A stretch of 64,000 nt of DNA. It comes from Perkinsus olseni (taxonomy: Eukaryota > Perkinsozoa > Perkinsida > Perkinsidae). The notes beneath the pieces are model-generated. The model made no database searches. It was not told the origin of the DNA and saw only the letters and a program-made list of their open reading frames with translations. Position numbers and translations under genes: made by a program. The stretch is from NCBI GenBank assembly GCA_013115135.1, contig JABANP010000022.1, positions 221,941-285,940 of the forward strand, written 5' to 3'. This document shows, one piece after another, positions 1 through 64,000 of the stretch (its first letter is position 1; each line of letters begins with the position of its first letter).

Positions 1-1724
1 TCTTAACTAGACAACTTAGATCATTGGTTAGAGAGCTACATCATTCCTTAGGGATCGACGATCCTTGGAAGTAGTCCAATGAGATCGTTAAGTCGATAGA
101 TCTAATTAAGGTTTTGTTGTACTATCGACGCTAGATATGCGTGCACTTTAGCTATTAGCGTGATCTATATCATTGTAGTAGCATCTAGACCAAGATTGCA
201 TCATTCCCGAACGTTATGCTCTATCACTATTATTCCTATGTGTTGCTCCTTGCCATCTGTGCTTAGCGCGTTGATATCGATCGTGCGATCTATTTTGTCC
301 CTCTAGCCCCACGTCACAAGGGCCGATGATCGACCGCTCTTTCGCGCGTATCGTATTTATCGGCTTTATCGTGTAAGCTGACGTCTTGTAGTAACAGTCA
401 TATATTCCTTGTATCTTCCCTCACAGCGTCTATGTCCTCCGCTCTAGTGGATATCGCTGACGACGCAATATCGGCTGAATGAAGATATCGCTGAGATCTT
501 CTACAAGACCGGTCCCATCAATCTGATTCTGACGATATCCAAGTTGCTCAGTGGTATGAGAGTCTATGAGGCGATCGAGAATGGTATCTCTACGATTACC
601 TCTTCCTTCGAGATCAGCAACGACGGCCCCCAGCAGAGTTGATCTGTTTGGTATCTTTACATCCTCGTAGAGGCCAATCTTGCAGCGAAGATCACCATCT
701 TTCTCGTCATCAAGAGCCGAGGATTAAGGATCGAGATGAGTGAGGATCAGAGCTTCTATTTGTGTATCAATACTATCGGTGGGTATTGCCGCGCCGCCAC
801 TGTGAACGGCGGGAAAGCGGAGCGTATCTTTTTCCTTGCATCTATTTTCTATCGGCGCACTTTGTTATCGCGCGCGCCCACTATCGTCTGATATCATACA
901 GTTTCAGATCCTCGTTACGGATCGAAACTGCCGGGCGAAAGCCCTTTTAAGGTTAATCTGAGGCTGAATTCTGAGTACAATCGTAAGATTTATCTCTGAC
1001 TATCGTAGTCTGACTATCGTTGTCTGACTCACGTCTGATCTGGTTATCTTTGTAGCATCGTATCGCTACATCGTATCTGCAGTAATCGTATTGCATCTAA
1101 CAGTTATCTCTTGTCGCGCTGAGCTCGAGTATGGTGGGAACTAGACATTCAGACAAGTCTGGATTAGTATGTTTAGGAGATCGCGGTGAAGTCGTTCCTC
1201 AGGATCCTCGTAGGCATCCATCCGATCCATCCGGATCATCATCCGCCTTCGTATCTCCGCTACACCTAGAACATCACCCCGCTGAAGGCATCGTCTCAAG
1301 TCCTCACGGTTCTCAATCTGGTTTGCAAGTATCTGCTAGTCATCCCAGCCCTCTACTCACACGCTCACAGAACATGCACTTTGCAAGTCAGCTGTTAGTG
1401 CAAGTGCAGGAAAGGTATTTCGCAATAATTGGGAGAATCGAGGAATTAAGAGTGGTGAGTGAATGGGTTAGTTTTGTTTTGTGGATGAAAAGGTAGAGCA
1501 GAGGAAGAGGAGTAGAATGAGGGGTGGGACGCCTGCGATAGAGATTGGAAGAGAAAAGTTACGTTTGCTTAAAGTTGGGAGAAAGTGGGTGTTTGGAATG
1601 TGCGTTTTCTGGCAATTTGCAGGAGTGTTTGTGTGTCTAAAATAAATATATAGATGTCCTCTTTAAGCGAACGTGGATGACTTCAAGCTGACGCAGCATT
1701 GTAGAGTTACGTTAAAGAGTTGGT
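1..1724. other. Gene-poor left edge, no supported gene
   Basis: I see no protein family or RNA gene here. The first 1.1 kb is unusually rich in GATC and TATCG-like words. A 121-codon Ser/Pro/His-rich reading frame lies at 1131-1496 (+), but it has no recognisable motif and no flanking exons, so I do not call it a gene. The stretch at 420-720 is open in two overlapping frames and could be a worn-down coding remnant. Confidence 0.4.
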
Positions 1725-2205
1725 GGTGGCGGCCTCCTCGTCATACTGAAACGGTTAATGGTGGCGGCCTCCTTGTCATGCCCAAGCGGTAATGCGCTAA
1801 TGGTGGCGGCCTCCTTGTCATGCCCAAGCGGTAATGCGCTAATGGTGGCGGCCTCCTTGTCATGCCCAAGCGGTAATGCGCTAATGGTGGCGGCCTCCTT
1901 GTCATGCCCAAGCGGTAATGCGCTAATGGTGGCGGCCTCCTTGTCATGCCGAAACGGTTAATGGTGGCGGCCTCCTTGTCATGCCCAAGCGGTAATGCCG
2001 AGCGGTTAAGTGTTACTGGTGGCGGCCTCCTTGTCATGCCCAAGCGGTAATGCCGAGCGGTTAAGTGTTACTGGTGGCGGCCTCGTTGTCATGCCGGAGT
2101 GCTAATGCCGAGCGGTTAAGTGTTACTGGTGGCGGCCTCGTTGTCATGCCGAAGTGCTAATGCCGAGCGGTTAAGTGTTGATGGTGGCGGTCTTCTTTGA
2201 ACTGC
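1725..2205. repeat. Minisatellite of 42-bp then 55-bp units
   Basis: Ten full units and a decayed last one each begin with ggtggcggcctcc. They start at 1725, 1760, 1802, 1844, 1886, 1928, 1963, 2018, 2073, 2128 and 2183. Units two to five are exactly 42 bp, so the array is open in frame and gives a false 14-residue protein repeat. The last full units are 55 bp, because a block ending gagcggttaagtgttact replaces the short spacer. The core is constant while the spacer changes, which points to two expansion steps. No flanking exon supports translation. Confidence 0.9.
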
Positions 2206-2424
2206 TGAAGGAATGTGGAGTTAAATTGTAGCGACCTTCTCGCCCTCCTTGGATTTTGAATCTGTGGAAGCGGTGCCAGTAGCGTCCCTCTACGAAAGGA
2301 GGTTCCGTCGGCAATGGTGGACTCAGCGGGTTTGTAAAGGGTAAAGAGAGTTCGTGGATTTCACGCTACTTTCTCGCCGGGGGGACTTGATTGTTTGGAT
2401 ATGCGGGGGTTACCTCGATAAAGC

Positions 2425-2670
2425 ATGGTGTTCGAATTAGTTGCCACTGTCCTTGTTCAAGTTGCGTTGACAAGTACTATGTGCAAGGAGGAAAACACTG
2501 TAGAGTGCCTATTTAGGCTTAACCAGTGTTATCCCTGGGCATATCGTAAAAGCACGAGGGGTTTGCGGGTGACTGTCAAACCGAAACTGAACGTACGTGA
2601 GATTCAATCGCATTTAATGACAGTGTCTCATTCGCTGTCAACGACTCATGATGTGACGGTTAGCAACTAA
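2425..2670 (+). CDS. Possible small secreted protein, unrecognised
   Basis: An 81-codon frame begins with a hydrophobic stretch that could act as a signal peptide (residues 1-18, ending near TSTMC). It continues with three more cysteines and a basic middle. It lies between two tandem-repeat arrays and has no recognised domain or neighbouring exon. Chance occurrence is quite possible, so this is only a candidate. Confidence 0.2.
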   Translation: MVFELVATVLVQVALTSTMCKEENTVECLFRLNQCYPWAYRKSTRGLRVTVKPKLNVREIQSHLMTVSHSLSTTHDVTVSN

Positions 2671-3169
2671 TCTCGTGTCGCGCTCGTTCGTAATTCCTAC
2701 GAGTTGAGGATGACGATACGGCGTTATTGTCAACAACCCAATAACAATCAAATCCTGCTTAGGCGTCTTGAATCAAGCTTCCTTAGTATCATGTCGAATC
2801 CGCAGTCGAATCAGGGCGGTGGATTTCGCACGAACACGCGTGATATCGGGGGAAAAAATAAGTAATATCGGGATAAGGGGCAGGGCCACTGAGTGAATCT
2901 TCTGCACCAAACTCATGTATGGTATAATGGAGAGTCAGTTTCATTCTTCGGTTAAGCTGCCAAATGGTTTGTTCTTGAGTTGTCAATCTATAACGTTAGA
3001 TTGGTAATGTATGACCGTCTTTTTTACTATGATCCGCTCTATATGAAAAACTCAGTAGTTCTTGAGCAGTAGAAACCACGCTTATACTACCATGCCGTGG
3101 ATCACGATTCGCGAAGGAACACTAGAGGGCCTATAGTACTCGGTTGCGTCTACAACGTTGTGCTCGGAG

Positions 3170-4585
3170 AGTGCTCATCCCCAGGAGAGATCATTGCCAA
3201 TGGCAATTTGCCATCACATATCATCTCCAGGAGAGATCAGTGCCACCAAATATCATCGTCAGGAGGCATCATTGCCGGCAAATATCATCGCCAGGAGAGA
3301 TCATAGCCATCACATATCATCGCCAGGAGAGATCATAGCCATCACATATCATCCCCAGGAGAGAACATAGCCATCACATATCATAGCCAGGAGAGATCAT
3401 TCGCATCAAATATCATCGCCAGGAGAGATCATAGCCACCACATATCACCGCCAGGAGAGATCAGGGCAATCACATATCATCGTCAGGAGGCATCATTGCC
3501 GGCAAATATCATCGCCAGGAGAGATCATAGCCAGGACAAATCATAGCCAGCGTATATCATCCCCAGGAGAGATCATAGCCATCACATAGCATCGCCAGGA
3601 GAGATCAGTGCCACCAAATATCATCACCAGGACAGATCATTGCCATCAAATATCATCACCAGGACAAATCATAGCCAGCGTATATCATCCCCAGGAGAGA
3701 TCATTGCCTTCACATAGCATCGCCAGGAGAGATCAGTGCCACCAAATATCATCGCCAGGACAGATCATTGCCATCAAATATCATCGCCAGGACAAATCAT
3801 AGCCAGCGTATATCATCCCCAGGAGAGATCATTGCCATCACATATCATGGCCAGGAGAGATCAGTGCCACCAAATATCATCGCCAGGAGAGATCATAGCC
3901 AGGACATATCATAGCCAGGACAGATCATTGCCATCAAATATCATCGCCAGGAGATATCATGGCCATCACATATCATCGCCAGGAGAGATCAGGGCAATCA
4001 CATATCATCGCCAGGAGAGATCAGGGCAATCACATATCATCGTCAGGAGAGATCAGTGCCACCAAATATCATCGCCAGGAGAGACCATAGCCAGGACATG
4101 TCATCCCCAGGAGAGATCATAGCCATCACATATCATAGCCAGGAGAGATCATTCGCATCAAATATCATCGCCAGGAGAGATCATAGCCACCACATATCAC
4201 CGCCAGGAGAGATCAGGGCAATCACATATCATCGTCAGGAGGCATCATTGCCGGCAAATATCATCGCCAGGAGAGATCATAGCCAGGACAAATCATAGCC
4301 AGCGTATATCATCCCCAGGAGAGATCATGGCCATCACATAGCATCGCCAGGAGAGATCAGTGCCACCAAATATCATCGTCAGGAGGCATCATTGCCGGCA
4401 AATATCATCGTCAGGAGGCATCATTGCCGGCAAATATCATCGCCAGGAGAGATCATAGCCATCACATATCATCGCCAGGAGAGATCATAGCCATCACATA
4501 TCATCGCCAGGAGAGATCATAGCCATCACATATCATCCCCAGGAGAGAACATAGCCATCACATATCATAGCCAGGAGAGATGCCT
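3170..4585. repeat. Large minisatellite, 32-bp unit made of two 16-mers
   Basis: About 44 units of 32 bp run head to tail. Each unit is a pair of related 16-mers, ATCATCGCCAGGAGAG and ATCATAGCCATCACAT. Variant second halves include ATCATAGCCAGGACAA, ATCATAGCCAGCGTAT and forms with TGCCACCAAA, TGCCGGCAAA or GGGCAATCAC. Blocks of variants recur: the order seen near 3481-3570 returns near 4233-4322, 752 bp on, which is 47 sixteen-base steps. Because 32 is not a multiple of three, all frames give false open stretches. The array is followed by a degenerate GAGATGCCTTG-rich tail to about 4640. Confidence 0.95.
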
Positions 4586-5612
4586 TGTGCCATGACGAGA
4601 CGAGATGAGATGCCTTGACGAGTCGCCTTGTGCACCACGACGCGCCACAAATTATCTCGCGCGCCCTCAAACTCGATCTATCAGCGCTGTTACTTCTTGA
4701 GGGCAAACCCTAAGAATGCTGATTTCCGAGAAAATGGGATACACGCCACGATTGAATTGACGGAGCATTGAATTCAAGGAGTGGATCCAGTGGAATGGAT
4801 TCTCCCAGCCATAGCTAAATCCTAGTCGGTATTCCGTACTGGAAATAGACAATTGAGCTAGGAAATACGCGTCGAAATGGGTGACGCACGGTTCCCATAG
4901 TACTGTTGTGGTGCCCGGAGACGTAGCTATAATGACACGCATACCGACCGCCCGCAATCCTGTCCCCTCTTGTGTACGAGTAGACAAAGTCTTATCGTAT
5001 ACTTATTGCTTGGTACGTGTTCCGACCGTACTAGTGCTTGGTATCCGTATATATGCTGGTCCTTGAGCTGTTTGATAAGGTTTGGGCAATCTTCCCGCTT
5101 CTATAACCTTACACTGTGCCGGGCACAGTGTGCCCTTTCGCACGCAGCGTTCCTTGGGCGCCCGTCTGCCCCGACTCGCAGGGTGCTTGTGCGCTAGACT
5201 GTCCCAATCTACATGCTCCGGTCTCTCGAGGCAGCCTTGGTTCGGTAAATCCCCCGTGTTGGTGGAACTTTCAATGAGATAGGCGACCTCCAAAGCGCGT
5301 TGGTGCGAAATTGAGCAACAGGCGGTCAAAAAAGCTGTGCTAGAGGGGGAGTGGCTATGAGTCTCGATGAAAGAAGAATTCTTACTGGACAACGCGAATT
5401 GCGAGTAGGAAACCGGCCAGTGTCAAGTTGACACTGTCAACCAGGCCTCCCCAGCTTTAGCCCTGTGTAACCACGCGTGAATAGCTCTCCTGTAGTGCCC
5501 ATGCTCATTCCTGCGTCACACCTTGTGCTGCAACGCACATGGATCCCTTGGGCTGTTGCTTCACCTAGGCTAGCCTTTTCCCTCGACCCGTTACAGACTT
5601 GTCCTTCATTTC
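4586..5612. other. Spacer with two near-perfect palindromes, no supported gene
   Basis: Overlapping open frames on both strands (for example 5003-5392 on the minus strand, 129 codons) have no recognisable features. Two odd-centred perfect palindromes occur: 5111-5131 (10-bp arms ACACTGTGCC/GGCACAGTGT) and 5418-5436 (9-bp arms CAGTGTCAA/TTGACACTG). They could be binding sites or hairpins. The second lies about 180 bp upstream of the secreted-protein gene that starts at 5613. Confidence 0.4.
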
Positions 5613-7027
5613 ATGAAGCTTCTATTGTGCTTCCTATTCCTCCGCTTCGCTCTAGCAAGTCAGAAAGGTAATTGTCGTAGGAAGGTTCTCCGTCTACTGA
5701 GTGTCTTGCAGGGGGCGAGTCGAGTGAGAGCGCACCGTCGTCGTCTCAAGAAGGCGAATCGTGCTACCATACCAAGAAGGAGCCGAAGAAGATCTTCACG
5801 AAGGTGCGCAAACAGTCGCCCCATGGGTCCACTCGCGGCCCGTTTCAGGAGAAAGTTCATACGCATGCAGCCCTGGGCGGCAAACTCTGCACGCTTCGCC
5901 CAGAAGACCACCGTTTGAATTTCATCGCGGCTTTTATTCACAATGACAGTACCGTTACCCTGGATACGTCATCATGTCCTACGAAAGAGAACAACGATTT
6001 CAACCTCTGGTGAGTTCAAGCATCCACGGCACAGATTTTGTAGTCTGTGAGCTCAACGCTGAATGATAGCGTCGATGATTTTGCTGGCCTATTGGACCTT
6101 TTCCTCAGGAGATGCCCCGACAGCTGGTTACTCCGCCGAGTGCAGTCAAAGTGTATGATCCTTGATGTGAAGAACCTCCATAAGAGCGGGGGTATGGGGT
6201 TCAGAACTCTGAATTCTAATGCGCTCCCTGCGAAGTCGTTTGCGGACGTGAAGGTTCGGTCTGACAGCTCGGACAGTCTTGACGATCTCGATAATTCTTT
6301 ATCAAATTCATTAGAGTGGAGTCTGGGATCGCAGTCTGATGGCAGTTTGCCGCCTTCACGTGACTCCCCACCTGGCACCCCAGCCAGTGGTGATGAGATG
6401 GACGCGGCGGTGAACAAATTCATTGGCTACATGAGGAATCGAGGCCACCCGTCATCGCCTGCCACCTCACCGGCTGATGAGAGCGGTGGTGAGGTACCGA
6501 TGAGGGATACGGTGGATTTTGGTGGTGTGAAAATAAAGAAGGCAAAGGGGAAGGCGTCGAAGAGAAGCTCGTTGAACTCGTTCACTCACAGTCTGCCGCT
6601 GTTGGAGACGAATTACGATTGGGATGATGTCAGAGAGGCGGTTAAGAAGAAAATCTCTGCGCCAATACCCATCTCGCAGCCTGACGGGTTGATTGGGGAG
6701 TTCAAAAAGTTGAAGAAAGGAATTAAGAGGACGCGTTCTCACAGTCTGCCGAAGATTCTAGAAACCACAGAGAGGGCACACAAGCCTAGGCAGAAGGGTA
6801 GCGACCCGGAGAAGGACACTGCACAAGAGCCGGAGATCGAGTACTTGAAGATTGACCCGACGGAGGATGACGCCTGCACTTCTGTCTTCGTCTACCTTGA
6901 ATACGTCTTGAGGTGCCAGGTGCCATTGTACACGCAGGTGTTGGGACATCCGCAGATCGTCTCAGCGGAGGACACACCAGCCTACTTCCTGAGGTCCTTC
7001 TGTTACAGCATACTGTTGACGTCCTAA
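5613..7027 (+). CDS. Secreted protein, unrecognised, three exons
   Basis: CDS join(5613..5667, 5712..6009, 6052..7027), 442 aa. The start gives a clear signal peptide (MKLLLCFLFLRFALA), so the product should enter the secretory pathway. Exon 2 is rich in Ser, Lys and charged residues. Exon 3 is long: a Ser/Asp-rich stretch (about residues 165-225), a Lys-rich region with two similar short motifs (THSLPLLE and SHSLPKILE about 55 residues apart), and a hydrophobic C-terminal part. Introns are 44 and 42 bp and keep the frame across both junctions. The long frame also opens with GTG at 6047, but the splice at 6052 with the upstream signal-peptide exon explains it better. I recognise no domain. 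Such proteins are often lineage-specific in parasites, which is inference only. Confidence 0.7.
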
Positions 7028-8038
7028 GTGGCGGTAGGGATGGAGCAATCATCGCCATAAACATGGTGCTGTGATGTGATGATCGTAGTGTTATCAGCAG
7101 CCACAAGGATGTGCATGTTTTCGCTGTTGCCGTGTTGTGCTGCGGTGCCTCATGTGTTGCAGTGAGCTACGAGAGTGGTGGTGGCCAGACGATAGGCTAA
7201 AAGCTCGGAGATCCGACAGGGCCCTAGAGTGGCGAGGACGGCTAGATGTTGTCCACCCAGGCTAGGTGTTGTCAACCCGACACAAAACTGTAGAGATCAA
7301 TGACTCCGAGCGCTGACATCGTGGCTTCAACTACGGTGGACGATTGCAGACCCGAATAACTCCGGTCATCCAAGGTATCATGCTTTATTGGAGTGATACT
7401 GACAGAATATGTAAAGCCACAGGGTACGCAATGCTCTGGCCACCACCAACGTGTATCCTCCGTCCGTTACTAGCGGGCAAACGTCAAGAACGCCCCCAGC
7501 TCTAACAGGGGATAACAGTCTCTCTCAGGCCGTTCTCTCAGCTTCATTCGACCGCATCGCATGGCGCTCGATCGGCTGTCGGCCTTTGCTAGGAAACTTC
7601 GAGTCCTTCTTCACTCCTTTTGATGACTATTGGGACAGGACTGTGCCGTCACTGCGCGTATATATTCTCTTAGCTGTGATGGTAGACAGGAGTGCGTTTA
7701 CTCTAGCTCAACAGGCAAACTGCGATCCGAATGAAACCGATCATGTTTGCCCCAGGAGAGGCTCAGTGGTGACTCGGATGAGTAACATGGTTCTATAACG
7801 ACTAAAAACGCAGCAGCGTAATCCCAACGCGGGATGGACGAATTAGAGAAGTCAGGCCAAACGCACAGAGTTTGACCCGCGGCCAACAGGTAGCCAGGGC
7901 GATCGTCTCACTCGCCGAGAGGTAGTCGGTATCGAGACGGGAGCATGCAACACTACTAGTAGCAATCATTCAAAAGGGGAGAGAGGCTGATGCTCTCAAT
8001 GGGTATTTACGGGAAATGCATCATCATCAACATCATCA
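7028..8038. other. Intergenic region, one weak reading frame
   Basis: The interval separates the convergent secreted-protein gene (+) and the leucine-rich-repeat gene (-). A 115-codon frame at 7451-7798 (+) has a hydrophobic stretch but no family match. A short near-duplicate (ggctagatgttgt / ggctaggtgttgt) lies near 7230-7272. A CATCATCATCAACATCATC run lies at about 8019-8043. Confidence 0.4.
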
Positions 8039-9196
8039 TCATACAGTTGAGTCGGCTGGTGGCTGCTGCTTCTCCCTGGCGAAATTGAAGAGGTGAATGA
8101 GTGCACCCTTAGCACAAGTCTCCAAAGTGCAGGACCCACCACCAGTTCGGGCCCCACAGTATTCCCTACAACAAAACAGTCCAATCCGGAAGGCTCCCGC
8201 CAGGCCATACTCACCCAGGTTGGAATATAGATGACAGCAGTTCCTGCTCATGGTCGACTGAATTGTCGTCAACCCGCAGCCACAACGGTGGTCCCTCGAT
8301 GGCAGACCTAGACAAAGTCAGGGAAGGGTACATGATAACGATATCGCCCCGAAACATACGCTTCTCGAAGTCGTGAAGTTGTGGTAGCAGCGGCGAGGAT
8401 AGCCGATACTCCTTCGTCGCCCAGGTAGTTGCCGTTGAGATGGACCTCCGTGATCGGCTCCCTGCTAATGTCAAACAACCTCGCCAGCGTATCAGCGCAG
8501 CGCTCAGTGAGCTGATTGTAGGACGCTCGAAGCCTCCTAGGGAAAGCATGCAGCGCCCAATCATTCGACTATGAGTCTCACAGAATGGCAGCTCTCTTGT
8601 CGAGTTCCTCCACGATCCACACGAACTCCTCGTCAGTGAGGTCGTTCCGAGACAGGTCCAGATCCAGCAGCGGTGGAGATCCCCAAGCCTCTATGTGGGA
8701 ATCATTGAGCCACTTCAACCAGTGGCCTGTATCGATCGAGGTCTCCACGGCAGGTCGAGTCGGCAGCCTTACTGATAGCGACGAGCTTCCACTTGCCCTT
8801 CGTTCCCGCCCATACACCGGCCATCTCTATCCTCAGCTCACCCTCTCCAATCCATCTGACCCTGGTCGCCAGCTCAGGCTGGAGTGGGATGCTAAGACCT
8901 GGCGGGGTGAGCGGAGAGATCCGCACGAAGGGAATCGGTATCCACGGGAAGACATAGCCAGCCTGATGCCACTGGGAAGGATCAACGTATTGGTACCTAA
9001 CAGAGCCCTCCTCAGCTTGGCATGGAGAAGGCTCGTACTCCGGCGGTGGGTAGGGAGGAGGCCCCACAGGTGGCCCCACCATGCACTTGTGACGAGCATC
9101 ATACGACGCCGAGGTTGACGATGCATGCGAGGCGGCCGGGATGTACCTACAGAAGAGGCTCCTTACCTCTACAATCAGCCAGTCCACTAATTGCAC
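8039..9196 (-). CDS. Leucine-rich-repe protein (LRR, ribonuclease-inhibitor-like)
   Basis: Exons complement(8039..8165, 8215..8307, 8360..8536, 8582..8726, 8773..about 9196), all joined in frame by GT-AG introns of 45-52 bp. The N-terminal part is Pro/Tyr-rich. Two leucine-rich repeats follow: LLDLDLSRNDLTDEEF, then ITEVHLNGNYLGDEG, with the LxLxxNxLxDEG pattern of NLR/RNI-type repeats. A further repeat-like piece, PPLWLRVDDNSV, sits in the next exon. The C-terminus is Cys- and Lys-rich. Such repeats bind proteins; the partner is unknown. The 5' end is uncertain, and the frame at 9187-9927 may contribute more N-terminal exons. Confidence 0.75.
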
Positions 9197-9927
9197 CTCC
9201 CTTTGGGGGTTGGCGGCCCTTGCGAGACCTCCTGAGTTACGTCCGTATCGAGCCCATCTCCAACCTCGCTGATCAGGAGTTGCTCAGTCAACGCGTCCAC
9301 TTCAGTCAGCCTGGCGTGACACTCAGAAGGCTCGCCTTCTTCCAACGAGAGATCAGTACTAGGGGTTGGGGCATACCCTTCGTCCACTTTCGAGGGCCGT
9401 TCTCCATCCAATGCCCCTCTCGATCCTCTACTGGCCTCCGTTGTGTGACTTAGCTCAGTTGCAGCGTGCAAGCGCTCCCGTCTACGTTGCCGTCTGCGAG
9501 CTGCCCGACTCAGCTGCTTCGTGGGCACAGGGTCAACGCATTCATATAGCCCTGGCAAGTCCTCAGTCCCCACAGAGCGGTCTACTCGCGCAGGCAAACA
9601 GGCAACGGATGAGGTCGCGGGTTCGATCCCCGCACATGTCACACCAACAGCTTCCAAACCAACAGTTTTTCCTCTCTTCTTTGGGCGTGATACCCGCGGT
9701 CTGGGACACACAGCCGGAAGTTCAGCCGGCGTTGATCGGGCATCAACGGGAACCTCGCCAGTCGCCGACTGGACGAACATCCGCTGGACCGCCACTAGAC
9801 TAAGGCCAAGAATCGCCTCGGTCACTGCGAAGTCCAGACCGGCGATGACCGCTGTTAACAAGACAGATATTGCGAAGAGAGCAGCGAAGAAGCGCTCTAA
9901 TCCAATAATGGAGAGTAGGGTGGTCAT
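9187..9927 (-). CDS. Possible membrane-anchored N-terminal part of the LRR gene
   Basis: A 246-codon frame begins with two hydrophobic segments (about residues 1-30 and 35-50) and continues as a charged, low-complexity region. It overlaps the LRR gene's 5' end, so it could be that gene's first exon(s), but I could not find a splice that joins the two in frame. Its middle contains the phrase GIEPATS, a hallmark of reading through a tRNA T-arm in antisense, so part of this frame is probably not coding (see 9590-9650). Confidence 0.35.
   Translation of the reverse strand: MTTLLSIIGLERFFAALFAISVLLTAVIAGLDFAVTEAILGLSLVAVQRMFVQSATGEVPVDARSTPAELPAVCPRPRVSRPKKRGKTVGLEAVGVTCAGIEPATSSVACLPARVDRSVGTEDLPGLYECVDPVPTKQLSRAARRRQRRRERLHAATELSHTTEASRGSRGALDGERPSKVDEGYAPTPSTDLSLEEGEPSECHARLTEVDALTEQLLISEVGDGLDTDVTQEVSQGPPTPKGRCN
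9590..9650 (+). other. tRNA 3'-half-like element (T-arm and B box)
   Basis: The sequence GCGGGTTCGATCCCCGC (5-bp stem, TTCGATC loop) is a perfect T-arm with a consensus B box. It is preceded by GAGGTC, like a variable loop, and followed within 12 bases by CACCA. I could not fold an anticodon arm or a matching acceptor stem, so this is not an intact tRNA gene. A tRNA-derived fragment, SINE remnant or chance match are the options. Confidence 0.45.
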
Positions 9928-10209
9928 AGTAAAAGGGTAAAGAACAGGGCTGACAGTAAAAGCAGCAGCAGCAACCGGACAGATCTGCGCTGCGGCGAGA
10001 CAAACAGACGAGCGCGGAGGTGGTATACTGAGAACTCGAGAATAAACACATCTGATATGAAAAGATTCGATAAGATAACACGTTCACCAGGCATCCTCGA
10101 TACAAAGGCCAGTACACTCAACAGCAGCAGTACTGAGCTTGCCACCTTGCGGCAGCGTCCCAGCGGACAGGTCGCTACAGACAACAACAAAAGAAAGAGG
10201 GGGGAAAAA

Positions 10210-12426
10210 CTACTCTTCTTGTTTACAGCTACTGGACTGTACGAATACTGACAAGCGACGGATGAGCTCCTGGCAGGCTTGCTGAGGGTTAGGCATCCAC
10301 ATATAACAAAACCTCATAGCGCCAGGAGAACCGAAGAAGCTGTCACCAGGGGAGGGAATAATCTTATAAGGTTCGTCGCAGAACTTTGAGAACAGCTCCG
10401 TCGAGTTGTGAGATGGCAGAAATTTGGTAAAATCGGCCCAGATGAAGATGCTGCCATCGGGTTGGTAGAAGGGAACGCCCAGGTCCGCGAGGCCCCTACA
10501 AATGATCTGTTTGCACTCGGTCAGAATCTTGCGGTATTCCGACAAGTAGTCGCTCAGCCATTGCTTGTCACCAAGCAGTTTCGCCGTATACCACTGAGAA
10601 GTACGAGAAATGTGGTACGCGAGCGGAAACAGGACGCCCGACTACCTGTGTTAATGGACTAACCGCAGCGAAAAGGTTATAGCAGCTTTGAGCAGCCCGC
10701 TTCATAGTCACCAGGGAGGGGTCGTGACGTTGACGGGGTAGGCCCAGACAGAAACCAACTCGCATGCCCGACAAACCTCACGAAGGAAGGAATTTGCATG
10801 CCGGACAATATTCCGTTTATCGCTTACCTATATCCTTGCTGAGGCCCCAGAGGACCAGGGTTGGGGGATCGATGTCTCCCGGGAGAAACGGCTGACGAGG
10901 AAGATAGCGTGGAAGCCGTACTGGGCCCCTACGGTACTTACTAAGTTCAGCGCAGAGATGTGACGCTTGCCGCTGTCGTCATGCACAGCACAACCGTAGA
11001 TCTCATCAGAGCTGATCAGAAAAGGTACGTGAACAGGAGAGCTCTTGGAGGAGTAATTCACCTACATCCACCATAGTCCCTTCTCGCCACACCAATTCCT
11101 AATCATCCGCAGCTCTTCGACATCTGCCACTCGACCACTCGGGTTGCCAGGATTCACAGTCAGCAACGCCTTGGGTTTCAGCCCTTCGCCAATGCAAGCC
11201 TCGTAGCCTTGCTCGAGGGCCGACCTGACAGTGATGATGGCAACCTACAGTCGATAGTAGCCACGGCAGCAGCAGTTCCGAGGCTGCTGATGGAACTGAG
11301 GAGGATAAAGGCGCCAGAAGACGACAAAAATCATAACGGAAAATCGTATTAAACCGACCTCGATATCTCGAAGCTCGTCTCCATTGAAGTTTGCACCGAC
11401 GGCACGACGCGTACCTAACCACACACGAAAGAGTGTATGCACAGAATCATGGAGGAGCACCTTACTCCAGCTTCCTTGCCACAGTCCAGGAGGAACACCG
11501 GGTACAGAGGCTTGGTGCTGAGAAAACAGTCCCTTCCGTCACCATCGCCGAGGCAGAATGATATCAGGTTCATCGCGGGCCCGCATCTAGCACATCACGA
11601 CGGAAGGCAGTAACTTGGGTGGAGTGGAAGCCACTAATGCTCACCCGTTAGTGACGGCTATAACATCCTCAGGTGTGAACTCGGAAGCGGTCTCCATACC
11701 ATCCAATGGCGGAGCTAGAAATGTGGAGACGGCCTGCGAGAAGCAGAGCATGCTACTTCACAACACCTACGACGATTATGCAGTATCAAGCAACTCCGAA
11801 GAGCATTCCCCTAAGTCACAACGACGAGCACAACAAAATAGGAACGAATTGACCACGAAATTGTAACAGACTCCAGCACGACCGAGGTCCATAATTATGA
11901 AAATATGTGCGTCCCACGGAATCCCAGCTTACTCCGGCAACAGCGGCTTTTAAAGTATCCGTCCCCGAGAACTTGCCGTACGTGAAGAGCTCCCGACTGG
12001 GGAATGACTCGGTCGAAGACATATCAGCCAGTATCTGATGAGAAACGCATGCACGAACTGAGGTGGAGATCGATACATCAAGGCATGCAGCGAACTAGCA
12101 GGTACCGAGTGGCAAGGATGAGTCTGCCAAAACGACGAACATGCATGAGAAGAAACAGGCTGGCACCTGTCTCGTTCTCGCCTCCAGCATGGCTTCCATT
12201 GATCTATTCTCCGCAACACACATGGTGAGATACCCATTAGGGTTAGTATCTGAGACTGAAGGCTGCACGATGAGCTCAGAGTGAACAGATGACCTTGGTC
12301 GAACAGGTCTGGCTGGGAGTCGACGAAGGCTTTGAAGTAGCTGGTGAGTGGTTCGCTCACAGTCTGCTCACACCTGCCGGACACCTTAATACGCCCCTCG
12401 GTAGAGTCGCTGTCACCGAAGGTCAT
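10210..12426 (-). CDS. ACC-synthase-like PLP-dependent enzyme, 11 exons (copy 1)
   Basis: CDS complement(join(10210..10593, 10646..10776, 10828..10891, 10942..11011, 11066..11224, 11359..11414, 11466..11586, 11645..11733, 11933..12034, 12167..12249, 12294..12426)), 463 aa, in frame throughout. It belongs to the class I/II aminotransferase fold (AAT-I), closest in style to 1-aminocyclopropane-1-carboxylate synthase. Landmarks in order: NPNGYLTMCVAEN, TNG turn, KPLYPVF, NPGNPSG, SDEIYG, catalytic Lys in SKDI-GLSGMRVG, and the carboxylate-binding Arg in MRFCYMW. The family cleaves S-adenosylmethionine or transaminates amino acids; which applies is not visible. A 1.8-kb spacer separates it from a paralogue in the same direction, which has six fewer introns. 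An in-frame ATG at 12474 is an alternative start. Confidence 0.85.
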
Positions 12427-14209
12427 AAGGTCTATACAGTCCATACAATCAGAACTGACAAGGCACCACCGCATGGAGGCCGATGAACGCTCATCATGCT
12501 GCAGACGAGGGCACAGCGTGGCCCGTACACAACGACGCCGTATACTGACAGCAAGCCCTCCCGAGACGAACAGGATTGCCCGACGATCCCGAATCGGGAT
12601 TCCCGATTACTAAAACGTAGGAGGTTGACGACCGGGTACTGAATGTGTCACACAACAGTAACGACTCCAAACTTCGGGACTGCTTCCTGTCCCCTACAAG
12701 GGCAGGACCACACTCGAAGCTAGCGTAGGGACATAACGGTTATTGACACAGTTGACATCCCCAGGCGATGTCTGACTAGCTATTGAGTCGCATCTAGCTA
12801 TGAGAGCAAGAGGACTTGCTACATGTGAATCCACTTTGTGCGGACTGTTACTTTCACGCTCCATGTTGACACCCCCATGCCTATAAGGGTAGACAGTGAC
12901 CGGCGAGCGCCGAAGACTTTAGCGTGGCCGCACTGTTTATGCGTATAACGACCGATAGCACTATACAAGACGCTTCTGAAAAGATCTGAGGAGCCCCGCC
13001 TGCCGTTCCCTCGACCGCAGACTGAACACCATTTCGCATCTCTGTCACCTGTTGTGACTCACAGCGCCTTAGGGATCACGTCAAGTTGTTATCACCAACT
13101 CGATCAGCTGGCATCGTAGTGCGTAGAGGTAAACTCGCTAAGAACATTTGAAAGGTGGCAGTCAATTTTCCTCTCTATACTCCTCTACGATGTTGGAAAT
13201 ATCCACAAGATGACAGGCGGTACTGTCAGATATGGCCACTCGCCCCTCAAGTACTATCAGCCAAAATTTCCATGACGCAGAGGTTGGTGATGCCCGACAA
13301 CAACTTAAAGTTGTTGCGGTCATCCAGTAGGTCACTGAAAGCTAGCCCCTCCAGATCTACATTCTGTGGATGGCTGGATATCTGTGGCCTACCTCGGCAT
13401 CCAGGGAATGGTTGGATTGAGCGCAGATCATCTTCCAGGGCTCTGACCCGATGAAACCAACGCCTACTCCCACTCTAGGTTCACTAACTCATGCTAGCCT
13501 AGCTCGCATCACTCATTTGCATTACTTATTGGTACACGCACCAGATCCTCTCACCAGGGATTGAACCTCTGCTCGGTGAATTTCGCTAGCGTCGATCTAC
13601 CGCTGGCAGATCACTAACAAGAAAACACTCTCGTATCCTACCTTGAAGAATAGCTTTGCTGACTTGGTAGCAGAACCTTTCAACAGCTTCTGATCTCACT
13701 GTGTACTAAACACTCCTCCCCTTATTCCACTTCCATCACCCTGCGTTCGGATCCTCCATGAGGCCCGAGGCCGGGACATAGAAAACTAACTGTTCTCCGA
13801 GTCAGGTATCTTCTCGCCGGAGAGAAACGGTCTATAGGCGGAAAACCGACCTGTGTTGGGATTAGCGTTGTTGAAGAGAATCGGAACGCTTCGAAGTCTC
13901 AACCGAAGGAGGCTCTCCTTGACGAACCTCGAAGTCCTATGTCCAGCTGAGGATGCCTGACTCACACAACACAGCTACTGAATGCACTTTAAACAACGAC
14001 TATCTTTATGAGCCACTGATATGATAGAAGGAAGGGGGATCTTGACAACCATTAAAAAGGGTTTCGGTAAAACCGTAAACTACAGGTACAAGCAGCCAAC
14101 TATGGCTGATTAGGAAACATAAAGGAACGACGCACTCGCCTACGCCCCAGTTCGGAGCAGAGCACTGTCATAGTAGTCTATATAAACTGGTACTCATAGT
14201 GTCACATTT
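12427..14209. other. Spacer between the two ACC-synthase-like genes
   Basis: No gene is supported in this 1.8 kb. A 99-codon frame at 13155-13454 (+) looks random. Near 13550-13575 the minus strand carries GGTTCAATCCC, a B-box-like word with a poor T-arm. Copy 1's promoter must lie just above 12426 and copy 2's 3' end just above 14100, but I see no clear TATA or initiator signal. Confidence 0.4.
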
Positions 14210-16057
14210 TTACAACCCTTTGCGGGTCTCGTGAGCGAAGTCAGTAAGTCTTCTGATAACTTCCCTACAGGCCTCCTCACCGTCGGCCATCCAGGCGTAG
14301 CAGAATCTCACCATCCCAGGCTTGTCCGCAAAGAAGCAGCTGCCTGGCGACACGACCATGCGATAAGGATCCGACTTCAGCTTGTTGAAGAGACCCAATC
14401 CATCTTGATCGTCGGGCTCAATGAACTCGGTGAGATCACACCAAAGGAAGAGGCCAGCATGCGGTTCAGAGTAGGGTATGCTGAGCTTGCCCAATCCGTC
14501 ACATAAGATACGCTTGCAAGACGTCAGACGCTCCCTAGAGATCTGCAGAAAGCCCGCAAGCCACTGCTCATCATTAAGCATTCTGGCGCACACCTCTTGC
14601 GCTACTGGACTGACCATAGAGAAAATACTGTACTGCTTAGTCGCAGCGTGGCGGATGGTCTCAATGAGCTTCCAGTCTCTCTGTCTTGGGACGTTCATTA
14701 TCAGACCAACACGCATGCCCGAGAGGGCCATGTCTTTGCTGAAGCCCCAGAGCACTAACGTGGGAGGGTCGATGTCACCCTCGAGCAGTGGCAGATTCAA
14801 GGCCGAGATGTGAGGCCGACTGCAATCAGTGTGAACGCTGCATCCATAGATCTCATCAGATATCCACCACATGCGCTTCATACCACACCAATTCCGAATC
14901 CCTCGGAGCTCGTTAACGTCAGCGACGCTACCCATTGGGTTGCCGGGGTCCGTGGTGATGAGAGCACGCGGGCGATACCCTTCGCTGACACACTGCTTGT
15001 AGGCGCTGTCGAGGGCTGATCTGAAGATAATGAAAAGATGATGAACCGATGCGTTACTGATTATGAGAGACTCCCTGCACTTACAGTTTGATCTTGAACT
15101 CGTCATCAGCACTAGTCTTAACGGCGTACTTCACTACAACGTTGCCTTCGAGGGCGCAGTCAGTGGCGAAAACGGGATAGGCGGGGGAGGTGGTGATGAA
15201 ACAATCTTTACCATCACCTTCACCCAAGCAAAACGATATCATATTCATAGCCGAACCGCATCTGAATGACCAGCAACATTCAGTGGCAGCGGAAGCGTCC
15301 AGACCGAGCTCACCCGTTGGTGACACACAAGACATCCTGGGGAGACATTTTCTCCTCCTTGAGGATGTACTGGTCTGCGGTCTCTGCACTCGCCTCCAAG
15401 GCCTTCACGACGACTTCAGGAGGGGCCAGGTGAGTGGAGACAGCCTGCGCTACGGCTGACTTGAAGCCATGCATGCCAGAGAAATCACCATAGTCACAGA
15501 GTTCATGCCTCGGGAAGTTAGGGTCGGCAGCAAGCTCTCCGAGAACCTGACAGCACTTAAGATGCTTACCCACGACACTCCCTTCCCGCCATAAAATTCC
15601 GGTGAGGAAACGGACGAATATCAACGAGCCGGAGACAAGTAGATACATCTCGATCCCACGACCCACTATAAATGATGTCCTGCAACACTGTACAGTGAGA
15701 GACTACCACTCAGCACCATCAACTCCAATGACACCTCACAGTTGACCAAGACATCAAGAGCCCTTCGTTACCGCATGGCCTCACCTTCCTAAATTCTGCC
15801 TCGACCTCCGCTCCTACGGTCCTATTCTCCGCCATACACATGGGAATGAAACCCTTGGGGTTGGTATCTAGCAGTCTTACCCGTGAGCTTGCTGATGGCG
15901 CGACAAGCGAAAACCTACCCTTATCATACAGATCCTTTTGGGCCTCGGCGAAGGCGGGAGCATAGACGGTGAACTCGGTGGCAGCGGCCTTCTTGCCGCG
16001 CTTGGATACCCTGTACTGCGGTCTGGCATCCGCGCGCCTCAGGGTTTGCTCGACCAT
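14210..16057 (-). CDS. ACC-synthase-like PLP-dependent enzyme, 5 exons (copy 2)
   Basis: CDS complement(join(14210..15020, 15085..15261, 15314..15546, 15785..15867, 15919..16057)), 480 aa. All cofactor landmarks of the AAT-I fold are present: NPKGFIPMCMAEN, SPAYPVF with its Tyr, DPGNPMG with the Asn, SDEIYG with Asp and Tyr, catalytic Lys in SKDMALSGMRVG, and Arg in MVRFCYAW. The length matches ACC synthases (about 430-490 aa). All four introns match copy 1 in place and phase (1, 0, 2, 2), and exon 2 is 83 nt in both genes. The last 811-nt exon is uninterrupted where copy 1 has four introns. Cytosolic location is likely, as no targeting peptide is evident. ACC synthase, alliinase-like lyase or aminotransferase activity cannot be told apart here. 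Confidence 0.88.
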
Positions 16058-16635
16058 TATTCAAAAACAGAGATAATATACTGTGACAACGGTGGTACGG
16101 TAAAAGTGAACGATTGATATCAGCAAAGATGAATGATTGTTAAGCTAGCGCTAGTACGAGCCACGAAAGATATCTTTGGATGCTCTCTTGGGAGCCGGCT
16201 ATCGGGGAAGCATCATACCTTGCTCAGCAGTAACTAATGGGTGAAGTAAACCGACGAAAGAATGACCGAGCACTATTGTCCGAGGAATGACAGCAGCAGT
16301 ATTAATGAACTACTGGCAGTGCCTGTGTTCACTTATTCCGGTTGGTCAACAGCCGAGGACGGCTCGACAGCTTGCTTTTGAACCAGTTTCCAAGGGCCTG
16401 GAGATGACCTTAGAGAACGAGGTTCTAATAATACCCATCGTTGCTTCAATTCAATTCGAATTGCCCATCGTTGGTTCCAGAGATAGTACGCGGCGGAGCT
16501 ATCTTGCTCTCTTGTGAAATCTTGCGTTTTCTTCACCTCCCTATTCCACGATTATGATATCCTCGATAAGGAGAATGTTGTTAAAATCGTATCTCAACTC
16601 ATAACCGCTTCGAGCCTTGCTGCATGTAAAGGGCC
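16058..16635. other. Divergent spacer, no supported gene
   Basis: The region lies between the ACC-synthase-like gene (-) and a possible gene on the plus strand, so it should hold both promoters. Short frames (for example 16287-16517 and 16514-16744 on +) are not convincing. A near-direct repeat (gttgcttcaattcaattcgaattgcccatcgttgg) with CCATCGTTG at both ends lies near 16430-16475. Confidence 0.35.
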
Positions 16636-17040
16636 GTGCAAGCCTCTTCTCCTAAAGTTTCCCCGCGTTCGGAAGATTTTGGCAGTGAAACGTATCCAAG
16701 CCAAGGGGACGAGGGGCGCCGCTTCAAGCCGTCGGCAGAACTGATGCTGCGTTCAGTACTCGTGGATTCAGCAGCCGATAACATCACCACCAGTAGCAGT
16801 GGTTGCTTTGATCCGTACAAAATGGCTGCTGCGTCGCTAGCTTCCAGGATAGGGAGTGCCGCATCTGAGGAGCCAACGACGTTGGAGGAGAATCTTTCAG
16901 CATGGATGAAGACCAAGGAGCTCAACCTTGGTTTGGATATCTTATCCGAGCCCTGTATATCGGAGACACAGATCATGCAGATTGTCAATGCATCGCCAAA
17001 GACTATGGTTTTAGCAGCTCTGGGCATTGTCGATCGGTAG
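16636..17040 (+). CDS. Unrecognised protein or first exon
   Basis: About 134 codons of Ser/Glu-rich then helical sequence, with no recognised domain; the final part (near residues 95-130) looks like a folded helical segment. The frame opens with GTG directly after an in-frame stop, so the true 5' end probably comes from an upstream exon. It stops at CGG|TAG, but GTAGTA there also fits a splice donor of the form used at 17587, so this may be the first exon of the gene at 17336-18226. Confidence 0.4.
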   Translation: MQASSPKVSPRSEDFGSETYPSQGDEGRRFKPSAELMLRSVLVDSAADNITTSSSGCFDPYKMAAASLASRIGSAASEEPTTLEENLSAWMKTKELNLGLDILSEPCISETQIMQIVNASPKTMVLAALGIVDR

Positions 17041-17335
17041 TAACTGGGAAGGGGGGGCATGCTTCATTCAAAGGGATGAACTCCATTTCATTCTATTGAC
17101 CAACTAAATCTTTATGCGTTGAACTGAATCGTTCTGGAGGGTAATGATGAGTGCAGCTTGCTCGGAGGTTATTGACTCGGACAGGATTTTCGTGCAGCCG
17201 TGTATGCGTCCACGTGGCGAAACAGAACCTCCTTTCTGTTCTTCACTTCATTTTTTTTACCCTACGCACCCTTCTCGTCCCAAATTCTAGCGGATTCGCC
17301 TTCAACAGCGTTCAAGGCGGCTTCACCACTGTACG

Positions 17336-18226
17336 ATGGGCCCTGGCAGGTTTACTCCCCCTATGCTGGTGTCGGCTATGCGGAGCGAGCTGTCCGTGGC
17401 CACTATACGGGAATGCATAACCACACTCGGACAGCTGTTCGATGCCTATGCTGTCCTGCCTGAGGTAGCATTCCGATCCACGAGGCTGCCGCGCTGTCCC
17501 TATTGGTCCCCGTTGTATGACAGTCGCTTTCTTCTCAGGCGGATATACGGAAAGTCGCTCCGGACGTTCCGAGCCTCGGCAATGTGGTAGTAAAGGCGGG
17601 TGGGGGTTCGGAACCACACGCGATTTTCGGTCCACTCTAACAAGTGCTTTAGCTCCCAGCGTCTTTCTCACGAGCAAAGCGTAGGAATATATCCGGGGTA
17701 CCAGATTCTACCGCAACTAACGGAAATTCTCTTGTTCTCTTCTCCTCTGTCCTAGCGCAGGGTGATCAACTGGCGCGAAGCTACAGCTCACACTGAAATC
17801 GGGCTTCATTCATCGAGGATGCAGGTACTCTTCACTCAATGCCTGCTTGATGCCAAGTTCCTCGACATGTGCTTGGAGGGCTCCGAGGAGGGTCGAAAGG
17901 CTCTGGTGGAGGCCTTCAGAGTCATGGAAGTGCGAATCAGGAGTTTGGAGAAGGTACCGCAGCTGATCAGTGGCCTCGAGTAACGCTACGGTTAGGATTC
18001 CCTGGCTGGCTCCAAGGCTGCGGCCCTACTCAAGGGTCTGGACTCGGTGTCTAGGTCGAGTTTGGCTGAAGTGTCTGCACCTGCTGCCGGTGGGGCCTAT
18101 GATGGGTTCTTCGAGAAGAGGTGGGCCCATGGGTGGACAGCGAGATGGGGCAGTCTTTGGCAGGCACTTGGACATCCCTGGTTGGGGTCCATCTTCGACG
18201 ACCGCTTCGACGTCACCGCGCCATAA
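17336..18226 (+). CDS. Unrecognised protein, at least three exons
   Basis: Exons about 17336..17586, 17761..17953 and 17996..18226 join in frame with consistent phases (2, 0) and end at a TAA. The product is at least 225 aa, mostly helical. It has a Trp-rich C-terminal tail (WAHGWTARWGSLWQALGHPW) that could pack on a membrane or partner. I recognise no family. The 5' end is uncertain: a competing frame at 17280-17460 and the upstream frame at 16636-17040 may supply earlier exons. It lies directly before the mitochondrial uL11 gene, also on the plus strand, but nothing shows a functional link. Confidence 0.55.
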
Positions 18227-18577
18227 AAAGTAACTCCTTCGAGCCTTCCACTGCCACTACGTATCGTTACCAGCTTCCACTATCTACTACTTGTTGGGTT
18301 GCTGAGTCACCGAATTCATACGATCGACTGAGGCCCAGTGTCTCAGTAGAGTAGAAAGTTCTTTAACTAGCACTACTGCGTACTGGCGTATGTACGCTGG
18401 CCACCCCTTCGCTGCTTATAAATTAGCATGTAGATATGGCACCATACAGGACTTTCTCGTTGAAGAGAATACGTAACGCAGGTCTAACTTGGCCGTTGGA
18501 GGGTGTTGAACAGCGTCTCCGACGGCCTTGTACCGTTATCTTCTGTATCCATCTCTCTAGTTTTTGTTGACTACCCG

Positions 18578-19354
18578 ATGTCTGTCATTGGACGGTTCAG
18601 GATGTGGGTATTGGCCGGGCAGAGCAAACCGTCACCATCAGTAGGGCAAACGCTAGGCCCCCTCGGCATCAACATGATGGTACTCTAAAGGGAATGCCAA
18701 TGAGGCTCCTGTCATTTCCGCTACAATTCTCTCAGCAATTTAATAAGGAACTGAACGCACGGATAGCTACTGTGCGGGCGAAGGTGCCGGTACAAGTCAC
18801 ACTCGTGCCCAAGACAGACAAGACGTCGGTTCGAACGCTCGTCAGATTTCGACGGTACTTCCTGAAGCAGGTACGCCTTCTGGCTACGGACGCCTCCTGC
18901 GAACTGGTTCATAAGGTGGGCTCTCATGGCCTTGCAGATGATAGACTGCCGCCTCTTCAGGAGGAGTAGCCAGACTACCGCTTTGTGGCGGGAAGGGCCA
19001 TAGGAATATAGTGGGCACCATAACGTTGAAGGAGGTCTTTCACATAGCGAGAGTGAGGGGTAGTTGTGACGGGGCCCCGATCGAAACGAGTGGACTCAGG
19101 CTAAGAGCATGGACCCGACCAACGTCGGCAAGCCTCTGCGGTCGATAGTCATCAGCGTCATTGGTGAGTCTGTTCACTCACAGCGGAGACTCCTGACGGG
19201 GAGGTGAGAATGGGATGCCTCAGGAACTGCTCGTGCTATGGGTATACAAGTTCTGTATAAACTACCGGTACAACACCAGCACCGGGATGATCTGCCTATC
19301 TCCGACCTGGACAGGCTCAAGAAGGAGACAAGGTACTTATACCGACTACTGTGA
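18578..19354 (+). CDS. MRPL11: Mitochondrial-type ribosomal protein L11 (uL11m)
   Basis: CDS join(18578..18679, 18736..18870, 18945..19052, 19100..19163, 19224..19354), 179 aa, all junctions in frame. uL11 binds the GTPase-associated centre of the large ribosomal subunit, where translation factors dock. The N-terminal domain has the family signature AGQSKPSPSVGQTLGPLGIN followed by FNKELNARI. The C-terminal domain has GTITLKEVFHIAR. A tail beyond the bacterial length (RSIVISVIGTARAMGIQV) matches the C-terminal extension of animal MRPL11, which supports the mitochondrial form over cytosolic uL11 (RPL12). No separate presequence is evident, though a short upstream exon ending at the tctctag acceptor before 18561 is possible. 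Confidence 0.85.
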
Positions 19355-19793
19355 GGGTACCTGTTGTCATGTAGCCCCGGATCGCTAGTGATGCCATGGG
19401 GTTAGCTGATCTCCTTTAATCTTACTGTCCCGCTATATAACGGTCTTCGGGAGTGTCGTTCGCTGTGAATATATGATTTCGGAGTTGGGCAGTTCATGGA
19501 GGTGAGCATGTCTCCTTTAGGGCTCGTTCTAAACTGATGAAGCGGGGTTCTTGAGAGCCGTTCTTTCTCTGCTGCCACTCCGCATGTTTCTGATCACGAG
19601 TAGTCGATTGCGTTGGAGGTCAGCACTCTGGCGGTGGTTGGTTGTCACAATTGGAGACCACCCATACCATCCTTCAGGGCTCGGGGTCTGCTAGACGCCG
19701 CTTGCTGGGGCTTGGTACTGGCAATAGCGAAGCTGCATCGGATTGGTTGTGGCCCATCCTTTTCTTGTCTTCAGTAGACTCTCTAAGCCTCCC
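19355..19793. other. Spacer between uL11m and menC
   Basis: No gene seen in this 440-bp stretch. It must hold the 3' end of the uL11m gene and the promoter of menC. An acceptor-like cttgtcttcag at about 19764-19774 leaves room for an upstream menC exon that could encode a targeting peptide. Confidence 0.35.
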
Positions 19794-20983
19794 ATGCCCC
19801 TTCGAGCAGGCCCATCCCTAGGTCGGCTGGAGGTGCAGTCAATTGTACTGAAGAAGTTCGTCCTCGACCTCAAGAGCCCACTGCCGTTGTGTAGAGGCAG
19901 TGAGCGTGTGGACATTACCACCCGACAGGGGGTCTACGTCGTCCTACACTGCCAGTAGGTCCAACCTCGCCCGGGGTCGCTGTTCACTTGTTTTCCAGAT
20001 TCCATCCGCTTGGGACGTCATCACCTTCAACCCCCTGTTGCGGAGTCGGAGAGTCCTGCCCGCTGCCGCTCTTCCACCCTCAGCCTTGCTTCAACCCCGT
20101 CGCGGAGACGCCCGCGTTACCACATTTCGTTGAACTCACCGTAGATGGTATCTTCGAGGCGTGCAAGAACGCCGCACCGGAGAATGTCAGTCTACAGGGG
20201 GCACTTGAGATGGCGCTGCTTGCCTGTATATGCGACTCTACTGGAAGGATCCCCTCTGAAATATTATGGTGGTACGGAGGAGGCGTTGAGGAACAGTGCA
20301 AGATTGCAAGATCTATCAAGATTAACCAGATGTATACTCGCGAAGAAAGGAAGGATGGGGTCGTTTCTGGATGCGTCAAGCTTAAAGTTGGCGACGATCC
20401 GATCAGAGACGCCGAGAGGGTCAAGGCTGCCGCCGGTTCGATCAACGACGGCTTTCTCAGGCTGGACGCAAATCAGTCTTGGACACGAGCTGAATACCAA
20501 CTCTTCGCCGGATCCCTGACGAACGAGGCCAAGGCCAAGATAGAATATATTGAGGAGCCCACTGTGACTTGGGAAGACTGGTCCGCCGAGGTTGGTATAC
20601 CTATTGCCATGGACGAAAGCCTCGCGAGCGCTGCGAAGTTCCCCGCTTCCGAGGGAAGAGATGTTCACTTCGTCCTGAAGCCAGGGGTCCTGGGCTTCAG
20701 GCGTGCCTGCCAATACGTCGTCCGTTACGGCGGCCGCTGCTGCCTGTCGAGCATGTTCGAGTCCTCACTCTCCATGTATTGGTATACGGCTATGGCGGCG
20801 CTGTGCGGGAATCAGGTCTACCACGGGCTGAGTACCTCCGGCCGGCTGATTGAGGCGAGGGCTCCCTCCTATGATGAACTGATAGTGAAAGATGCTCTGT
20901 GGTCAGTGGACTTGACCGACTGTGAACGAGAGCTTCGAGAGTTGACTCTTTCGATTGTGCGTGATGATTCTCCCTTTTCCTGA
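19794..20983 (+). CDS. menC: o-Succinylbenzoate synthase (MenC), enolase superfamily
   Basis: CDS join(19794..19954, 19999..20983), 381 aa. The family dehydrates SHCHC to o-succinylbenzoate in menaquinone/phylloquinone synthesis. The full barrel active site is visible: KxK in CVKLKVG (base Lys), metal ligands in LDANQSW (Asp), YIEEP (Glu) and AMDES (Asp), and the second Lys in VLKPGVLG. The next strand reads SSMFESSLSM, the SSxxESSLG-type signature of OSBS enzymes. The N-terminal cap includes GVGESCPLPLFHP, the counterpart of GWGEISPLPGF. In plants and algae MenC is usually part of the PHYLLO fusion; here it stands alone. No clear plastid or mitochondrial leader is present unless an upstream exon exists. 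Related N-acylamino acid racemase activity cannot be excluded. Confidence 0.85.
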
Positions 20984-21229
20984 GGGAGTTTGAGATTGTG
21001 TTGATTATGGAGTCGTCGACATGGGAACGATGGGAGCAGTTATGCTAGCGGAACAGTGGTGGCGAGGGTTCCCTGCTTTATCCTCGCCGGACCCACCTAG
21101 CATGGTTGACCGGAGCGATCGGCTCAACTCTCATTAGCCACTGGCTGATCGGCGCTGGCATCGAGGCGAGCTCACGTGCTATCCTCTATTGTTGTTGGTT
21201 CAGTCAATATTCATCTTGCTTCTATAAGC

Positions 21230-22490
21230 ATGCCCCCAAGAAAGAAATTTGTGCGAAAACGATGTCCGCGATGCTGTAGAATGGTAGCTCGGAACTTGCC
21301 GTGTGCCTTTTGTGCGGCGCGTGGCTTGCTGCCTACCAGCACAGAGCACGAAAAGGATGAGGAGGAGGGTGACTCAACGCTAGAGTACTGCACAGCGGAG
21401 GTCACCGAAGCGGAGGTCGTGGCTGAGTCTCAGCCGGGCCCGGAGAAAATGCCACCCGAAGAAAGACCTTCCATCGCTACGCCGGTATTTTCACATGGAG
21501 ATCGGTCACAGACTGACAAGTCTGCTGCCGGGAAGGAATCTGAGGTCGAAGAGCGCATAGAAGAGGCGAGTAGCAGCCATGAAGGGAATCATGAGGTGTC
21601 GTCGTTGGTTAGGGCGTCCTCACTTCACCCTCCCCAGAGACGACCGAAGACAGCGAGTTCGATAGGATCCAAGCCTCTCGGGAGAGGTACCGAGGGGAGG
21701 CCATAAGGTGACACCGGTCGGCCCGCAGTAGAACGGTCAAGTCTCCTCGGACAGGTTACAGGCGCGTGTGAGAGACTTGACCATACGGCAGGAGCAGTTG
21801 GTTAAGCAGGGCAGGGCGAAGGAAGAGGTTCTCCAGAATCGTGATAAGCAGATAACACACATGCAACGGGTGCGCCGCCTAGGCCTCTTCGCTGTTGCCC
21901 GATCCGTCCCGACTTCTTCTGATCCGTTCCGAAGTCCCGTCCGCGTTCAGAATATGGAAAGCCTTCGATGTGAAGTGCTGGCCGCGAGGTCTGACGCGCA
22001 AGAAGCTCGGCGTCAAGCTTCCTCAGCTCGTAGACGCCACATAGCGGACACCGAAAGTCTGATGAAATATTCGGCAAAACTACGGGCGATAATACACGAG
22101 CTGCAGGTATTCTAAAGCCCAGAGTGCAGCTCCTCCCTACTGTCCATCTAACAGGCCCAGTTGAAAGTGAGCAATGCCTCCATCAAGGCCATCCAAGACG
22201 CAGCCGAAGATCTCTCGCTCACGGCCAGCAACGCTATAATTCCATCCAATGTAGCCTGCTGGCGATGTGTCTTCTCCCGAGGTCGATCTCAGGTCGTTGA
22301 TGACCTCCTGCTGTCGTCACCTGCACCACCAACGCTCACACTAGACGAGTACGGCACAACTGAGGACGAGTCCACTCGCCGTGATGAACGACCGAGCGAA
22401 TTTTCGCACGAGGATGCTTGCGACCGTGCGGGAGGTGGGTCCAAGCGTCGGAATGCATTAAGAGCAGACACTCGTGATTCGACCGTTTAA
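21230..22490 (+). CDS. Coiled-coil protein with N-terminal CxxC pairs, unrecognised
   Basis: The frame starting at 21230 opens with a Lys/Arg-rich stretch and two cysteine pairs (CPRC and CAFC, about 15 residues apart) that look like a small zinc-binding knuckle. A Glu/Ser-rich linker follows to about 21700. Exons near 21740-22110 and 22156-22490 encode heptad-rich helices with many Gln, Glu and Arg residues; the CAG|gtattc ... ctaacag junction at 22111-22155 joins in frame. A short intron probably removes about 21876-21950, where the frame becomes non-helical. The first junction (about 21680-21735) is not settled. I recognise no family. Confidence 0.5.
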
Positions 22491-23597
22491 CCAGTCAAAC
22501 GTTCAATGCTCAATTTGCAGCTTCATTTCAGGTGCATCAGCATCGTCGACTAAGCGTACTTTCCACTAATGCAGTTGACGGTAGCGGCTCGCCCGAGAAG
22601 CGTGTGAAGCGTGAAGAGTGAGGCGGGACCCGCCACTTGCTGGGCACCCAAATCCTCAACCTGGAGCTTGATCAGGGATTCCAACGACCATGCAGACCTA
22701 CTGCCACCCGGTCTGGTAAGTAGAGAGCAATCACTACTCGATGAATAGCCGCTCAATATCGGGTCAAAGGATCGCAGATGAATTCCGAGAAGTGATGTTG
22801 GATTAGCTCGAGTTGAAGCAATTCGTTACAGTTAACGTGAAATCTGTTCCCCCTGGAATTGTTGCGTTATTAGCGTCGTTCTCGGCGCATCAGGGATGGA
22901 TTATATGCCTCACAACCTTTGGGCAGCCTCTGAGGCCTGGGTGGTCCTCAGCAGCCGCCACACGGAGGGGTACCTTCAATATTAGTCAGCACGGTTCTTC
23001 CTCGGTTGTGGAGACAAGAAGTTGAAGTTCGAACCATCGTCCGCTACTCCAGCTCCTCGCTATGTACATCCCGCCAAGCGTTCAGGCGGGAATATGCAGA
23101 CGAAATGGTGCGGCGGTACTCGAACGGCCTAGTAGTACCGCTTGGCCGTTCCAATATCACAGACTAAATCAGACTGATATAATCTGCAAACTATTATGAG
23201 CTGCCCTCGAGGTCGTAGAGATACTCGTGAATCATGGTTCGCGATGCTCGATCATCACGAACGGTGGGTGCTGATGGAAACCTGAAATTCATCCTTCAAC
23301 TGATGAAGTCATTCACTGGGTTCAAGCTGAGCTGAGGTTCCGTGGCTGCGCACTTAGACAACTACAGTGCATGATGATGATATGGGATATAGACATGGGA
23401 GAGCCAAAATCCATGGGCGTTAAAGACTGCCTGACTAGGTCACGCAACGAAAGTTGCTACGGCTGCAGTGGACCCAAACAAGCGGTATCCCCAGACACGA
23501 ACTCGGAAAACACGATAGTAACACGGCTCGGAGTAACACCGTCAATCGAGAACATCATACATCAGTGAGTGAGTACCAATGAGGATGGACACCCTTA
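22491..23597. other. Intergenic region, nothing recognised
   Basis: The interval separates two convergent genes. Only short frames with no helical, hydrophobic or motif content are present. I see no repeat, RNA gene or inverted repeat of note. Confidence 0.4.
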
Positions 23598-25021
23598 CTA
23601 GTCATCCAGCTTGATCCCTTCTTTGAGCTCGTTGGATAAGTGTGCGAAAGCTTCCAAACGCAGCCGCCAATTCTTTGCGTCTCGGTGGGCACCGTTGTAA
23701 TGAAGAGTGGAGTATGGGAAGAAGTGGTGATCGATGTTATCCGGAATGAAGGGGAATACTTTGCCCGTTAGGAGCCACAATACAGTACCCATAGAGATAT
23801 CATAATCATCCACAAGGTCAGACTCAGGGATGCCCTCCTTCTGTGCAATGTACTTGGCATAATTGCGGTACTGCCTATCACACATCTCATGCATGTAGTC
23901 TTTGTCAGAGAGCCTTGTCGGGTCGGGAATGACACGGTCGGTACCACCCTCCAACTCCCTCAGACGATCCTCGTTGAACTCCAACTTCATCTCTCCTGAA
24001 TAACGGAGGATTGTCCATTGGATAATCGAATGGTGAATCGACCCTACGGTATGTAACGGTCGAGGCTCGTGGATACTCGTGTTATTTTGAAGCCCTCTTC
24101 GGGTACTGGTATGTCGAGCTTGAACCATGTCACCCATTGTATCTACCGACAACACGGATGATTAAGAACACATGAAGTAGCAGTAGCAACGAGAACTGAC
24201 AAAGAGTGCTTTTTCCTCCGGGAGGTCGCGTCTAATAAACTGTATGGCGACATCTTCGCATCCCTGGCGGGGCAAGTCGAGATACTTCAGCTTTGATCTT
24301 GGGGGACTCGGGAATGGCAAGAAGCTCGGAAACGGGACTAGATTTCTCTGTCCTTGCATTTTGAGACGATAGAGCATCTCCCGCCCCCATGGTGGTATGC
24401 CAGTAATCTCTTTCATAAGATGATGTTGTAGAGTGGGAACTCTGTTCATAGCGTTCGTCTTCTCCGTTTTACCCTCAGCGTTCCTCCCTCCCTTAGCGTT
24501 GGTCATCTCTGTAGCGGTCTTGTTCGGAGCCTCCTGACCCGCTATGGAAAAGTCATAACCACCCTTGAAGTTTCTAATGAGCCCAGGCTTCAGAGCAGCA
24601 TCGAGGAGGAATCCAAATCTGAGAATTATTGCCACGCATGACCCTCCTAAGGGGGAGTGCTGAGGATGTTCCATCACTCAGAGTTAGCCGTCTCCTGGAC
24701 AATGAAATTCACAGCTCCTTCAGCATTACAACCCACATCACACTGAAGGGGAGGTGATCGACTGCCTTAAGATGGAATATCCTCACAAATTGAGCTGCGC
24801 CATCAGAAAGTGTTGCAACATGGTTGGTTGCCTGTTGCTTAGCATTATCGACAGCTTCCTGCAAGGACGTCACAGCAGTCGAACAGGGAAACCTGTCATC
24901 ATACAAGGTCGCCCACCTTTGTTTGTACTGGATTCTCCCGAATCTTCTGCGAGGTCAACATCCCCCCCACCAGATGGAGGGCCAGTGTCACTTTTGCGGC
25001 GTATGACGATAAACTCGGCAT
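23598..25021 (-). CDS. Unrecognised gene family, copy A
   Basis: Multi-exon gene; the last long exons end at the stop at 23598. It is assigned by exon-for-exon similarity to copy B at 35675-37131. Shared landmarks in order: a hydrophobic N-terminus, a helical exon, a QC-VGxxAxGxV-xxIV motif, LLDAALKPGLIRNFKGG, then RVPTLQHHLMKEITGIPPW, QWVTWFKLDIPVPEEGF with TSLDRYIP, and a final exon with MKLEF-x-DRLRELEGG and YAKYIAQKEGIPE. The LMKEITGIPP part resembles the helix-turn of ubiquitin-like domains, but that is weak. The first exon (ATG at 25021) looks like a signal peptide. Function unknown. Confidence 0.6.
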
Positions 25022-26827
25022 GATCGATTGTGCAATGAGCTGATAGTAGTGACAACTTCAAGTTAACTCCTCTAACCAAGTTGCAGCACACAGTTCGCCA
25101 CTAGACCTTGAGCTAGCGGACTATCCGCGCATGAAAGACTTTCCCGTGGATACGCTCGACACTGGGTGGCCATTCAGTCCAGTGTTTGCTCCAACCTCGT
25201 GGCGTTGAATATCCGACTCCACGGTGTTGAATGAAAGACACGTTGTCGATGAGATTTGTAACCAAGCAAAGAGTCGAGCCAACCACGAACGAACTTTCTT
25301 ACGTTACGGAGAACCACGGGATTACTGGACGAAGTTCGAACGCACTAAACTGAGAGAAGTAATTCCGATGAAACTCAGTCTTCAGCGGAGAGACTTTTCC
25401 TCCGTAGCACCATTCTCGGATGTATTGCTGAGCCTGCAGAGGCGTTAGATGTTCTAAGGGCGCTTCCTTTCCCAGGGAAGGGACGAGTATAGCAGCGCTG
25501 TGCCGGAAATTTTTCCGTTGTTCATAAGACTTGCTGTCTCGCTTCTCTCTGCGTTCACTTGAGTTTTTCCATCTATGGAAGCACGATGGCTTCGAGCGCT
25601 GGGTGTTCCGAGAGACAAGGTGCGCGGTTAATCATTCACGCAGTTCATTGGTAGCAAATACAGGTGACCCCACACCCAGAGTAAACGTTTTCTAGATCCA
25701 AAACACAATCCTGAGCTCCGTGAAGAAAATGAAGCACTCAAGTCCACGCCAAGGCTTGTTTCCCGCGGCCTCTCCACCAACCTTGATGTGTCAGCACTTG
25801 TGACAGGATATCATTAGTCCGGGCGAAGGAGTGCTCTAACCTTGGGCTACTATTCGATATCTTTCCTGAGTGCTCTGTGAAATTGCAGTGTGAGACCACG
25901 GCGTCTTCGGACAAGCCGAATAGGTTTGCCACCAGCACGGCATTAGACCAGCTAATTCTATTATTAGAAGCATCGCGTTCAACAGCAGAATTCCGGTAGA
26001 ACTACTTCCTAACAATCTTCCGTTCTTCGAGCGCGACCAAACCCTATCAGAAATGTTCGCGCGCACGGGTACGGCCACGGGTCCACCGTTCGCGGTCCAT
26101 GCCTGTGCGAATGTGATGAGCGTAGTGACCGCCCCGTGAGATAGAGTGATTCGGGAAGCGCGACGCTGAAGCGCTAGAGCATGTGCTAGCGCGAAGCTTC
26201 GCCGATCCACAACGATTAGAACAAGAATCTATCGAGGAGAGGACTGTTCGCTCTGCGTCCGACGATTCACCAAGCCGATCATCTCAAGAAAAGGAGCACC
26301 ATACTCCGGAATGTTGATTGGAGATGAGCAAGCGAGACAGGACGTGTCGCAAGCCGTCATCCCCAGCACTTGATGGAGAAGATAGCGCCTTCTCCTTGTC
26401 ACTCCGTCAACCAACGCAGGGTGATTTTCGAGTGCAGTTTTCCTTGCTTCAGTTAGCTATCGAGCAAGGTACTGAGGATGTGTGGCGATAAAACTCTCAG
26501 CAATACCCACGTTCAGTAACCCTAGCCAATCGTTCAAGACGCGCACATCATCGTTGAGAAGCTGCAAGAGTATGCAAGTGCGCAAGGTACTCCTCAATAC
26601 TCGGAGCGACCACTGGATCCCAGCGCTAGCTTGTGCGTTATGGCGCGTGAACTGGTGGCCTGAAGGCAGACATCGCTGCCCTTCTCTCCGTTGAGCAGCT
26701 GAGCTTGAAGCTGGAAAGATACGGAGAGCCTTCTCGGTCGCAACCCCAACCCCGCACAAGAAGCGTACGGTCCTCGGTGTCAGAGTTTTTATTCAATTAT
26801 TTTTGGTCCTTAAGAGAGATCATCATC
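25022..26827 (-). pseudogene. Possible broken gene, otherwise no gene
   Basis: On the minus strand, protein-like segments appear at about 26460-26590, 26229-26455 and 25738-26200, but they need a stop codon (TAG at the 26457 end) to be read through and changes of frame near 25990 to connect. One segment carries a helical stretch with LNDDVRVLNDWLGLLNVGIA, another has a QAWTANGGPVAVPV piece. No family is recognised. The options are a decaying gene, missed short introns, or chance. Confidence 0.25.
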
Positions 26828-28872
26828 ATGGCCGAGTGCAGCACCCCGTCAACGCTGTCGGGCCTAGATCGGGACAGTGTTCACCGTTATTCGCCCTTAG
26901 TTGAAATCAGGGACGAAACTGCTCCACAGAAATGGTGATGATACTGAGCCAATCGGTGCGCCCTTCGTGGATCAACTTTTTCTATCAGGTTCGAAGGTTA
27001 TCTGGCCGACGTTGATGTGGCTAAGAAGATGGTGGGGTTTTTTCTACTAGGCTTAGTTGAATAACATCATTTACTCTTCAGATAACAGTCGCCTTCCAAG
27101 ATGACGTTTGGGGACCGAAGACTGTACCAATGTCCCAGGTAAGTGGGCCACTCCGTTGTTTGAATAGATTCCCTCGTTAATTTGCTGAGAATGCACGGCT
27201 CAGGCACGCTTGGTCCCCTCTTTAACGAGCAAGGCACTGAGCTCAGCGTACGAGTATATGCCCAGAGAGGGAGACACTGTTGAAGTAGGAGTTGTGGAAA
27301 TTACGGTACTGTAACGATTGGCGTCGTGTCAGGTTAGGTCTCCTGCTACTGGACACGCTCCAGTCAGTTGGTGGAGTGGTGAGATCGTCAGTATTCGAGC
27401 TGATGAGTTTTTTTCTATGTTAAAAATTCGGAGTTGCATGAGCCGATTATCGTCGAGCGTGCGAATCTTCGTCGACCTATGGGCTGCCCTGACGACGGAA
27501 GTGATTCTGGTCGGAGCTTGAGTAAGACTGTCCACTGATCGAATCGTCAATGAATGGCTTTCTCTGTGCCTTTGGGAAGATGAGCGACTGGTCTCAGGTC
27601 CTACCAGCCTATCAGACTTGAGCTCAGAGACGGTTAAAGTTCCTAAGGTCCTCGGTGATTGGATAATGAGTGATGACGGTCAAGGCTGCCTCAATCAAGT
27701 GGCGATCAAATCAGGTCTCTTGAAGGTAGTAGCACTCAGCCTTGCTGTTCCGCTCTCTGCTATCACCGGCGTATGAGCTCATTGCGGTGCATCGGGCTCA
27801 CGTCAGCCGGTCTTGCGATTCCAGAGAACTTGATGCCCCTCAGATAACGCCGCGGGCCGATCAAAAGACTGGCCCATCGGTAACACTCATCGGTAGTCAA
27901 CGAGACATCCACCGGGCCAAGCTCCTGCTCGACGTTCATGTTAAGCATCAAAAGGAGATCCAGGGCTTCCACGAGAAGCGACAGGCTATGCTCGACGTAG
28001 GAGAAGGGGGTACTCTAGGCACTATCGTCACGGCGTGAGAAATTGGAGAGCCAGGAGTCGGCCTCCTTCAATATCGACTCCGACCTGGTCGGTGTTATGA
28101 TTGGCAAGAACGGCGCTCACATAAACCGAGTGATCAAGGACTACGGAGTTGAAGTCAACGTTGCTGATAAGGGTACTGCAAGAGACCCCAAATCTAGGAG
28201 GGTGGTCATATATGGCCCGTCGGTTGACGCAGTGAATAAGGCCAGGGCCGAGCTCGAGTACCTCACCGAGAGGTAGGGGTTCACTGAGTGTCGAGCCTTC
28301 TCATTGGCTCTGCAGGTACCCAATACCACAGGATTGCATCGGTTGGGTTATCGGTCGTCGGTTCGCCACACTGCATGAGATAGCAGACTCTGCGAACTTG
28401 AATTATGCCCGGCTCGACGAGTCTACAGGCTCGCCTTGTCTGGTACTCAGTGGCAGAAGGCAGGACCTCGATGACGCCAAGTTGCTGCTGGACAGCCATC
28501 TCCAGTATCATGATGTTTTCGAGGACATGGCCAAGGAGTCGCGAGAGCTCGGTGATGAGTTTTATCGTCTCGGTGATGGTCCGGGTCCTCGGCGAGGGAA
28601 GGGCAAGGGTAAGAACAGCACCCAGTGCGCTACAGCAGACGACGCGTGGTCTTTCCTCAGGCAAGGGCAAAGGTGGTGGCGGCGGTGGCAAAGGGCGGAG
28701 TAGAGGGAGTGGGTCGTCTGATTCAGTGAACTCCGCTGGTGCTGGCCGACCAAATCGACCTGCTCGACGGAAAGGATCAGGAGCTCAACGCAGCTCGGGT
28801 TCCGACGGCAAGAAGTGGGTTCAAGTGAAGAAGGACGGAACTCCGAAAGCTGAAGCGCTGTCTGCAAGCTGA
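26828..28872 (+). CDS. FMR1/FXR-type RNA-binding protein (Agenet x2, KH x3, RGG-like tail)
   Basis: Exons 26828..26934, 26989..27031, 27082..27138, 27204..27284, 27333..27521, 27598..27714, 27827..27996, 28040..28272, 28316..28608 and 28661..28872 give about 500 aa. Domains run as in animal FMRP. Agenet/Tudor 1 has LVEIRDE then ITVAFQDDVWGPKTVPM; Agenet 2 has REGDTVEV, WWSGEIVSIRADEFF and VERANLRRP. A KH0-like part has RDIHRAKLLLDVHVKHQKEI. KH1 has LVGVMIGKNGAHINRV; KH2 has CIGWVIGRRFATLHEI and later AKLLLDSHLQYHDVF. The tail is Gly/Lys/Arg-rich. FMRP-family proteins bind RNA and restrain translation. Exon 5 needs one extra base at a run of seven T (27408-27414) to stay in frame; all other junctions are consistent. 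Confidence 0.85.
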
Positions 28873-30466
28873 TCTACAGCTCACTGAGCTTTTCACCCAT
28901 TCTCATCAATGTATACTTTTATCGTATGAGTACAGCCGCCAATGATCGTGGCATCTGCGTAGTGCTTCGTGGTTGTCTGACGCTGGACAGTTGTCCACTA
29001 GAAGGGTTCACGCTCCTCATTGTCTTGTTTGCCGTCTCGAGATTTCTCGATTGCAAACAGCTTTGTGCACTATCTCGTTGCAGTAGGTGTAGTTGTAGAA
29101 CACAACATAAGTAGATTGGGCTCATAGTGAACGAGATAGAGCAGATAGGGAGCGTAATTGTTGAGAGAATGGAATGACAATGCGAAGCTAGTATGAACAC
29201 AGCTCCATTGTGTTATGTAGACAGTGCATTTGCTCGGTAGTGTTAGGAGGATACTACTACTCTCCTCTATTAGATAAGCTTAGAGTATTTTTACCTCTTA
29301 CCGGTGTTGAGTTCAGAAGTGATGCAGCGCGGCCCATCGATCGACAGAAAGCTATCTGACATCACCTTTCATATCTTCAACACACGAGATCTCGTTGCGG
29401 ACAGCGAGTTGCGGTGTCGGTGGAAAGTGCGGTGTTGTGCACAGGTTCCCATCAAACTATTATTACCAGCGAACGCGTTAGCCGCCGGTACAGTACACAT
29501 GTTCCTGTCGAATACTCCCAAATTCCAAACAGTTGCGTGTTCACTTGAATGTACATTCCCTGATCCGGGAATCCTGGATCAGTGTAACAACTTGTTAGTA
29601 ACAAGTTGTTACCCTCGCTGCCTTTTGCCTTTTGTTACTAACAAGGGGGTCTGCGCCTACCCTTCCTGTTGCCCTACGTTTGACAGCCAGCCTAAAGAAG
29701 ACAGCGGTTCCCGCGTTTGACTGCGCTTGTGGGCGGATATCTTCAACGTCGTGATCGTCGTGTCGATTGATACTATAGGTAGTCGATGCCAGTGACTCTG
29801 GTAACACAATCCCAAAGGCAATACAGATATCAGATAATACTTGAGCTGCTGTCGACAAGTTGGCGGACGGGCCAACTGTAATCCACAAAAGAATCCACGA
29901 AAAACCCTAGATGCAATCGATCCTTTGACGCATTCACATACAAGCTGCGCTTAACACTCTCGCGCCCGCCAAATACTGTCTATCTGTCTACCTTGCACGC
30001 GCGGGCCGCACAGTCAAAAAGTTAACAGCAGCAAGCGAGGCCGAACGGAGTCGATTTACATATAGCGAACAATCGATATCTCGCAGCTAGAACACTGGCC
30101 AACAAGAGCAGGCAGATCCTCCTGCCACAAGAGGTACACGCGTACAGTACGCGTGGTAACTACGGTAGTACGCGTGCAGCAGCCAGCCCATTGAGGGCCT
30201 ACCGATATCGGAGTAGGTCCAGGCTCACCCGCAGTCTCGATGGGTGGGGCGGGGTTAATCGGTTCACGCAAAGGCCGCACGAAATACCACGGAGCTCGAC
30301 GATAAGCAGAATTTGGAGAAGTTGCACCAATCCTGGGTAGTGCTCTAGCCGCTGTCGCTAGCACAAAAATCTTGTCTCCTACCGTCCAGGTTCCACCGTC
30401 GATAAATCCCTCCGGGTTCTCCCTCAGCAGGACGAAAGAGCTGCACAGATCTATTCATACAACTCG
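28873..30466. other. Intergenic region with a strong hairpin
   Basis: No gene is supported in this 1.6 kb. A perfect 12-bp inverted repeat with a 5-base loop lies at 29584-29612. The related word TTGTTACTAACAAG follows at about 29631-29644. Short palindromic words around ACGCGTAC and TACGCGTG cluster at about 30135-30177. A 138-codon frame at 29304-29720 spans the hairpin and has no recognisable content. Confidence 0.4.
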
Positions 30467-31591
30467 ATGAATTACGTGATGAGCTTGGTCAATCTGATGC
30501 TCGTAGGGCTGCTCCTTGGTAAGGCGGCCCTCCCCCCTGGGGTTGTAGACTTCCCCATCAGAGTAGGCGGAAATCGCTCTCTGGTCGAGCTGGTCTTCGA
30601 TGGTCAGCCCGTGAGGCTTCTCCCCGATACTGGAGGCGCTAACACTTACGTCCTCTACGAGGATGCGTTTGGCGAAACTGCATGTCGGACTTATGCTGCA
30701 GGCTGCTACACTTGCCCGAAGAATTCCTGTCCACCAAGCAGCTGGGTCAACGGATCAGCATTGTTTGCTGATGGGACGATCTTCTACTATTTTTCGTCAT
30801 GCTGCACAGCTTGATATCGGCGCTATCGGCGCGGAGGTTCTGAAGATTGAAGACTACAAACTCAGTGTCATCAAAGGTTACGAGCCTAGAAAGGCCTCTC
30901 CTCATCCCATCCTAGGCTTGCGCAGAGAGCCATCATTCTCTCGTTCTCGGCGGTCCTTCATTCACCAGCTCGTGAGAGGCGCCGGTGGTGCGATTCGGAG
31001 GTTAGCGTTTTCAATAACCTTTTCCTAGGTCGGCCGATGACGTAGGGCATCTCACTGTTGGCGGCGATCCCGACCCAGCTTGGCACGCTCCATTCATCAC
31101 TCTACATCAACGCGACGGCCAAAGCATGGACTCTCAGTATCGATGAGGTTGGCTACCGGAAAGGCTCTGAATCCGAGTCCATCGGTATCAAGAGGGGTCG
31201 CGTTCTCTTCGACTCGGGCGCTGGTGTTATCATCGGGCCGGTGGAAGAGGTGACGAGTCTGTTGAACTACATCGGCAAGTTCGTTGAGTTCAGGGGAGGC
31301 GATATTTTGAAACTCATCGCTTGCTCTGACGTTGATAAACTGCCGGAAATATGGTTTGATGTCATGGCTGACGACGCTGAAGGTTTAACTACAAGGCTGT
31401 TCGTGAGTGGGCAGGATTACGCAGTTGCCGCTGATAAGCCGGGGTTGTGCACGATTGACATCGCCGGCGCCGACCTAGTCCACATAGTTCACTACGAGTG
31501 GATTCTAGGCTCCCCTCTCTTTAGGGGATACTTCCTACAGTTCACTTATGATGTGGAGTCCATCGGGTTCGCCAAGAAAAGGTCTTTTTGA
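30467..31591 (+). CDS. Pepsin-family aspartic protease (A1), with frame breaks
   Basis: The N-terminus is a signal peptide (hydrophobic residues 4-21). The first catalytic motif is LLPDTGGANTYVL (DTG), and the second is VLFDSGAGVIIG (DSG). Other family marks are HPILGL, DVGHLTVGG and a C-terminal WILGSPLFRGYF ... IGFAKK. The product should be a secreted or endolysosomal protease. A 32-bp intron (gttagcg...cctag, ending at about 31027) restores the frame before DDVGHLTVGG. Two further frame changes remain: one at a run of five T near 30790 and one near 31093. They may be sequencing errors, unseen introns or true disruption, so the gene could be a pseudogene. Many alveolate parasites carry expanded A1 proteases, which is background knowledge. 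Confidence 0.75.
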
Positions 31592-34192
31592 CCCATGAGC
31601 GAACAGAGGAATTCCCTACGGGCGAACTCTACAGAAGGTTAGCTCATCGACAGCGATCGTAGGCAAATCTTGAAGCATCATATAATCCTTTTTCCTCGGC
31701 TAAAGTCGTTATGCTTGCCAACTCCCCAAATGACAGTGCGACCTGATATGTGATAGCGGTGGTGTACGCATACCTTTGTAGTTGACTACGTATCCATCTT
31801 CCGTTCGTGTAAGGATTCGCGTGGTCTGTCACTATCCGAGAGACTTTCTCCCTTCTCAAACTTCGTTTTAATAGTATTGGTATCACCGAGACCAGCGATC
31901 TTGTGTTTTCACTCATGAACACCATCTTTTCGACCCCTCACAGACCAGCGGAAAGTACTGTTGAACAACACACAGACTTTTTATGAACTGGTCGACAAGA
32001 CATGCTCAGGGACCACCATGCTGCCGACTCATACACACCTTCCACCTCTTGTACCTTAGCGGCGTCTCAATGGTTCAAGAGGGCCAGTCGACTAATCGAC
32101 AGTCTATAGCGGAAAAAGGCTATTCGTGGCATGAACGTGGTGAACTGGTGCGAAGTTCATGGTTTTGAGCGCCCGAAGATGTCCTTGAGTCGTGCAAAAC
32201 GACAGATGCTTTACATGTTCATGACTATGGGGGAGGAGCTGTTGTACGGGCACTTCAAATACTGGGTCATCATAGCCGACTAGGTCGGGGAGCATCGCGT
32301 ACTGTCGCTCAGACCAACCTGCCAAATCACAACGGTGGATGCAGTCCGAAAAGACGACTAAGCAAGGCAAGCCCGCACTGGCCACCCCGAGAGCGCTCAC
32401 CGGATAAGTAGGCATACTGTAAAGCGAACTGTCCCCGCGCTCCCAGCTCGATCACTTGGCCACAGACTGGCTGAGCTATCATCCAGAAAAGTGCTCCATC
32501 GTGAGGTCCTGCAGTGCATCGGGACTGCCTTAGCTGAGTTGATGATTGTTCTACCGATGAGCAGATCAGTCGACGCTGCTGCTTCCATCTGGTCCTTTAT
32601 TGTCATCGTCGCGAAAGGGACGCGACGAACTGATACACCACTGGACCTGATCCGCCTTGCCTTCTAGCTGCTAACCAATGGCGCTAGAGCATCCCACCTG
32701 AAGACGAGACTCTGGAGGACCTCGTCCGGATTGGCGATGCGCCTGCTGAACGAAGGATAGCGCTGTATGAGGGTTATCCTAAAGTCACGATCCGCCCGAC
32801 CTGAAACATTCGCTTCATAGGGTGCATCCCCGGAGAGGTCGGGGATAACTACGATTTTTCTGGAGAAATGACGATTGCAATCCGGACTGTTCCATGAGAC
32901 GCCGTCCGTAGTCGATGATAACACTGCTCGGCCCGCAAGGCTTCATTGTGTTTATGAAGAGCCGCCCCACTGGGACGGGGAAGATGACCTGCTCGGTGGA
33001 ATCACCATCAAGAGGAGCGTTGCGGCTGACCTGTCGAAAGCAAACCGTAGAGGTCTGTGCGTTGATGATGCCGTCTGGGTATATGATATCGGGCGCAACG
33101 AGCTGGTAGAGATGGGCAACTCGAAAGATGGCGTCCTTTACCAAGTCGGATCTGGAGTTGATCAGCAGTTGAACCTGAAGGTTGAGCAACGATTGCTCGC
33201 CGCGATGTGTCCGATCCGTTTCGTCGTGGAATCCGCCAATGACTTTACCTGGTCTGGTGTCCTGCCGCTGAGGGCGATTGTGATGTAGATAGAGAGAGCA
33301 TCTAAGTGGACGTACCTTGAGGGCGCGAAGGTCTCAGCGATTCTATTGAGGAGCGGATGAGTACCAGGCGTTCTTATGGTTGTCGAAAGCCGGGCGGAAG
33401 ATGATAACAGGTTTATCCGAGCCAAGTACTGAGCTGCATCTGACCAAAAACTCACCGTCGCCTCGACCCTGAAGCGACGACAATGACCCTTACTGGTCTT
33501 CTGAATACACTTTCTCGGTAGTATCTGAGGGAACAATTCGGACCTTACACGAGCGAGGTGATGGCACGAGGTGAGCGGTAGGCTGCGACTCACATAGACT
33601 AGCGATCTCCTCGTTGGGACTGTCCGTGTAAGTGTCGAATCGCAGTCCCTGACCAAGGCAGATGAGACAGCCACCACGCGACAGACTGCCCAGGAACCCC
33701 ACAATTCGTTACTTTTCGAGCCATTTGGCAGTGCCCTTGCAACTTCAGGCGCCCGTCGATCATATCTTCCTTACTCGCCGTGAGCCGTGAGGCGGTACCT
33801 GGAGGACGGAGCGTCGTCCAGGTAGACCTAGGCCCGGATGCCGTCGAACTGACAGTAGTAGTCTCGAACGACATCGAGCTTGTCGACAAGACCGCTATCC
33901 CAGACTTGGCACTTCACCTCAGTCTGCCGAGACGACTCGGATCCTTTCGGTCCGGTACCTACGGGTTGGGGCCATCGGCGGCAGCGCCGTTAACCCAGCC
34001 CTCACAAAGATCAATGATATTCCCCCCGGCTGAGATGTCTTTCCGTTTTTTTGACAGCCACGAACCACCGGCCACATCGTTACACGCTTGGCTGCCTGCG
34101 AGAAAGATACTCACAGCGGAAAGTGCGGTGATTCTGATTATGGAATGATAGCATATAGTGAAGGTAGCGGGAAGGGCATGAACGATCCTCAA
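31592..34192. other. Unresolved coding region, probably mainly minus strand
   Basis: Both strands carry protein-like segments. On the minus strand a signal-peptide-like start near 34180 (about LSAVSIFLAGSQAC) leads into charged sequence to about 33845, with one frame change at a C-rich spot (about 33965-33985). Further segments lie at 33490-33702. On the plus strand a 138-codon frame at 32875-33288 looks equally coding, including DGEDDLLGGITIKRSVAADL. I cannot choose between them or name a family. One or two multi-exon genes are likely. Confidence 0.3.
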
Positions 34193-35246
34193 AGCTCACC
34201 AACTATCTCGCCTCGCACATCTGGATTGCTGCTCGCCTGGGCGGCTTCGAACAAGATACGCCTGTCTTCGTCAAGCATCCTCGAGACTGAGGAGAGGTCG
34301 CACAGGTCTACTCGGATTGAAGCTCCTCCTTCCCGCCAGGAAGAAAACGTGGCATCACTCACTTATTGGGCCCTCCTCCGGCACCGAACTTGCTGGTTTA
34401 GCTACCGGCGGAGCGACCTAAAAACAGACAATCCAGATAGACACATACACATAGGGGAAGGGGAAGTGACGGGATCCCACGACACATGACCGGGGCTTAC
34501 TTCATTTAGGGGGGCACGGTCGGGAGCCTCAGCAATTGGTAGAGGGGCAGTGGACTCGGCGTGACCCTTCGTCGTTTTCGAGGGGGGCCAAGATGTGGTT
34601 ATCAGGACATAGAAGACACCCTAGCGAGAGGTGGACAAGTCTATCCCAGGAGGCTGTAGGAGAGAGCAGCGGTATCACCATGAGGATGCACAGTCCAAGG
34701 GCTACTCGACTGCACAAGGGCCGGGCGCCAGAGATCGCCTGTCGAGAGACAAGCGGTGATGAGCGAGCTGAGCTGTTCCGAATGAGGCTGTGATGCAGCG
34801 GACCTTGCCATTACCGCAGAGATGTTGTTGTCGGTGCCAGAGGTGACGATCTCTTTCAGGACGCCAACCTGCCTCTTGGTCACGTCCCAATCCTCTCTGA
34901 TTCCCTCCACCACTTCTTGCAACCCGATACCCTGATACCGAGCTCCATACAGAATCGACTGCTCTTACCGTGATGTCGGCGGACTCCCGGCGGAGCGGAG
35001 CTGCATTAAACTCACCGTTTCCGCGTCCTCCTGGTAAGGTTGAGCAGACGGCGAATCATCTTGGACTGTCGTGTTACCGGCTGGTCGGTGTCGCGTGTTT
35101 GCAGTCATTGGAAAGGCCTCCCCAAGATAATTCGAATGATGAGCAGACTTACGAATACGCTGTTGACTAGGACGGAGGCTGAGTGGAGACGAGTGCCGCC
35201 CCTCAGATGGAATAGTATATCGAACTTCACTGTCTGAGGAATCCAC
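34193..35246 (-). CDS. Unrecognised protein, three or more exons
   Basis: Exon 1 (35246 to about 35016) is Ser/Arg-rich and polar. It joins in phase, through a gtgagt...gagcag intron (about 35015-34966), to an exon that reads ILYGARYQGIGLQEVVEGIR and continues as a long helix to about 34810. The last exon (about 34350 to the stop at 34193) ends with SVSRMLDEDRRILFEAAQAS and a short acidic tail. The middle (34350-34800) is unresolved. The helical body suggests a scaffold or trafficking role, but no family is recognised. Confidence 0.5.
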
Positions 35247-35674
35247 GCGTTGCGTTTGTCGGACACATGCTCCCTTCGGAAGAATGCTTGAGAACTAATA
35301 TTACTATGAAGGTATTGTCACGCGTTCGTCTGATGCCGAGTCGATGCCTTGGTGGGCATCAGTGAGGGGCCAAAATAGGTGATCACAGCGACCCGTAGAC
35401 TCAGCGAGGTTGGCTGCCCTTTCGATACCGACTTCACAGTTCGATAATACGATCGGAGGCTCATTGTGATGCTCCACTGCTGACTGCATGCTGATAGCAT
35501 TATAGTCATTGATATTAACTTGGTACACAGTTCTTTAAAGGCTCGGAGGTAACATCACCAAGGGGCAGCGCCCCGCACAGCATAGGGCACAACAGTGAAT
35601 ACTGACTACTGAGTTATGACTGGGTAACATGAGGATACTCAACAACACGATGGAGCTGATTTCCATAGTACAAA
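35247..35674. other. Spacer, nothing recognised
   Basis: Only short frames without features are present between two minus-strand genes. It should hold the promoter of the 34193-35246 gene and the 3' end of copy B. Confidence 0.4.
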
Positions 35675-37131
35675 TCAATAATTACGACGTAACACAGGGT
35701 TCTTGATGATTCTGCCAGTAAAACTGAAGAACTCTTGCATGAGGTCAACCCAGTCTCCTTGGACTTCATAATTATCCTGGTAAGTGATACAAGAGTATGG
35801 TAGGGACTCATGATTGAGATTGTCTGGCTTCATAGGGTGCACCTTGCCTGTGAGAAGCCACATGACAATGCCCCCAGAGACGTTATCGTTCCATTCGAGG
35901 TCAGCCTCAGGAATGCCCTCCTTTTGTGCGATATACTTCGCATAATTTCGGAATTGTTTCTTGCACAATTGAATCATGTAGCGTTCGTCAGAGAGTCTTG
36001 TCGGGTCGGGTATGACACGGTCGGCACCACCCTCCAACTCCCTCAGACGATCCTGGCTGAACTCCAACTTCATTTCTCTGAATAACAGCAGTTAGCGAAC
36101 AGAGGGCAGCAGCAGCAGTCGGAAGTGTCAATGCAGCGGAGAAGACTCTGCAAAATAGAGTTCTTACGGTATGTATCGGTCGAGACTAGTGGACAATCTC
36201 GAGACTCTGAATCCCTCCCCGGGTACTGGGGTATCCAGAGTGACCCAGGTAACCCACTGGACCTATAGGTAAGATCTCAGACACCCAAAGCAAGAACAAC
36301 AACAGCAGCGGTATGTGTAGTCATAACCCACCAGTCGTGTCTTGCGATCGGGAAGGTCAATTTTGAGCATTTGTAGATGGACGTACTCGCACCCTTGGTG
36401 AGGAATATCGAAATACTTGAGATTAGGCCTTGCTGTGGTCGGGAAGGACAATTTAGTAGGGAACGGGATAATGTTCCAGTCGCCCTTGGCGCGTCTAAGC
36501 ATCTCCCGTTCCCATGGTGGTATTCCGGAAATCTCCTTCATAAGATGACGTTGTAGAGTGGGAACTCTCGCTGTCGCCTTCTGCTCTTTCGACGCGTTCT
36601 TCTGGCCCTCAATGGAGAACACATTCTCGCCGCCCTTGAAACGCCTCACGATGCAATCGTTCAGAGAAACATCGAGGAAGAATCCAGACCTGGGCAGATC
36701 CGACCTGTACCATCCCTAGGAGGGCCTCCATTCCTCACGTTGCGTTAGTCATATCCCGTACAATGTAGGTCACGAGTCCATCGGCAGTGCGGCCGACAGC
36801 ACACTGAGAGGAACGCTAATACTATCAAGTGCTTACGGCCTGAATCTGGCCACATGTTGTTTATCAGCTTCAGAGCTTTCATCATAGAGGTGAGCTACCT
36901 GTTGGGTTACCTGTCGTTCACCTCGGGCCTGAGAGAATCTCACGGCGTTTGAAGTGGTGAATGTGCTTTCAGTGGAGGCCCCCCAAAGTTGGAATTGCTA
37001 GCGAGACTGACTCTTGTATCAACTTGAGGATCACGAGTTGGCCCCTGAGTCGATATCCCTTCCGCCCGGTCGAACGTGAGCGCCGTAAATGCAATGCAGG
37101 ATGAAAGTCGGCTGACGACACGCCAAACCAT
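35675..37131 (-). CDS. Unrecognised gene family, copy B
   Basis: Paralogue of the gene at 23598-25021, same strand, about 12 kb away. The ATG at 37131 opens a hydrophobic, signal-like N-terminus (VVSRLSSCIAFTALTF). Later exons repeat copy A's landmarks: QCAVGRTADGLVTYIV, FFLDVSLNDCIVRRFKGG, RVPTLQRHLMKEISGIPPWE, QWVTWVTLDTPVPGEGF with TSLDRYIP, and MKLEFSQDRLRELEGG with YAKYIAQKEGIPEADL. Copy B lacks the 24-residue Lys/Asn/Glu-rich insert that copy A has before RVPTLQ, and its C-terminus differs after the shared GGIVMWLLTGK region. Function is unknown. Secretion is inferred from the N-terminus only. Confidence 0.6.
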
Positions 37132-37499
37132 TATTGTGATTCGATCAAAACTAAGGGAAGTGTTTCGTTTTCTGAGAATGATGCATTCTTCCGACGGCAC
37201 GGTACGGTAGGGTTGCCGGAGGCTATGGAAAACCATGTTTCGCGCGGGAATAACTTCTCTAGAGGAACTTTGTGCATCTCACGATGTCTCAATAACCCGA
37301 GCGTTCGAGAATTTCCCCGTCAGTGGGAAATGGCGTGGGATGGCCAGCAGGGGTACCCAAAAACGACTATTCCTGGAGGAAGCCTGACTCTGAACGGCCC
37401 ATAGTTAACGTGCAGAGCACAACATCGTATACGGAGATGGAAGCACAAACGTAACGCTAACGAATGGTACCGTGAAAGCAATGGTGTGTAGTGTCGTCT

Positions 37500-39371
37500 G
37501 AGCTGATCAGTAAAAGTACTCCTCGGCGACTCGTGCTGATCCCAGTGGAGACTAAATACAGGAAAACTGACCAGGCGAGCAGGGATGAGGCAGAGGGGCC
37601 CACCTGCAGTAAGTGGCCATCGTCATCTTCTGAGTATCCTGCTATGGCCTTCACGCAGGCCTCTGTGCCCACTTCCAGACACCCTAGATCCGCAGCGATA
37701 GACTCGAGAACAGTCTCTGACTCCGCCTCCCCTCGGGCACTCTCTGGCGCCTGCAAAGCGAGTTTGACGTGATTACCATCACAAGGAAACTCACCGGGCC
37801 GAAGATGTTGAACCTGCGACTGCCGTCTTCACAGATCTCCATAACGCTGGCGGTGTTGCCGAACCGATAGCAATAATTGGGCGCCGACCAAACAGTGGAA
37901 ACGCATCGGTCAGGGAAGAGTAGTTGGTAGCCCTAAGCTCTCAATGACGGGTGATGATAGTCGGGACCATGCTCACATGCATGCACAGCTGGTGCGCTCG
38001 AACCATATGATCCAAGCCGTTCATGTGAAGGAACTTTATCGTAACATCATGGCCAAAAACGTATCTAAGAGGAGGACAGAGGAAAAGTGATGAGACGATT
38101 ACGGACTTGGTTAACGCACCCAGCCCCTCTAGGGGACACTGTGAACCCAGAACCCGGAGGGACCTCCTTGTAGCGGCGGACGGAGGAGTTGGGTTTCTAA
38201 CAGAACGACGGGCTGCTGTTCGGCTGAGGGACTTTGATTCTGCCTACCTCTACAACGACAGGCCCACTGCTGTTGCTTTGCACGTGCATGCTGGAGCCGT
38301 CTGGATCAGACCTGACCAACGGCAGCAGTGCGACCAGGGCTGCCCGACAGAGGAGCTCATCACCAGACGATATCGGCGAGGGGTCCTTCATGAGGAATCT
38401 CAGAAAAACGGTAGAGCAAACGGAGCTGGTCCAAGGTGTGCACTGATGGCGACAGTCCTCCATGAACCTGGGTGAAGGAAATTAGGGCCGTGGATGCCCG
38501 CTTCGACACTCTCCTACCGCGAGAGTCCGCCCGCCAATGACAGCAGCGACTGGGAGATAGTCGAACATGTCAGTGAAGGACTTCCATACGCTTTGGTCGT
38601 CGTCGTACTTAAGAGAACATTCCGCGTAGAAGCCATACACCTACAGCCGGGCATCTTAGAGGTCACTATTGATGATGATGATGATGATGATGATGGAAGA
38701 ACATATTAAGTATCGTTCACTGAATACCTGGGTTATCTGTCGGGACTCATGATTGCCTCGGAGTAGAGTAACGCGGTCGGGATAGCGCAGTTTCATGCAG
38801 CAAAGTAGAGTGATAGTCTCCACACTCAAAGACCCTCGATCGACATAGTCCCCCTGAAAGCGCAGTGGCGGCCGAACGATCAGCAATACAGTGATGGTGA
38901 ACCGGCTGGAGAAGGACTCACCAGAAAGAGATAATTTACGTCGGGGACTGGGCCGCCAACAGTGAGCAACTCGATAACATCGTGGAACTGCCTGAGACCA
39001 GCGAGACCAACAATAAGGGGGGCCAGCACGAAAGGAACTCACCCATGGACATCGCCTACCACAGTGACGGGAGGCTGCAACTGCAAAACGTTGGACTCTT
39101 CCTCGAGGATGTCCTTCAGTCGTTCACATAATACCCGTATCTGTGGCGCTGAGAGCAGCTCGCACCTGAACAACGACAGTCGAGCGGCGACTCCCTCGAT
39201 TCAGTTCTCAGGCTACTTCTTAGCCTTCTCGAGACAGGCATCCACGTCGAAAACACTCGTCCGACTGGGGACGGCAGATTTGAGGAGAAGCCGGCTGCTG
39301 CTGCTCTCGCCCAACTTGGACAACTTATCAAACACTGATGACTTCACATGGACGTCATCCGTCATGACCAT
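37500..39371 (-). CDS. PPP-family Ser/Thr phosphatase catalytic subunit (PP2A/PP4/PP6 type)
   Basis: Removes phosphate from Ser/Thr using two metal ions. The core motifs are intact across about ten short exons: [46 protein letters not shown] and [11 protein letters not shown]. Metal ligands (Asp and His of GDxHG, Asp of GDxVDRG, Asn and His of GNHE, His of RAHQ) are therefore present. [19 protein letters not shown] and the NIFGPAPESARG end resemble PP4/PP6. It has an N-terminal extension of about 45 residues and a C-terminal Glu/Asp-rich tail of about 50 residues. The methylated YFL end of PP2A, PP4 and PP6 is missing, so regulation by carboxymethylation is unlikely. One intron carries eight GAT repeats (38671-38694). 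Confidence 0.85.
38671..38694. repeat. (GAT)8 microsatellite in a phosphatase-gene intron
   Basis: Eight perfect GAT units lie in the intron that follows the [10 protein letters not shown] exon of the phosphatase gene. Confidence 0.95.
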
Positions 39372-39573
39372 CATCAAAACTCATGCGGAAGTCAAACTGA
39401 AGCCCGGGCCTTCCTGCATACCTCCAAGTGACGACTCAACAGCCCATAAACCGTGTGAGACAAATAAACTGTCGCGCTGTATGACAGGTAGAGAGTGTCT
39501 ACTTACGCTCCCTTAGACCTGCATCAGCGGGGACATCCTCCTTCTCCACAAGCACCTGAATACACTGTCATCA

Positions 39574-42084
39574 TCATCCCGTTATCTTCATTAGACTCAC
39601 CGCATCCTCCCTGTCCTTAGAGGTCTCGAATATAGCCGCAGGCTTGCCTCCCTTCTTCTCATACGCCTCTTCGGCCTCATCAATACCCCTCAGACGCTCG
39701 ACAATCGCCGGATGGGTGTACTTAACCCAGGCATACCTGCGGAGTAGAATCCCGTTAGAGTACGGGTAGTCTGGAGGCTTAGTCGAAAAATTCGACAAAG
39801 CCGTGAACGGAAACCCGTAAACGTAAACGGAAACGGGGTCGGAAACCCGAACGGGGTCGCAAACCCGAACCCGAACGAGTAACGTCAGACTTCGGTATAA
39901 CAATGTCGCAATCTAGCAATGCTTCACTCGGCAGGAGAGTATAAGGGCTAGCGGACGAAGCCTTACAGCCTATCAGGGTCCATGTCTCCCAGATTGTCCT
40001 TCTGGAGCTTGATCAGAGCCGTCTTCAAATCAGCACTGCGACCATCGTTAACGGAGAAGCGATCGGCTTGGAACTCGAAGGTCCTGCAAATAAAACACTC
40101 CAGAAAACAATGAGCGTGGGAAGGGCTCTGAACTCGGTAGAGGAGAGCAGCAAGCGAAGTGGTGAGGCACCGGTGCCACTGGGGCATTCTGTAGTCATGC
40201 GAGCGCTATTCCCCTGACCAACCTGGTCTGCACAGTCATAAGAACACTGATGGCCTGGTCGATAGGCTGCCATAGTCGGCCGAAGAGCATCAACGCCACC
40301 ATCACGGGAACCGATCCATCGGGCATAGTTGGGAAGCCGAAGTCACTAAGAGAGCAGCGCGTCACAAACCCGAGGGAGGAGAGGCTATTCCTACCTCATC
40401 AGCTGCACACCATAGCGCTGCACGAAGACTCCATAGGCGTACATGATGATGAAGAGATGGGCACTAGATGCTGCCATGGACTTAACCAGGTGATTGTGAT
40501 ACCAATGGCCCAGCTCGTGTGCCAACACCTAAGGATCGAAGATATCCAACAGCGTCAGTCGAGAGCAGGGAGATGAACGATCGATCGGACTGGCGAAGGC
40601 GTCGCCAGCTGACCGCGTTGTTCTTACAGAGAGGATCTCCTCGTGCGTGAGGTTCAAAAGGGTATCGAAGAGGACGATGCGCTTGCTCTTCCAGAAACCG
40701 AAGAAATAAGCGTTGCTGTGAGATGAGCGTTTAGAGCCATCAACCTGAAAACGCATCAGCAACCGTACTAGCACGTCCCTGCGGAGCCCAGGTCAAGTTA
40801 CCTGGAAGAGCTTAGTGAGGGGAAACTTGTGAGAATCAGCAAGTGCCTCGATCTTCTCTCGGAGTTGCAGATCATGGAGAGGCTGATGGAAGGATGTAGA
40901 AGTTAATGACCGGAAGCTGTCGAGGGCCGACCTCGTATTTGTTGAATAGCGGCTGGATCAGCGCCGGATAGACGAACATCATCACCACAACCACGACTTG
41001 ACAGAAGGCCCACACGTACCTGAGGGGCCTAGCAGATGCCGGCAGGGTGATCAGATCGTCAGACGCCGTCTGACAGACGAGCTTACACATAGAAGTACTC
41101 GCCGCCCCAACGGATGAGGTAGATAACGGGTGGAACGAGGAGGAATACAAAAACCATGCTGATGAGCTCTGACTTCACCAAGTCAGTTATGAACCTGAGA
41201 GCACACCGTAGCACCGCTTCGCCATCCCGACTAGGAGAGTCCCTAGATCTCGAGGGTGCCGAGCGTTCGTCAATCACAAGACAGCCCTCGAACGAGCAAA
41301 TTTTATTGCCACAAGCCGTCGGTACGGCTAGTGGCAGGTCACAATTCACGGTACTAATACCATAGTATTCACGAAAACTACGGTCAGTTCTGACTGTAGT
41401 ACGGTCACAATTCGGACGGCTGGTTTCTGAGTCGAGATGAACTTACAACTTGACGGTCATTCTGTTGAAGCCGTGTCGTTGCTCAATGACAAAGGTGCGG
41501 TAGGCGGATATTGGGATGGCAATAACCTGACGGAGAGACGGGCGTCTGAAGGTCCCAAGGCGCAGACAGCGCCCTTACATCGCCAATCAAAGATCCGAGG
41601 ATGAACCAGATGATCGTGCGCATGTACTCATTCTCGGGAGACACGATAGTGCCTGATGGGGAAAGGGGATGATAAATGGCGCGCAAAGAGGTAGGTGTGT
41701 ACCAGTCCAGGCGAAGATACTGCCAGTGACCTTGAGTGTCATCCAAACATCAAAGACCATTTCCAGCACCGATGCCAGCATACCGAAGAGACGCTTGTCA
41801 TAGTTATAACTGCGATCAAGGGGGTGGTCACTCCCCAGCCAGCCAAGTCGCCGTACTACCTCTGAGACTTGACGAAGGTCTCTTGGTCAACTACACCTTT
41901 CACTTCCTCGGGTATCTGAGAAAGTGACAGTAGTGCTGATGGAAGACGATGTTCCCCTTGGACTTGCCTTGGTGCCGGCATTTTTCTTCAACTGCCTGAA
42001 TTCAAGGTACTCATCAAAGGTGTTCTGCACGAGCACTGTACACAGCCATGCGCTCCGAAAAAAACCTGCTGTTGGTACGGACAT
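39574..42084 (-). CDS. STE24: CAAX prenyl protease 1 (Ste24/ZMPSTE24), M48 metallopeptidase
   Basis: Integral ER-membrane zinc protease that trims farnesylated CAAX proteins and clears blocked translocons. Landmarks from the N-terminus: [37 protein letters not shown], a membrane segment near [60 protein letters not shown], the zinc site VLAHELGHW, the third-ligand motif EFQADRFSV, and the end [10 protein letters not shown]. All catalytic residues (HExxH and the distal Glu) are present. It has at least eight exons with introns from about 50 to 130 bp. One intron holds AAACCCG-like repeats (39804-39880). The start at 42084 is the best ATG in frame with the first exon. Stop is at 39574. Confidence 0.88.
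39804..39880. repeat. Imperfect AAACCCG-type repeats in a STE24 intron
   Basis: Words such as GGAAACCCG, GTAAACG, GGAAACGGGGTCGG, CAAACCCGAACCCG recur over about 77 bp. The make-up recalls degenerate telomere-like repeats, but the unit is not exact. A perfect GTCGAA, AAA, TTCGAC hairpin lies just upstream (39782-39796). Confidence 0.6.
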
Positions 42085-42099
42085 GTTTAAATTTACCAA

Positions 42100-42140
42100 C
42101 AATCTGATGAAAGACCCAGGTTCGATCCCTGCATCCCGTC
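42100..42140 (+). other. T-arm-like sequence between STE24 and PTRHD1
   Basis: CCAGGTTCGATCCCTGC has a 4-of-5-bp T-arm stem with a TTCGATC loop and a B-box consensus, but no D arm or anticodon arm is visible nearby. It lies upstream of STE24, antisense to it. A tRNA fragment or chance are both possible. Confidence 0.3.
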
Positions 42141-42219
42141 CCTCCGCTGCATACAGGAAAAAGGTCTCCTCAAGATGTGCTGTCTACCAGGAGGCCTTCT
42201 ACAACACAAAGGCCACTGG

Positions 42220-43059
42220 TCACCGAAGTAACTTCAGATTCTTGAAGAAGGCTCCGACCCGGGACTTGTAGGCTGGCGCAGTGGCCAGGGCAGTGGGTAT
42301 ATTCTCAGGCTGCTCGATCCACAGCTTGTGGGCAATCTTCGCTGTGGTGAGCTCCTGCAGAGAGAACCCTCTATCTCAGAGATCGACGAGTCATGTAAGA
42401 ATAGGGCAGAGCTTGGGCCCAGGCAAGCATCGTGTGAGAAACAGGATACGTCACGTGACCGAAGATAACGAACTAGCTCCGAAGAGTTAGTCCAAACGGG
42501 ATGCAGGCGTTTGAGCGGCGTTAAGAAGAAGTTTGTATCGGGAGGAAGAGCGCCACTGATATGCATGTACAAGAGGAGAGATCCCCCTTCGTGCAGTATG
42601 CGTTAAGACTTCTACTGGTTCACGGAATTACGCGAATCATAGCGCTTATAGCACTCCGGTGCACCCTTCAGCGACTCCTACCTGCGATAGCTGCTGAAGG
42701 GTCGCCTCGTCATCGGCCTTGAGTATGCACTTGGTCATATTGTCAATGTCCGATAGATACTTGGCTGTGTCAGCGTCGTTGATGGTCTCGAAAATGGCTG
42801 CCGTTGAAGCATGGCAGGCCTGCACGCAGGAACGTGAACAGGAAAAGCACCAAGGCCGCTCGACGCAATAGTCCACCTCGGCCTAGTAATGGACCGAGTT
42901 GCTCACTAAGTAAAAGAGTATCGTTTCGCTACACCCTCCCATTACCTGAGCTATGATCGCTCCTTGGTTCCACACCTTATCCTTCATCAGATCCTTCCGT
43001 ACTACGATGTACTGTAGCAAGTAGTCTCCAACTGCCGAGGCCTCGGTGCTATCCGTCAT
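42220..43059 (-). CDS. PTRHD1: PTRHD1-like peptidyl-tRNA hydrolase-fold protein
   Basis: CDS complement(join(42220..42354, 42682..42819, 42946..43059)), 128 aa. It belongs to the PTH2 fold, closest to animal PTRHD1. Shared motifs: LLQYIVVRKDL, GAIIAQACHASTAAI, DDEATLQQLSQ and LWIEQPENIPTALATAP, ending in VGAFFKNLK. PTH2 enzymes free stalled peptidyl-tRNA; for PTRHD1 the activity is not well established. The length equals that of the family (about 130-140 aa). All three exons are multiples of three, so both introns are phase 0. Intron 2 is long for this window (327 bp). The gene lies head to tail with Ste24 on the same strand, 136 bp upstream of its start. Confidence 0.9.
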
Positions 43060-43239
43060 GAGTCACACAATACCACTACCATCACCACAAACGCACTAGC
43101 CTGCCCAAGCTCCAACCCAATCGCCCAATGCAGCGCCCTGACCCGACTTCAACACGAACACCAAGTGAGTCAACAACAGTCTTCATGATCCACATCTCCA
43201 CGATATCACGCCACCACGTGCTTCAAGATAACAACATCC

Positions 43240-45709
43240 GTCAATTTACCAGCTCTTCACTGCACTCCTCCTTCTCGAGGGTCGGCTCTTGCTGCAGAGC
43301 TGAGGGAAGATACCATCACCATGAAGCTCTCCAGAAGCATATAGCACTACCAGCCATAGCCTCATCCCGCTCATTCAAGGACTTATCAACAACATCTAAT
43401 AGCTGCCGATTGATGGAGACCTCCACCGGTGACATCTCGTACTTGGCCACTACATTCTGCTGCTCCCTGAGACCAGGCAAATGGCCGTCGGCCGGTCACG
43501 ACTAATCCCATCACCTATCCTGGATTTGCTTCTCTAAGAGCCTCCTATGCTCAACGTTATGCTCTCGTCGCTGCTGCGACCGCAGCGCTTCATTCTCCTG
43601 GTACCTGACCCATCCAAATGTCGCGCGCCACGAAATTCCTGAGCACGACATAACTTACGCTTTGGTGTCACTGTCCAGAATTTGAGCTTGCAAATCCTTG
43701 AGCATCTGAGCGTGCTTTTTACGAGACTCCTTCTCAGCCATTTGCTGGAATAAGTACCTATCACACATCATCAAAAATCCACCCCGGTTCGATTCCCAGG
43801 CCCTCCAAGTACTCCTGCGTTTGTTGCCGCATCTCCCGAAGCCTTTCTTCCTTCAGCCTCTCCCTCTCCTCTGCCCTAGCATTAGCCTCAGCTAGCTGCT
43901 TATCCGCCCTTTCAAGCATCTCATTGGCCTTAGCATTCTGCTCCTTAACGACCTGTCCAACAGCATACCACTCATCCCCCTACTCACATACCACACTACC
44001 GTCTCCTGCATGGTCTCCATCAAGGCTTTCTGTCGAGCCACACGGGCCTCCATCTCATCCTTCCTAGCCTAGAGCCGAGAAAGACTATTGCCTAGGTTCT
44101 TGGATCTTTCATACTACCTTTTCCTGAGCATCCAGGATCCTGTTATACTCGGCCATGCTCTCGATATCGAATTGAATTTGCCTCCTTCGCTCCGCCTCCC
44201 GTATCTTTCGTTCCTCTGCGTTGTCCTTCATGATGGCGACCATAGCCGCTCGCTGAGCCTGAGGTTAAACAACGAACTGCTCACAATCCAAACATCAGCA
44301 ATAAAAAGAGATGGAGTATCCAGAGGTCGATGCCAGTCAAAAACAAATAAAGGTCCCGACCTGTTTCCTCTGGAGTATCTTTTGTTTCTCTAGAGCCATC
44401 TCCCTCGTTATCTTCTCAACCAGCTTAGCCTCCTCATTCCTACAACCCTTCCACCGTGGACACGTCACTGAGCCTAACTCGACTCACCTGCGCTTCTCCA
44501 GTTCCCTCTCCTGCCTGGACCTATCGAAGTTGATCTGCACTTCCCTGTCCCTTTGCTCCTGCCAAACTGCAGCTCGCCCCTTCATGAGCATACTCTATCA
44601 GCCCACCTTCATCGCTTTCTCCTTCCTCTCAGCGTTTGCCTTGTCCTCATATTTCTGCCACTCATCTATCTCAACCAGTTGGTTCTCCAAGTACCTTCGA
44701 AAACTCCCCCCTCTCGAGACAGCGGCACCAAGGCACGGGCGCCTGATCACTACTTCTTCTCTTCCTCCTGCAGCTGTGCCTTGCGCGACCGACTCTCTCG
44801 AATCTACAAGGACAGAATAAGGAAAGCGCGGTCAAGCAAGGGAATTCCCACTTGACGGCCCAAATCTTCGGCCAAACGCTTCTTAACCTCCAGCTCGTTC
44901 AGCTTTTGTCGGATGCTATCCTGCTCGTGCAGATATTGAGAATATCTGCATCCAGCGCAACCAAAAGGTCCCGGGTTCGATCCCGGCAACCCGCCCTCGA
45001 CTCACTCGTCCAGTCTACTCCAGTTGAATCGCCTCTGACCCTCATCCCCAATAGCCCGTCCGCTTACGCTTAGATCCTCATCTACAAGGGGTTCATTCAA
45101 CTACGCGTCTCCCAAGCCACCACTACCCTCCTGTATGGTTTCCATCTTATTCGATACCCTCTTGGGCCCTTTGACGCTGCTCCCCATGGACCGTTGGCTG
45201 TAGGCGCTGACTCCACTCACAATCGACACCTAAATACGCTAAGTGCCAAGAGATGACTAGCGCCTCCAGGCAGTCACTTCATCGTCAGCCTTCAAGGCAC
45301 CCGTGTCAACCTTTCTCTGGATACGACGCTCGAGTCTATCAAGGTTCGCTTCTGAAAGATACGCGACCTCCGACCAGCGCGAGGCTAGCCATCTGCTACC
45401 GGTAACGGGAGCGTTGGTGTTATCCAAGAGCCTGCCGACTTCCCTTTTAATCATGGCGCTCTTCTCACTGCGGCAGTCGTCCTTCTCAGGGTCCTCATGA
45501 GTCGAGTGCTTTTTCTTTAACTTGGTGACGATCAAGTCCTTCATCTCCTCACGTTTCTTGATAGCCAGTAGCTTCTCCCTGAGCACAGTCGACTTTCTGA
45601 TAGAGTTTTCGACAAATCCGCCTCACCGCCGGGCTGGGGAGATCGAGGTTGATATCGCCGCTTCGCTGTCAGCCTTAGTGGAAGGTATGTTCTTGGGAGG
45701 GTATGCCAT
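43240..45709 (-). CDS. Long coiled-coil protein resembling TPH-domain axonemal proteins
   Basis: Start at 45709. Exon 2 joins after a 30-bp intron and gives VLREKLLAIKKREEMKDLIV and a basic region to about 45257. Later short exons encode unbroken helices: EQDSIRQKLNELEVKKRLAE, WQKYEDKANAERKEKAMK, WQEQRDREVQINFDRSRQER, MAEKESRKKHAQMLKDLQAQ, HNVEHRRLLEKQIQD, then EMSPVEVSINRQLLDVV and a Glu-rich end near 43240. The Arg/Glu/Lys/Gln make-up, with the RRLLEKQIQ motif, resembles trichohyalin-plectin-homology proteins of cilia (MNS1, CFAP45, CFAP53). Zoospores of such protists are flagellate, which would fit. The exact member and several exon borders remain unresolved. Confidence 0.65.
44930..44990 (+). 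other. T-arm-like sequence and hairpin in an intron of the coiled-coil gene
   Basis: CCCGGGTTCGATCCCGG (44962-44978) has a B box and self-complementary arms, but the loop is one base short of a standard T-loop. Just before it an 8-bp perfect inverted repeat (CAGATATT, GAG, AATATCTG) occurs at about 44931-44949. Both lie in or at the acceptor side of an intron of the minus-strand coiled-coil gene. Confidence 0.35.
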
Positions 45710-45816
45710 TGTTGTTGAGTTCGAGGAACTTCGAGAAGATCGCGTGAAAGCTGGGATCTTGTATTCTTGAGTCAACTTGCGCTTCCTCAACGTTATTATG
45801 CGCGCCTTGCCTCGTG

Positions 45817-47718
45817 ATGGCTGCTGTGATGGCTTGCCGCGCAGGTCCGTCAGAACAGGAGTATGTGGAGCTTCCAAACAGTACTGAGTACTCCGAGTCG
45901 ACCTCTTTCGTATCACGCGCGCATCAACCTAAGATTCACCCTTCCCAGTTTTTGCACGACGGAGTCGTCAGACTTATTTTCATATTTCCATCGGGCATTC
46001 GGTAGCATGTCCCCTCGCCTTCTTCCTCCTCTCCTGCTGTGTCCTCTGAGCCCGTCCATCGAGCGCCCGTCCCTCCTGAGACAAGTCCAGAGTCTGACGA
46101 GGTTAGCCCTATGAAGGCAGGGGCTACTAAAGAGGAGATGCCACCATCATCACCACCTGCCGCAGCAGCAGTGCCGTGTAGAGTCACCTGCCGGGCTCCA
46201 AAAGTGGAAATTGACCTCCATGCAAGGTATTAGGGGCGATGAGGGCTCGTATGATTCTCTCAACCTTTTCTGCGACGGTCTACCTTCGACCTAAGATTCT
46301 ATCTCTCGACGTATATTGTCCCAGAATCTACGTGAATGGCTTCAACGCCTTGTGAAAATCACCTCAAGTGAGAGTGATTTACCGTTTCCTTCTGATCAGT
46401 GTCTTCCGACGGCAAGGGGAGCTCACTAATTCGACGTCTTCATGTTCGTATGTCCTCGATGGGACGGTGTTTTTCAACAGCCATTCGGCTTGTGATGGTA
46501 GTAGCACTCCCTGATGCCGTCTCCGACTACTTCGCCCATCTTAGGCGCAGTGACGCTGGACGAGTCCGACGGAGGCTCTATATTGCTGGATTGTAATCGA
46601 ATAAAGGAAGATCGATTGATTGTGATGTGCGCCAGCTGCTATAATAACGAGAACATACTTGACGTAAGAGCATCCACTCACGGTCCCCGCTGGCAGTACT
46701 GTTATGTAGTTACCTGGCTTGGAGTTCCTTATAAAGTCTGAGGATGACGGTAGGATACTCTATCGAGCCACAAGTGATGATATATTTGAGCGGAAGTTTG
46801 GAGCTAAACTGGCGGCTCAGGTTAAAAGGAACAGACAGTCCGGTAGTAGAGGGAGGGAAGCTGCTGGGGTATCGGGACAGCCAAGGCTTTGAGTTTTGTT
46901 GGGCTGGGAGAGATCGCGAACAATACGAAGTCTTACCACGCCGGGGCTATGATTGCCATCTGTTCTATGGGAGTTTCGGGAGAGTGCTCGGCGATGGAAT
47001 GGTGGCAAGAGTTGCGCGGTGCTTTTCCTGTGGGTCAAGGACCAACCTCTGGATACCATAATGTCAGGTCTGCTTACCCAGCTGCCTACCACCTCTGTAT
47101 CTTCGACATTCGTCAGATTGACGGACGGTGGCGGGTCGGTACACTACCCCAGTGTTATTGTAGGTGTGTTCGTGTACGACCAAGGAGGTAAGGTAGATCA
47201 GTAATGTCCGCCCTGCTGTTTACTTGTGGCCCTTCAGAGTGGCACTTTGTTCGAGTTGGACAAACGTGCCAGGGCACTAACATGATCTCAATGAAGGCTG
47301 ATATAGCATCAGTGCCCCACAAGATAACCAGGGATAAGATAGAGTCATCAGGCCTTTCTGTAATACTCCCATGAACTACTAGTTAGCGCCAGCGAGAACG
47401 CGGATTACTCTCTCTGGTGAAGGGCGAAATTCTGGCCCAAATGTACAAGTATTCCGGACAGCAGTGAGAAGTATACAGTAGATAGCACTGGAGTAATTGG
47501 TGATATATTCCCGACGGTGTTCTATGCGAGTATAACTTTTCTTATCCCACTTGTCGCGCCCTGCTGTGGTATTGTTCCCTTTTTTTCAGTATCCGATCTT
47601 CGATCTTGACGCCAAGAGCCTGGGGACTAACGGTGGTGCACAGGAATCAGACACCGCCTCGGGAGTGAAGGGCGACTCTCAAGAGCCTCCAGCAAATAGT
47701 GTGTCCCAGGAAGAGTAG
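45817..47718 (+). CDS. Unresolved multi-exon gene, Ser/Pro-rich
   Basis: Candidate start at 45817 (MAAVMACRAGPSEQEYVELP). A Ser/Pro/Ala-rich exon follows at about 46006-46190 (with EPVHRAPVPPETSPESDEVS). Segments near 46400-46600 and 46860-47210 are open in competing frames. A final exon at about 47589-47718 reads YPIFDLDAKSLGTNGGAQES and ends in a polar tail with a TAG. No domain is recognised, and the middle exons are not settled. Two genes may be merged here. Confidence 0.35.
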
Positions 47719-47867
47719 TATTTTAGTGGCGTATTGGCCTCGTCGTTGCACTACCAGTCTGCGGCTTTTTCACCCGAAAGGGCGAGGGTTCGAATCAGAC
47801 GGAATTACCACCTGGCTTCGTGACGTCTTCTACAGCGGCGACTGAAAATTGAGTATCATCACCAGGC

Positions 47868-49128
47868 ATGCTCTCGCTGCAGGTACGACGCCCCTCGTAT
47901 GGCCGAAGTTCCAAGCCCTTGCTACTGCACATAATAAGCTTCAGACTGAGTATTCGGCCCTGGAAATTGAGGTACAGTAGGGCATCATCATCCTCATTGA
48001 TGATACACGCTGTACAGGTTACGCATCGAGACGCTAAGATCGAGCAACTGACGAAGAAGTACCGGGCGATGGAGTCTCGGTAGGTCTTAAGGGAGGACGT
48101 CTTTTCACACACTGAACCATGATAGAGAACAGCTTGCCGTGGTCGAAGGATTCTCCTTACTGTTATACTGGTTGATCGGTTGGCGCTCGGATCGGGGGAG
48201 GGAGCCGTCACTCAGAGTTTGTCGGAGATACTTCCGTGCCGCCAGCGAAAGGTCATTTTTGCTATGTGCGCTCAGGTATGAGTCGGTGCTGCATCAATCC
48301 CAGCTTGCTTCCTCCGACTTTAGCATGGTTCTGAACCAGAATCTCGAACTCAAGCAGGCTCTTGAGGACAAGGTTGGAACAGTTAACTTTGGTAGTACCA
48401 ACACCAACGTCTACTCAACATCAGCTAGACATGCTCAGAGAAGGAGATCGCGTCTCTGCCGTTGGGTCCTCATCGAGCCGAGGAGACCGAGCCTGTGGAC
48501 CAGCATATCAAGGGGGAGCATTCACAATCCGGTGGTCATAATAATCGGGACCTCTGTCTCTAGGGAAGCCGTGCTTGTATTTGTCTGTGAGTCACCCAGG
48601 CAATTCTGTATCAGAGACGATAGGATAAGAGTATTGTATCAGCTACTACTAGGTGTATATACAGCGTGATGGCTACCTGTGGTATAGAGGCCCTCATGGT
48701 CTGACCAGGCTTCTAGGCGTCAGACTTTGAATTATACACAGGCCCACCTTGCATGCCGGTGCTCCTTCAGCTCGCTCTATACCGAAGCCTTTCCGAGGGT
48801 TCACTAAGATGCTCAAGGGCAGCAAGAAGAAGTCATCACCTTCAGGTGGAGGCGATTGATGATACATCTCGTGTATAGCCCCTCCGTCGTTTCATCAGGA
48901 TCGACTGTGGTGGAAGTGAGCATAGGGGGTACCCCGGAGTCCCATACTCCTCCTAGTGATATGTCGTCATTGACCGAGGAGCATAGCCCTACTGGCACTA
49001 GCAGGACCTCTACGGCCAAGCATAAGCATCACCGGCACTCTGATGCTGAGGCTGGGAGTAATGCTGGGGGTAACGACGATGTGTGGGGAAGTGGTGTTAT
49101 CTTGACGGTAGTCGATCACCAGCATTAA
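47868..49128 (+). CDS. Coiled-coil protein with Ser/His-rich tail, unrecognised
   Basis: Exons encode heptad-rich pieces: FQALATAHNKLQTEYSALEI (47893-47970), THRDAKIEQLTKKYRAMESR (48019-48080) and QSQLASSDFSMVLNQNLELK (about 48270-48372). A basic exon follows (PKPFRGFTKMLKGSKKKSSP, about 48780-48850). The end is polar, with HTPPSDMSSLTEEHSPTGTS and a KHKHHRHSD patch, stopping at 49128. The spacing of coils and the basic tail suggest a tether or cytoskeletal linker, but this is inference. Confidence 0.5.
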
Positions 49129-49129
49129 C

Positions 49130-49335
49130 TATGATTTTGTGTTTTTTTCGCATTTTAACCATCAGTTCTGGTGATGACAAAATATTGTCATTACAATGGA
49201 TATTACTATTATTACAATATTGTGATTTGCTTGATGGAAAAAAATATTTGTCGGATTTGACAAGCCTTATGGTTGCAATAGGAATAGAGTTGCTGTGTCT
49301 TCTAGCCCACACGGTATGGTTATCGGTATTTTTAG
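49130..49335. other. AT-rich block with inverted repeat
   Basis: This 200-bp stretch is much richer in A and T than its surroundings. It contains ATGACAA, AATA, TTGTCAT (about 49173-49190), an inverted repeat with 7-bp arms, and several ATTACAATAT-like words. It lies between two genes on the plus strand. It may be a promoter or nucleosome-poor region. No gene is seen in it. Confidence 0.4.
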
Positions 49336-49588
49336 GTGCTGTATCAGGGAAAGGAGAGCAGTAGCAGTGATGCTGATGATGCAGAGTTGTTGTATGCTCT
49401 ACGTAGAGCGCCTTCTACTGTATTAGTCGCCCATGTTTGTTATATTACCCCACCAGGCAACTCCCCACTACTATCATTGCTCCCTGAAGCTTTAACACAG
49501 TTACTCTATACCTATAAAAGCCTTTGGTTATGGCACCTGGCTTCCGTGTCACCATCGGGGCCTTCTCGAGGGGGGGTTGAGTATCGCT

Positions 49589-49590
<2 letters not shown>

Positions 49591-49620
<30 letters not shown>
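49591..49620. repeat. (CAT)10 microsatellite
   Basis: Ten perfect CAT units lie 26 bp upstream of the start of the AN1 zinc-finger gene, so they sit in its probable 5' leader or promoter. Confidence 0.95.
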
Positions 49621-49623
<3 letters not shown>

Positions 49624-49646
49624 CAGTTCGTTTGTATCAGTAGACT

Positions 49647-50995
49647 ATGACTGACTTTGCAGATCTTGGAGCGCACTGCGCGGAGCCCTACTGCCATCAA
49701 CAGGATTTTCTCCCTTTCGAGTGCGACCGCTGTCACAAAGAGTAACGCGGTGGATCTCTCTGAGGGGCAGTGGGAAGTGTCTTGTTGGTGTTGTATCAGG
49801 TTTTGCCTCGACCATCGGACGTATGAGGCCCACAACTGCCCCTATCTTAATTCAACATCGTATAATAAGCAGCAGGTCATCATCTGCCCGCTCTGCAAGT
49901 CCTCTATTCACTTGGTAGTATTGCCTGGGGAAATATGCAAATCACAGCCTTTCGTCTGGGTCCACGCGTAGCATTGAGAGCATACACTGCCTCGTACGCA
50001 CACACACTCCTGCAGCGGAATACCTCCTTCGACGAACGAGGCGCTCTTTGAAGGTGCTCTTCCCTTCACTGTTCTGTTGCATGTCGCATGGAGTGGTCAT
50101 GCTTAGTCAGTGGGGCTTAGCGTGACCCACTGTGTTGGACGAGCTGAATGAAGGGTAGGACTCGATGGTTTCAGTTACCAGGAGAGACGGAGGACCGAGC
50201 CTTTGACCGCCACTCACACTCATCAGACTGTCGACCGGAGAACTACGGCAAACCGCGGCTGCAGAGATGCCCGGTGGAGGTGAGGCTGCTGATGGTGATG
50301 ATGACACGGTGATTGTGTTATGGTAGGGTTGTCGAGAACGGCTGACGGAAGTGAACTCCTATGAGTGTACCAAATGCCACACGAAGGTCTGCCTGAAGCA
50401 TCGGTATGAGGATGCCCACCCTTGCAAAGAGTAAGCCCCAAGATCTACATCTCAAGTTCACCAGTACAATATTGATGAAGCTCTCGTGATTGATACCGCT
50501 TACACGCGTCGTCCGGGGACCCTCTCGAAACGTATGTCGTTGGACTCGATTCATACCATGAATGGTAGCTGCGAGCTGCGGGGAATGTACCCGCTTGGAT
50601 CATCACAGAGTGCTCTAGCTCCTCTCTATGGTGTCCTTCAGGTGGAGGGCCCGAGGTCCCAGTAGGCTGTTCAAGCGGGGGTCCTCTGGTAAGGCAGCGG
50701 CTGGTATGAAGAAGAGCCCAGCAGTTGTTACTTCCTCGAGCAGCGGTTCTAAGGCGGCAGGGCGCAGCAGTCGGGCTGATCAGTGGCGGTGTCGCAAATG
50801 TGAGTACCTTGAGGTTGACTCTAGTAGTAGACAAGTATGTCAGGTTTCTGGCTGCTTTTTGAGTTTCTCGGCGACTCTGCTGTATGCTAGTGCCTCCTCC
50901 TCCTCGCAGGTTCCCTGATCAACAATGGAAATGCCGCGGCCTGTGTTGCATGCGGCTATACTCCTCCGGCACGCCAGAACTGTGCCGTACAGTAG
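49647..50995 (+). CDS. AN1/RanBP2 zinc-finger protein, ZFAND2-like
   Basis: Exons 49647..49741 and 49800..49914 give the first AN1 finger, opening DLGAHCAEPYCHQQDFLPFE and closing EFCLDHRTYEAHNCPY, then ICPLCKSSI. This matches the start of ZFAND2A/B (AIRAP), which bind proteasome or p97 complexes under proteotoxic stress. A second AN1-like unit (YECTKCHTKVCLKHRYEDAH) lies at about 50363-50430. The C-terminus has a Ser/Lys/Gly linker and a RanBP2-type finger, WRCRKC joined by splicing to NNGNAAACVACGYTPP, ending at the TAG at 50993. RanBP2 fingers often bind ubiquitin or RNA. Exons between 49915 and 50360 are not resolved. The AN1 plus RanBP2 pairing differs from human ZFAND2, which has ubiquitin-interacting motifs instead. 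Confidence 0.8.
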
Positions 50996-51659
50996 GGTAT
51001 CCAAGGTTGAAGCGTGACTAATACAGAAGGAGGAGGAGAAATCATCAATAATACCACTCCTCCGGTTTTTCGTCTCTGTTTGAGAGACAACTGCAACTTG
51101 ACATCATGGATGTTCCAATTTTGCATAATATACCAGATACCACCTTATTACACTATCAGTAGCATTACCACTGAGAGGACTTAGTTGATGGGCCTCCTTC
51201 AGCCACTGACCACCGTTATTGAGTAAAACACCGTTGACGCAGTCAGTGCTGAGTGCCCGCCCAGCTATGCTCAGTGTCCATCATAAGGCGTCGTCCTCAA
51301 TAACCGCCCCTTTGTCGTGTTGTGAATACGCTATCGAAGTAGCGTGGGCTAGTAGTCGTCCTGTCCTCCTCGTGTATGTCACATCCTAGGGGTTACTCCT
51401 ACACCTTCCAGCATCGATGCAATAGGGGGATAAGTGAGTCCTTTTCTGTTCACGAACTCCGGAACAAACTTTTTCGTAATTGCGCGAGAATTTCGTGGGT
51501 GGGAACCTCGCACAACGACGCCTGCTCCGCAAGGCCCCAACGAAGCGTTTGCCTCATAGCCTCGCTCATACAAACATCGCCGCTGGGGAACATTCTAGGC
51601 CGAAGGGCTCATCATCATCGTAATCAACTCGAGACCGTGGTGTCGAAACTCAAAAGCAG

Positions 51660-52690
51660 AGTCTCAGCCCGAAGCATGCTGAGTTGGAGACATCCGAATA
51701 TAATGCTTCTACTGGAGGGAATATCAGGGGACGGTTCAGGACGAAGGTTTCTGGCTCAGGTCGAACGGTTCGGAAGATTCTCGACCGCAACGTCCTGCCT
51801 GGCCTCCCAGAGCCCCCTCCAGACATGCGTCCTCTCGCCTGGGAACGACATCTGGAGTCCTCATGAGCAGGCCAAGGTTTGGAACAGAGCCAAGCAGAGT
51901 AGGTCCGCTCAGACCTGCCCTAGCTGCAGTCCCGAACTGAGCAGGTGCTGCTACTTGGCAGTGCGGCGTCTGCGGCAAGGTCTTCAAGAGTGAGCACTAC
52001 TTGGACCTGCACATGGAAAGCAAGCATATGGATATTGCGAATGAAGGTGCTGATGAGCCAGCCCGGCTTTCCTTGCCTGCTGATGCCTTCGTCAGATGCA
52101 GTGTGCCTTGCTGACTACTGCGGCATCTTCAGCGTCTGCCATGGGACTTCCCTGATCTCCGGTAGCCATCAGCTGATTGGGAGGAGAACGCTCACTCGGG
52201 GTGCAAAGTTAGTGCTGTTCCACTTCCTCAGAACCCCGGCCGCCCCCAGGGTACTCGTCTCACGTTTGGAGCAGCTGCGATGAGAACGAGTTAGCCGCGC
52301 TGAAGGAAAAGTGCTCCTTGGCTGTTGAGTCTTGCTATGATCCGCACAGCCCGGACAGGGACCACAGGATGGCCTACGGTACGCTCGATCGCCTCTCATA
52401 GTGACGGAATGAGCAGCTTCCTTCTACTCCCCGCTTCCCTCAGCAACTCTGTACCGATCCCATTGCTCCATGCTCTCCTGTGGTGCACGCTTCCACCAAT
52501 ACAAAGCACTTCAGGAAGCCCCTTACCCCCTAGCCGGGATACTGGTAGGTCGAGGTCGGTGCACACTGACCTCAGGCTCTTCTCGTCCTTCCTCAGTTGG
52601 CTTTAATCGGTATAACTATAATCATATTCTTCTCTATGCTCATCTGTGTGGACTGCGGCTGCGGGGAGGACATACTCGAGTAAGCGCCCA
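51660..52690 (+). CDS. C2H2 zinc-finger protein with C-terminal membrane segment
   Basis: The exon from about 51941 holds one classical finger, WQCGVCGKVFKSEHYLDLHM ending ESKH (C-x2-C-x12-H-x5-H), and runs to NEG at about 52037. A 47-bp intron (gtgctg...cgtcag, about 52039-52085) then joins it to DAVCLADYCGIFSVCHG. A further exon near 52268-52370 reads ENELAALKEKCSLAVESCYD. The last (about 52596-52680) is a strong membrane helix, ALIGITIIIFFSMLICVDCG. The finger with the CLADYC motif and a C-terminal helix looks like one conserved design. Upstream exons near 51684-51866 (Arg-rich) are probable. Role unknown; a membrane-held regulator is possible. Confidence 0.6.
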
Positions 52691-53095
52691 TCTCCCTTCC
52701 CAAGCACGAAGCGTCGTTCTTTCGTAGTTACCTCGGGGACAAATGGCGCCGTCGACTAGTGAAGAACCGCCAAGCCCTGCGTGTTCATATCGGTGCTAAT
52801 CGAACCAAACAAATATGACCCTGGGATGGTTTACCCTCCTCCTTGTCCTCTATCAACGTCTTATGACATGATGTGCTCGCCCCCCTCGCCTGATGTAGCT
52901 GTCCTTACTGTCATCACTCCATTGCGTCATCAATAACGGCGGGCTCCCTTGGGTTTCACACATCAGTCCATCTCTCTTACTAGGGGGATAGTCCTCTCTC
53001 GCGTGGTTCCTCAATAGGGTTGGGGCGTGTTTTCGATCTCTGAGCAGCAGTCGCCTTTTCATTGCCTGAAGGCAACAACATGGACAGTCTCCACC

Positions 53096-56000
53096 ATGGG
53101 AACTGACAGAGCATCGCCGCATGAACCTCGAAAGCTGTCCATAGAGAGGAGGACTCCGAGGGGCCACAACGGCAAGCACCGCATGTCCACCACTCCGAGA
53201 ATGTTCAACGTGGAAGGTGCCGTCTACGCTAGCAGCACAGCTGCGAGAAAGTGAGTGCTCGGCCCCTGCCAGCCAGCTGCCGTGCTGATGCATTCTGATG
53301 ACGGTTGCTAGGATGGCTATCAAGCATGGAGCGTTCGCCTTGGAAGGGGAGACCGAGAAGAGCATACGGACGCTCGATGAAGGGAAGTGCCAAGTGAGGC
53401 TACTGCTGCTGAGGGGCCATGAGGCGTGCATTGACAGGCTACGAGGATCGCCGCCCGCAGTGCAGGCATCGAGACTGAGGACAAGGATATGAAGTTCCGC
53501 ATGCCGCTGCCTCCTCCACCACCGTAGGTTGAAGGAGGACCCTCTGATGACTCTCCGGTGTGCTTGGTTCGTAGGCCTGTGGACCCGGGGGAGAAGCTGT
53601 GGACGGCAGTGAGGATGAAGACGACCGTAAAGGACGCTATGGCGACGCAACTGGTGGGGGGGTCGACTCATTGAGCCTCGCTGCTGCCGCTGGATAAAAC
53701 GTAGGTATTCCTCCTCAGAAGCTGGACCAGCGCGGCCCGGGTCTGCCGGCCGACAGAATGTTCCATGGTGAGCTGAAGAGGCACTTTGAGGATCTCTCAA
53801 CCCTCTGCAAGGACGAGCTCAATCGCCTGTTAAAGTGACCGCTGTGTCCACTGCAAAGTCCCCAAGGTCGACTCGGACAAGGTACACCGTTTATACCACA
53901 GCTCTGAACAATCTCGGCGACAACCCGGAGATAGAGCAGGCCACCGTGAAGAGCATCAAGGTGGCCCTCAACGCAATGCTGGGAAGGCTAGAGGACTACT
54001 CTAAAGTGGGTTGGCCGGCGCAGTACGGCTCAGCCATCATGTTCCTACAGGTCATCATCGATCGGTCGTTGGACACTCTCCCGCCGGCCGGCACCAGTCT
54101 GGAGACGGAGGTCTTCAAATCAAGGCTCCTCTCGGTCCAACTCGACACGTGTGTCCGGAGTCACGAGGCCCTGCAGGGCAAGCTAGAGGACACGCTGTGG
54201 AGGCTTACCAACCAGGCCCTCAGCTTCCGGTAGGCTGACGGAGCGGTGACCGATATGGCTTGGATCGGCGAAGCGATGAGCCCACCAGCGTGATGAGGAA
54301 CGGTCGCTGCAGGCACTTGCGTATGGCCTACCAGAGGGACCTCCATCTTTTGCGTACCAAACTGAAAGGCCTGCTGGTAGAGGTTGAGGACCACATGCGG
54401 TTCAGAGAAAGTAGAGGGAGGGAGAGGGCGCGAGCCATTCAGTCGATCGAGCCATTCTCAGGTTCCGGTAGCAGCGCCCAGCGACTCCTACGCAGCACGA
54501 AAGAGGTTGATGAGTTCATCAGGAAGGTCTCCAAGTCCGATACGGATGTAATACTTTCTGAGCCGCCGCCCGCTCCACCGCTGTACGAGCTTCCTGCCGC
54601 CGCCTTCAGGTTAACATCTTCGATGGAGACATATACATGGAGGAGGAGACGAGGCAGCTGCTAAGACAGAAGGAAGAGGAGATGAAGGGCCTCTTTGGTG
54701 TCGAGAGGGGCCGCTTCGAGCTCAAGATAAAGACACTCCTGTTGGAGAATCGCAGTAAGTACAACAACAAGGGCATCGGCAAGGCCAGCTCCTCGACCAT
54801 GCCTAGCCAACTCGCTCAACCCTCGCTCTCTAGCTATCGTCTTAGCGGACGTTCGAGATGCTGGGCTCTGCCGTGCTATGCCTTTCCTGTGGCGAGACCC
54901 TCATACGCCGTACTACAGCCCCCTCCTCCTCCTTGCTCAGCCTTCCGGACGCAAGTTGAAGAGCTTAGTGACAGGAACCATGTCTTGGTTATGAAAGTCC
55001 AACACTTGGAGACTCAAGTGACCAAGCTGAGTAGAGGACAGGCGGTTGGCGGTGCCTCTGCCTTGAGTGAGTGCTGCATTCTGTACGGTGGTCATCAGCG
55101 GCTCTGCAGGTATCATCTCCCTCCAGAGCCTCTTGGCCGAGCTCAGGGCGAGCAGCAATGCCGCTGCTGCTGCTCCTGCTGCTTCGGAGTATCTTCATGC
55201 CAGCCGATGGGATGCCTGGCGAATCCCCTCCTTTCAGGGTCCTCAGCGAAGGTGGTGTTCCCGAAGATGGCGAGATCGTTGCTGTGAGCCAGAGTGAGCT
55301 CGATAAGGTCAGATACTTCATCCTCTCTGATGGTTGTTGAGGCCCTGCATGAGCTCAGGTCCAGGCTAGCTTCCTCAAGCTCAAGCGTCAATGTCGACTG
55401 TGAGCCGATGGCGCCACTCTAATGCCGTCCGATACAGCTCGCGCAGGTACGGCGACCTCGTTGCACAGGCCAAGACGAGGCTCCTTCAAGGCATCGCGTT
55501 GGCCGAGAAGAACAGCAAGGCTCTTATACCCGCATCTGCCGTAAGTTGATGATGCTCTTGCGTGGAGCTCCGGATCAGCTGCAAATCAGCGACGGCAACT
55601 CACAGCAGCAGCAGCGAGTACGAGCATTGGAGGAAATCGGGGTCGTCGAGGAAGTGTTCGGGCGAGCCCTACAAAACGTAAGCTGAGGGCAAGACGACTG
55701 TCTGATGAACTTGGAGTCATTGCCGGGTTGCTACACCCGACTGTTCTACGGAACAAGACCAACCCGCAGTAGCCCACAGCAGCAGCCACCTTTCTCTCAG
55801 AGGACCCCAACACGGACCTAGCCATAGTGGACAGAGTACTCAGTGAATGTGCGAAGGAGTTCAATGCTCTCATCAAGGTGACCAGCGTGCCCTTCCGCTC
55901 GGGGCTGCGGTTGTGACGCGTGGTGATACGCAGGAGATCAATGAGGAGGATGAGGCCTGTGCTGCCGCTACGGGTATCAAGCCCAAGCCTATGAGGTTCA

Positions 56001-59000
56001 CCAAGGCGGATGAGTTGAAGCAAGAGATCTCGGTCCTCACCACTGCCAACCAGGTACGCAGCATGAGGGATAAAGCGCTGCCTCGTTAAATTCGTTTTTT
56101 TTGTCTAAGTGGCTCTGAGGACTGAATAGGTCGTTGTTCTCAGGTCCTCCAGAGGCGACTGGCGGAGCGAGTAAAGTCCCAGGAGGAGGTACAGGCCGAG
56201 AGGGACAGCATGACCGCTAAGCTCACCAAACTAGAGGTGTTCCCGTGTTGAGCGGGGGGGGGGCGAGAATCTTTCTGCAGACCGACCTTACCGCGCGCAC
56301 GCACGAAGTCAACGTGTTGAAGCAGCAAGCGAGAGAAAAGGATGCCAGCCTGGCGGAGGTGGACGAGAGAGCGAAGAAGGCTGAGGCTGCATTCGAGCGA
56401 GTAGTATTGATTCTTCTTTTCTATTCGGAACTGCGGATTCTAATGGTTCCTGCGTGGCTGATCTACGTACGTAGGAAAATTTTGATTGGTCGTACTACCA
56501 GTTGATGTGTCGAAGAGAGGATCCTCAACCCGTGAGCCCCCCTTGTGTTCAGGAGAGGCGCTCCTCGGAGTCAAATGCTGTCGATCTGCGGCGGGCTCAG
56601 GAGGCACAGGCACAAGAGCGCTCGAGGTGACCTGCTCCTGCTCCGCCCGTAGCTTCTCATCAGCTGATGGACAGGTACGCGGATGACTCCGCTCGGAAAA
56701 AGAGTATCCTGGCTGAGCGTGAGCGGAGGATTTCCGTCCAGGATGACGAAATCCAAAAGCTACAGGAGAAGATGGCCTCGCAGGAGTGAGTATCTTCGGA
56801 TTGGCTTTGACGTTCGAGTCGCCTGTTACTGGCGGGCATCGGCAATTTCCTTCAGGCAGCGTCTCAGTGAGTTGAAGAGTGAGCGTAAGGAGCTCGCGGA
56901 CTCCTTGAAGCAAGTAAGGGAATGATCTTGTTTCGGTTGGCACCCGTTCCGAGCAGACCCGGTCACAACTTCGCTACGCCCATGAAGCTGCCGACCCTAG
57001 TATGAAAGTGATGGGGAGAGGGAGAACCTTATCCAGGGCATACACAAGTCAGCTCGGCCACTCGAGCCGAGCAAAGACGGTCGTCATCCAGGTGCTGTTG
57101 ATGAAACGGTAGACAAGCAAGATCTCGGCGGAGGCCAAGTTAAAATGCTGCGGGACATCTGTGCGGGTTTGGACCTTCCAGAGATAGTCGATGAGGTGAG
57201 CGCTAGTTGCTGAGGGTAGACCCGTCCGCCTGTCCAATTGCCCCACCTTCTCATCCTTGTTACCTCAGTTGAAGCACAGGGCCTCGTTCGACTCCCCTGT
57301 GGACGTCTCCCGGTTGATAGCCCGGGTCATCGGCAAGCTGAAGAGCAGAGTGAAGGGGGAGTCGGAGGCAGAGTGGCTCAGGAAGCTTCAGGAGCTCGAG
57401 GTCGGTGCACATCGCCTAGCCTGTTGTTTCCAGAAGTAGATGATTCGACGATTCCTCCACTCACGGCGAGATAGCTCGGGCCACTCGCTCTCATGTTGTC
57501 CTCGGGGCAGCTCATCTGCTCCGGAGGATGGCAGTGAGACTAGCCCTGAGCTCTATTGGAGTGAATCTTATTTTTTGTGTCGAGCAACAGTAACCTGCAG
57601 GTCCAGAGCGCGACTTCCTACAACGCTAGGTTGAAGCGCGAACGCTGCATCATGTGGAGGTCTGTGATAAGGACTCACTCGGTATGGGAGGCAAGTGTCG
57701 TGGAGCACTCCGATCGTACCCCGTCCAAGGTACATGGGGCACGCGAGATCGAACGGGCCATGGACACCAACAAGTCCGCTGCACGGCATTCCCGCACACG
57801 GACAGGGCGTCTGAGGAAGAGTAGGCCTTCCCTTGGCGATCCTCACGCTTTTTGAAGCCTCGAGTGTCATCAGAACCACACAAAGCCGGGCCCACTGGAG
57901 ATCTTCAGACGCTGTCGGAACCAAGCTCCTCAGAAGGAGAGGATGATGACGATGTTGGTGTCGTATGCCCCAGTAACACTAATCCTCACTGAACAACTTT
58001 CAGGCGCTCTTCGACCGGACGGACTTTGGCAGCAAGTACGGCCGTCTCACAGACTACGTCCACGCACGTGCTATCACCTGGCAAACAGCGCTTAGAGCTC
58101 AAGAGGTGAGGGCTCTTACTCCTTGCGGTGGTGTTAGTCGCGGTCTTCACTCACCACTGGTTGTCTGATAGGATCCCAAAAACAGGGCCACCGATGCCCT
58201 TCACAAGTCTCGACGGCCAAGTGCGACGATGACCACTATGGAAGTGGAGTTCCTAAGGGACAAGCATAAGTGGGCCTATCATCATCATCCTCAGAGTGCA
58301 CGACTGAGCCCTTTCGGCAGGTCGCTCGAGAAACAGATGGAGGGTATGAAGTTCGATATTGAACTCAAGGACTACGAGTTGCGGAAAATACGGGAGGCGT
58401 GGATCCAAACCAACGATACCTGCCTTATCTACAAGAACGCCTACGACGTGGAACTACGCAAAGTGGCTGTAGGTGTCAGCAACAAGAGCAAGGCTGCTGA
58501 GCGTCCGACCAGGCACTGGGAGGGGAGGTCCGCCAGCTGCGCAGTGCGGAAGTCGAGGCGGCAAAGGCGGCTGTTATAAACACCATGCAGACGGACGAGG
58601 CTTTTGCTCTGGCGGTTGCGGAGTGAGATTTTTCTACGATGGCTGAGGATTCGACGGTATCCTTGTTAGACGAGCGAACGAGGCGCGCGAGAAGATGGTG
58701 CAACTTTCGGACGAAGTAGAAAGGGACGCTGCCGAGCTGGCTAATAGACGACATGCCATGAGGAGAATAGGTACGTCGAGACGCCCTTTGGGAAGCCGGG
58801 GAGCTCTTGTTGGTGACAGGTGACGCGTGGAAGGCTCAGGCTCTGGACTGGGCGGACTTTGACTTTGCCGCTGCCCTTGCGGAGGAGCAGGCCGTAGTCA
58901 CACCACTTGGGCGGGCTTACTCTATCCTGGTTCGATGTGTAGGTCATAGCAGGCATCGATGCTGTTGCTGCTGATGGTGAGGATGGTGTAAAGGAAGTCT

Positions 59001-62000
59001 ATGAAGAGCTGAAGGCTGAGGCGAGTGACCTTGGTGAGGGAGGTAGATGGACCCTGGACAGAGCAGGTCCTGACGGTCCTCGAGCAAGATCGTGCAGCAC
59101 AGTACGGCGAGAAGATGGAGGTGATAAGGTCGCCGTAGTCGAGGCCCTCGAGTATTCTATCACTTACCAGATGACGGGCATGACTTCCTCGTCCTCTCCC
59201 TCCCCACCCTCATCACCCTCATCCTTGAGCCCCTCGTCCTCGGAAAATGGGGACATCTCGGACGGCAGAGGAGGGCCGCTGAGGACAGTGGCCAAGCGTG
59301 AACTTCCACAGGTGGAGGGAGCCTACTCTTAGAGGGTCCCGTAAGTGTAGTTTCCAGACCCGGCAGGCATCGGTGAAGAAGGTTGAGCTGACGAACAGGC
59401 TAGTGCAGGAGATCAACCCCCAGTCCAGGGATGCTTTCTGGTGAGTATCACTGGCGGGAGGGAGGACCAAGCCGCGCGGTTCAGGGAGGACGCCGGAGCT
59501 CGAGAGAGGGAGAGGAGGCTGTCGGGTATTGGAGAGCGTGGCAGCTTGGACCAGCGACGGGACTCGAGGATGCTCATGGAACTCGAGAGACTGCGACAGG
59601 AAGTCAAGGATCTTAGGTCGGCCCTGGCTGCCGACGGATGAGGTTCCTTTCGTGACCGCTGTGATTTTCAGAGAGGATCCGAAAAGCGCGAAAAAGATGT
59701 CAATTTCTTCGAGAGCCTCAGAAGGACGAGATGACCGAGTGGAGGAGTTAACTCGAGAGCTAAATGAACTGAAAGTCCAAAACGAAGTGTAAGCCGGGGC
59801 CTTGCCTTCCTCTCGGGATACGGTCGTTGCAGCCTACAAACAGTCCGGTCGGCGCAGACAGCAGCTGCGGAGAGACACAGTCTAGAGGAGGCTGAGACGA
59901 AAGAGGAGATAAAGAAGCTCCTCCGGCAAGCCACGCAGGGCCTAGAGTCTCCGAAGACGTTGAAGAAGATTTCCCTTGACAAGTAGGCTCCTGATCATCT
60001 CTTGGTGGATATGCTAAGACTCAGGCTTATACCGGAGGATGAGGACCAGGCTCAGCAGCGAGGGAGGATCTCGCAAGAGAGGTACCGAGCCCGTCATACG
60101 CTCTGACGGAGCTTTTAGCGATGGAGTTCCCCCTGTTTCCACCGCCCCGGGCCGGCGGATCGATCCTGGCTGCAGCAGGCCCTGTTAAGGTACACGCCTT
60201 CGTCAGCTCTCCTGCGGAAGACAGTGAAGATAGCGGGCACCGGGTCGAGTGGGGAGGAGGATGGGCATTCGGGGTCGTCTCTCCGGCCACAACAACGGCA
60301 GCAGCTACTGGGAGCACGCTTTGCATCCGACGATTCCCAAGCTGCAAGACGGCAACCGGCGCCCTCAATCACAGGGGGACGGCCAGGTAGGTCAGATTAG
60401 CAGTACTCGGAATCCCACATTTCCTCGAACTCAGGTCCGTCCGGCAGGATACAGGCGTCGACTCCCTCTTCGGAGCCTAGGGACGGGCCAATGACGGCGA
60501 GAGCTGAGCAGTTGCTGGCGAAGGTGACGATGCTGCTGCGATGCGCCCTCGATAGCCGACCGCCTCCGCCGCTGTTACCTTAGGGATACACCACTGGGGA
60601 GGCGGCAGCGGCTCAGAGAGCTCGAAAGACCTCCCGGGCTCATGAAAGTGGTGAAGCTAGAAACTTCGGATTGTTCCCGTCTCTCTTCGCCGTCATTGCA
60701 GGTGTATCTGAGGGACCTTCCCTCGAGGGCGTATCGGCAGAGCGGCGTTTGGTTAAGGAGGGTGCAAGAGGCAGAGGGAAGTGGAGGACACGAAGGCTCG
60801 TCCCTGCTGTTGTAGGAGACCATGCCCTCCCTTCTTTCGCATCCCTGTTCTCTCAGAAAGAGCGAACCGAGGTGCCCTCCGAAACGGTCCCTCGGCCAGA
60901 ACCAGGACGGGTGCGTCGCTGCTGCTACACTCCCGATAGACGCTCGCAGTGGAGTAGTGCTCAGGTAGTGGCCGAGGTTGGCCTGCCGGGCGAAGGGAAG
61001 GATAGCTCGGAGTACTCCGGCCTAACCAGCGGCAGCTCGTCTGAGTCTGAAGCCAAGGCCTCCGAAGACCCTCCGAAGGTTTGTATGGGGAGGAGGCGGC
61101 TCGACGGCGATCGGTCACATCAGGTACCGCAGCATCCACGGCGAGTCGAAGCGACTGTGAGGAGCTCCTCCTCCTCGTCGTCGTCATCGTCTTCGTCGTT
61201 CGGAGCAAGCGATGCCCATGACGCGGGGGGAGAGGTCAGCCCTGTCGACCGTGAGGTGAGTCGATCAGTGCAGAGAACGGTGAAAACCACTTCGGGAGCA
61301 TTCGAGACCCATCGCTCGGTTCTCAGGGAGGTGAGGAAGCCTTGCGGGGTGGCGAGGTGGACTCGGACGTTGAAGTAACGATGAGGACCTCGGAGGCCCT
61401 GGAGACGCTGCTCTTGCCATCGAAATCATCCGGGCAACGGTGAGGTCCTACCACTCAACACTCACGCTCAGTCCGCTGCAGGGTGACGATACTACGTCGG
61501 GGCACTGCAGGCAGGTCGACGGAGAGAGGACCAACTACTACTGCTGCTGCAGCGCACGGCGAGCCCGGGAGTCGAGCTATCAAAGTGGGTCGAGCTCTTG
61601 GGCGTTGGTAGCATCCTCGCTGTAGATGCGCCAGGCTGCCATCGCCAAGGCAAGGAAGGCTTCCACCATGCTAGCCCAGCAGCGGTCAACAGGCTCACAG
61701 GGGTACCGCTAGACCTCCCTCCTAGACCCGTCGGGCTACCCACCTTCCCTCAGGAGTCAGGACCCAGGCGTTGTCGATGTTGAAAGCCTCCGGGATCTAT
61801 TCCACTCGGGGAGTAGCCGGAGCCCCAAGAGACCGGCAGAGGCGGTAGACGCAGGGATCGTCAGCAGCAGCAGCAGCAGCAGCCATCACCCTTCCCTCAG
61901 GCCCCATCCGTCGAGTACGTCGACTCAGCGTGCCAAACGCACACCTCCGATACCGCTATCGAGGTTGCCATGGACCAGATGTCGTATCAACTGCGAGTGT

Positions 62001-63164
62001 ATTGTGGTCGGCTATTGGAGGTCCTCCAGGCTGCAGGTGAGACGAGTTGCCACGACGAACGATGGGATGAGGACTGATCAGGTCGAGCTAGTGTCCAGAT
62101 AAGAGTCCGACCAGAAGTGACTACCCATCACACCCAAACGCCTGGCAGCTTCCGATGCTTCGGCATGCTCACCTCGACAGAAGGTGCTGTTTGAGGCCGT
62201 TGTGGAGACTCAATTTCAAAACCCTTCAGATTGACGTGGAGCGCCCGGGGACGGTCAGGAAGCAGGCCCCCGTGAAGTGTGGATACCAGCGGGCTCACGC
62301 CGACCATCTTCCCTCAAGTGCTGGGCGACTTCGGGGAAGAACTCATCAGCTGGTTGAAACTCAACCTTTTTGGAGTATCAACATGCTCAACTCGTCCACA
62401 TGAAGGTCGGCATCTTCTAGCCCTCGCTCGTGGCTCAGGCAGACCCACTTCAGGACGCTGATTGGAATCCGTCACCCCCTACCGACCGAGGCGGGAATAG
62501 ACGGCAGGCGTCTTGTTGAGGACTTCGTGTCCTTCCTGGACGGAGCGCTCAGTAAGCCCCTCCTTTTCGGCCCTTCAACCTCACTGGTGATTCTCAGATG
62601 TCAAGTGGCCAGGCAGACGAGAGCAGCAGCTCGGTCTCCGGGCAGTCTATAGACACTCAGCCGAGGAGATCGCTGAGGTCGTCCGAGGATTCTGTAGGTG
62701 GCCACTACTCTGTTACGACGCGACTCTTCCGTTCTAGATTGCACGGCTCTGGTCGTCTCACACGGGATACGCTGATAGGGCACGCGCTCGGCTTGAGGTT
62801 GCCTAGGAAGGGGATGACGTCTTTCAAGCACGCCAGACCGCTGCAACGACACTACGTTAGAGCCGTTATCGAGCCGCTGGCACTAGGCAGCGGTGTATTC
62901 GACGACTTTACGGAAGGACATGCTGGCCCGACAAGCGCCGCCCTTAGTCACAACGGAACGGGAGATGCCACGTTTGGCTTTGACTCCCGGGGCGGCGGTT
63001 TCAAGATGAACATAAAAAGGGCCCGAAGAGGAGAGGGATATCGTATCAATGGACACTACGGCAGGCGAGCGACGACAGACCTCGGCAGCGACGCTGACTC
63101 GGGGAAGGAGGATATCATGCCAGCCCGTAGGTCCACTTTCATTACAATACAGCCTGAGGGGTAG
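53096..63164 (+). CDS. Very long coiled-coil coding region (one gene or a few)
   Basis: About 10 kb of plus-strand exons separated by short introns. First exon 53096-53249, then MAIKHGAFALEGETEKSIR. An Arg/Pro-rich exon follows (MKFRMPLPPPPP), then KLDQRGPGLPADRMFHGELK and the 132-codon exon at 53835-54233 (QATVKSIKVALNAMLGRLED). Later exons are mostly heptad helices: RQLLRQKEEEMKGLFGVERG (about 54650), VEELSDRNHVLVMKVQHLET (54955), FDIELKDYELRKIREAWIQT (about 58347) and many more. From 60.6 kb the sequence turns Ser/Arg-rich, with a poly-Ser run at 61164-61199 and (CAG)7 at 61862. The last exon is 62598-63164 with a Gly-rich stretch. Such size and make-up suggest a centrosomal, basal-body or flagellar scaffold. 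Exon borders and the number of genes are not settled. Confidence 0.5.
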
Positions 63165-64000
63165 AAGCATGTGGTATTATTTTTTACCAGATTACTCATG
63201 TTACTGATGTGTGGTTATGTTGTGCCCAATAGTGTCGAGTGGTAGTACGCCGAGGTGCGAGGATTTGGAATGGGCTTATAGTTGATTTTAAAATGATAGA
63301 TGAGTACTGTGACTCCGTGTTGGGTAAGGAAATGCCGCGCCCTCAATGTGTGAGTAGGCGGAAGGAGAAACGGCTTCGGGTCCTGTGACTAACATCCATG
63401 GAGGACTCCCCACTACAACAATGGAGTCTCAACGGCAAAACTTGTAAAAACATTCTTGCGTGGGGTGCTCCACGCGTCTCGAACAGCTACCAGCAAATGG
63501 CTATAAGCTTGGGGCTGTGATAGTTATCATGTGGGTAGATGAGGACATGTGTTGTTGAGTTTTGCAGTCGGGAGAGTATCCGCCTCTCAACGGTGGGTCG
63601 CTGCTTGAAAGTTTTGTAATTCCTGCACGTAACACCAAGCGCGAAATGATCACGCGTTTTGCACCCAGTGTGTATAACACATTTCGCGTTTCTCGCGTTA
63701 CAAGCGGTAGTTGAGGGCACAGCGCATTGAGTTGTGCGTCATGAGGCATCGTAGTGTAAACGACATGGAGAATGAACACGAACAGTGATGATCGTGCTCC
63801 GAGCACAGCAACAATCACTTCATAATCCACATCAACGTGATATGTACACCACATGTTGCCAGAACAAGAGAGCAGCAGCAGTTGCCCTCGCTGCTAGGAA
63901 GCTGATAATCGGAGAGTGATTGGAAGGCATGTGATTCCAGCATTGTGTCGAAACCACGTAGTTTTGAGCTCTTTCGTTTTGATTACTCATTGCCAGTGAT
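63165..64000. other. Right-edge spacer, nothing recognised
   Basis: After the stop at 63164 the sequence turns AT-richer. Overlapping minus-strand frames at 63487-63854 have no recognisable content. No repeat or RNA gene is seen. Confidence 0.4.

What the first reader, a model, noticed from the sequence alone, without database searches (positions are those of the whole stretch)
26828..28872. Complete FMRP/FXR-like domain order in a protist gene
Ten exons on the plus strand give, in order, two Agenet/Tudor units, a KH0-like part, KH1, KH2 and a Gly/Lys/Arg-rich tail, at about 500 aa. Motif after motif has its counterpart in animal FMRP: VTVAF-type strand, WW-x-EIV, the NEIVTIERLR-like VERANLR, RAKLLLDVH, LVG-IGKNGAHI. 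FMR1-family proteins are best known from animals and their close unicellular relatives, so a full-length member in an alveolate-like genome would mean either an ancient origin with many losses or lateral transfer.
Basis: partly seen in the sequence, partly recalled or inferred. Interest (0 to 1): 0.88.

Follow-up and report, generated by a model that had tools for sequence, protein, structure and literature searches.

The report
Fragile X protein relative in Perkinsus
A single-celled shellfish parasite carries a relative of the animal fragile X protein with nearly the same domain layout, and similar proteins turn up in a dinoflagellate and in haptophyte algae, so this RNA-binding protein design is probably far older than animals.

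Summary
Ten exons at 26828-28872 (+) encode a Perkinsus olseni protein of about 500 aa: two Agenet/Tudor units, a KH0-like stretch, KH1, KH2 and a Gly/Lys-rich tail. A profile of 24 protist relatives without any animal sequence ranks FMR1/FXR1/FXR2 chains as its eight best hits in the PDB (58-113 bits). Outside that family the best KH hit has 46 bits and the best Agenet hit 24.

Corrections:
- Public databases already name the gene "fragile X mental retardation".
- The window's copy is frame-broken at a T-run in exon 5. A second copy in the same assembly (contig C255) is one open frame, and the flanking exons are strongly constrained.
- The layout is right but divergent: KH2 has lost GxxG, P0001 has no RGG motif, the animal-specific Pfam models do not match, and KH0 alone is not distinguishable.

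Relatives also occur in dinoflagellate-like sequences (one tied to Oxyrrhis marina) and in haptophytes. Animals, haptophytes and Perkinsus+dinoflagellate-like proteins form separate groups (99-100% bootstrap). Ancient origin with losses is favoured over recent transfer from an animal, but AU tests are mixed. Ten literature searches found no description of this.

The parts
26828..26934 (+). exon 1: N-terminus and start of Agenet/Tudor 1
   Evidence: matches the start of P0001
26989..27031 (+). exon 2: Agenet 1 (FEGYLADVDVAKKM)
27082..27138 (+). exon 3: Agenet 1 (ITVAF strand)
   Evidence: aligned with FXR1 3kuf and FXR2 3h8z
27204..27284 (+). exon 4: end of Agenet 1 and start of Agenet 2 (GDTVEV)
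   Evidence: donor at 27285 gives DTVEVRSPATG as in P0001 and P0004
27333..27521 (+). exon 5: Agenet 2 (WW, ..IIVERANLR); the frame changes inside it in this copy
27408..27414 (+). T homopolymer at which the frame changes in the window's copy; the C255 copy reads on in one frame
27598..27725 (+). exon 6: first half of the KH0-like part
   Evidence: start set by P0001
27844..27996 (+). exon 7: second half of the KH0-like part (RAKLLLDVH) and helical linker
   Evidence: start set by P0001
27997..28018 (+). intron 7, 22 nt here and 49 nt in the C255 copy
   Evidence: coding on both sides is kept in P0001, P0003, P0004
28019..28272 (+). exon 8: KH1 with canonical GxxG (GKNG)
   Evidence: aligned with FMR1 2qnd
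28316..28608 (+). exon 9: KH2 (degenerate loop GRRF), post-KH2 helix, start of Gly/Lys tail
28661..28872 (+). exon 10: Gly/Lys/Arg-rich tail and stop codon TGA

Best explanation
This is a nuclear gene of Perkinsus olseni for a member of the FMR1/FXR protein family in the broad sense. It shares descent with dinoflagellate-like, haptophyte and animal proteins, most likely by vertical inheritance within the myzozoan alveolates. Shown here by sequence: common descent of the tandem Agenet, KH1 and KH2 domains in that order, with a KH-like stretch in the KH0 place. Inferred: it acts as a cytoplasmic RNP adaptor. The tandem Agenet would bind methylated or partner proteins, KH1 (intact GKNG loop) would bind single-stranded RNA, KH0 and the degenerate KH2 would act as scaffold, and the basic Gly/Lys tail would hold RNA or ribosomes non-specifically, together tuning translation or storage of mRNAs. 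The window's copy is one of two near-identical copies and is frame-broken as assembled; the other copy is intact.
For: Single-sequence query (first exon model): best PDB hits are FMR1 KH1-KH2 (2qnd, 1.6e-10) and FXR1 Agenet (3kuf, 1.3e-4). Protist-only profile of 24 sequences: FMR1 4qw2 (Agenet-Agenet-KH0, profile 8-220 in one stretch, 113 bits, 1.2e-31), 2qnd (98.6 bits), FXR1/FXR2/FMR1 Agenets (85-94 bits); best hits outside the family are FUBP2 KH at 46 bits and another Agenet protein at 24 bits. hhalign of 14 protist proteins against a marsupial FMR1 (Dromiciops, P0007): E 9.5e-38 over 367 columns. Single-domain profiles, best stretch in P0007: Agenet1 23.7, Agenet2 41.8, KH1 45.6, KH2 34.7 bits, each at the expected place; best stretch in 2000 shuffles 4.0-7.7. 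Orthologues in P. marinus and P. chesapeaki; a diverged second gene on contigs C109/C694. Three of ten proteins scanned (P0005, P0010, P0015) show a sub-threshold Tudor_FRX1 match, about 12 bits. KH1 GxxG in 27 of 28 rows. pN/pS 0.04 in exons 1-4 and 0.02 in exons 6-9. For the mechanism: animal tandem Tudor domains bind trimethyl-lysine peptides (PMC2970552, passages); KH domains with altered GxxG are said not to bind RNA (PMC12787238, passage).
Against: The KH0-only profile scores 20.9 bits on KH2 of P0007 and only 7.5 on KH0 (best shuffle 6.2), so KH0 identity rests on position and on the continuous 4qw2 match. The KH0-KH1 linker and post-KH2 profiles are below shuffles. Pfam Tudor_FRX1, KH_9, FXMRP1_C_core and FXMR_C2 do not match the Perkinsus proteins scanned. 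Identity to animal FMR1 is 24%. No RNA-seq, binding or localisation data were available.
Confidence: 0.85

Rival explanations
1. Lateral transfer: an FMR1 gene was acquired from an animal (for instance the bivalve host) by Perkinsus or by an early myzozoan.
For: Animals are the best-known holders of the family. The AU test on the 22-row set does not reject animal+Perkinsus (p 0.116). No mollusc or choanoflagellate sequence was in the trees.
Against: Perkinsus groups with dinoflagellate-like proteins at 99% bootstrap in two trees. AU p 0.025 against animal+Perkinsus in the 27-row set. Identity to animals is only 24%. Haptophytes hold the family too. An acquisition before the Perkinsus-dinoflagellate split, or an old exchange with haptophytes (hapto+Perkinsus AU p 0.118), is not excluded.
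Confidence: 0.08
2. Convergent domain shuffling: Agenet and KH domains were joined independently in alveolates, haptophytes and animals.
For: Agenet and KH are common domains. The KH0, linker and post-KH2 segments give no specific signal on their own.
Against: In the PDB the Agenet and the KH parts of the protist profile each pick FMR1/FXR first by a wide margin. Order and spacing align in one continuous stretch of 367 columns.
Confidence: 0.05
3. The window's copy is a decaying allele or pseudogene rather than a working gene (not exclusive of family membership).
For: The frame changes at 27408-27414, and intron 7 is shortened to 22 nt, which may splice badly.
Against: Exons on both sides of the break are strongly constrained between the copies (1 of 8 and 2 of 28 differences non-synonymous), so any inactivation is recent. 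Wrong homopolymer length is also a common assembly error. The C255 copy is intact.
Confidence: 0.3

Closest known systems
Animal FMR1/FXR1/FXR2 (FMRP family)
   Same: Order tandem Agenet/Tudor - KH0 place - KH1 - KH2 - Gly/basic tail; WW in Agenet 2; GxxG in KH1; profile match over Agenet to KH2.
   Different: 24% identity; KH2 GxxG lost; RGG count 0 in P0001 and P0004 and 1 in P0003; no FXMRP1_C_core/FXMR_C2, KH_9 or Tudor_FRX1 match in the Perkinsus proteins scanned.
Dinoflagellate-like relatives (P0005, P0006, P0010-P0017; only P0016 tied to an organism: MMETSP0469 = Oxyrrhis marina)
   Same: Same layout as far as they reach (P0006 and P0017 are N-terminally incomplete); one group with Perkinsus.
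   Different: 30-36% identical to P0001; with the Perkinsus rows, KH2 GxxG kept in 3 of 13.
Haptophyte relatives (Emiliania huxleyi P0037, Prymnesium sp. P0034, Calcidiscus leptoporus P0030, and unnamed metagenomic kin)
   Same: Same layout as far as they reach (P0034 starts in Agenet 2); P0019 aligns with P0007 over 455 columns at 25%, part of it Gly-rich tail.
   Different: Both KH loops canonical in 12 of 12 rows; at least one RGG in 10 of 12; separate group.

Membership tests
FMR1/FXR family | N-terminal tandem Agenet/Tudor domains | tested here: met
   FXR1 3kuf 1.3e-4 with the single sequence; 4qw2, 3kuf, 3h8z, 2bkd 85-113 bits with the protist profile; Pfam Agenet 29 bits, cut-off 27, in the window's sequence, 26.7 in P0001
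FMR1/FXR family | KH0 domain between Agenet 2 and KH1 | tested here: inconclusive
   the 4qw2 match runs through KH0 in one stretch, but Pfam KH_9 is absent and the KH0-only profile scores 7.5 bits there against 20.9 on KH2
FMR1/FXR family | adjacent KH1 and KH2 without spacer | tested here: met
   2qnd 1.6e-10, 98.6 bits with profile
FMR1/FXR family | canonical GxxG loops in both KH1 and KH2 | tested here: not met
   KH1 GKNG intact; KH2 reads GRRF in P0001. I take it as a feature of the animal and haptophyte proteins, not of descent
FMR1/FXR family | RGG box in the C-terminus | tested here: not met
   0 RGG in the last 250 residues of P0001; the animal row P0047 also has 0, P0007 and P0008 have 2 each
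FMR1/FXR family | FXMRP1_C_core / FXMR_C2 C-terminal modules | tested here: not met
   absent from P0001 and P0004 at E up to 10, present in P0007
FMR1/FXR family | polysome association and RNA binding | not testable with these tools
   needs biochemistry

The most novel reading that the evidence does not exclude
The FMR1/FXR protein was already assembled (tandem Agenet, KH0, KH1, KH2, Gly-rich tail) in an ancestor shared by animals, haptophytes and alveolates, possibly the last eukaryotic common ancestor, and was lost in many lineages. Its first job was then general translational or mRNP control in single cells, long before neurons.
Probability: 0.55. Interest if true: 0.72.

Novelty: new member of a known kind. 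Interest (0 to 1): 0.58.

Why it matters
FMRP is studied mainly as an animal, neuronal protein. Family members with the same layout in perkinsids, a dinoflagellate and haptophytes would date the design to before animals. They also supply natural variants (KH2 without GxxG, no RGG motif, no animal C-terminus) that separate the ancestral core function from animal additions. Dinoflagellates lean on post-transcriptional and translational control (review PMC12787238; abstract start and passages seen), so an FMR1-like protein there is a concrete candidate regulator; a term search of that review found no fragile X, FMR or Agenet.

Tried and rejected
First exon guesses (acceptors 27579, 27777 and 28039) were dropped because P0001 and the C255 copy place exons 6-8 at 27598, 27844 and 28019. 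The queries still carried that first model (525 aa).

Own-genome searches: Tudor_FRX1 and FragX_IP/CYFIP gave nothing, but their controls were silent too, so they show nothing. DOT1 was not found while one control rang. Piwi gave five matches, three over the cut-off. None of these decides the mechanism.

The codon count over all ten exons was spoiled by an indel in exon 10. It was replaced by exons 1-9 (39 synonymous, 4 non-synonymous) and then by exons 1-4 and 6-9 without exon 5. The domain scores are whole-protein sums; one search gives them per stretch and is the one cited.

Rows left out of both trees: P0002 (chimeric model), P0009 and P0039 (near-duplicates), P0017 and P0038 (incomplete), P0020 (a longer KH protein with no Agenet listed), and P0024, P0027-P0029, P0032, P0033, P0035, P0036, P0040-P0046 (not aligned; several are short or partial). 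The second tree also left out POL2, P0016, P0047, P0037 and P0034.

Literature: ten searches. FMRP with Perkinsus gave one unrelated oyster paper, fragile X mental retardation with Perkinsus none, FMRP with haptophyte one unrelated paper. Broad searches returned more papers than were listed, and I saw listings only. Most subscription journals are not held, so absence from print is not proven.

Full report
What and where. The window is the last 64 kb of contig C135 (285,940 bases) of a 61.5-Mb, 968-contig assembly. The public protein P0002, "fragile X mental retardation [Perkinsus olseni]", lies on a contig of exactly that length, so the organism is taken to be Perkinsus olseni. The gene runs 26828-28872 on the + strand in ten exons with nine GT-AG introns. 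Exon edges were checked against P0001 (P. olseni, another contig) and against a second copy in the same assembly on contig C255. That copy aligns at 94.8% over window 25883-29065 and 98.2% over 29229-32075 and may be another haplotype.

State of this copy. In the window's copy the frame changes at a T homopolymer (27408-27414) inside exon 5. In the C255 copy the ten exons give one open frame of 503 codons before the stop. Intron 7 is 22 nt here and 49 nt in C255. Leaving exons 5 and 10 out, the copies differ by 7 synonymous and 1 non-synonymous site in exons 1-4 and by 26 and 2 in exons 6-9 (pN/pS 0.04 and 0.02). The protein is therefore under strong constraint, and the break is recent or an assembly error. 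The public model P0002 skips exon 5 and runs on into a piece encoded at 31148-31588, for which Pfam PF00026 (aspartic protease) is precomputed. It looks chimeric and should not be used.

Family. Pfam finds Agenet (29 bits, cut-off 27) and two KH_1 stretches (68.7 bits) in the window's sequence, and none of the four animal FMR1-specific models; P0001 and P0004 give the same picture, P0001 with Agenet just under the cut-off (26.7), and three of the dinoflagellate-like proteins scanned show a sub-threshold Tudor_FRX1 match. The best PDB hits of the single sequence are FMR1 KH1-KH2 (2qnd, 1.6e-10) and FXR1/FXR2 tandem Agenet (3kuf, 3h8z), with KH domains of IGF2BP, PCBP and others at weaker E-values. 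The strongest test used a profile of 24 protist relatives with no animal in it. In 177,635 distinct PDB sequences its eight best hits are all FMR1/FXR1/FXR2: 4qw2 covers Agenet 1 to the KH0-KH1 linker in one stretch at 113 bits, and 2qnd covers KH1-KH2 at 98.6 bits. The best hits outside the family are FUBP2 (KH) at 46 bits and another Agenet protein at 24 bits. hhalign of 14 protist sequences to a marsupial FMR1 (P0007) aligns 367 columns at E 9.5e-38. Single-domain profiles against P0007 and 2000 shuffles place Agenet 1 (23.7 bits), Agenet 2 (41.8), KH1 (45.6) and KH2 (34.7) correctly, best shuffle 4.0-7.7. The KH0 profile prefers KH2 (20.9 bits) to KH0 (7.5; best shuffle 6.2), and the linker and post-KH2 pieces fall below shuffles.

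Distribution. Three protein searches (each scored about 8,000 candidates only) returned 9, 17 and 29 proteins, overlapping. Relatives of the same layout, as far as they reach, are three Perkinsus species; ten proteins that I call dinoflagellate-like from their grouping (P0005, P0006, P0010-P0017), of which only P0016 is tied to an organism (MMETSP0469, listed as Oxyrrhis marina in PMC9983209, passage seen); and haptophytes Calcidiscus leptoporus (P0030), Prymnesium sp. (P0034) and Emiliania huxleyi (P0037) with unnamed metagenomic kin. Apicomplexans, ciliates, fungi and plants were not tested specifically. P. olseni also seems to have a diverged second gene on contigs C109 and C694, which match each other at 94.9%; its exon structure was not solved. 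Its KH1 loop reads GKGG and its KH2 loop lacks GxxG.

Trees. With 27 rows and 368 columns, animals (100%), haptophytes (99%) and Perkinsus plus dinoflagellate-like proteins (99%) are each one side of a branch (root placed on animals by choice; POL2 and P0016 are long branches). A 22-row tree gives the same groups, with a warning that the haptophyte and animal long branches meet. AU tests: animal+Perkinsus p 0.025 and 0.116; haptophyte+Perkinsus p 0.118; dinoflagellate-like rows alone as a clade p 0.44. Transfer is therefore disfavoured rather than excluded, and branching inside the myzozoan group is open. The animal sample is vertebrate only (P0007, P0008, P0047).

Function. KH1 GxxG is intact in 27 of 28 rows; the exception, P0004, has a gap there. 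KH2 GxxG is intact in 3 of 13 myzozoan, 12 of 12 haptophyte-type and 3 of 3 animal rows. The P0001 tail is Gly/Lys-rich without RGG. The most likely action, by inference, is an RNP adaptor that binds RNA chiefly through KH1 and the basic tail and partner proteins through the tandem Agenet, affecting translation or mRNA storage. Supporting background: animal tandem Tudor domains prefer trimethylated peptides (PMC2970552, passages), and KH domains with altered GxxG are reported not to bind RNA (PMC12787238, passage).

Literature. No held paper links fragile X mental retardation to Perkinsus; FMRP with Perkinsus or with haptophyte each gave one unrelated paper. The 2026 dinoflagellate RNA-binding-protein review has no occurrence of fragile, FMR or Agenet (term search). 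A 2012 review says that FMRPs among other factors are highly conserved and that their roles seem conserved across eukaryotes, but the passages seen give FMRP examples from animals only (PMC3361156). The Holozoa Tudor paper mentions FMR once, as a partner of TDRD3 (PMC12147562, passages). Most subscription journals are not held.

Verdict. It is a real, conserved FMR1-family gene in a protist, and part of a wider protist family. It is already named so in databases, but its evolutionary meaning was not found in the library searched.

Noticed in passing
window 26828-31588: Public gene model P0002 from this contig skips exon 5 and joins the FMR1-like gene to a piece at 31148-31588 that carries the aspartic-protease match; the model looks chimeric.
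   Followed up: partly
window 27997-28018: A 22-nt GT-AG intron in this copy, 49 nt in the C255 copy; the other eight introns here are 43-118 nt. Whether it is spliced is unknown.
   Followed up: partly
L010 (C109:8058-9208, minus) and L011 (C694:11402-12542, plus): An apparent diverged second FMR1-like gene of P. olseni, 41-42% identical to P0001 over KH2, on two contigs that match each other at 94.9%.
   Followed up: partly
window 42551-42702 (-): Rfam 5.8S rRNA match (47.1 bits, cut-off 42) with no SSU or LSU match in the window at gathering thresholds; possibly a stray or pseudogene copy.
   Followed up: partly
window 14213-15130 (-): Open frame matching aminotransferase class I/II (Pfam PF00155, 102 bits).
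   Followed up: no
window 19904-20980 (+): Open frame matching the enolase-superfamily C-terminal domain (PF13378, 56 bits); by recall it looks like o-succinylbenzoate synthase.
   Followed up: no
P0004: The public P. chesapeaki protein lacks 15 residues around the KH1 GxxG loop; probably a gene-model error.
   Followed up: no
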